Made by a program: the position numbers and the translations under genes | The notes under the pieces: generated by a model | Seen by the model: only the letters and a program-made list of their open reading frames with translations | Told to the model about the DNA's origin: nothing | Databases searched by the model: none | DNA from: Elusimicrobiota bacterium | Lineage (GTDB): Bacteria; Elusimicrobiota; Elusimicrobia; Elusimicrobiales; UBA9959 | Assembly: GCA_026388125.1 (NCBI GenBank) | Contig: JAPLKJ010000274.1 | Coordinates: forward strand, 1 to 32,372 | Reading direction: 5' to 3' | DNA length: 32,372 bases | In this document: one piece after another, positions 1 through 32,372 of the stretch | Position numbering within the stretch: the stretch's first letter is position 1 | Layout of the letters: each line of letters begins with the position of its first letter

Positions 1-1
1 G

Positions 2-487
2 CTGGCGGTGCTGCTGCTGGAGTACGCGGCCATGATCTCGCACCTGCTCTCCGGCAGCGATCTTGCGTGGCTGGCGGTCTCGCTGGCCTCGCTGGTCAGC
101 GTCTGGGCGCTTATCTACGCGCGGGGCGGGGAGTTCGCGGGCGGCCCCGGCCACGGGCCGCTGCTGGGCGCCGCGCACCTGCTGGCGGTAACGGGCCTGT
201 ACCGGCTTACCACCGACACCGGCTCGCTGGCGGTCTCGGCGTCCTGGCTGCTGTACGCCGTCTGCGTCATAGCTTTCGCTTTCGAGAAGAAGGACGAGGT
301 GATGGCCAAGTCCGCCATGCTGGTGCTGGGCTTCGCGGCCGGCAAGGCGCTGCTTTACGACGCGGCGTCGGCCCCCACCACGGTGCGCATACTGTGCCTG
401 CTGCTGACCGGCGCGGCGCTTTACGGCTCGGGCTTCCTGATACGCCGCATCTCCGGCTGGAAAACGGAAAAGCCGGCCGGGGCGTAG
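2..487 (+). CDS. C-terminal part of a polytopic membrane protein, DUF2339-like (5' end outside window)
   Basis: The reading frame is open to the left edge, so this is probably the tail of a longer gene; a GTG at 8 is in frame but has no ribosome binding site. About 160 residues are visible, forming four or five hydrophobic segments separated by short charged loops (for example FEKKDE) and ending in a basic tail. The alternation of helices, with a late K-x-L-L-Y-D segment followed by two helices and RR, resembles the C-terminus of DUF2339 predicted membrane proteins. That assignment is from memory of the family and is tentative. No catalytic motif is visible and the function is unknown. It is followed 47 nt later by a lipoprotein gene on the same strand. 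Confidence 0.55.
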   Translation: MAVLLLEYAAMISHLLSGSDLAWLAVSLASLVSVWALIYARGGEFAGGPGHGPLLGAAHLLAVTGLYRLTTDTGSLAVSASWLLYAVCVIAFAFEKKDEVMAKSAMLVLGFAAGKALLYDAASAPTTVRILCLLLTGAALYGSGFLIRRISGWKTEKPAGA

Positions 488-534
488 GGAAAAGCCGGAC
501 GCGCGCGCCGTGAGCGGCATAAGGAGCCGGGACC

Positions 535-1086
535 ATGAAGAACGAAAAAAACTTTTTGCTGCTGGCGTGCGCTTTGGCTTTCGGCTGCGCGGGGCCGCGG
601 GTTAAAGGGCCGGCGGACGGCGCCGTGTATTATTTCGGGCCCGTAAAATATTTCTCCGCCGACGGCCTGACGCCGTACGGGGCCACGGAGTCGCTGGTGC
701 GGCGGGAGATCTCCGCCGGGGGCGCGCTGATAGTCGAGACCGTTACCCAGCCCGGCCGTTTTCCCCCGCTGCCAACGCAGACCTTCGTAACCCGGCTGGC
801 CAGGCGCGGGCGCGGCCTGGTCTACTCCGCCGCCGACGATGGCAGGACCTTCTCCGGCTCGCTTACCTTCACCGGGCGCGACCTGGCGGCCTGGACTTAC
901 GATATAACGCTGGCCGGCGGCGGAACTATCACCGGTTCCGGCCGCCTGAGCAATATCGGGATCAGCACCGAAAAAATAATGTCCGGCGCCAGGCCGGTCC
1001 GCATTGTGGAGGACCTGCGCACTATCTCAAGAGCGGCGTACGAGGCGAAACTGGCGGGATTGCCGCCCGCTAAAGCGGCGCAATAA
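535..1086 (+). CDS. Putative lipoprotein of unknown function
   Basis: A 183-residue protein with a typical lipoprotein signal: basic N-terminus (MKNEK), hydrophobic core and the lipobox L-A-F-G ending at Cys18, so the mature protein should be lipid-anchored. The rest is rich in Gly, Thr and alternating hydrophobic residues (for example the SGSLTFTGRDLAAW region), which suggests an all-beta, lipocalin-like fold. I do not recognise the family. The ATG is preceded by AAGGAG at 521-526. A hairpin with a T-run sits right after the stop (1112-1135), so the transcript ends here. It may share a transcript with the membrane protein upstream. Confidence 0.8.
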   Translation: MKNEKNFLLLACALAFGCAGPRVKGPADGAVYYFGPVKYFSADGLTPYGATESLVRREISAGGALIVETVTQPGRFPPLPTQTFVTRLARRGRGLVYSAADDGRTFSGSLTFTGRDLAAWTYDITLAGGGTITGSGRLSNIGISTEKIMSGARPVRIVEDLRTISRAAYEAKLAGLPPAKAAQ

Positions 1087-1111
1087 CGCCGGCGGGAATT
1101 ATATTTCCCAC

Positions 1112-1135
1112 CTGCTGCTTCCGCAGCGTTTTTTT
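1112..1135 (+). terminator. Rho-independent terminator after the lipoprotein gene
   Basis: GCTGC (1114-1118), loop TTCC and GCAGC (1123-1127) form a compact hairpin, followed by G and seven T (1129-1135). It ends plus-strand transcription from the lipoprotein gene. The T-run touches the stop codon of the convergent YcaQ-like gene (1134-1136). Confidence 0.75.
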
Positions 1136-2333
1136 ATAATTTTGACAGCCCGCGCAGGCCGCCGCAGCCGTTGAAGACGGCGAAGCGTTCCAGTGCGGCC
1201 TTTACCGCCGGTCTGTGGCGGCCGGCCGGGCCCGCCTCTTTTTCCCAGTGGAACCGTTCCACGCGGAGCAGCCCCGCCGCGCGGTCGGCCTTCGCGTCGA
1301 CGCGCCCGATGAAAGCCGTGCCCCGGACCAGCGGCAGGCAGAAATAGCCGAATTTGCGTTTCGGCTCCGGCACGTAGCATTCCACCTGGTACTCGTAGCC
1401 GAACAGGCGCGCCAGCCGCTTGCGCTGGATGACCAGGTTGTCGAACGGCGAAAGTATGCGCACCCCGCCCGCGCCTGCGGCCCGGCCCGCGGCCGCGGTG
1501 AAGCCTTTCAGCCCGTAATATGTTTCACCGGGCGCCCCTTCCACTTCGAATTCCTCCGCCTCGCCGGCAGCGAGCATTTCACGGAGAACTTTCCCCAGCC
1601 GCGCGGCTTCTATCGCGCGCTGGTAGGCGATCTCGCGCGCCGCGGCCAGGCCCTGCGCGCGCAGCACCGCGGTTATGTGGTGCCGGAGGAATTCTTCTTC
1701 GGAGGGCAGCCTGGTATCCGTTCCCGCCGGCAATACGCGCGCGCGCAGGTCGAAGACCTTCTCGAACCCGCGCCTTTCGCGCACCATCAGCTCGCCGCAC
1801 CAGAACAGCTGTTCCAGCGCTTTTTTCGCCGGCTTCCACTCGAACCAGCTGCCGCCGCGGTGCCCGGCCGGGGCTTCGAAGTCGCGGACGCGCAGCGGCC
1901 CTTCGGCGCGTATGCGGTCCAGCACGTAGCGGTGCGTCCTGTCGTCGCGCCTGAACCAGTGCCGCCGGCCGCGCGCGTAGGCTTCCATGCGGCGCAGCGC
2001 GAAGCGGTAGTCACGCAGCGGCAGATAGGCCGCGGCGTGGCTCCAGTATTCGAACACCTTGCGGTCCCGCGCCTGCAGTTCCCGCAGGTGGGCGGGTAAA
2101 TAGCCGGGCACCCGCGCCCAGAGCGTGTGGTGATGCTCCCGCTCTACCACCGAAATAGTGTCTATCTGCACATAGCCCAGGTGCTCTATGGCCGCCAGCG
2201 CGCCCGCCTTGCCTTCGCCGAAGCGCGGCGCGCCCAGCAGCCCCTGCGCCGAAAGGACGCGCCGGCGCGCCTCGGCCGTGCCGAGGGAGTTGCGGACCGG
2301 GCGGGGTGTTTTGCTTGTGGTCATTCGGCTCAT
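1134..2333 (-). CDS. YcaQ/AlkZ-family winged-helix DNA glycosylase
   Basis: A 399-residue protein of the YcaQ/AlkZ family (HTH_42, formerly DUF1006), whose characterised members unhook DNA interstrand crosslinks and remove bulky alkylated bases. The conserved catalytic QxD motif is visible as Q56-I-D58 in YVQIDTISVV, followed by the family-typical REHHHTLWAR run. The length matches the roughly 400-residue family norm. The start is ATG at 2333; a second ATG (M4) is equally possible because neither has a strong ribosome binding site. It is the last gene of a minus-strand unit, 51 nt after a membrane protein gene. Family assignment is strong; the substrate in this organism is inferred. Confidence 0.88.
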   Translation of the reverse strand: MSRMTTSKTPRPVRNSLGTAEARRRVLSAQGLLGAPRFGEGKAGALAAIEHLGYVQIDTISVVEREHHHTLWARVPGYLPAHLRELQARDRKVFEYWSHAAAYLPLRDYRFALRRMEAYARGRRHWFRRDDRTHRYVLDRIRAEGPLRVRDFEAPAGHRGGSWFEWKPAKKALEQLFWCGELMVRERRGFEKVFDLRARVLPAGTDTRLPSEEEFLRHHITAVLRAQGLAAAREIAYQRAIEAARLGKVLREMLAAGEAEEFEVEGAPGETYYGLKGFTAAAGRAAGAGGVRILSPFDNLVIQRKRLARLFGYEYQVECYVPEPKRKFGYFCLPLVRGTAFIGRVDAKADRAAGLLRVERFHWEKEAGPAGRHRPAVKAALERFAVFNGCGGLRGLSKL

Positions 2334-2384
2334 ACCCGTTTTGCTAAAGCAGGACCGGCCGGGTTTCCGGGCGGCCGGCGGGAG

Positions 2385-2903
2385 CTAATGCGCTCTTTCC
2401 AGATAATAAGAAGCCAGGGAAGCGGCCAGCGACAGGGCGATATAGAAATATTCCACCGTCCGCCGCCTGTTCTCGTCATCGTGGGCGCTGGTGATGTCCA
2501 GCAGCGCGTGCCGCAGCAGGAAGGTGTACAGGATGTAATACAGGAACGGGACCACGTGCACGGAGAACGGGTAATCGCCTATTTTCCTGCCGAAAAGCGA
2601 CAGCAGCCAGCTGACCTGGGTATAGATGGCGAGCAGGCTCAGCCCGGCGTTTATGAACATCCATTTAACGTCGTCCAGCCCGAAGATCACTATGTAGAAT
2701 ATGGTGTAGACCGTGATGGCTATGCCGCCGTGCATGTAAAGGAAGGGCAGCGGGGCGTGCGCGCCGCCGTAGGCCATGAAAAAGCCGGACCCGCCGAACA
2801 TCAGCATGTGGAACATGAAGAACGGGTAGATATAGTACCAGGGGACGTCCGCGCCCTGGGCGTAGTTCCTGCCGCTTATGGTAATGGCGCCGTGGAGTTT
2901 CAT
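2385..2903 (-). CDS. Small multi-pass membrane protein of unknown function
   Basis: A 172-residue, strongly hydrophobic protein with about five predicted membrane helices: roughly residues 22-45, 52-75, 82-103, 115-137 and 150-168. Aromatic residues are frequent (WYYIYPFFMF near the N-terminus). A charged stretch, HDDENRRR, lies before the last helix. I recognise no family. It lies 19 nt downstream of the SGNH-like gene and 51 nt upstream of the YcaQ-like gene, all on the minus strand, so co-transcription is likely. No clear Shine-Dalgarno sequence precedes the ATG. Confidence 0.7.
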   Translation of the reverse strand: MKLHGAITISGRNYAQGADVPWYYIYPFFMFHMLMFGGSGFFMAYGGAHAPLPFLYMHGGIAITVYTIFYIVIFGLDDVKWMFINAGLSLLAIYTQVSWLLSLFGRKIGDYPFSVHVVPFLYYILYTFLLRHALLDITSAHDDENRRRTVEYFYIALSLAASLASYYLERAH

Positions 2904-2922
2904 TGTTTTTAATGGGGGCGGT

Positions 2923-3915
2923 CTATTTTTTCCGCAGGGACAGGAAAAGGGAGTACAGGCCTTTCGCGGCGCGGCGCTGGCCGGCGGAGTTAAGATGCCC
3001 GCCGTCGCTGGTATAGTCCGCGCAGAGCCCGCCGCAGTCGGCGCCGTCCGGTGACCAGGCTTCTATGTCCGCCAGGTCGAAGAGAACTTTCCGGTTGGCG
3101 GCGGTCCACGTCCTGAGGCCTTCGTTAAAAGACCGCCGTTTGAGCGCTGCCGGACCGTTCTGCCGGGCCAAAGGCATGGTGACATAGATAAAGACCGTCC
3201 CCGGATATTCTTTCTCCAGGTCCGACATGGACGAAAGATATTCGGAAAGCCCCGCGTCCTGGTCGATAAAACAGAATTTGGTCATTACTGCCTGGACCGC
3301 AGGGGCGTGCCAGCCGCCGCGCACGCGCCGCCCGAAATCGTCTATTTTCTCGGACCAGCCGGGGTTGCCGCGGTTAACGTGATATATGACGCCGTGTCCC
3401 GGCCTGCCCGGGGCGGAACCGCCGGCCGCCGCCACGCTGAGCGGGAATTTCGCGGGCTGCGCGGCGTGAAGAGCGGCCATGCCCGAAATTATATTGTCGC
3501 CCACCGAGGCGTGCGCGAAGAAAGCGGAAAGGGCGGCGAGTTTTTTTATTTCCGCGGCTGACGCGCCGTCTATGGCGCTGAAATTTACGTGATCCACCGC
3601 TGCCGGCCGGGTTTTGCGTGAGCGGCGCCGTTTCGCGGATACGGGCGCGTCCGCGGCTGTTTCCTGCTGCGCTGCGGCGCCGGGGTCTCCCGTGAGGGCC
3701 GCCCGGCAAGTTCCTGAAAGTTTCGAACGATGGCCATTGATGCACTCAGCTACTCTCCCTCCTCCGGCCTCTATGCCGGCGCAGAATTCCTCACGCTCGG
3801 CGGTGCAGGCGCTCCACCAGTCGCCGCCGGGGCCGGAGCCGGCTGCCACCGGCCGCGGCGCAAGCCAGGCGGCGCATACTAAAATCCCCAGCAGCCGCAG
3901 GTGTGGTGATCTCAT
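2923..3915 (-). CDS. Secreted SGNH-hydrolase-like protein with N-terminal Cys-rich (GLG1-type) repeat
   Basis: A 330-residue protein counted from the ATG at 3915. A signal peptide spans about residues 1-25 (ends PVAAG). One Cys-rich repeat of the GLG1/Cys_rich_FGFR type follows, with C37, C45, C58 and C70 and the EFCAGIE...GGGRVAEC pattern. After a basic linker (KRRRSRK), an SGNH-like domain begins at about 130: AHASVGDNI suggests Ser137 as nucleophile, and D304-G-G-H307 near the C-terminus fits the catalytic D-x-x-H. This predicts an exported esterase or deacetylase of unknown substrate. I chose ATG 3915 over TTG 3924 because a TATAAT box lies 8 nt upstream of it. First gene of a minus-strand unit. 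Confidence 0.75.
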   Translation of the reverse strand: MRSPHLRLLGILVCAAWLAPRPVAAGSGPGGDWWSACTAEREEFCAGIEAGGGRVAECINGHRSKLSGTCRAALTGDPGAAAQQETAADAPVSAKRRRSRKTRPAAVDHVNFSAIDGASAAEIKKLAALSAFFAHASVGDNIISGMAALHAAQPAKFPLSVAAAGGSAPGRPGHGVIYHVNRGNPGWSEKIDDFGRRVRGGWHAPAVQAVMTKFCFIDQDAGLSEYLSSMSDLEKEYPGTVFIYVTMPLARQNGPAALKRRSFNEGLRTWTAANRKVLFDLADIEAWSPDGADCGGLCADYTSDGGHLNSAGQRRAAKGLYSLFLSLRKK

Positions 3916-3923
3916 ATGCGTCA

Positions 3924-3929
3924 ATTATA
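3924..3929 (-). promoter_or_regulatory. -10 box upstream of the SGNH-like gene (leaderless candidate)
   Basis: On the minus strand the sequence GTTGTATAAT precedes the gene: a perfect TATAAT with 8 nt between it and the ATG at 3915. No Shine-Dalgarno sequence fits in that gap. The -35 region (TTCTTT, 17 nt upstream) is weak. Transcription should start at or within a base or two of the ATG. Confidence 0.5.
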
Positions 3930-4105
3930 CAACTAGGAGGCGGGATAAAGAAGAAAAAGCCGCGCAAGGGCTTTCAGCTACTGCAGGGGCAGTATGCCGG
4001 CCGCGTGGGCGGCCGCAGCAGCGTAGCTCCTGGTCGCTTGTTTGAATCCCGCCATAGGCTGAAGATGGTCAGGTCGCCGCCGCCGGCGCGGCCGATAAGG
4101 GTAAA

Positions 4106-4134
4106 TTGACAACGGCGGGGGAAACTGGTAAATT
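4106..4134 (+). promoter_or_regulatory. Sigma70-like promoter for the secreted protein gene at 4162
   Basis: A perfect -35 TTGACA (4106-4111), a 17-nt spacer and a -10 TAAATT (4129-4134). The expected start of transcription is about 4141, leaving a 20-nt leader with the ribosome binding site AAGAAAGGGG before the ATG at 4162. Confidence 0.65.
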
Positions 4135-4161
4135 TAATTTCAGATTTAAGAAAGGGGTCTT

Positions 4162-4803
4162 ATGAAAAAAACGATGTTCCTCCTGGTTTTCTTTGTTTTC
4201 CCTGCCGCGCTGGCCGCGCAGACGCCGGCGCTGTCCCAGCTGGGCGGCGCGGCGGCGGTAAAGGCCGACGATATCGCCAGGGTAGCTGTTCCGGCGGCGC
4301 CGGCGCCTGCGCAGGACAAAAGCACCATGATATTGCTGGACCCGCGCACAGGCAGGACCTTCACGGCTATCTCCGCCGGCGGCGGGTTCATCGTTGCTTC
4401 AACGGGCCAGTTCGTTCCTGCCGTTTATAACGGTTCCGGTTATGTGCTGTCCTCCGGGCAGTACCTGCCCATGGTGGGCGGCAGCCGTTCTGAGCGGGCC
4501 AACCCGGGCCTCGGCGGAAAGTGGATAGGCTGGGGCGACTGGACCTACCAGGGCTCCGGCACCCATTGCGATACTATGAGCCTGGAGTTCGAGGAAGGGA
4601 CCGATTATCTTTTCCGCAAGAGCGGGTATTTTGATTGCGGGGTGGTGGCGCTTAACGTGGACCCCGCGCGCTACGTTAAAAAAGGCACGCAGCTGCTCGA
4701 CGAGAACGGCGCGGTGGCGGGCTCCTATGAAAATAACGTGATAACGCTTTACGAGGCTTACAGCGAAACGATAGACATAACGACCGTCATCAGGGTCAAC
4801 TGA
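4162..4803 (+). CDS. Secreted protein of unknown function, apparently cut short by an in-frame TGA
   Basis: A 213-residue protein with a signal peptide (MKKTMFLLVF... cleaved near ALAAQ), an Ala/Pro-rich stretch, then a Gly/aromatic-rich part with two cysteines (CDTMSLEF and YFDCGVV) and a beta-rich look. I do not recognise the family. The ATG has a purine-rich ribosome binding site and a good promoter at 4106-4134. After the stop at 4801-4803 the same frame continues for 28 sense codons that read like real protein (LHFDYSEIW, NKKDGSELYNIQG) up to a second TGA at 4888-4890, just before a strong terminator. The native gene probably ended at 4890, so this is a recent nonsense allele, a sequencing error, or readthrough. 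Confidence 0.75.
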   Translation: MKKTMFLLVFFVFPAALAAQTPALSQLGGAAAVKADDIARVAVPAAPAPAQDKSTMILLDPRTGRTFTAISAGGGFIVASTGQFVPAVYNGSGYVLSSGQYLPMVGGSRSERANPGLGGKWIGWGDWTYQGSGTHCDTMSLEFEEGTDYLFRKSGYFDCGVVALNVDPARYVKKGTQLLDENGAVAGSYENNVITLYEAYSETIDITTVIRVN

Positions 4804-4890
4804 CTGCATTTCGACTATTCCGAGATCTGGAACAAGAAAGACGGCTCCGAACTGTATAATATACAGGGGCGCCTGTTCACCGGCGGCTGA
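4804..4890 (+). other. In-frame continuation of the preceding gene beyond its TGA
   Basis: Twenty-eight codons in frame with the secreted protein gene, without a start codon of their own. Codon choice (AAC, ATC, GAG, GGC) and composition match the gene upstream, and the terminator begins 24 nt after the second stop. This looks like the true C-terminus of that protein, separated by a single stop codon. Confidence 0.55.
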
Positions 4891-4913
4891 AGAGAACGGC
4901 GTCAGGGTCTTAA

Positions 4914-4944
4914 GACCGCCGGGGAAGCCCGGCGGTTTTGTTTT
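4914..4944 (+). terminator. Strong Rho-independent terminator
   Basis: CCGCCGGG (4916-4923), loop GAAG and CCCGGCGG (4928-4935) form a perfect 8-bp GC stem. An A-T and a G-T pair extend it, and TTTTGTTTT (4936-4944) follows. It ends the transcript of the secreted protein gene and lies upstream of the flavoprotein gene. Confidence 0.9.
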
Positions 4945-4967
4945 AGTGCCGCCGGGGCGGGATATCA

Positions 4968-4973
4968 TACAAT
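4968..4973 (+). promoter_or_regulatory. Possible -10 box for the flavoprotein/PepF unit
   Basis: TACAAT follows the terminator and lies 41 nt before the ATG at 5015. There is no convincing -35 at the expected distance. The leader contains GGAGGA at 5005-5010. Confidence 0.35.
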
Positions 4974-5014
4974 ACTGAATACGGAAGATCTTAACGGCAC
5001 AGGCTGGAGGAAAG

Positions 5015-5623
5015 ATGCTTAAAATTACGGCTTTTAACGGCAGCGCTCGCAAGGACGGGAATACGGCCATCCTGCTGAAGGCGGCGCTGGCGGAAATGGA
5101 GGGTCAAGGGTTCGAAACGGAACTGGTGCAGCTGGCCGGCAGGCCGCTGCGCGGCTGCACGGCCTGCAACGGCTGCTTCAAGAGCAAGGATAAGAAATGC
5201 GCGCAGCCGGACGACGGGCTGAACGGCTACGTGGCGAAAATGGAAGCTTCCGCCGGGATACTTATCGGCTCTCCCACCTATTTCGCGGACGTGAGCAGCG
5301 ATACCAAGGCGCTGATAGAGCGGGCGGGGTATGTGAGCATGGCCAACGGCGGGCTGTTCCGGCGCAAGGCCGGCGCCGCGGTGGTGGCGGTGCGGCGCGG
5401 CGGAGCCGTGCACGCTTTCGACACCATAAACCATTTCTTCACCATAACGCAGATGATAATCCCCGGCTCGAATTACTGGAACGTGGGCGTGGGCCGGGCC
5501 ATCGGCGAAGTGGCGAACGATACGGAGGGCATGACCACCATGGGCGTGCTGGGCGAGAATATGGCCTGGCTGCTCTCGAAACTGCACGCCGCGCCTGCAG
5601 GTAAAGACGGCGGGGAAAAATAA
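5015..5623 (+). CDS. Flavodoxin-fold NAD(P)H-dependent reductase, iron-sulfur flavoprotein type
   Basis: A 202-residue cytoplasmic protein of the NADPH-dependent FMN reductase/flavodoxin family. The N-terminal beta strand and phosphate-binding loop are visible (ITAFNGSARKDGNT, residues 4-17). A compact cysteine motif follows, C48-x2-C51-x2-C54-x7-C62, which in iron-sulfur flavoproteins binds a [4Fe-4S] cluster next to FMN. GSPTYFADVS (about 85-95) is the usual second FMN-contact loop. It should transfer electrons to an unknown acceptor. The ATG has GGAGGA 4 nt upstream. The damaged pepF gene starts 20 nt after its stop, so the two may be co-transcribed. Confidence 0.85.
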   Translation: MLKITAFNGSARKDGNTAILLKAALAEMEGQGFETELVQLAGRPLRGCTACNGCFKSKDKKCAQPDDGLNGYVAKMEASAGILIGSPTYFADVSSDTKALIERAGYVSMANGGLFRRKAGAAVVAVRRGGAVHAFDTINHFFTITQMIIPGSNYWNVGVGRAIGEVANDTEGMTTMGVLGENMAWLLSKLHAAPAGKDGGEK

Positions 5624-5643
5624 AGAACGGCCTTCAGGAAACC

Positions 5644-7285
5644 ATGAAAGAATACAGATCGTTTTTTTGTCTGATGCTGCTGTCCGCCGCGCTGTGCGGC
5701 GGCCGGGCGGCCGCGGTGGAAAGGGCGGAGGTGCCTGAAAAGTACAAGTGGAACACCGCCGACCTTTATCCGGACGACGCGGCCTGGGAGAAAGATAAAG
5801 AAGCGATCTCCGCCCGCATCCCGCGGCTGGCGTCCTACCAGGGGAAGCCGGGGCTTTCCGGCCGTGACCTCTTCGCGGCCATCGACGCCAAGATGTCCCT
5901 GCTGCAGGCCCTCAACAGGCTGCAGGTCTACGCGAGCATGTGCAGCGACGGGGATACGCGCGTGAGCAGGACCTGGCAGATGAGCCAGGCCGCTACCGAC
6001 CTGGGCACGAAAACGGCTTCGGCCACGGCCTACCTGGAACCGGAGGTAATAGCCCTGGGTAAAGAAAAGATAGACGCTTACATAGCGGCCGAACCGCGGC
6101 TGGTCCCGTACACTGCCTGGCTGGCCAGGGTGCTGCGCTACGCGCCGCACACGCTGGGCGCGGCCGAAGAGCAGGTGGCGGCCCAGGCCGGGCTGCTGAC
6201 CGGGGCCGCGGATAACGTGTATTCCGCTTTCACCAACTCCGACATGCCCTATCCCTACGTCAGGCTTTCCGGCGGGAAAGAGGTGCGGCTCGACGCGCAG
6301 GCGTACACGCTGTACAGGGCTTCTTCGAACCGGAGCGACCGGAAAAAGGTTTTCCGGGCTTTCTGGGCGGAATATAAGAGATTCGAGACCACGCTGGGCA
6401 CCACGCTCAATTCGCTGGTCAACGCGCACATCTTCAACAAGAACGTGCACAAGTTCGACAGCTGCCTGGAGGCGGCGCTGTTCCAGGCCAACGTGCCCGC
6501 GGCCGTTTACCGGAGGCTGATAGCGGATGTGAACGAGAACCTGCCCACCCTGCACCGCTACATAAAGCTGCGCGCCCGCATACTCGGCCTGAAGCGGATA
6601 GGCTACGAGGACCTGTATTCGCCGCTGGTGAAAGAGGCCGACCTGGTCTATACCCCGGAGAAAGCCAGGGAGCTGGTATTGAAAGCGGTGGCCCCGCTGG
6701 GCGCGCAGTATGCGGCCGACCTGAAAAAAAGCTACGACGAGCGCTGGGTGGATTTCATGCCCAGCACAGGGAAACAGTCCGGGGCCTACAGCACCGCGGT
6801 CTACGGCGTGCACCCGTACCAGCTGCAGAACTTCACCGGCAGTTACGAAGAGGTTTCCACGCTGGCGCACGAATCCGGGCATTCCATGCACTCGCTGCTG
6901 TCGAGCCGGAACCAGCCATATGTCACCAGCGATTACGAGATCTTCGTGGCGGAGGTGGCCTCCACGCTCAACGAGGACCTGCTGCTGCGCTACCTGCTGG
7001 CGCAGGCCAGGGATAAGGCCGTCGCCGATGGCGGACGAGTTGGCGCTGCCGATCCATGCCAGGCTTTGGGATGCGGTGCAGGAGTTGACTCTGGATTATG
7101 GCGCCGCGGCCGGCCGGTCCACGGCCAGGCGGGACGCTTATCTTAAGATGCTTTCTTCCGGCTCCTCGAAGGAGCCGATAGAACTGCTCAGGGACGCCGG
7201 CGTGGATATGACCACCTCCGCCCCGTTCAAGGCCGCGATGAAGGAAATGAACGAGACCATGGACGAGATGGAGAAGCTGCTGTAA
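5644..7285 (+). pseudogene. pepF: Oligoendopeptidase F-like (M3 family) zinc peptidase, frameshifted and internally deleted
   Basis: The first frame (5644 to about 7030) encodes a signal peptide (ends GRAAAVE), the helical N-terminal M3 domain and the zinc site: H409-E410-S-G-H413 and E437 in AEVAST. It then loses similarity and stops at 7146. The second frame, from about 7030 to 7285, carries the usual PepF tail (DAYLKML...PIELLRDAGVDM). Only about 547 codons lie between start and final stop, against roughly 600 expected. Stretches between LLAQARDKA and the helix before LTLDYG, and between DYGAAAG and RDAYLKML, seem to be missing. The second gap removes the conserved P-H-F-Y region that binds substrate. 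The product is very likely inactive; an assembly error is the alternative. Confidence 0.8.
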
Positions 7286-7329
7286 GGGAATGGGGACAGG
7301 CTGCTTTTTCTAGTTGGACCGGAGGATGA

Positions 7330-7869
7330 ATGCTGGCATCTGGCGTGCTCTACATAGCGGCGGTACTGGCCCTGCCGGCTGCCGCGCCGGCGGGAGAAAA
7401 TTCGGCCGCCGCTAAGAGCGTGCCCCAGAACTGGTGCTTCTGCCTCCAGTACACCGGCGGCCTGCCGCCGTATTTCCTGGCCCGGCTGAACCCTCCCGCG
7501 CCGGAATGCGCGAAAATGAAATACACGGATAACGGCAAGGCCCCGCAGGAGAACGGGCTTTTGCCCTGCGACGAACTGAGGAAGTGCGTTATTGATTCTG
7601 CGCGGTATCTCGGGAAGAAAAAAGTGCTGGAGGAGAAGACCGCCCAGGCGAAGGCCAGCCTGGCCGCCTGCTGTGCCCCCGGCGGAAAGAAGAACGCCGC
7701 GGAGCCGTGCTCCAATAAATGCGCCGGCGACTGGGAAGGGATACTGAAACTGCTGGCCGCCGAAACGGAAAAGCTCGGGAAAGCCGAGCAGCGGGTCTGG
7801 GCGCGCTGCCCGGCCGGGCCGCACAAGGCCGGGAAAAAAAGCAGGAACAAAAAGCTCTCCGGTAAATGA
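7330..7869 (+). CDS. Cys-rich secreted protein of unknown function
   Basis: A 179-residue protein with an N-terminal hydrophobic signal (cleavage near PAAAPAGE), ten cysteines (36, 38, 60, 80, 86, 114, 115, 127, 131, 160) and a Lys-rich C-terminal tail. The cysteine content and export signal suggest disulfides in the periplasm or outside the cell. I do not recognise the family. The start is set by GGAGG at 7320-7324, 5 nt before the ATG. It follows the damaged pepF by 44 nt and may be read from the same transcript. It meets the inhibitor gene tail to tail: its stop is at 7867-7869 and the opposing stop at 7870-7872. Confidence 0.7.
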   Translation: MLASGVLYIAAVLALPAAAPAGENSAAAKSVPQNWCFCLQYTGGLPPYFLARLNPPAPECAKMKYTDNGKAPQENGLLPCDELRKCVIDSARYLGKKKVLEEKTAQAKASLAACCAPGGKKNAAEPCSNKCAGDWEGILKLLAAETEKLGKAEQRVWARCPAGPHKAGKKSRNKKLSGK

Positions 7870-8319
7870 TCAGGCGAAAGAACGCCTCTGCGCGCCCGCC
7901 GGGAAGAACGGCGCCGGGACGCTGTTGTTCCGGGGCGCAAAAAAAGGCGCGGCCCGCGGGCCGCGCCTTCCCGCGCCCATCTTGACGCATTTTACCTTGA
8001 AGACGCGCGTGCCGCCGGCGCCCACCATGCCGCCCGGGGAGTGCGTATCCCCGGCGGGAACGAACTCGTTGGAGAGCAACTGGAGCTTGTCCGCGTTCAG
8101 GTTGTCCACCATCCACATGAACCCGGTGGTAGGATTCTCCGGCAGCCGTATCTCCACCACGCTGCCTATCTGCACGGCCACGGTCTGTCTGTTGTAGCTC
8201 TCGTCAAAATACGATGGCAGGTTCGGGGCCATTATTCCCATCCCGCCCGCCGCCGTCTGCGCCCGTAAAGGCGCCGCAACCGCCATCGCAACCAGCATTA
8301 GAGCCGCTATCTTTCTCAT
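7870..8319 (-). CDS. Chagasin-type (I42) cysteine-protease inhibitor, 3' end altered
   Basis: A 149-residue exported protein (signal peptide ends PLRAQ). It shows two of the three signature loops of I42 inhibitors: N62-P-T-T-G-F-x-W69 and GAGGTRVF at about 100-107. These proteins block papain-like cysteine proteases. The third loop (R-P-W) is absent. From residue 115 on, the sequence is Gly/Arg/Pro/Ala-rich and unlike the family, and codons 117-126 coincide with a perfect palindrome followed by a T-run (a terminator at 7939-7969). The last 23 or so codons are therefore probably not transcribed, and the gene seems to have lost its native 3' end. An AGGAG lies upstream of the ATG on the minus strand. 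Confidence 0.7.
   Translation of the reverse strand: MRKIAALMLVAMAVAAPLRAQTAAGGMGIMAPNLPSYFDESYNRQTVAVQIGSVVEIRLPENPTTGFMWMVDNLNADKLQLLSNEFVPAGDTHSPGGMVGAGGTRVFKVKCVKMGAGRRGPRAAPFFAPRNNSVPAPFFPAGAQRRSFA
7939..7969 (-). terminator. Rho-independent terminator inside the inhibitor reading frame
   Basis: Positions 7946-7967 are a perfect inverted repeat (arms GGCGCGGCCC and GGGCCGCGCC, 2-nt centre), extended by two A-T pairs. On the minus strand it is followed by seven T (7945-7939). The orientation matches the inhibitor gene, but it sits about 70 nt before that frame's stop codon. Confidence 0.8.
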
Positions 8320-8397
8320 TGTGTTTTTCTCCTGTACCGCTAAATTGTCCCTCGGTTACAAGTTTAAATAAATACCCGGCGGTCCCGTAACGGCCAT

Positions 8398-8421
8398 CCG
8401 CCCTAGCCGGGCGGGGTTTTT
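8398..8421 (+). terminator. Terminator-like hairpin without an upstream gene on its strand
   Basis: CCGCCC (8398-8403), a 5-nt loop and GGGCGG (8409-8414), then GG and five T (8417-8421). It points along the plus strand, but the nearest upstream gene on that strand ends at 7869, and the inhibitor gene on the other strand lies in between. It may end a short unannotated transcript from 8320-8400 or be a leftover from a lost gene. Confidence 0.5.
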
Positions 8422-8492
8422 AGGCCCGCCGCGCCTGGGTATTAAGTTCTATGACCGCGGTCAAAGCGCCGGCGTAAAATGCCGCGCTGGTT

Positions 8493-8501
8493 TGGTAGAA
8501 T
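8493..8501 (+). promoter_or_regulatory. Extended -10 promoter for the methyltransferase gene (leaderless candidate)
   Basis: TGGTAGAAT is an extended -10 (TGN plus TAGAAT at 8496-8501). Only 6 nt separate it from the ATG at 8508, too few for a Shine-Dalgarno sequence. No -35 consensus is visible. Confidence 0.55.
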
Positions 8502-8507
8502 AGCATT

Positions 8508-9278
8508 ATGGAACAGAACAGGACCGCGGGGGAGCTCGGGGTGGGAAGGCTGGTGTACGAGGCGGACCTCTACGACGGGCTGAACGATTTTTCGCACGAT
8601 GTGCCGTTCTACCTGGAAGCCTGCCGGCGGGCCAAGGGGCCGGTGCTGGAACTGTGCTGCGGGAGCGGGCGGCTGACGCTGCCCCTGCTGAAGGCGGGGA
8701 TAGACGTCACGGGGGTGGACTTCACTCCCGCCATGCTGGCCGCCGCCAAACAGAAAGCTTCCGAACGCGGCCTGCCGGACGTTTTTATTGAAGGCGACAT
8801 GCGCAAGCTGAGCCTGAAAAGGAAATTCCGGCTGGTCTTTATTCCGTTCAACTCCCTGCAGAACACTTACACGGTGGGGGACGTGGAAAAGGTGTTCGCG
8901 GCCGTCCGGGCCCGCCTGGCCCCCGGGGGGCGCTTTATCTTCGAGATCTTCAATCCGAGCATCGAATACATGGCCAGGCTGGCGAAGCTGCAGAAAGGAA
9001 AATACAAGTTCCGCACCCGGGCGGGGCGCCGCGTAGTAATAGACGAGGTCTGCCGTTACGACTCCGCCGCCCAGGTCAACAGGGTCACCTGGATCCACCA
9101 TGTGGACGGCGGCCGGCCGGTAGCCCAGAAACTGGACATGCGCTGCTTCTACCCGCTGGAAATGGACGCGCTGCTGAAATATAACGGCTTTGAAGTGCTG
9201 CGCAAGTACGGCGGCTACGACAAAAAGCCTTTCTCGTCCGCGGCCAGGAAGCAGCTATACGTCTGTAAAAAAGCCTGA
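8508..9278 (+). CDS. Class I SAM-dependent methyltransferase
   Basis: A 256-residue cytoplasmic protein with the Rossmann-type methyltransferase motifs. Motif I is V46-LELCCGSG-54, the acidic ribose-binding Asp71 is in GVDFTPAML, motif II/III surrounds EGDMRKL (about 95-101), and the post-motif region APGGRFIFEIFNP is near 145. It should transfer a methyl group from S-adenosylmethionine; the substrate cannot be read from sequence. The likely promoter abuts the ATG and there is no Shine-Dalgarno sequence. The pirin gene follows within 26-35 nt and is probably co-transcribed. Confidence 0.88.
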   Translation: MEQNRTAGELGVGRLVYEADLYDGLNDFSHDVPFYLEACRRAKGPVLELCCGSGRLTLPLLKAGIDVTGVDFTPAMLAAAKQKASERGLPDVFIEGDMRKLSLKRKFRLVFIPFNSLQNTYTVGDVEKVFAAVRARLAPGGRFIFEIFNPSIEYMARLAKLQKGKYKFRTRAGRRVVIDEVCRYDSAAQVNRVTWIHHVDGGRPVAQKLDMRCFYPLEMDALLKYNGFEVLRKYGGYDKKPFSSAARKQLYVCKKA

Positions 9279-9304
9279 CGGCGGGAACCGGCCCGGGGAC
9301 CGGG

Positions 9305-10162
9305 GTGAACACTATGGAATACAGGAAGCTCAATGCGGTGCTCGAGGGAAGTTACGTGCTGGAGGGGGCCGGGGTGAATCTGAAGCGCATCTTCGGTTTC
9401 GGCGATACCGCGCTGACCGATCCTTTCCTGCTGCTGGATAATTTCGGCTCCGGCGACCCCAAAGATTATATGGCCGGGTTCCCCTGGCATCCCCACCGGG
9501 GGATCGAGACCATCACCTATATGATAGAGGGAGAGGTGGCGCACGGCGATTCGCTGGGCAACTCAGGCGTGATAGGTTCCGGCCAGGTGCAGTGGATGAC
9601 CGCCGGCTCGGGCATAGTGCACCAGGAAATGCCCAGGGCTTACGAAGGCACTATGCGCGGTTTCCAGCTGTGGGCCAATCTGCCCAAAAAAGAAAAGATG
9701 ACCCGCCCCCGCTACCGCGACATTCCCGCCGGCGCCATGCCCGAGGTGAGCGGGAAGGGCTATAAGCTGAAGCTCATCTGCGGCGAATACGGCGGCGCCG
9801 AGGGGCCGGCGCGGGATATAACTATTGATCCGTGGCTCTTCGACGTGCAGGCCGCGCCAGGAGCGGAGTTCACCCTGGAGGTCAGGCCCGAAGACAACCT
9901 GCTGTGCTGTGTTTTCGAGGGCGGCGGCTTTTTCGACCGGGAAAAGACCCGGGCGCTCGCGCCCGGCCAGCTGGCGGTGCTGGCGGGCGGCAGCGGCCTG
10001 GCCTGCTCCGCCTCCGGGGAGGGCCTGCGCTTCATGCTCATCGCCGGCAAACCGCTCGGGGAACCGGTGGCCTGGCGGGGGCCGATAGTCATGAATACCG
10101 AGGCCGAGCTGCGCAAGGCTTTCGAGGAGTACCGCAAGGGCACTTTTATAAAAAAATATTGA
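9305..10162 (+). CDS. Pirin-family protein
   Basis: A 285-residue bicupin of the pirin family. The N-terminal cupin holds the metal site: H62 and H64 in WHPHRGIET, then H106 and E108 in GIVHQEMP, matching the iron-binding His-His-His-Glu set of characterised pirins. Some bacterial pirins act as quercetin dioxygenases or bind metabolic enzymes; which applies here is unknown. The start could be GTG 9305 or ATG 9314 (three residues shorter); the GGGG runs upstream do not decide. It is downstream of the methyltransferase on the same strand and convergent with the pseudouridine synthase, with 28 nt between the stops. Confidence 0.88.
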   Translation: MNTMEYRKLNAVLEGSYVLEGAGVNLKRIFGFGDTALTDPFLLLDNFGSGDPKDYMAGFPWHPHRGIETITYMIEGEVAHGDSLGNSGVIGSGQVQWMTAGSGIVHQEMPRAYEGTMRGFQLWANLPKKEKMTRPRYRDIPAGAMPEVSGKGYKLKLICGEYGGAEGPARDITIDPWLFDVQAAPGAEFTLEVRPEDNLLCCVFEGGGFFDREKTRALAPGQLAVLAGGSGLACSASGEGLRFMLIAGKPLGEPVAWRGPIVMNTEAELRKAFEEYRKGTFIKKY

Positions 10163-10190
10163 GCGCAGGCGGCGCCGGCGGCTGCCGCGG

Positions 10191-11006
10191 CTAGATCCCT
10201 TCGGGGACGGGTATGCCGCGGGCAGCGCAGAAGGCGCGCAGGTCGGGGGGCAGCGGGGCGGAGAAGACGCGGTCGACGCCCGCCCTCCTCATATCTATTT
10301 CTGCGCAGTGCAGCGCCTGCCTCGGCAGCGGGAGTTTCGCCGCCAGGGCGGGCGTCCAGCCGTGGTCGATGAACTCCAGAAAATAACGCGCGTCGGGGCC
10401 GTAGATCTTGTCCCCGGCCAGGCTTTTGCCCAGCCATTGCGCGTGGGCGCGGATCTGGTGCTTGCGGCCGGTCTCGGTAACTACGCGCGCCAGCGTGAAG
10501 CCGCCGCCGCACGCCAGCGGGGTGAAATGCGTGACGGCGGCCCGGCCGCCCGGGCGCACGGCCGCTTTCGCCAGCACCGGGCTTTCCTCGTCGTCGCCCA
10601 GCGGCTGGTCCACGGTGACCGGCCCGGAAAATTCGCCGGTCATTATTGCCAGGTAGACCTTGCCTACCTGGTGAAGGCACATGGCCCGCTGCAGCCGGCC
10701 GGCCGCGGCGGGATCCTTCGCGAAGACCACCACGCCGCTGGTTTCGCGGTCCAGGCGGAACACCAGGTGCGCCCGGGCGAGGCCCAGGTGCTCGCGCACC
10801 GCGCCGGCCAGGCTCGAGCGGGGGCCCGCCTTGGAGGGGTGGCAGACCACGTCGGCGGGTTTGTCTATTACCAGCACCTGCTCGTCGCTGCAGAGGATCC
10901 AGCTTTTAAGCTCGGCCGCCTCTATCAGGCGCACGCGGGCCGGCAGCCGGCGCGGCCAGGGGCAGGCCAGCCGCGGATTTAAATAAGGGATGTCGGGCGC
11001 GGCCAT
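10191..11006 (-). CDS. RluA-family pseudouridine synthase
   Basis: A 271-residue enzyme that isomerises uridine to pseudouridine in rRNA or tRNA. The catalytic motif is R84-L-D86-R-E-T-S-G with Asp86 as nucleophile; the His usually found before RLD is Phe83 here. LVIDKPADVVCHP (about 45-57) and TETGRKHQIRAHAQWLG are also typical of the family. An in-frame extension reaches 11444 but would overlap the AlaX gene and reads like non-coding sequence. ATG 11006 is preferred because an extended -10 lies 7 nt upstream. The exact target (RluA, RluC, RluD or TruC-like) cannot be settled. Confidence 0.88.
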   Translation of the reverse strand: MAAPDIPYLNPRLACPWPRRLPARVRLIEAAELKSWILCSDEQVLVIDKPADVVCHPSKAGPRSSLAGAVREHLGLARAHLVFRLDRETSGVVVFAKDPAAAGRLQRAMCLHQVGKVYLAIMTGEFSGPVTVDQPLGDDEESPVLAKAAVRPGGRAAVTHFTPLACGGGFTLARVVTETGRKHQIRAHAQWLGKSLAGDKIYGPDARYFLEFIDHGWTPALAAKLPLPRQALHCAEIDMRRAGVDRVFSAPLPPDLRAFCAARGIPVPEGI

Positions 11007-11013
11007 TACCGTT

Positions 11014-11022
11014 ATGATAACA
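11014..11022 (-). promoter_or_regulatory. Extended -10 promoter for the pseudouridine synthase (leaderless candidate)
   Basis: On the minus strand, TGTTATCAT (TGN plus TATCAT at 11019-11014) lies 7 nt before the ATG at 11006. No Shine-Dalgarno sequence fits between them. Confidence 0.5.
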
Positions 11023-11075
11023 AAAAGCGCGGCGGCCGCCGGAATTATGCCTGAAACGGCGCGGGCCGCTTTTAG

Positions 11076-11081
11076 TACAAT
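11076..11081 (+). promoter_or_regulatory. -10 box for the AlaX-type gene
   Basis: TACAAT, preceded by TTTTAG, lies 14-15 nt before the ATG at 11097. This gives a leader of roughly 9 nt that includes GGGAAGG. It is arranged head to head with the pseudouridine synthase promoter about 55 nt away. Confidence 0.4.
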
Positions 11082-11096
11082 TCTACGGGAAGGCCT

Positions 11097-11546
11097 ATGA
11101 AAGAATATTCGGATAACAGGATGCATACCGCGGAGCACCTGCTCAACCAGACCATGGTGCGCATGTTCGGGTCTGGGCGGGCTTTCAGCTCCCACATCGA
11201 GAAGAAGAAATCGAAATGCGATTATAAATTCTCCCGGGCCCTGACCGGCGAAGAGACGGCCGAGCTGGAGCGGAGGGTGAACGAGGCCATACGGGCCGAT
11301 CTGCCGGTGACGGAAAGTTTCGTGTCCGGGGAAGAGGCCGCGGCCAGGCTGGACCTGTGCCGCCTGCCCGAGGGGGCCGCTGGGGAAAAACTGCGCGTTA
11401 TCCTGATAGGCGATTACGACGCCTGCCCGTGCATAGGGCCGCACGTGGCTTCCACGGCGGAAATAGGCGGTTTCAGGATAGTTTCCACCAGCTTCGAGAA
11501 CGGGGTTTTACGGATAAGGTTCAAACTGGCGGGAACGGATAAATAG
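11097..11546 (+). CDS. Stand-alone AlaX-type tRNA editing protein
   Basis: A 149-residue protein matching the second additional (editing) domain of alanyl- and threonyl-tRNA synthetases. The four zinc ligands are visible: H10-x3-H14 in HTAEHLL and C112-x3-H116 in CPCIGPHV. Family members hydrolyse mischarged aminoacyl-tRNA (for example Ser-tRNAAla) in trans. Its small size fits the shortest AlaX class, which lacks the synthetase core and the extra N-terminal domain. ATG 11097 has GGGAAGG a few bases upstream. It is probably followed on the same transcript by the flavoprotein at 11583. Confidence 0.85.
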   Translation: MKEYSDNRMHTAEHLLNQTMVRMFGSGRAFSSHIEKKKSKCDYKFSRALTGEETAELERRVNEAIRADLPVTESFVSGEEAAARLDLCRLPEGAAGEKLRVILIGDYDACPCIGPHVASTAEIGGFRIVSTSFENGVLRIRFKLAGTDK

Positions 11547-11582
11547 GAGCGCCTTGTTTTTCTTCGGCGCGGTCCCTTATAA

Positions 11583-12872
11583 ATGAATACAAATAAACAG
11601 CCCGCGGGCCGGGAAGGCCCCGGGATAATAGTTGTAGGCGGCGGTCCGGCCGGCATCATGGCCGCCGGCCGCGCCGGGGAGCTGGGCGTTAAAGCCACGC
11701 TGCTCGAAAGGAACCAGCAGCTGGGGCTCAAGCTGCTGCTCACCGGCGGCGGCAGGTGCAATGTAACCAACAGCGCCGGTCTTAAAGGTTTTATCCAGGC
11801 TTTCGGCGCCAACGGTAAGTTCCTGTACCGGGCGCTGAGCGTGTTCTCGAGCCGGAGCCTGACGGGCTTCCTGAACTCCCACGGGGTGCCCACCCGCGCC
11901 GATCCCGACGGGAAGATCTTCCCGGCGGACGACAAGGCGCAGAGCGTGCTGGGAGCGCTGAGCTCCTATTTAAGGCACGGCAGGGTGAAGGTCGCCTGCG
12001 GCCTGCAGGTCTCTTCGCTGCTGCTGCGCGGGGGGACGGCGCTGGAAGGCGTCACGCTTTCGGACGGAAGTATTTTGCGCGGGAAAAAAGTGATAATAGC
12101 CACCGGCGGGATGTCCTACCCGAAAACAGGCTCCACGGGCGGCGGCTACGCCCTGGCGCGGCAATGCGGCCATACCATAGTCCCGCTCCGGCCCGGGCTT
12201 ACGGCGCTGGAATCCGACGAGGTTTTTATAAAGGACCTGCAGGGCCTGACGCTGCAGAACGTGACGATGGCCGAACTGGTTAACGGCGCCAGGACCGCGG
12301 CGGGCAAGGGCGACCTGCTGTTCACGCATTTCGGCGTGTCGGGCCCGCGGCTGCTGCTCCTGAGCGGCGCCGCCGTGGACGGTTTCGGGACCGGCGGCAG
12401 GGTGGAGCTTTCCGTGAACCTGAAGCCGGACAGGACGCCGGAGGAATTGAACGCGGAAAGCCGGGCTTATTTCGCCGCGAACGGCGGCAAGCAGCTGACG
12501 AGCTATTTCAGGACTATCCTGCCGGGCTCGCTGGCCCCGGTGTTCGAGCGCCTTTGCGGCACGGACCGCGCCAGGCAGTGCGCTTCCATTACCGCCGCCG
12601 AACGCAAAAAGATAGTCGGCCTGCTGGCGGACTTCCGGATACACCTGACCCGGCCGCGCCCGCTGCAGGAGGCTACCGTAACGCGCGGCGGGGTGAATTT
12701 AGCCGAAATAGACCCGCAGACCATGGAGTCGCGCCTGGTGCGCGGGCTTTATTTCTGCGGCGAGGTGGTGGACCTGGACGGGCTCACCGGGGGCTACAAT
12801 CTGCAGGAAGCTTTTTCCACCGGCTACCTGGCCGGCCAGTCGGCCGCCCTGACTACGGCGGCGGAGCTTTAG
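11583..12872 (+). CDS. BaiN/HI0933-family FAD-dependent flavoprotein
   Basis: A 429-residue flavoprotein of the HI0933/YhiN/BaiN family. The N-terminal FAD-binding fold is clear: VVGGGPAG (17-24), Glu42 at the end of the second strand, and the family hallmark KLLLTGGGRCNVTN (50-63). Toward the C-terminus, FCGEVVDLDGLTGGYNLQ closes the FAD site. Members are reductases of mostly unknown substrate; one clostridial member acts on bile-acid intermediates. There is no Shine-Dalgarno sequence before ATG 11583, 36 nt after the AlaX stop. Its 3' end overlaps the convergent M15 peptidase gene by 20 nt. Confidence 0.9.
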   Translation: MNTNKQPAGREGPGIIVVGGGPAGIMAAGRAGELGVKATLLERNQQLGLKLLLTGGGRCNVTNSAGLKGFIQAFGANGKFLYRALSVFSSRSLTGFLNSHGVPTRADPDGKIFPADDKAQSVLGALSSYLRHGRVKVACGLQVSSLLLRGGTALEGVTLSDGSILRGKKVIIATGGMSYPKTGSTGGGYALARQCGHTIVPLRPGLTALESDEVFIKDLQGLTLQNVTMAELVNGARTAAGKGDLLFTHFGVSGPRLLLLSGAAVDGFGTGGRVELSVNLKPDRTPEELNAESRAYFAANGGKQLTSYFRTILPGSLAPVFERLCGTDRARQCASITAAERKKIVGLLADFRIHLTRPRPLQEATVTRGGVNLAEIDPQTMESRLVRGLYFCGEVVDLDGLTGGYNLQEAFSTGYLAGQSAALTTAAEL

Positions 12873-13569
12873 CGGGGCGCCTGACCGTCCAGTGCCTGTA
12901 ACGGCCGGAGTCGAGGTGGGTGAAAGCGGCGTCGGGATAATAGCCTGTACCGCCCGCGCGCAGTTTCCTGGCGTAGGCCGCTACCTTGTCGGGGCCGTAG
13001 CCGGGCACCCTGATATCGGCGGCCCAGCCCAGCATATGCATGCTCCAGCGCGCGGCTCCGGGCAGCTGCCGGTTCAGCGTGGGCGTGCGGTAGCCGCTCA
13101 GGACTATCAGTCCCCGTCCGCCGAACTTATCCTCTACGGCGTCAAGGATCTCGACCAGCTTTATTGAAACGGGGGTTTCTTTTCCGGTAAGCCTGCAGCG
13201 CAGCAGCCTGGTTATTTTGCCCAGCTCGCCCTGGTTGTAAGTGCCGTCCTTGTTGCGGTAGACGGCGGCCGCCTGCTCGCCGCTGTCGTTGCGGGTCAGG
13301 GCCAGGCTGCCGTCGCCGCCGAAGTTCACGGGCGCCGGCGGATGTGTCAGCGCGCCGCGGATGAAGCTGTAGGTCTTCGGATCGCCGTCCTCCAGCTCTA
13401 TCACCTCGGCTTCCGTCACTGCCGGCGGCGGGGGGACGGATTCCAGCATGTCGGAAAGCTTCTCCATGAATTCCGAATGCGTCATCTGCCTGCCCGGCGC
13501 GGCGTACAGCGCGGCGGCCGCGCAGAACAGCGGGAACAGCGAGGCTGCCAGGGCGGTTGAGCGTCTCAT
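12853..13569 (-). CDS. Exported YcbK-like M15 peptidase (peptidoglycan-active)
   Basis: A 238-residue protein with a signal peptide (ends LYAAPG), a 100-residue spacer and a C-terminal YcbK/M15-type zinc peptidase domain. VLSGYRTPTLN (157-167), S-M-H178-M-L-G-W-A-A-D185 and F-T-H218-L-D-S-G give the expected His-Asp-His zinc ligands. These enzymes cleave D-Ala-containing peptides in peptidoglycan, so it likely acts in the periplasm on cell-wall crosslinks or stem peptides. A TAGAAT box lies 9 nt before the ATG and there is no Shine-Dalgarno sequence. Confidence 0.85.
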   Translation of the reverse strand: MRRSTALAASLFPLFCAAAALYAAPGRQMTHSEFMEKLSDMLESVPPPPAVTEAEVIELEDGDPKTYSFIRGALTHPPAPVNFGGDGSLALTRNDSGEQAAAVYRNKDGTYNQGELGKITRLLRCRLTGKETPVSIKLVEILDAVEDKFGGRGLIVLSGYRTPTLNRQLPGAARWSMHMLGWAADIRVPGYGPDKVAAYARKLRAGGTGYYPDAAFTHLDSGRYRHWTVRRPAKAPPP

Positions 13570-13578
13570 CTTTACATT

Positions 13579-13587
13579 ATTCTATCA
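13579..13587 (-). promoter_or_regulatory. Extended -10 promoter for the M15 peptidase (leaderless candidate)
   Basis: Minus strand TGATAGAAT: TGN followed by TAGAAT (13584-13579), with 9 nt to the ATG at 13569. The predicted leader is 0-3 nt. Confidence 0.5.
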
Positions 13588-13630
13588 AAGCAGGGAAAAG
13601 TCAACAGCCGGGCGCGCGGCGGTGCTGTTT

Positions 13631-13639
13631 TGGTAGAAT
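13631..13639 (+). promoter_or_regulatory. Extended -10 promoter for the DUF169 gene
   Basis: TGGTAGAAT, identical to the box before the methyltransferase gene. Here it lies 39 nt before the ATG at 13679, and the leader carries CAGGAGG, so this transcript has a conventional leader. Confidence 0.5.
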
Positions 13640-13678
13640 GATTCCCGCGGAACTTATGGCGGAGGCCAGGAGGCCGAT

Positions 13679-14428
13679 ATGGACATGCTGCTGAAAGAAA
13701 AATTCATGGCGGGCTGGGAAAAATATTTCCCCGGGGCCGAACTGCCGGTAGGTTTTTATTACACCGACAAGGCCCCGGGCCCGGAATACGTGCGGCCGCC
13801 AGCCGGGCACCAGTGCATGATCGGCGTGCTGAACAGGGCCCGCAGGGGCGAGGCCCTGAGCTTCGACGCCGGTTCCATAGGGTGTTTCGGCGGTAAAAGA
13901 TATGCCGGCTTCCGGGCGGAGCTGGCGCCCAACTTCGAATACTTCCTGTCCTGCGGCATCCCGGGAAAGCTGGAGGGGGAGCGCTATAAGAAGTCCCCTG
14001 AACTGGTGGCGGAAATGATGAAGGCCGCGCGCAAGTTCGCCGCGCCGGGGAAGTATATAGTCTTTAAACGCTTCGACACGCTCGCGGAGGGCGACGAGCC
14101 CGATGCCGCGGTCTTTTTCGCGCCGCCCGACGTGCTGGCCGGGCTGTTCACGCTGGCGAACTTCGACGGCGCGGAGCCCGACGGGGTCATCTGCCCCTTC
14201 TCCGCCGGCTGCGGCTCCATTATTCAATACCCCTACCAGGAAAAAGGCTCGGCCCGGCCGCGGGCCGTGCTGGGGATGTTCGACGTGTCGGCGCGGCCGT
14301 TCGTGGAGAAAGGGGTGCTGACGTTCGCCGTGCCGATGGAAAAACTGGCGCGCATGACGGGCAGCATGGACGAAAGCTTCCTTATCACCGGCTCGTGGGA
14401 GAAAGTAAAAGCCAGGCTGAAGGCCTGA
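13679..14428 (+). CDS. DUF169-family protein
   Basis: A 249-residue cytoplasmic protein of the DUF169 family (COG2043). Typical features are an early P-V-G-F-Y strand, the HQCMIGVLNRARRGEAL region with a conserved Cys, a Gly/Cys segment GSIGCFGG, and F-S-A-G-C-G-S near 180. The family's biochemical role is unknown to me; the conserved cysteines suggest metal or redox involvement. AGGAGG at 13668-13673 supports the ATG at 13679. It converges with the MOSC gene, 7 nt between stops. Confidence 0.85.
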   Translation: MDMLLKEKFMAGWEKYFPGAELPVGFYYTDKAPGPEYVRPPAGHQCMIGVLNRARRGEALSFDAGSIGCFGGKRYAGFRAELAPNFEYFLSCGIPGKLEGERYKKSPELVAEMMKAARKFAAPGKYIVFKRFDTLAEGDEPDAAVFFAPPDVLAGLFTLANFDGAEPDGVICPFSAGCGSIIQYPYQEKGSARPRAVLGMFDVSARPFVEKGVLTFAVPMEKLARMTGSMDESFLITGSWEKVKARLKA

Positions 14429-14435
14429 CCGGCCG

Positions 14436-14993
14436 TTAAAGCTTCCGGGCCACGTCGCCCTGTTTTACGGCGCCGGACTTTATCACCCTGGCGTGCAGGC
14501 CGCGCAGGCGCAGCGCTTTCCCCGCCGGGGAGTTGATGAACGTAACGGCGGCCGGCCCGAACCAGCCGGCGAATTTTTTGCAGCCGGTATGCGGGGCGGC
14601 GGTGACCTCCAGCACGGCCGCGCCCAGCGCGAGGCGCGTCCCGGGCGGCAGGTTCACGGCGCTCAGGTCCAGGTCCAGGAAAAGCTGGTCCCCGGAAAGC
14701 TGCCAGCGGCTTTTAGTTCCGGCCAGCAGCGCCGCCACGCGGGCGTTCATCACGGTCAGCTGCGAATCGGGGGCGGCGGCCCGGTCCGGCGTCCGCGAGC
14801 TGCCGCGGGCCTTCCAGCTGTCGCCGATAAGTCCCTGCTCCGTGTCCAGCTCGCCTTTTTCCAGGACCTCGCGCAGGCCGGCGCCGGCGCGCCGCACTAT
14901 AAGTTCCAGGGCGCCGGCGTCTTTGGGCGCGGCGCAGATCCCTTCCAGCCCGGCTTCCAGTTCCTGCAGCGATAAGCGGCGGTGTTCTTCCAT
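14436..14993 (-). CDS. MOSC-domain protein
   Basis: A 185-residue protein with a MOSC domain (molybdenum cofactor sulfurase C-terminal). The conserved cysteine is C138 in APHTGCKKFAGWFG, followed by INSPAGKALRLRGLHARVIKSG and a final G-D-V. MOSC proteins transfer or bind sulfur on a cysteine; stand-alone ones are often linked to molybdenum enzymes or N-hydroxylated substrates. No molybdopterin gene is nearby, so the partner is unknown. The frame is open to 15029, but GGAGGG just upstream of the ATG at 14993 marks the start. Confidence 0.85.
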   Translation of the reverse strand: MEEHRRLSLQELEAGLEGICAAPKDAGALELIVRRAGAGLREVLEKGELDTEQGLIGDSWKARGSSRTPDRAAAPDSQLTVMNARVAALLAGTKSRWQLSGDQLFLDLDLSAVNLPPGTRLALGAAVLEVTAAPHTGCKKFAGWFGPAAVTFINSPAGKALRLRGLHARVIKSGAVKQGDVARKL

Positions 14994-15010
14994 ACAGTTC
15001 CCTCCCGGCT

Positions 15011-15039
15011 TTGTCAGGCCCGTCCTCAAAGGCTATAAT
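15011..15039 (+). promoter_or_regulatory. Complete promoter directly abutting the membrane protein gene (leaderless)
   Basis: TTGTCA (15011-15016), exactly 17 nt, then TATAAT (15034-15039). Seven nucleotides later comes the ATG at 15047, where transcription itself should begin. This is the clearest leaderless arrangement in the window. Confidence 0.7.
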
Positions 15040-15046
15040 ACATACT

Positions 15047-15643
15047 ATGCCGGCGCCGTCTCAAGGGCGGCGGCGGCGCGGCCTATTTATGATCCCTGTA
15101 CTGATGCTTTTCCTTATTCCCGTCGGCGGCGGCATCCCCGCCGGGGTGCTGCTGGCGCGCAGCCACGCCCTGGCCTGGCCGGTGACGGCCGGGCTTTATT
15201 TCGTCTCGGACGTGATACTGGCGCTGCTGTTCGAGCCGGTGCTCCGGCTGCTCATCCTGGCGGGCCGGAAAATAAACTTTATCGCGCGGGCGGCGGAGAT
15301 TATGCGCGCGGCCATGAGCCGGACCACGGCGCATTACGGCGGCGCGGGGCCGTTCGCGCTGATCATGATAGCTTTCGGAGTGGACCCGATGACGGGCCGC
15401 GCGGCGGCGGCGGCGGCCGGGCACGGCTTTATAGCGGGCTGGGCGATAGCCATCGCCGGCGATATGCTGTATTTTGGCGTGGTCATGGCGGCCACCCTGC
15501 GGCTGAACTCCGCGCTGGGCGACCCCAACCGGACCATGTGGGTGATACTGGCCGCCATGTTCCTGCTGCCGGTCGTGGTGCGGCGTTTCAAAGCGGCGTA
15601 CACGCGCCGCGGGAACCTGTTCTGCCGAAGCACTATCACGTGA
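15047..15643 (+). CDS. Multi-pass inner membrane protein of unknown function
   Basis: A 198-residue protein with a basic N-terminus (SQGRRRRG) and about five hydrophobic helices. Helix-breaking GGGIPAGVLL is in the first, and AFGVDPMTGRAAAAAAGHGF lies between the third and fourth. The basic C-terminus (VVRRFKAAYTRRG) should face the cytoplasm. The repeated small-residue helices suggest a channel or small transporter, but I cannot name a family. The ATG at 15047 is chosen over the in-frame upstream ATG at 15011 because the latter lies inside the promoter. Confidence 0.7.
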   Translation: MPAPSQGRRRRGLFMIPVLMLFLIPVGGGIPAGVLLARSHALAWPVTAGLYFVSDVILALLFEPVLRLLILAGRKINFIARAAEIMRAAMSRTTAHYGGAGPFALIMIAFGVDPMTGRAAAAAAGHGFIAGWAIAIAGDMLYFGVVMAATLRLNSALGDPNRTMWVILAAMFLLPVVVRRFKAAYTRRGNLFCRSTIT

Positions 15644-15652
15644 CATAAATAG

Positions 15653-15658
15653 TATAAT
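15653..15658 (+). promoter_or_regulatory. -10 box upstream of the VOC-fold gene
   Basis: A perfect TATAAT in an AT-rich patch, 12 nt before the ATG at 15671. The leader would be about 5 nt with no Shine-Dalgarno sequence. No clear -35. Confidence 0.45.
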
Positions 15659-15670
15659 ATAGATATCAAT

Positions 15671-16057
15671 ATGGTTTGCAATATAATCCTTTATGTACGG
15701 GACCAGGCGCGCAGCAGGGACTTTTACGCCCTGGCGCTCGCTCTGGCCCCGCAGCTTGACGTTCCCGGCATGACCGAGTTCGGGCTTTCCGCCGCCTGCG
15801 TGCTGGGGCTGATGCCGGAAAAAGGCATAAAAAGGCTGCTGCCGGGCATGCCTGACCCGGAGGCCGCCGCTGGCATACCGCGCGCCGAGGTATATCTTAC
15901 GGTCCCCGACCCCGCCGCGTTCCACGCGAGGGCGCTGGCGGCCGGCGCCACAGAGCTGAGCCCGCTGGCTCCGCGCGGCTGGGGGCATGAGGCGGCCTAC
16001 AGCCTGGACCCGGACGGCCATGTGCTGGCCTTCGCGCGGGCGATAGCGGAACGATAA
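15671..16057 (+). CDS. VOC-superfamily (glyoxalase/dioxygenase fold) protein
   Basis: A 128-residue protein with the paired beta-alpha-beta-beta-beta layout of the vicinal oxygen chelate fold. It begins NIILYVRDQARSRDFY, the usual first strand and helix. A second half starts at about 75 (EVYLTVPDPAAFHARALAAGA) and ends YSLDPDGHVLAFA, the standard DPDGH strand. Members include glyoxalases, dioxygenases and drug-binding proteins; the substrate is unknown. It lies just upstream of the ribosomal protein promoter with no terminator visible between them. Confidence 0.85.
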   Translation: MVCNIILYVRDQARSRDFYALALALAPQLDVPGMTEFGLSAACVLGLMPEKGIKRLLPGMPDPEAAAGIPRAEVYLTVPDPAAFHARALAAGATELSPLAPRGWGHEAAYSLDPDGHVLAFARAIAER

Positions 16058-16066
16058 AAATAGCGC

Positions 16067-16095
16067 TTTACATAATTTCAGCGTTTTGTTATAAT
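16067..16095 (+). promoter_or_regulatory. Main promoter of the ribosomal protein block
   Basis: TTTACA (16067-16072), 17-nt spacer, perfect TATAAT (16090-16095). It is the best promoter upstream of rplC and only 10 nt after the VOC-fold gene. Transcription should start near 16102, giving a leader of about 305 nt. Confidence 0.75.
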
Positions 16096-16101
16096 TAATC
16101 C

Positions 16102-16406
16102 GTACTAACTGCGGCAACGCCGCGGTTTCTTTGAAAAGAAGTTTTTATTTTACGCTGTCGCGTTCTTCGGAATACGGGCAGCGGCCCTATAGATGAAGCG
16201 GCCTTGATTTCCCTTCACCTGCGGGCTTAATCATAGAAACTAAAAATATTGTTTTGTTTAACCGGAACAGGAAATGTTCCGGAGCGGCCTGTTCGCCGTT
16301 TTTTCGGCCGCGCGGTACGCCCGTCGTTAACGACGGGATGTCTCCGCCGGTGCGGACCCGAACGGCGCAGTTTGGCGATCGAGAGGACAGTCAAGGAGCG
16401 GATCGT
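16102..16406 (+). promoter_or_regulatory. Structured 5' leader of the rplC operon, candidate r-protein or attenuation element
   Basis: This 349-nt gap (16058-16406) holds no convincing gene. The leader has at least four hairpins. H1 is a 9-bp stem, AACTGCGGC (16107-16115) with GCCGCGGTT (16119-16127), followed by TCTTTG. H2 is CCGGAACA (16262-16269) with TGTTCCGG (16275-16282), perfect. H3 lies at 16283-16300 and is followed by T-residues to 16304; an alternative pairing joins GCGGCC (16284-16289) with GGCCGC (16306-16311). H4 is CCCGTCG (16320-16326), loop TTAA, CGACGGG (16331-16337). H1 and H3 resemble weak terminators. A purine-rich tract and AAGGAG (16393-16398) follow. In E. coli the S10 leader is regulated by L4; a similar role here is inference. 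Confidence 0.6.
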
Positions 16407-17192
16407 ATGACAGAAGAAAACACAACACCCGCAGCCGCCGAGGCAAAGCCCGCGGCGCAGGAAATGCCCAAGAACCATAAATTTCTCGTCGGCCAGAAAA
16501 TGGGCATGACGCAGATCTTCGGCGCGGACGGTTCGCTTTACGGCGTGACCGTGGTGAAGGCCGGCCCGTGCCGCGTAGCCTATACCCGCACCAAAGAGAA
16601 AGACGGCTACCAGGCCGTCTGCCTGGGTTTCGGCCACAAGAAAGAGCAGCGCGCCAACGCGGCCGAGAAAGGCCTCGCGAAAAAGCTCGCCGCCGCGCCG
16701 CTCCAGCACCTTAAGGAATTCCGCGTCAACGACCTCGCCGGGGCCGCTCAGGGCCAGATAGCCGGCGTGGAACGGTTCGCCGAGGGCGAATACGTGGACC
16801 TGCAGGGCGTCTCCAAGGGCAAGGGTTTTGCCGGCGGCATGAAGCGCCATCACTTCGCCGGCGGTCCCGCTTCGCGCGGCGCCTCCGACAGGGAAAGGGC
16901 GCCGGGTTCGCTGGGTTCGCGCCGCTCGCTCGGGCGCGTTCTGCCCGGCCAGCGCATGGCGGGCCACATGGGCGACGTTACCGTGTCCGTCCAGAAGATG
17001 AAGGTCATAAAGATAATTGCCGAAGACAACCTGCTGCTGATCAACGGCGGCATCCCGGGCGCGGCCGGCAGCATGGTATACGTCATCAGCACCGTGAAGA
17101 AGGTCCCCAAACCCCCCGCGGCGGTCACGGGCAAGAAAGCCAAGAAAGAAGCCGCCAAGCCCGCGGCCAAGAAGCCGGCCGCTAAGAAATAA
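16407..17192 (+). CDS. rplC: 50S ribosomal protein L3
   Basis: L3 binds 23S rRNA early in assembly and lies near the peptidyl transferase centre. The core from HKFLVGQKMGMTQIF to VYVI is typical, including KGFAGGMKRHHFAGGPASRG and RAPGSLGSRRSLGRVLPGQ. Relative to the usual roughly 210 residues it has about 24 extra at the N-terminus (MTEENTTPAAAEAK...) and a Lys/Ala/Pro tail of about 30, giving 261. ATG 16407 is set by AAGGAG 8 nt upstream; an in-frame start at 16254 would lie in the structured leader and is rejected. First gene of the block; rpsJ is not upstream. Confidence 0.96.
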   Translation: MTEENTTPAAAEAKPAAQEMPKNHKFLVGQKMGMTQIFGADGSLYGVTVVKAGPCRVAYTRTKEKDGYQAVCLGFGHKKEQRANAAEKGLAKKLAAAPLQHLKEFRVNDLAGAAQGQIAGVERFAEGEYVDLQGVSKGKGFAGGMKRHHFAGGPASRGASDRERAPGSLGSRRSLGRVLPGQRMAGHMGDVTVSVQKMKVIKIIAEDNLLLINGGIPGAAGSMVYVISTVKKVPKPPAAVTGKKAKKEAAKPAAKKPAAKK

Positions 17193-17215
17193 CGCGGATC
17201 AGCCTGGAGAGAACA

Positions 17216-17845
17216 ATGGAAACAAAACTTTTGAACATAAAAGGAAAAGAAGTGGGTACGGCCAGCATGCCCGAGCCTATTTTTTCCGTCAGGCCCGACC
17301 AGCATTTCCTGCACGAGATAGTTAAGTATTATCTCGCCAACAAGCACCGCGGCACCGCGTGCACCAAGACCCGCGCCGAAGTCTCCGGAGGCGGCAAGAA
17401 GCCCTGGAAGCAGAAAGGCACGGGCCGTGCCCGCGCCGGCTCCACCCGCTCGCCGATCTGGCGCAAGGGCGGCGTGGTGTTCGGCCCCCGGCCCCGCTCG
17501 TTCCGCCAGTACCTGCCCATCCAGAAGCTCCGCCAGGGCCTGCTCGAAGCCCTGTCCGCCCGCTACGCCGACGGCGCCGTGCTGGTGATAGAGAACCTCA
17601 ATATGGACGTGGTCAAGACCAGCGCCCTCAACGACCTGCGCAAGATGCTGTCGCCCGGCGGCAAGCGCGTGCTGTTCGTTACCGACAAGACCGAGAAGAA
17701 TTTCGTGGCCGCTTCGAAGAACGTCGCGGAATTCGGCTGGATCCTGGCGAAGAACCTCAACGCCTACGAAGCGCTGCGCAACGATAAGCTCGTTTTCACG
17801 ACGGCCGCCCTCAAGGCGCTGACCGAAAACGTGAAGGAGAATTAA
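17216..17845 (+). CDS. rplD: 50S ribosomal protein L4
   Basis: L4 lines the peptide exit tunnel and binds 23S rRNA domain I; in some bacteria it also represses its own operon. The 209-residue length is normal. The tunnel-loop signature is visible at about 45-85 (KTRAEVSGGGKKPWKQKGTGRARAG, then SPIWRKGGVVFGP). The C-terminal NLNAYEALRNDKLVFT is typical. GGAGAG precedes the ATG, and the gap after rplC is 23 nt. A candidate autoregulator of the rplC leader by analogy with E. coli. Confidence 0.97.
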   Translation: METKLLNIKGKEVGTASMPEPIFSVRPDQHFLHEIVKYYLANKHRGTACTKTRAEVSGGGKKPWKQKGTGRARAGSTRSPIWRKGGVVFGPRPRSFRQYLPIQKLRQGLLEALSARYADGAVLVIENLNMDVVKTSALNDLRKMLSPGGKRVLFVTDKTEKNFVAASKNVAEFGWILAKNLNAYEALRNDKLVFTTAALKALTENVKEN

Positions 17846-17848
17846 ACC

Positions 17849-18139
17849 ATGAATTTTACGGAAGTTCTTATTTCCCCCATACTCAGCGAAAAAAGCGTGA
17901 CGATGAAGGACACGCAGAACCGCTACTGCTTCAGGGTCAACCCCAAAGCCAACAAGACCGAAATAAAAAAAGCCATAGAGACGCTTTTCAAGGTCACGGT
18001 AAAAGCCGTCAGGACCGCCAATATGCCCGGCAAGCTGCACAAAGTGGGCCGCCACGAGGGCTACCGCTCCGACTGGAAAAAGGCGATGGTAACGGTGAAG
18101 GCCGGCCAGAAGATCGACGTTACCGATCTGCCGAAGTAA
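17849..18139 (+). CDS. rplW: 50S ribosomal protein L23
   Basis: L23 sits at the tunnel exit and docks trigger factor and SRP. The 96-residue protein shows the usual start (LISPILSEKSVTMKD) and the KTEIKKAIETLFKVTVKAVRTANMPGK helix and strand. The short loop for 23S rRNA is followed by W-K-K-A-M-V-T-V. It begins 3 nt after the rplD stop, and GAAGGAGA at the end of rplD supplies the ribosome binding site, so translation is probably coupled. Confidence 0.97.
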   Translation: MNFTEVLISPILSEKSVTMKDTQNRYCFRVNPKANKTEIKKAIETLFKVTVKAVRTANMPGKLHKVGRHEGYRSDWKKAMVTVKAGQKIDVTDLPK

Positions 18140-18186
18140 GGCGGCGGACAAGAGTGCTTCAAGGACTATAAAAGGAAGAGAACGAT

Positions 18187-19026
18187 ATGCCAGTTAAATC
18201 ATTTAACCCCTACACACCCTCGCGGCGCACCATGCAGATCGCGGATTTCTCCGAGATCACCAAGACCACACCGGAAAAGAACCTCTCCACGGGCCTGCGC
18301 AAGCACGGCGGCCGCAACAACACCGGCATGATCATGGTCCGCCATCACGGCGGAGGCCATCGCCGCCGCTACCGCGACATAGATTTCAAGCGCGAGAAGT
18401 ACGGCGTGCCGGCGAAGGTGGCCGCTATCGAGTACGATCCCAACAGGAACGCCCGCATAGCGCTGCTGCATTACGCCGACGGCGACAAGCGCTACATCCC
18501 GGCCCCGCTGGGCCTGGGCGTGGGCGCCACCGTGGTAAGCGGCCCCAAGGCCGAGATACGCCTGGGCAACGCCCTGCCCATCACCAATATCCCCGACGGT
18601 ACGTTCATCCACGCCATAGAGATGATCCCCGGCAAAGGCGCCCAGTTCGTGCGCGCCGCCGGCACCCAGGCGCAGCTTATGGCCAAGGAGGGCGATTACG
18701 CCCTCGTCAAGATGCCTTCCGGCGAGATCCGCAAGGTCCTTAAGAACTGCATGGCCACCATCGGGCAGGTGGGCAATATCGAGCACAACACCATTTCCCT
18801 CGGCAAAGCCGGCCGGCAGCGCCACATCGGCGTGAAGCCCACGGTCCGCGGCGGCGCTATGAACGCCACCGACCATCCGCTGGGCGGCGGCCGCGGCAAG
18901 TCGAAGGGCAACAACGTTCCGCGCTCGCCGTGGAACCAGCCTTCCAAGGGCTACAAGACCAGGACCAAATCCAAGATCTGGGGCTGGATGATAGTGCAGG
19001 ACAGGCGCAAGTCTACCAACGCCTGA
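18187..19026 (+). CDS. rplB: 50S ribosomal protein L2
   Basis: L2 bridges the subunits and is needed for peptidyl transferase activity. The 279-residue length is standard. The N-terminal [19 protein letters not shown], the [20 protein letters not shown] segment and the C-terminal [20 protein letters not shown] are hallmarks; the last holds the conserved His close to the catalytic centre. AAAGGAAGAG precedes the ATG. Confidence 0.98.
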
Positions 19027-19046
19027 TCGTACGGAGGATTATTTAA

Positions 19047-19334
19047 ATGAGCAGATCTTCTAAAAAGGGACCTTTCGTAAATCAGGGGCTGCTGGAAAAG
19101 ATCCAGAAAATGAACCTGGCCGGCGACAAGAAGCAGATAAAGACCTGGGCGCGCGCCTGCACGATAACCCCTGAGTTCATCGGGCACACGCTGATGGTCC
19201 ACAACGGGCGCAAATTCCTGCCCGTGTTCGTCAACGAGCGCATGGTCGGCCACAAGCTCGGCGAATTTTCCTTCACGCGCATCTTCAAGGGCCACGGCTC
19301 TTCGCATACGAAGGAAGCGACGTCCCTTACGTAA
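19047..19334 (+). CDS. rpsS: 30S ribosomal protein S19
   Basis: S19 binds the head of the small subunit next to S13 and contacts the A-site tRNA region. The 95 residues begin [16 protein letters not shown] and contain the signature [27 protein letters not shown]. Normal length. GGAGG lies upstream of the ATG and the gap from rplB is 20 nt. Confidence 0.98.
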
Positions 19335-19376
19335 GGGCGCGGCAAACGTTCCAGGATCGGTCAAACGGAGAAATTT

Positions 19377-19736
19377 ATGGAAGCAAAATGCGTTCTCAGA
19401 TATCAGCGGTACGGCCGGCGCAAAGTGGCGCAGCTGCTCAGCGCGATAAAGGGGAAATCCCTTTTCGAGGCCGGGTACCTGCTGGCCAACACGCCCCGCG
19501 GCGCCACCACCGTGGTGCACAAGGCCATGCAGTCGGCCGGCGCGAACCTCTCGGTGAAGCTCGGTAAAAAGCTCGACCTCAAGAACATCTGGGTCAGCAC
19601 CGCGTTCGCCGACCAGGGCCCGATGAAGATGCTCAAGCGCGTGCAGCCCGGGCCCCAGGGCCGGGCGATGCCGTTCAAGAGAAAGATGTGCCATATCACC
19701 ATTATGGTTTCCGATACCAAGGAGGCGAAGCGCTAG
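19377..19736 (+). CDS. rplV: 50S ribosomal protein L22
   Basis: L22 lines the exit tunnel opposite L4. The 119-residue protein has the family's N-terminal helix region (KVAQLLSAIKGKSLFEAGYLL) and the C-terminal hairpin that reaches the tunnel wall (QPGPQGRAMPFKRKMCHITIMVSD). Its usual R-A-x-G/P-R-A motif appears as GPQGRAMPFKR. GGAG 7-10 nt upstream of the ATG. Confidence 0.97.
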   Translation: MEAKCVLRYQRYGRRKVAQLLSAIKGKSLFEAGYLLANTPRGATTVVHKAMQSAGANLSVKLGKKLDLKNIWVSTAFADQGPMKMLKRVQPGPQGRAMPFKRKMCHITIMVSDTKEAKR

Positions 19737-19749
19737 GCGCTGGTCTAAT

Positions 19750-20490
19750 ATGGGTCAAAAAATTCACCCCAGAGGTTTAAGGCTCGGCTACATCCAGGAC
19801 TGGCAGTCCCGCTGGTTCTCCCCGAAGAAGATGCCGGAGCTTATCCGCGAGGATTTCGAGATCAGGGCCATGGTCACGGAGCGCTTCCACCTGGCTTCCG
19901 TCAGCTGGGTCGACATCGAACGGGCCGGCGCTTACCTTAAGGTGAGCATCCACACCGCCCGCCCCGGCATAGTGATCGGCCGCAAAGGCACCGACATAGA
20001 GAATCTTAAGAAAGACGTCGAGAAGCTGACCGGCAGGAAAGTCTTCATTAACGTGTCCGAGATCAAGGTCCCCGAAATGGACCCCCGCCTGGTGGGGCAG
20101 TCCATAGCCCAGCAGCTCGAGAAGCGCATCTCCTTCAAGCGCGCCATCAAGCGCGGCATGGAGCGCACGATGGCTTCCGGCGCCCTGGGCATAAAAGTGA
20201 TGGCCTCCGGCCGCCTCGGCGGCGCGGAAATAGCGCGGCGCGAATGGTTCCGCAAGGGCCGCGTGCCCCTGCAGACGATCTCCGCCGATATCGATTACGG
20301 TTTGACCGAAGCCAACACCACGATGGGCAAGATCGGCATAAAGGTCTGGATCTTCAAGAAACTTTTCTTCGCGAAGACCCCCCGCGAGCTGCGCGAGCAG
20401 CTGATAAAGATGGAAGCCGAGAACCCCACCGAAATAAAGGTGATGGACGAGTCGGCGCAGGTGCGCCGCGAGGCGCAGCCCGGCGCGTAA
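19750..20490 (+). CDS. rpsC: 30S ribosomal protein S3
   Basis: S3 forms part of the mRNA entry channel and its helicase activity. The 246-residue protein begins MGQKIHPRGLRLGYIQDW. The KH domain contains V-I-G-R-K-G-T-D-I at about 76-84, and the C-terminal domain has GRLGGAEIARREWFRKGRVPLQTISADIDYG. The C-terminal tail is short, Glu-rich and variable. The ribosome binding site is weak; the only GGAGG lies inside the end of rplV, so translational coupling is likely. Confidence 0.98.
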   Translation: MGQKIHPRGLRLGYIQDWQSRWFSPKKMPELIREDFEIRAMVTERFHLASVSWVDIERAGAYLKVSIHTARPGIVIGRKGTDIENLKKDVEKLTGRKVFINVSEIKVPEMDPRLVGQSIAQQLEKRISFKRAIKRGMERTMASGALGIKVMASGRLGGAEIARREWFRKGRVPLQTISADIDYGLTEANTTMGKIGIKVWIFKKLFFAKTPRELREQLIKMEAENPTEIKVMDESAQVRREAQPGA

Positions 20491-20523
20491 GGCGTTGAAT
20501 CAGCAGTTTAAGGAGATTTAGCC

Positions 20524-20940
20524 ATGTTGATGCCAAAACGAGTAAAATACCGCAAAACGCATTCCGCCCCGCGCATTAAGGGCGTTGCCAAACGCGGAAC
20601 CACGCTGGCCTTCGGCCAGTTCGGCCTGAAGGCGCTCGAGCCGCGCTGGATAACCGCCCGCCAGATAGAAGCCTGCCGCGTATGCATAGTCCGCTACCTG
20701 CGCAAGAAAGGCAAGATCTGGATACGCATATTCCCCGACAAGGCCGTGACCAAGCACCCCGCCGAAACCCGCATGGGTAAAGGTAAGGGCGCCCCGGACC
20801 ATTGGGTTGCCGTCGTGAAGCCGGGCCGGATGCTTTTCGAGATCGAAGGCCTGGACCTGGCGACCGCGAAAGAGGCTTTTACCCGGGCCGGCCACAAGCT
20901 GCCCATCAGCACGCGCTTCGTGTCGCGCGACGAAAATTAG
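20524..20940 (+). CDS. rplP: 50S ribosomal protein L16
   Basis: L16 organises the A-site region of the large subunit. The 138-residue protein starts [15 protein letters not shown] and carries [23 protein letters not shown] and [22 protein letters not shown], all canonical. AAGGAG 7-12 nt upstream of the ATG. Confidence 0.98.
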
Positions 20941-20960
20941 GAAGGAGCCTCACCGCTATT

Positions 20961-21191
20961 ATGAAAAGAAAAGACAAAGAAAATCTTAAAAACATGTCGG
21001 ATACCGAACTGAAGGTGCAGGCCGCTGACCTTAAGAAGAACATATTCCAGCTTAAGTTCAAGCGGATCACGGCGCCCGTGGAAAACCCGGTGCAGATGCG
21101 TCTTGCCCGCCGCAAGATAGCGCTGATCAATACCGTGCTCCGGCAGAGAGAACTGGCCGTGGCAAAGACCGCCGCAGAGGTTAAAAAATGA
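20961..21191 (+). CDS. rpmC: 50S ribosomal protein L29
   Basis: L29 is a small helical hairpin at the tunnel exit beside L23. The 76-residue product has the typical LKNMSDTELKVQAADLKKNIFQLKFKR and the LARRKIALINTVLRQREL helix. The frame is open farther upstream, but ATG 20961 is the family start and has AAGGAG 13 nt before it. Its stop overlaps the rpsQ start (ATGA). Confidence 0.95.
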   Translation: MKRKDKENLKNMSDTELKVQAADLKKNIFQLKFKRITAPVENPVQMRLARRKIALINTVLRQRELAVAKTAAEVKK

Positions 21192-21463
21192 CAAACGAGA
21201 AAACCGAAGAAAGAGGGAACAGGAAAGTTTTGCGCGGAATAGTGCTTTCGGACAAGATGGCCAAGACCCGCGTGGTCAGCGTGGAGCACGTGGTCAACCA
21301 CGCCTTCTACAGCAAGACCCTGAGGCGCCATCACAAGTTTTACGCGCACGACGAGGCCAACGAGTCGAAGAGCGGCGACCTGGTGGAGATCACCAGCACC
21401 CGCCCCCTGTCGGCCCTCAAGCGCTGGCGGATAAGCCGCATAGTAGAGAAAGCCGCGCGGTAA
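21188..21463 (+). CDS. rpsQ: 30S ribosomal protein S17
   Basis: S17 is an early-binding OB-fold protein of the small subunit. The 91-residue product contains KVLRGIVLSDKMAKTRVVSVEHVVNHAFYSKTLRRHHKFYAHDE and ends ALKRWRISRIVEKA, typical of the family. It overlaps rpmC by 4 nt, a sign of coupled translation. Confidence 0.97.
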   Translation: MTNEKTEERGNRKVLRGIVLSDKMAKTRVVSVEHVVNHAFYSKTLRRHHKFYAHDEANESKSGDLVEITSTRPLSALKRWRISRIVEKAAR

Positions 21464-21505
21464 ATTCCCGGCCTGCGCCCGCGGGAGCGGGGGCGGAAGG
21501 GAATT
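21463..21505 (+). promoter_or_regulatory. Two-tier hairpin in the rpsQ-rplN gap
   Basis: Outer stem AATTCCC (21463-21469) with GGGAATT (21499-21505); inner stem CCCGC (21478-21482), loop GGGA, GCGGG (21487-21491). No T-run follows, so it is not a terminator. It lies where the classical spc operon begins (rplN) and may be a processing or regulatory structure. Confidence 0.4.
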
Positions 21506-21531
21506 AGCCTAAGAATAACGGAGAAAGCTTT

Positions 21532-21900
21532 ATGATACAGCTCAGATCAATGTTGAACGTCGCCGACAATTCCGGAGCGAGGAAGCTTATGTGCTTCCAC
21601 GTGATGGGCGGCAGCTACCGCCGCTACGCCTTCCTCGGGGACACCATAGTGTGCTCGGTGAAGGAAGCCACTCCCCACGCCGCCATAAAGAAAGGCGAAG
21701 TGGTAAAGGCCGTGGTGGTAAGAGTACGCAAGGAGACCCGCCGCAAGGACGGGTCTTATATAAGGTTTGACGATAACGCCGTCTGCGTGATAGACGAGAA
21801 CGGCGAACCCAAGGGCACCCGCGTCTTCGGACCGGTGGCCAGGGAACTGCGCGCCAAGAACTTCCTGAAAATAGTCTCACTGGCGCCGGAAGTCATTTAA
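21532..21900 (+). CDS. rplN: 50S ribosomal protein L14
   Basis: L14 contributes to the intersubunit face and binds 23S rRNA and L19. The 122-residue length is standard. [27 protein letters not shown] and the C-terminal [28 protein letters not shown] are diagnostic. CGGAGAAAG precedes the ATG after a structured 68-nt gap. Confidence 0.98.
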
Positions 21901-21911
21901 AAGGCGGGAAT

Positions 21912-22220
21912 ATGCTGAAACTAAAGAAAAAAGACATGGTCCTTGTCATAGCCGGCAAGGATAAGGGCAAGAAAGGCGAAATTAAGGAGATCCGGCCGGG
22001 CGACCGCAAGGTCACGGTGATGGGCATTAATATCGTCTCCAAGCACAAGAAGACCACCAAGGACAAACCGGGAGGCATTCACAAGATCGAAGCCCCGATG
22101 GATATCTCGAACGTCAAACTGGTCTGCCCCAAGTGCGGCAAGCCCGCCAGGGTCAAGGTCGTGATACAGGGCGGTGACAAGCTGCGCGCCTGCAAGGAAT
22201 GCGGCGAAGTTATAGTTTAA
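21912..22220 (+). CDS. rplX: 50S ribosomal protein L24, zinc-ribbon form
   Basis: L24 starts assembly of the large subunit. The KOW region is at about 5-33 (KKKDMVLVIAGKDKGKKGEIKEIRPGD). The C-terminal part carries C72-x2-C75 and C94-x2-C97, a zinc ribbon seen in some L24 proteins and lost in others. The 102 residues are a normal length. It begins 11 nt after rplN. Confidence 0.97.
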   Translation: MLKLKKKDMVLVIAGKDKGKKGEIKEIRPGDRKVTVMGINIVSKHKKTTKDKPGGIHKIEAPMDISNVKLVCPKCGKPARVKVVIQGGDKLRACKECGEVIV

Positions 22221-22235
22221 AAGAGGTAATTTTAA

Positions 22236-22955
22236 ATGGCGAAGGAAATAAAGCAGGACAATAAGCCGGAAAAGAAACTGGAAAAGAAACCGGTACATCA
22301 GCAGGAAAAGAAGAACAAAGAGGCCATCAAGGCCCAGCAGTCTTCCGTAGTGCTCGTGCACGGGCCCGTGATCCCGATGCCCAAGGACTACAAAGTGCGC
22401 CTGAAAGAGGCCTACAACACCCAGGTGCTGCCGGCGCTGATGAAAGATTTCGACCTGAAATCCCCGATGGCCGCCCCGAAGATAACGAAGATCGTCATCA
22501 ACATCGGCGTCTCCGAGGCCAAGGAGAACATCCAGGCGCTGGACCTGGCCAAGGAAGACCTTACGCTGATCTCCGGCCAGACGCCGCAGGTGAAGCGCGC
22601 CAAGAAGTCGATCTCGAACTTCAAACTGCGCGAAGGCATGCCCATCGCCGTGCGCGTTACGCTGCGCGGCGCCCGCATGTTCGAGTTCCTGGACCGCTTC
22701 ATCTCGCTGTCCGTGCCCAGGATCCGCGACTTCCAGGGGTTCGATCCCAGGCTCTTCGACGGCCGCGGCAACATGAACATCGGCCTCAAGGAACACCACA
22801 TTTTCCCGGAAGTGAACATGGAAAAATCCCCCAAAGCCCGCGGGATGAACATCTCCTTCGTTACTACCGCCGGAGACAACAAGAAAGGCCAGGCCCTGCT
22901 GGAGTATCTCGGCCTGCCGTTCAAGAAACCCAAGGTTGAGCAGCCCCGCGCTTAA
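22236..22955 (+). CDS. rplE: 50S ribosomal protein L5 with N-terminal extension
   Basis: L5 binds 5S rRNA and contacts P-site tRNA. The core begins at about residue 50 (PKDYKVRLKEAYNTQVLPALM) and runs through KITKIVINIGVSEAKEN, the GQTPQVKRAKKSISNFKLREG loop and NIGLKEHHIFPEV. The family is about 180 residues; this one has 239. The excess is a charged, Lys/Glu/Gln-rich N-terminal arm of about 50 residues. AGAGGTAA precedes the ATG. The first in-frame Met in the core lies inside a conserved helix, so the extension appears genuine. Confidence 0.96.
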   Translation: MAKEIKQDNKPEKKLEKKPVHQQEKKNKEAIKAQQSSVVLVHGPVIPMPKDYKVRLKEAYNTQVLPALMKDFDLKSPMAAPKITKIVINIGVSEAKENIQALDLAKEDLTLISGQTPQVKRAKKSISNFKLREGMPIAVRVTLRGARMFEFLDRFISLSVPRIRDFQGFDPRLFDGRGNMNIGLKEHHIFPEVNMEKSPKARGMNISFVTTAGDNKKGQALLEYLGLPFKKPKVEQPRA

Positions 22956-22973
22956 GGATAAAGGAGAAAATTT

Positions 22974-23159
22974 ATGGCTACATATGCTTGGATGGCGAAG
23001 ATGCGCAAACCGCAGAAGTTCTCTACGCGCTTCCGTAACCGCTGCCAGATCTGCGGACGGCCCCGCGCGTATTACCGCGATTTCGGTCTGTGCAGGATCT
23101 GCCTGCGGAAGATGGCCCACGAAGGCCTTATCCCGGGGCTGAGGAAGTCGAGCTGGTAA
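22974..23159 (+). CDS. rpsN: 30S ribosomal protein S14, zinc-binding (type Z)
   Basis: S14 is needed for late assembly of the small-subunit head. The 61-residue size and C24-x2-C27 with C40-x2-C43 identify the zinc form. [25 protein letters not shown] and the end LRKSSW are canonical. AAAGGAGAAAA lies upstream of the ATG. Confidence 0.98.
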
Positions 23160-23225
23160 GAGCGGGCCTCAGGGCGGGCGCCCGGGCGCGAGTTAAAGTT
23201 TTCAGATCAAGTAAGAGGTGAAAAA

Positions 23226-23633
23226 ATGGATCCGATATCGAACATGTTGATTTCAATAAAGAACGCCGCCGCCAAGCGGAAAGAGCGGGTCGACGTGCCT
23301 TTTTCCGGCATAAAATTCGGGATGATCAAACTTCTCAAGGAAGAGGGTTTCGTCTCCAATTACAAGGTGCTGGACCCCAAAGTGGACAAGACCATAGACC
23401 GGCGCGGCGTGATCCGCGTCACTCTCAAGTACACTATGGACAAGCAGCCGGTCATCGTGGGCATACGCCGCGTTTCCAAGCCCGGCCTGCGCGTTTACCG
23501 CGCGCACGACGAGATGCCCCGCATCCGCGCGGCCTTCGGCGTGACCATCCTTTCAACTTCCAAGGGCCTGCTTACGGACGCGGAAGCCAAGAAGCAGAAG
23601 GTCGGCGGAGAAGTTCTTTGCCAGGTGTGGTAA
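23226..23633 (+). CDS. rpsH: 30S ribosomal protein S8
   Basis: S8 binds the central domain of 16S rRNA; in E. coli it represses spc operon translation. The 135-residue protein starts DPISNMLISIKNAAAKRKERVDVPFSG and ends with STSKGLLTDAEAKKQKVGGEVLCQVW, the conserved S-T-S-x-G-x-x-T motif. AAGAGGTG precedes the ATG. The 66-nt gap before it contains a GC-rich patch without a clear T-run. Confidence 0.97.
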   Translation: MDPISNMLISIKNAAAKRKERVDVPFSGIKFGMIKLLKEEGFVSNYKVLDPKVDKTIDRRGVIRVTLKYTMDKQPVIVGIRRVSKPGLRVYRAHDEMPRIRAAFGVTILSTSKGLLTDAEAKKQKVGGEVLCQVW

Positions 23634-23688
23634 ACCGGTCCCGGGCAGCGGCGATCAGGAACTCGGAATTTAGAAAGAGGTAACAAAC

Positions 23689-24273
23689 ATGAGCAGAATT
23701 GGAAAAATGCCGGTAGCGCTTCCGGAGAAAGTGAAGGCCAGGGTTGAAGGCAGGAAAGTGCTGGTGGAAGGACCGCTGGGAAAACTTTCCTTCAACCTGC
23801 CCGACGGCATCAACGCCGACGTGAAAGATTCCAACATCGTGATGAGCGTCGCCAAGGGCGCCGTGGACAAGGGCGCCCTTTTCGGCACCTCCCGGGCGCG
23901 CGTCAACAACATGGTGACCGGCGTGGTAAAAGAATTTGAAAAGGTGCTCGAGATCAGCGGCGTAGGCTTCAAGGGCGCCGTAGAGGGGGCCAAGGTCACC
24001 ATGCAGCTGGGCTTCTCCCACCCGGTCATCCTCGACATCCCGCAGGGCATAAAAATGTCCTTCGACCCGAAGCAGGTCGTGCTTACCATCAAAGGCATCG
24101 ACCGGGAAGCGGTGGGGAACCTCGCCGCGCAGATAAAGCGGATCAAGCCCCCGGAGCCTTACAAGGGTACCGGCATAAAGTACCAGGGCGAACACATAAT
24201 ACGCAAGGCCGGCAAGACGGCGGCGGGTGCCAGCGGCGGCGGCGCGGCGGCGGGCGGCGCGGCCAAGAAGTAA
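23689..24273 (+). CDS. rplF: 50S ribosomal protein L6
   Basis: L6 supports the factor-binding region of the large subunit. The 194 residues begin MSRIGKMPVALPEKVKA and contain the tandem repeat fold and the C-terminal signature RIKPPEPYKGTGIKYQGEHIIRKAGK. About 20 extra residues rich in Gly/Ala follow and end in KK, like the tail on L3. AGAGGTAAC precedes the ATG. Confidence 0.97.
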   Translation: MSRIGKMPVALPEKVKARVEGRKVLVEGPLGKLSFNLPDGINADVKDSNIVMSVAKGAVDKGALFGTSRARVNNMVTGVVKEFEKVLEISGVGFKGAVEGAKVTMQLGFSHPVILDIPQGIKMSFDPKQVVLTIKGIDREAVGNLAAQIKRIKPPEPYKGTGIKYQGEHIIRKAGKTAAGASGGGAAAGGAAKK

Positions 24274-24297
24274 TTTTCAGGATAAACAGAGGGAACT

Positions 24298-24660
24298 ATG
24301 ATAAGCAAACAAGAAAGATATGAATTCCGGAAAGCGCGCTCGAGGAACCGGCTGTTCGAGAACGGCATACACCGGCTGCGCCTGAGCGTGTACCGGAGCA
24401 CGAAGTATCTCTACGCGCAGGTCGTAGACGACAAGAAGGGCGTTACGCTGGCCGCGGCCTCGACCCTGGACAAAGAGCTCAAGGGCAAGCTGAAATCCGG
24501 CAAGAGCGTGGAATCCGCCAAGATCGTCGGCGCCCTGCTGGCCAAGAGGGCCATCGCCAAAGGCGTAACCGAGGTCTGTTTCGACCGGGGCGGCAGGATA
24601 TATCACGGCCGCATCAAATCCCTCGCCGAGGGCGCGCGGGAAGCCGGGTTGAAATTTTAA
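24298..24660 (+). CDS. rplR: 50S ribosomal protein L18
   Basis: L18 brings 5S rRNA into the large subunit. The 120-residue protein has [31 protein letters not shown] and the C-terminal [26 protein letters not shown], both diagnostic. GAGGGAAC precedes the ATG, 24 nt after rplF. Confidence 0.97.
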
Positions 24661-24675
24661 CAGGAGAAGATAAAA

Positions 24676-25236
24676 ATGCTTAGAAACCAGAAACAGCTGA
24701 AGACTTCGAAAGAACTCAACGCCCAGGGCGGCCCCCGGCCCGCCGGCGATCCGATGGAGCTCGACCTGACCAACGCCAAGGAAGAAAAAGCGGTAGTCGT
24801 GGTGATCAACCGCGTTACCAAGGTGGTCAAGGGCGGCAAGCGCTTCTCCTTCAACGCTTTAGTCGTAGTCGGCGACAATAACGGCAAAGTAGGCGTGGGC
24901 CTGGGCAAGTCCAACGAGGTCCAGACCGCCATACAGAAAGGCACCGCCGGCGCCAAGAAAGAAATGATGCAGTTCCCGCTGACCGATTCCACCATCCCCC
25001 ACGAAGTGGAGGGGAATTTCGGCGCGGGCCACGTCTGGATGAAGCCGGCCATGAAAGGCACCGGCCTGATGGCGGGCGGCGGCGTGCGCGCGGTGCTGGA
25101 AGCCGCGGGCGTCAAGAACATCCTTACCAAGAACATCGGCACCAGGAACGCCTTCAACACGGTTTACGCCACCATGGACGCCCTCAAGCGCCTCAAGAGC
25201 AAAGAAGAAGTAATGAAGATCAGAGGAGACAAATAA
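24676..25236 (+). CDS. rpsE: 30S ribosomal protein S5
   Basis: S5 shapes the mRNA entry site and decoding accuracy. The double-stranded RNA-binding part begins at about 38 ([35 protein letters not shown]), followed by the ribosomal protein S5 domain 2-like fold ([21 protein letters not shown]). The first 35 residues form a variable polar arm. rpmD (L30), usually next, is absent: rplO starts 1 nt after the stop codon. Confidence 0.97.
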
Positions 25237-25237
25237 T

Positions 25238-25762
25238 ATGGTCGGACTCAACAATCTCAAGGCTAAACCGGGCTCGTTCCATAAACGCAAGCGCCTCGGC
25301 ACCGGGCAGGGTTCCGGCCACGGCCAGACCTCCACGCGCGGCCAGAAGGGCCAGGCCTCCACTTCCGGCGGCACCAAGCGCAACGGCTTCGAAGGCGGCC
25401 AGACCCCGCTGCTGCGCCGCATCCCCAAGAGCGGTTTCAGCAACGCCCAGTTCCGCACCGAGTACGAATGGGTGAACATCTCCTCTCTGGAGAAATATTT
25501 CCCCGCCGGTTCCGACGTGACCCCCGCCGACCTGCTCAAGCGCCGGCTGGTGAAGCACGACACGCTGGTCAAGATCCTCGGCAACGGCGAACTGACGAAA
25601 AAGCTCAACGTCACCGCCCATGCCTTCTCCAAAGGCGCGGCCGAGAAGATCACCAAGGCCGGCGGCAAGACCACTCAGCTCGTGGGCCGCAAGGAAGCCA
25701 AGTTCGCGGCGATAAAGGCCGAGAACTCCGCGAGGAAAAAAGCTAAAACGGAAAAGAAATAA
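25238..25762 (+). CDS. rplO: 50S ribosomal protein L15
   Basis: L15 is a late-assembly protein with an extended N-terminal arm in 23S rRNA. The arm is typical: LNNLKAKPGSFHKRKRLGTGQGSGHG, then GQKGQASTSGG and FEGGQTPLLRRIPK. The 174 residues are slightly longer than average, with a Lys-rich end. Its start follows rpsE almost directly (AGAGGAG upstream), and its stop shares one base with the secY ATG. Confidence 0.97.
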   Translation: MVGLNNLKAKPGSFHKRKRLGTGQGSGHGQTSTRGQKGQASTSGGTKRNGFEGGQTPLLRRIPKSGFSNAQFRTEYEWVNISSLEKYFPAGSDVTPADLLKRRLVKHDTLVKILGNGELTKKLNVTAHAFSKGAAEKITKAGGKTTQLVGRKEAKFAAIKAENSARKKAKTEKK

Positions 25763-27090
25763 TGCAAAACGTAACCGATATCTTCAAAATAGAGGAACTT
25801 AAAAAGAGGATATTATTCGTGCTGGGCGCCCTGGCGGTGTACCGCCTGGGCGCTGTCATCCCGATACCGGGCATCAACACGGCCGCGCTGCAGGCTATTT
25901 TTCAGGCGCAGGCCGGGTCCATCCTGGGTTTCCTCGATATTTTCTCCGGCGGCGCGCTGGGGCGCTTCTCCATCTTCTCGCTGGGCGTCATGCCCTACAT
26001 CAACGCCTCCATCATCATGAGCCTGGTGCAGGGAGCGCACGTGTTCCCCGTACTGGACCGCCTGCAGAAAGAAGGCGAGACCGGCCGGCGCAAGATAGTG
26101 CAGTTCACGCGCTATTTCACGCTCGCCCTGGCCACGCTGCAGTCCCTCGGGCTGACCCTGGCCATGACCAAGATGCAGGCCGGCGGCGGGCCGTCCATCG
26201 TGCTGAACCCGTCCTTCAGTTTCTACTTCGTGACCGTGCTCACGCTGGTCACCGGCACCGTGTTCGTGATGTGGCTGGGCGAACAGATAACGGAGCGCGG
26301 CATCGGCAACGGCATCTCGCTGATCATCTTCGCCGGCATCGTGGACCGCATGCCCGCGGCCGTGATGGGCATGATCAAGCTCATACAGATAGAGGAAATA
26401 AGCCTGCTCACCGGCCTGCTGATCGTGGCCATGGTGCTGATCATCACGGCTTTCGTGATCTGGGTGGAGACCGCGCAGCGCAAGATCCCCGTGCAGTACG
26501 CGCAGCGCATGGTGGGCCGCAAGATGTACGGCGGCGCCTCCACGTTCCTGCCGCTCAAGGTGGACCAGTCCGGCGTTATCGCCGTCATCTTCGCGGTGTC
26601 GCTCTTGAGCGTTCCCTACACGATAGGGTCGTTCAACCCCGGCTCCCCCTGGGGACAGAAACTGATGAGCCTGATGAACCACGGCAATATCCTTTACCAG
26701 CTGTGCTACGTGGCGCTGATCATTTTCTTCTGCTATTTCTACAACTCGGTCAGCATCAATCCGAAGGACCTCGCCGAGAACATGAAGAAGTGGGGCGGGT
26801 TCATCCCCGGCATCAGGCCCGGCGAGCCCACCGCCGCGCACATAGAATGGGTGCTTAACAGGATAACGCTGGGCGGGGCGCTCTTCGTCTCGATGATCGC
26901 CGTGCTGCCCGATTATCTGCGCGTTAAGTTCAACGTGCCGTTCTATTTCGGCGGCACCTCGCTGCTCATCGTGGTGGGCGTGGCGCTGGACACCGTGGCC
27001 CAGACCGAGGCGCATCTGGTGATGCGCAATTACGAGGGCTTCTATAAGAATTCCAAGGTGAAAGGCCGCTGGTTTAACGTCGGGAGCTGA
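25762..27090 (+). CDS. secY: Protein translocase subunit SecY
   Basis: SecY forms the protein-conducting channel of the inner membrane with SecE and SecG. The 442-residue length and about ten membrane helices fit. The N-terminal region reads ELKKRILFVLGALAVYRLGAVIPIPGI. The plug and second helix region is GGALGRFSIFSLGVMPYINASIIM. A QRKIPVQYAQR cytoplasmic loop and the late loop PTAAHIEWVLNRITLGGALF, both used in SecA/ribosome docking, are present. It overlaps rplO by one base, indicating coupled expression. Confidence 0.97.
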   Translation: MQNVTDIFKIEELKKRILFVLGALAVYRLGAVIPIPGINTAALQAIFQAQAGSILGFLDIFSGGALGRFSIFSLGVMPYINASIIMSLVQGAHVFPVLDRLQKEGETGRRKIVQFTRYFTLALATLQSLGLTLAMTKMQAGGGPSIVLNPSFSFYFVTVLTLVTGTVFVMWLGEQITERGIGNGISLIIFAGIVDRMPAAVMGMIKLIQIEEISLLTGLLIVAMVLIITAFVIWVETAQRKIPVQYAQRMVGRKMYGGASTFLPLKVDQSGVIAVIFAVSLLSVPYTIGSFNPGSPWGQKLMSLMNHGNILYQLCYVALIIFFCYFYNSVSINPKDLAENMKKWGGFIPGIRPGEPTAAHIEWVLNRITLGGALFVSMIAVLPDYLRVKFNVPFYFGGTSLLIVVGVALDTVAQTEAHLVMRNYEGFYKNSKVKGRWFNVGS

Positions 27091-27097
27091 CCAATAC

Positions 27098-27739
27098 ATG
27101 AACGTAATCCTTCTGGGGTATCCCGGTTCCGGTAAAGGGACGCAGGCCAAGGTCCTTGCCAAACAGTTCGGGCTTTTCCATGTTTCCACCGGCGATATTT
27201 TCCGGGAAGAGCTGGCGAAGAAAACGCCGCTGGGCCGTGAAGTGGCCGGCTACCTGTCCGCCGGCCGGCTGGTGCCGGACAAGCTGGTGCTGGAAGTGCT
27301 CAAGAGCAGGCTGGGCACCGAAACGCGCGGCTTGCTTTTCGACGGTTTCCCGCGCACCGTGGAGCAGGCCGAAGGGCTCGACGCGTGGTTCGACTCCCGC
27401 GGCATGGCCATGGACGCCGTAATTTTCATCAATGTCCCTGAAGCGGAAGTGGCCAAGCGCCTGGGCGACCGGCGCACCTGTTCCGGCTGCGGCAGGATCT
27501 ACAACGTGGGCACGCAGCCGCCGGCCAAGGCCGACGTGTGCGACGCCTGCGGCAAGCCGCTGGTAACCCGCGAGGACGACAAGCCCGGGGTCATAATCCG
27601 GCGCCTGCAGGTCTACAGGGACCAGACGGAGCCGCTGCTCGCTTACTACAGGGCCGCGGGTAATTTTTACGAAGCCAACGGCGGGTTGGACCCTGAGAGC
27701 GTGGCCGCTAACATCGCGGGCATGCTTAAAGGGAAATGA
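27098..27739 (+). CDS. adk: Adenylate kinase with zinc-binding lid
   Basis: Catalyses ATP + AMP to 2 ADP. The P-loop is G7-YPGSGKG with Lys13; the AMP-binding region includes STGDIFREEL, and F-D-G-F-P-R-T follows at 81-87. The lid holds C128-x2-C131 and C148-x2-C151, a structural zinc site as in Gram-positive-type enzymes. The 213-residue length is normal. It starts 7 nt after secY; its stop overlaps the map ATG by 4 nt. Confidence 0.97.
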   Translation: MNVILLGYPGSGKGTQAKVLAKQFGLFHVSTGDIFREELAKKTPLGREVAGYLSAGRLVPDKLVLEVLKSRLGTETRGLLFDGFPRTVEQAEGLDAWFDSRGMAMDAVIFINVPEAEVAKRLGDRRTCSGCGRIYNVGTQPPAKADVCDACGKPLVTREDDKPGVIIRRLQVYRDQTEPLLAYYRAAGNFYEANGGLDPESVAANIAGMLKGK

Positions 27740-28488
27740 TAGACATTAAAACCCCGCGGGAACTGGACAGCATGCGCGCGGCTTCGCGCGCGGTGGCGGG
27801 TACGCTGCTCCTGCTTAAAAATTTGGTGAAGCCGGGAGTCAGTACCGCCGAGCTGGACAGGTTCGCCGAGAAGCATCTGCGCGAACTGGGCGCGGCGCCG
27901 GCCTTCCTCGGCTACCGCGGTTATCCGGCCACTCTCTGCGTTTCTATCAACGAAGAAATTGTGCACGGGATCCCGAGCGAAAAGCGGATCGTTCGCGAGG
28001 GCGATATCGTCAGCCTCGACCTGGGCGCCATCTGCGAAGGCTTTTACGGGGACGCCGCCCTGACCGCGGCGGCCGGAAAGATCTCCGGCGCGGCGCGCAA
28101 GCTGATGGAAGTTACGGAACTTTCGCTGGCCAGGGCGCTGGCGGAAGTGAAGCAGGGAGCGCGCCTGGGCGACGTTTCCAACGCCGTGGAAAAATGCGCG
28201 GCGGCCAACGGCATGGCGGTGGTCCGGGAATTCACCGGGCACGGGATAGGGCGGAGGCTTCACGAGGAACCCTCCATCCCCAATTTCGGAAGGGCCGGAA
28301 CGGGGCCGGTGCTGAAGGCCGGGATGACGCTGGCGATAGAGCCGATGCTGTGCCTGGGCCGGCCGGAGATAGTGATAAAGAACGACGGCTGGACCGCGGT
28401 GGCCGCGGACGGCAGCCTGGCCGCCCACTACGAGCATACGGTGGCCGTCACCGAGAACGGCTTTGAAATTCTGAGCGCTGCGGTATAA
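27736..28488 (+). CDS. map: Type I methionine aminopeptidase
   Basis: Removes the initiator methionine from new proteins. All five metal ligands of the family are present: D95, D106, H169, E202 and E233. The active-site His77 and His176 are too, each two positions from the E. coli numbering. Signatures include NEEIVHGIPS and FTGHGIGRRLHEEPSIPN. The 250-residue length is standard. It overlaps adk by ATGA and uses the end of adk for ribosome access. Confidence 0.97.
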   Translation: MIDIKTPRELDSMRAASRAVAGTLLLLKNLVKPGVSTAELDRFAEKHLRELGAAPAFLGYRGYPATLCVSINEEIVHGIPSEKRIVREGDIVSLDLGAICEGFYGDAALTAAAGKISGAARKLMEVTELSLARALAEVKQGARLGDVSNAVEKCAAANGMAVVREFTGHGIGRRLHEEPSIPNFGRAGTGPVLKAGMTLAIEPMLCLGRPEIVIKNDGWTAVAADGSLAAHYEHTVAVTENGFEILSAAV

Positions 28489-28517
28489 AAGTAACGAGCG
28501 GAGAGCGGCTTATTTTG

Positions 28518-28523
28518 TATAAT
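28518..28523 (+). promoter_or_regulatory. Internal -10 box directly upstream of infA (leaderless candidate)
   Basis: TATTTTGTATAAT ends in a perfect TATAAT, 8 nt before the infA ATG at 28532. There is no Shine-Dalgarno sequence. It would let infA and the genes after it be transcribed independently of the upstream block. Confidence 0.5.
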
Positions 28524-28531
28524 ATATAAAT

Positions 28532-28753
28532 ATGTCAGAAAACAGCGAAAAAATCGAGATCGAAGGCATTGTAAAAGAGTCACTTCCCAATGCCACTTTC
28601 AGGGTGGAAATATCTCCGGGTAAGACTATCCTGGGCATAATCTCCGGCAAAATGCGCATCCACCATATCAAGATCCTCCCCGGAGACAAGGTCCGTCTTG
28701 AACTTTCTCCCTACGATTTGAGCAAGGGCCGGATAGTGTACCGCGAAAAATGA
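28532..28753 (+). CDS. infA: Translation initiation factor IF-1
   Basis: IF-1 is an OB-fold protein that occupies the A site during initiation. The 73 residues show [20 protein letters not shown] and [36 protein letters not shown], the family's full pattern. It begins 43 nt after map with an AT-rich upstream region, no Shine-Dalgarno sequence and a -10 box next to the start, unlike its neighbours. Confidence 0.97.
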
Positions 28754-28788
28754 TCCGGGCCGGTTTTTTATAAAATGAGGTGCTTTAA

Positions 28789-28902
28789 ATGAAAGTAAGG
28801 GCCAGCGTAAAGAAGATCTGCAATAAGTGTACCATCGTCAAGCGCAAGGGCGTCGTGCGGGTTATCTGCGGAGACCCGCGCCATAAGCAGCGTCAGGGAT
28901 AA
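28789..28902 (+). CDS. rpmJ: 50S ribosomal protein L36, zinc-binding form
   Basis: A 37-residue protein with the zinc ligands C11, C14, C27 and H32 in [11 protein letters not shown] and [12 protein letters not shown], the standard C+ form of L36. GAGG about 8 nt upstream marks the ATG. It lies between infA and rpsM, as in many bacteria. Confidence 0.97.
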
Positions 28903-28913
28903 TTTAAGTGTTG

Positions 28914-28954
28914 AAGAGCCGGGGAACTGAAGCGCCGAAGTTCCGAAAACTCTT
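28914..28954 (+). promoter_or_regulatory. Nested hairpin in the leader of rpsM (alpha operon position)
   Basis: Outer stem AAGAG (28914-28918) with CTCTT (28950-28954); inner stem GGAACT (28923-28928) with AGTTCC (28939-28944). The gap from rpmJ to rpsM is 124 nt, long for this block. In E. coli the rpsM leader folds into an S4-binding pseudoknot; a shared role is only inferred from position. Confidence 0.45.
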
Positions 28955-29026
28955 TTCAGCCGCGGTAAAAATTAAATGAAGCTTCAGGTCTCGGGCGCTC
29001 AAGAACTGAATTCTTAAGGAGAGGTT

Positions 29027-29425
29027 ATGGCACGAATAGCGGGCGTTGATTTGCCCAAAGAAAAAAAATTACGCGTAGCTCTGGCCAATGTTTTCGGCAT
29101 AGGCCGGCCGCTGGCGGAAAAAATACTCGAAGGGCTGAAGAACCAGATCTCGATAGATATCCGGGTCAAGGACCTCAACGAGGACCAGGTGGGGCTGCTG
29201 AACTCGGTGATCGCCAAGGAATACAAAGTTGAAGGCGAGCTCCGCCGGGAAATTACCGCCAACATGAAGCGGTACGTGGAAATAAACAGCTATCGCGGCT
29301 ACAGGCACAGAAGGAACCTTCCCGCCCGCGGCCAGCGCACCCGCACCAACGCCCGGACCCGCCGCGGCAGAAGGCGCACGGTCGGAGCGGCCGCGAAAGC
29401 GGCGCCCGCGGCAGGAGCGAAATAA
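29027..29425 (+). CDS. rpsM: 30S ribosomal protein S13
   Basis: S13 links the small-subunit head to the large subunit and P-site tRNA. The 132 residues start [19 protein letters not shown] and contain YGIG-like [13 protein letters not shown], the [11 protein letters not shown][12 protein letters not shown] core, and an Ala/Lys tail of about 15 residues beyond the usual end. AAGGAGAGG precedes the ATG. Confidence 0.97.
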
Positions 29426-29440
29426 CCGGATAACCGGTTC

Positions 29441-29469
29441 CGGCGGCAGCCGGTAAAAGGCTGCCGCCG
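29441..29469 (+). promoter_or_regulatory. Perfect 11-bp hairpin between rpsM and rpsK
   Basis: CGGCGGCAGCC (29441-29451), loop GGTAAAA, GGCTGCCGCCG (29459-29469). This very stable stem has no T-run after it, so it is more likely an RNA processing, stability or regulatory element than a terminator. It lies 30 nt before the rpsK start and leaves AAGGAG free. Confidence 0.6.
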
Positions 29470-29498
29470 CGGATTTCGAGCAGAACAAGGAGAAAGTT

Positions 29499-29930
29499 AT
29501 GGCAGAAGAGAACAAAGGCCCGCAGCCCCAGGACGGGACCAAGAAGATGGAGCAGAAACCCCAGGCGAAACGCCGCTTCCGCACGGTAGCTTTCGCCCGC
29601 GTTTACATAAACTGCTCTTTCAATAACACGCTTATCACCTTCACCGACGAGAAAGGCAATGTCATCGCCTGGTCTACCTCCGGCGGCAACGGTTTCAGGG
29701 GCACGAAGAAAGGCACCCCTTTCGCGGCCCAGATAACGGCTTCAAAGGCTTCCGCCCGCGCCGCCGAATACGGCGTGAAGCAGGCCATGGTGCTGGTGAG
29801 CGGCCCCGTCCCGGGCCGCGAGACCGCCATCCGCGGCATTGCCGCCAGCGGCATCCATGTGGTCTCGATCAAGGATATCACGCCCATCCCGCACAACGGC
29901 TGCAGGCCGCCCAAGGCGCGCAGAGTTTAA
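29499..29930 (+). CDS. rpsK: 30S ribosomal protein S11
   Basis: S11 forms the platform near the E site. The core starts at about residue 25 (RRFRTVAFARVYINCSFNNTLITFTDEKGNVIAWSTSG) and ends SGIHVVSIKDITPIPHNGCRPPKARRV, both canonical. The first 24 residues are a polar extension. The length is 143. AAGGAGAAAG precedes the ATG. Confidence 0.98.
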   Translation: MAEENKGPQPQDGTKKMEQKPQAKRRFRTVAFARVYINCSFNNTLITFTDEKGNVIAWSTSGGNGFRGTKKGTPFAAQITASKASARAAEYGVKQAMVLVSGPVPGRETAIRGIAASGIHVVSIKDITPIPHNGCRPPKARRV

Positions 29931-29954
29931 TACCCGCGAGAGTGGACAGTGAAG

Positions 29955-29989
29955 CACTGAACACTAACCGCTGACCACTAACCGCTCAG
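29955..29989 (+). repeat. Tandem heptanucleotide repeat between rpsK and rpsD
   Basis: Five consecutive 7-nt units follow the pattern C-R-C-T-R-A-M (last unit degenerate). Units two and four are identical (CACTAAC), and units three and five share CGCT. Similar partial units (GTGGACAGTGAAG) lie just upstream at 29942-29954. A run of T (29992-29997) and GGAGG follow, then rpsD. It resembles the short tandemly repeated heptamers found in cyanobacteria and some other genomes. Confidence 0.65.
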
Positions 29990-30006
29990 TATTTTTTGGA
30001 GGATCA

Positions 30007-30639
30007 ATGTCGAGATATACCGGACCCAGCTGCAAGAAGTGCCAGAAGCTCAGCCAGAAAATGTTCCTTAAAGGAACGAAGTGCTTTACCAACTGCCTTG
30101 TCGACCGCCAGAAAGCCGTTAAGGAAAAACGCTTTACTTCCGGCCCCAGGAATAAAATGTCGGACTACGGCAAGCATCTGCGCGAGAAGCAGATAGCCCG
30201 CCTTACCGCGCAGATCGGCGAGACCCAGTTCCGCCGCTTCTTCACGAAGGCCACCAAGGACAAGGGCCAGACCGGCGAAGCGCTGCTGCGTTTCCTCGAG
30301 GTCAGGCTCGACAATATCGTCCGCCGCATGGGTTTCGCGGTCTCGCTGAAAGCCGCGCGCCAGCTCGTGAACCACGGGCATATCAAGGTCAACGGCCGCT
30401 GCGTCGATATCGCGTCCTGCCTGCTCAAGCCGGGCGACGAGGTCTCGATAGATCCCAAGACTTTGGATACCGTTCTGGTCAAGCAGGGCCTCGAGCACGC
30501 GGAGAAGACCGCGCAGCGCCCCAGCTTCATCTCCTGGAACGCCGCCACGAAGTCGGGCAAACTGGTGCGCTGGCCGGACCGCGCGGAGTCAAGCATCTCC
30601 GTCGACGAGCAGCTCATCGTAGAATACTATTCCAAGTAA
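30007..30639 (+). CDS. rpsD: 30S ribosomal protein S4, zinc-binding form
   Basis: S4 nucleates small-subunit assembly and can act as autoregulator of the alpha operon. The N-terminus has C9-x2-C12 and C26-x3-C30, the zinc (C+) form. An S4 RNA-binding domain is at about 95-155 (RLDNIVRRMGFAVSLKAARQLVNHGHIKVNGRCVDI). The 210-residue length is normal. GGAGG precedes the ATG, after the heptad-repeat gap. Confidence 0.98.
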   Translation: MSRYTGPSCKKCQKLSQKMFLKGTKCFTNCLVDRQKAVKEKRFTSGPRNKMSDYGKHLREKQIARLTAQIGETQFRRFFTKATKDKGQTGEALLRFLEVRLDNIVRRMGFAVSLKAARQLVNHGHIKVNGRCVDIASCLLKPGDEVSIDPKTLDTVLVKQGLEHAEKTAQRPSFISWNAATKSGKLVRWPDRAESSISVDEQLIVEYYSK

Positions 30640-30654
30640 GCGAGGTTTCAACTA

Positions 30655-31632
30655 ATGGCCACTTTCACTAAACAGCTGGTAATTCCCGAGATGCTCAGCG
30701 TCGAGGATAAGTCGAAAACGGAGAACTACTCCAAGTTCACCGCCGAGCCTTACGAAAAAGGCTACGGGCACACGATCGGCAACTCACTGCGCCGCATCCT
30801 GCTCTCCAGCCTCGACGGCGCGGCCGTGGTGGCCGTGCGCATAAAAGGCGCCAGGCACGAATACGCCGCCATCAACGGCGTGCAGGAGGACGTGGTCAAC
30901 ATCGTCCTGAACCTGAAGAAGCTGCGCGTGCGGCTCAAGGGCGAAGGGCCCGAGACCGTCCTGATCTCCGTTAAGGGGAAAAAGGAAGTGAAGGCCTCCG
31001 ACATCCGCGAGAACGCCAACGTCGAGATAATCAATAAAGATCTGGTGATCGCGCACGTAGAATCCGGCGCCGAGTTCGAAGCCGAGCTCGAGATCTCCAG
31101 CGGGGCCGGCTACCTGACCTCGGAAGAGATCCGCGGCCGCATGAACCTGCCGGCCGACTTCATCCCGATGGACGCCATTTTCTCCCCGATACAGAAAGTC
31201 CACTATACGGTAGAGAACGCCCGCGTGGGCCAGCGCACCGACTACGACAAGCTCGTGCTCGAGGTCTGGACCGACGGCACGCTCAGCCCGTCCGACGCGG
31301 TGAGCCGCACGGCCGCGCTGCTGCGCCGCTCGATAATGCCGTTCCTGCCGCCCGAAGAGTCGGCCAAGGAGCCCGCCAAGGCGAGCGAATCCGCCAAGAC
31401 CGAAGCCGGCGGGGAACTGACCGGCAAGCTCGACCAGGGCGTGGACATGATAGAGCTTTCTTCGCGCGCCTCCAACTGCCTTAAAGTGGCGGGCATCCGC
31501 ACGATAGGCGAGCTGGTGAGGAAGTCGGAAGGCGACCTGCTGGCCGTAAAGAATTTCGGGCAGAAGTCCCTCGACGAGATCAAGGACAAGCTCAAGGAAA
31601 TGGGCCTCGACCTCGGGATGAAGATAGACTAA
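30655..31632 (+). CDS. rpoA: RNA polymerase alpha subunit
   Basis: The N-terminal assembly domain spans about residues 1-230 (GYGHTIGNSLRRILLSSLDGAAV, NLPADFIPMDAIFSPIQKVHYTVEN). A flexible linker rich in Ala/Glu/Lys follows (about 233-262), then the C-terminal DNA-binding domain (about 265-325). The C-domain keeps the UP-element-contacting residues: Arg and Asn in SSRASNCLK, and Gly and Lys in NFGQKSLDEIKDKL. The 325-residue length is normal. The gap from rpsD is 15 nt. Confidence 0.98.
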   Translation: MATFTKQLVIPEMLSVEDKSKTENYSKFTAEPYEKGYGHTIGNSLRRILLSSLDGAAVVAVRIKGARHEYAAINGVQEDVVNIVLNLKKLRVRLKGEGPETVLISVKGKKEVKASDIRENANVEIINKDLVIAHVESGAEFEAELEISSGAGYLTSEEIRGRMNLPADFIPMDAIFSPIQKVHYTVENARVGQRTDYDKLVLEVWTDGTLSPSDAVSRTAALLRRSIMPFLPPEESAKEPAKASESAKTEAGGELTGKLDQGVDMIELSSRASNCLKVAGIRTIGELVRKSEGDLLAVKNFGQKSLDEIKDKLKEMGLDLGMKID

Positions 31633-31657
31633 AACGCGGTTTTAAGAAGGAACGTTT

Positions 31658-32372
<715 letters not shown>

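Follow-up and report, generated by a model that had tools for sequence, protein, structure and literature searches.

How the ribosomal-protein genes of the Elusimicrobiota are regulated when their operon begins at rplC, with no rpsJ ahead of it, and what the long leader RNA preceding that gene might contribute, are the questions raised by this locus. The window, the whole stretch of 32,372 nucleotides analysed here, is an entire contig of an Elusimicrobiota genome (G000:C137), with positions below counted from its first letter. On its plus strand, Pfam and NCBIfam profiles identify from 16407 onwards, leaving out a few short genes in between, rplC, rplD, rplW, rplB, rpsS, rplV, rpsC, rplP, rpsQ, rplN, rplX, rplE, rpsH, rplF, rplR, rpsE, rplO, secY, adk, map, rpsM, rpsK, rpsD and rpoA. 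Genes of the S10, spc and alpha type thus reach at least rpoA, which ends at 31632, in an operon of ~15 kb. The upstream neighbour of the leader codes for a glyoxalase-family protein, and the rplC product shares 98% identity with its counterpart in an uncultured Elusimicrobia MAG. A single match to the promoter consensus at 11 of 12 positions was detected on the plus strand between 16040 and 16420, and its -10 region is found again 5' of the conserved RNA motif described below in other genera. As a separate observation, the conserved core of L3 is preceded by an N-terminal extension of ~20-70 residues in which E, A, P and Q abound (16407-16490 and relatives), both in the GTDB family holding the motif (f1) and in a related family (f2).

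The leader folds at -118.3 kcal/mol, as against -102.7 +/- 6.0 kcal/mol in 100 dinucleotide shuffles (z = -2.6). A search of the leader and the window against Rfam 15 recovered no family at the gathering threshold, nor any at E<=10, and the open-access literature yielded no ribosomal leader or riboswitch of such a kind for the Elusimicrobia. When the regions upstream of rplC in relatives are compared, conservation proves much higher over the leader's initial ~145 nt, with a mean column identity of 89%, than over the remainder. This initial part displays a conserved architecture, namely a hairpin, P0, followed by a junction that is closed by P1 and bears P2 and P3 (Table 1). An earlier note on this DNA had proposed that the rplC operon has a structured leader particular to its lineage, which is borne out by the ~305-nt untranslated region with its compensatory changes in relatives and its lack of an Rfam match; hairpins are likewise present at 16109-16125, 16262-16282, 16284-16311 and 16320-16337. 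It had, however, described a leader with terminator-like hairpins, whereas the conserved part is a three-way junction at 16140-16241 that is absent from that note.

Table 1. Coordinates of the features of the rplC leader and its surroundings in the window
Feature	Position	Strand	Basis
Promoter TTTACA - 17 nt - TATAAT, extended -10 TG	16067..16095	+	11/12 consensus match
5' untranslated leader of rplC, ~305 nt	16102..16406	+	predicted start site, ~7 nt past the -10
P0, GC-rich hairpin CUGCGGC-AAC-GCCGCGG	16109..16125	+	directly 5' of boxA-like element
boxA-like element GGUUUCUUUGAAAAG (CGGUUUCUUUGAAAA)	16124..16138	+	resembles spacer boxA; PWM
Three-way junction RNA, P1-P3 (models R1/R2)	16139..16242	+	covariance model, covariation
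P1 5' strand AGUUUUUAU	16140..16148	+	pairs with 16233-16241
P2 hairpin CGCUGUC-G-CGUUC..GAAUACGGGCAGCG	16153..16183	+	pairs with double changes
P3 hairpin GCCCUAUAGAUGAAGCGGCCUUGAUUUCCCUUCACCUGCGGGC	16184..16226	+	double changes, pairing
P1 3' strand AUAGAAACU	16233..16241	+	pairs with 16140-16148
H3 hairpin CCGGAACA/UGUUCCGG	16262..16282	+	fold; CCGG..CCGG arms kept across g1
H4 hairpin GCGGCC/GGCCGC, U-rich loop	16284..16311	+	changes in step in relatives
H5 hairpin CCCGUCGUU/AACGACGGG	16320..16337	+	fold; g1 only
Shine-Dalgarno AAGGAG	16393..16398	+	sequence; also in g1 relatives
rplC (L3), first operon gene	16407..17192	+	start ATG 16407; Pfam, NCBIfam

The junction is carried by strong covariation. 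In an alignment of 33 distinct sequences that was fitted to the model, and whose pair counts thus lean towards it, 98.4% of the cells over 35 pairs are paired, as opposed to only 46-52% when the partners are slid by 1-3 columns. Double changes affect 12 of the 35 junction pairs, with 0 of 500 shuffles reaching such values. On a tree of the L3 protein we counted 34 compensatory events. Sliding the partners by 1-3 columns left 1-3 such events, and random re-pairing gave 1.85 on average (maximum 11). Under a stricter tree-based null, in which substitutions are moved between columns, no single pair attains E<0.05 (lowest E 0.2), because all the sequences come from one family; under the same null, structural pairs make up five of the eight top-scoring among 6105 pairs. 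Compensatory changes in stems conserved among relatives, which the earlier note had named as one check of its proposal, are therefore present. P3 shows double changes in 5 of its 14 pairs with 99.8% of cells paired, the apex of P2 (GCGUUC/GAAUACGG) is almost invariant, and the strands of P1 take the form UGUUUUUAU/AUAAAAACA in other genera. RNAalifold prefers in genus g1 an alternative P1, in which GUUUCUUUGA at 16125-16134 pairs with UCAUAGAAAC; this was rejected, as the other genera keep the pairing of 16140-16148 with 16233-16241. In a g6 locus (L174), 3' of the motif, the U-rich stretch before rplC includes GUUUCUAUGA, which is fully complementary to the P1 3' strand UCAUAGAAAC and could possibly form an alternative helix with it. 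Leaders bound by ribosomal proteins frequently, though not of necessity, imitate the site of the protein on rRNA. Comparison of the junction with 16S and 23S rRNA, in one run with one SSU copy read in the reverse direction and in another on both strands, gave no sequence similarity beyond that of shuffled sequences, the best matches falling within the shuffles.

A covariance model of P1-P3 (R1) detects the motif in 30 of 248 genomes of the phylum. A second model (R2), whose training sequences are mostly among the genomes it recovers, recovers it from 46 of the 341 Elusimicrobiota genomes searched, every one a member of family f1, whose bacteria are mostly uncultured, and distributed over 7 genera: 30 of the 32 g1 genomes along with members of g3, g5, g6, g10, g12 and g13, those of g5 being weak (E about 1e-6). 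No match to R2 was obtained in g2, g4, g11, g14, g78, g79 or other families, in a set of partly incomplete genomes and with strict filters. Each match whose neighbourhood was read lies just upstream of rplC. Strong matches number one per genome across the 341 genomes; two weak extra matches, in G028 and G015, overlap open reading frames, the stronger of them pairs badly, and both were set aside as chance matches.

The absence of rpsJ before rplC, observed in the earlier note, was confirmed; in this genome the gene resides on another contig, C85. In family f2, rpsJ lies directly 5' of rplC and the motif is absent, while genus g13 reads tuf, rpsJ, promoter, motif, rplC, the last four of them adjacent. 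In other f1 genera rpsJ is often encoded on the contig of the motif, 2-66 kb upstream (about 2 kb in G269, about 9 kb in G116 and about 66 kb in G018), or otherwise on separate contigs. Hence, the missing rpsJ reflects the split of an ancestral rpsJ-rplC neighbourhood. Three further observations concern this neighbourhood. On C85 (5355 bases; L081, L082), partial rpsJ matches at 3-218 and 3525-3725 flank transposase-like genes, IS21-like by eye, an arrangement due to an insertion, a duplication or an assembly artefact. In g14 (L217 of G153, ~1690-2210) a terminator-like hairpin follows rpsJ, and rplC has a promoter of its own and a long leader, A/T-rich and containing CUUUUGA, in which no junction is recognisable. 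In g7, a genus of f2 (L124-L130), the gap between rpsJ and rplC shares a common stretch, GTGCAGAAAACACAAGAACTCTGCATCAGTAAAA..GGTGACGCAGTAA, that is possibly another structured RNA.

The second conserved element precedes the junction. Situated 3' of the GC-rich hairpin, CGGUUUCUUUGAAAA differs little from CGGUUCUUUGAAAA, the boxA that the same genus has in its 16S-23S spacer; boxA is the type of site that is bound by NusB-S10. The element reads UUUCUUUGAAAA in g1, UCUCUUUGAAAA in g13 and g6, and is of the AUCUUUGAAA type in g12. The rRNA operons of the family carry GCUCUCUAAAAAA or GUUCUCUGAAAAA before 16S and CGGUUCUUUGAAAAUUC or CCGUUCUUUGACAAUU in the 16S-23S spacer, sites that we call boxA from their position and the known consensus GYTCTTTAANA (PMC5725501). 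Scored with a position weight matrix of these rrn sites against shuffles preserving base composition only, the leader element reaches p<=0.008 in g1, g13 and g6 and <=0.02 in g12; it scores poorly in g3 and g10, and is poor by eye in g5. P0 itself is conserved in g1 with one-sided changes only, and different hairpins, read by eye, occupy its position in other genera. The genome has 8 exact sites for TTCTTTGAMAA, of which the leader element is one, and 5 for the same pattern read backwards; the other seven exact sites have no comparable leader context and mostly lie inside reading frames. No rRNA operon was found in the assembly of the leader's own genome. NusB is encoded in it (PF01029, E 3.4e-33; L254, G000:C1:16656-17033), with one in-frame TAG. 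Precedents for Nus-factor sites outside rRNA operons include the boxA near rpsJ in gammaproteobacteria and suhB, which is repressed by Nus factors (PMC5725501).

On balance, we lean towards the view that the leader is a two-module cis-acting regulatory RNA, consisting of a boxA site and a junction, of the fused S10-spc-alpha operon. From +8 to +37 of the predicted transcript, a GC hairpin followed by the boxA-like element would be arranged like the boxB-boxA of rRNA antitermination sites. The putative boxA would load NusB-S10 on the polymerase and so allow processive transcription of the ~15-kb operon, keeping pace with that of rRNA; alternatively, the operon might be repressed via the NusB-S10 complex. 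From +38 to +141, a ribosomal protein that the operon encodes would, when in surplus, bind to the junction and thereby lower expression. L4 regulates the S10 operon of E. coli, and for this reason L4 is our first guess for the ligand, purely by precedent; the earlier note had put forward L3 or L4. The idea of protein feedback draws on the position of the junction, its single copy per genome and the precedent of its class: position and covariation are the criteria by which ribosomal-protein leaders have been called (PMC7247131), and the junction displays both. We would suggest, with considerable reserve, that two inputs converge on the operon, with S10 (NusE, together with NusB) acting at boxA while a second protein, encoded in the operon, acts at the junction. 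Even after rpsJ had left the operon, S10 would then still coordinate the operon's other ribosomal genes with rRNA synthesis, by way of the same Nus signal.

The alternative that fares best dispenses with the first module: the leader would be purely a ribosomal-protein leader whose junction binds L4, L3, L23 or L2, with the likeness to boxA a by-product of an A/U-rich linker. The single copy before rplC wherever checked, the strong covariation of the junction and the weakness of the boxA-like element in g3 and g10 all favour this; against it, four genera have CUUUGAAA at this same position, with p<=0.02 against the rrn boxA profile, and scores elsewhere in the leader are usually lower, so we regard this possibility as credible but doubtful. 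The converse proposal, in which regulation enters through boxA, as in suhB, and the junction serves just to fold or protect the RNA, could appeal to the boxA in the leader, the presence of NusB and the precedents of suhB and the site near rpsJ (PMC5725501); it is improbable, given that no other part is as conserved as the junction, which is retained in g3 and g10 despite a degenerate boxA. A small-molecule riboswitch placed on a ribosomal operon might account for the very high sequence conservation of the P2 and P3 loops and the internal loops, and is more improbable still in view of the lack of an Rfam match and of the one strong copy per genome before rplC, with none preceding metabolic or transport genes in the R2 search of 341 genomes.

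The less conserved remainder of the leader bears on how the two modules might act on expression. The arms of H3 are also seen by eye in most other genera, and H5 reads CCCGGC..ACCGGG in g1 relatives. The earlier note had taken hairpins followed by U runs as terminator-like; a scan of 16040-16420 on both strands found 0 intrinsic-terminator-like sites (0.8 expected from shuffles). The U-rich 16126-16132 belongs to the boxA-like element, only ~25-35 nt past the predicted start site; near 16304, the U run falls within the loop of H4. GCGGCC occurs three times in the leader (16181, 16198 and 16284) and GGCCGC once (16306); the mutually exclusive alternative between them that had been envisaged is not conserved, because in relatives 16284 and 16306 turn jointly into GCGGUU/AACCGC, whereas the copy of GCGGCC at 16198 is invariant across the genus. 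Despite several stable hairpins and U-rich stretches, an attenuator of the kind first proposed, with an intrinsic terminator and exclusive hairpins, is thus the least probable explanation by our estimate, there being no terminator-like site in the leader, a first U stretch that comes ahead of any transcribed sensor, and an exclusive pairing that relatives do not retain. Since no terminator is found, the output of the favoured two-module RNA would more likely be translational, or depend on Rho-dependent polarity, than be intrinsic attenuation. Over 24 leaders the pairing probability of the Shine-Dalgarno ranges from 0.18 to 0.92, and no conserved partner for it was seen among them. A pairing of the P3 loop with it (CCUUG-CAAGG), suggestive in g1 and g12, was discarded as other genera do not retain it, as was an upstream leader peptide, whose ATG in AUAGAUGAAG becomes ACG in relatives.

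Several known systems resemble the leader in part. The S10-operon leader of E. coli, which responds to L4, is likewise a long structured 5' untranslated region of an operon with rplC, rplD, rplW and rplB, but it precedes rpsJ; the Elusimicrobiota leader precedes rplC, with rpsJ elsewhere or, in g13, just 5', and has neither an Rfam match nor a terminator-like hairpin. The L4 leader of the Archaeoglobi also precedes rplC, rplD, rplW and rplB, with its ligand assigned by precedent (PMC7247131, Table 1); it is archaeal, and is set apart from the window, which matches no Rfam family, by the Rfam search rather than by direct alignment. Like the rrn boxB-boxA sites and the suhB boxA, the leader has a hairpin that leads into a boxA of the CUUUGAAAA type, such as this genus also carries in its spacer; here, however, the putative boxA stands before ribosomal-protein genes with a three-way junction 3' of it. 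The gammaproteobacterial boxA near rpsJ (PMC5725501) similarly lies in the leader of a ribosomal-protein gene, but in another phylum, whereas ours precedes rplC, has rpsJ outside the unit and is accompanied by a conserved junction RNA.

The best reading of the leader is a ribosomal-protein leader class new to description, combined with a Nus-factor site of the rrn type. A phylum for which our literature searches found no ribosomal leader described thereby gains an RNA family with good support, and the leader accompanies the break-up of the rpsJ-rplC neighbourhood. The leader RNA probably helps set the amount of ribosome made. If boxA works here, the synthesis of rRNA and that of ribosomal proteins would be linked through one Nus-factor signal, which would bear on how the two are kept in balance, a question of long standing.
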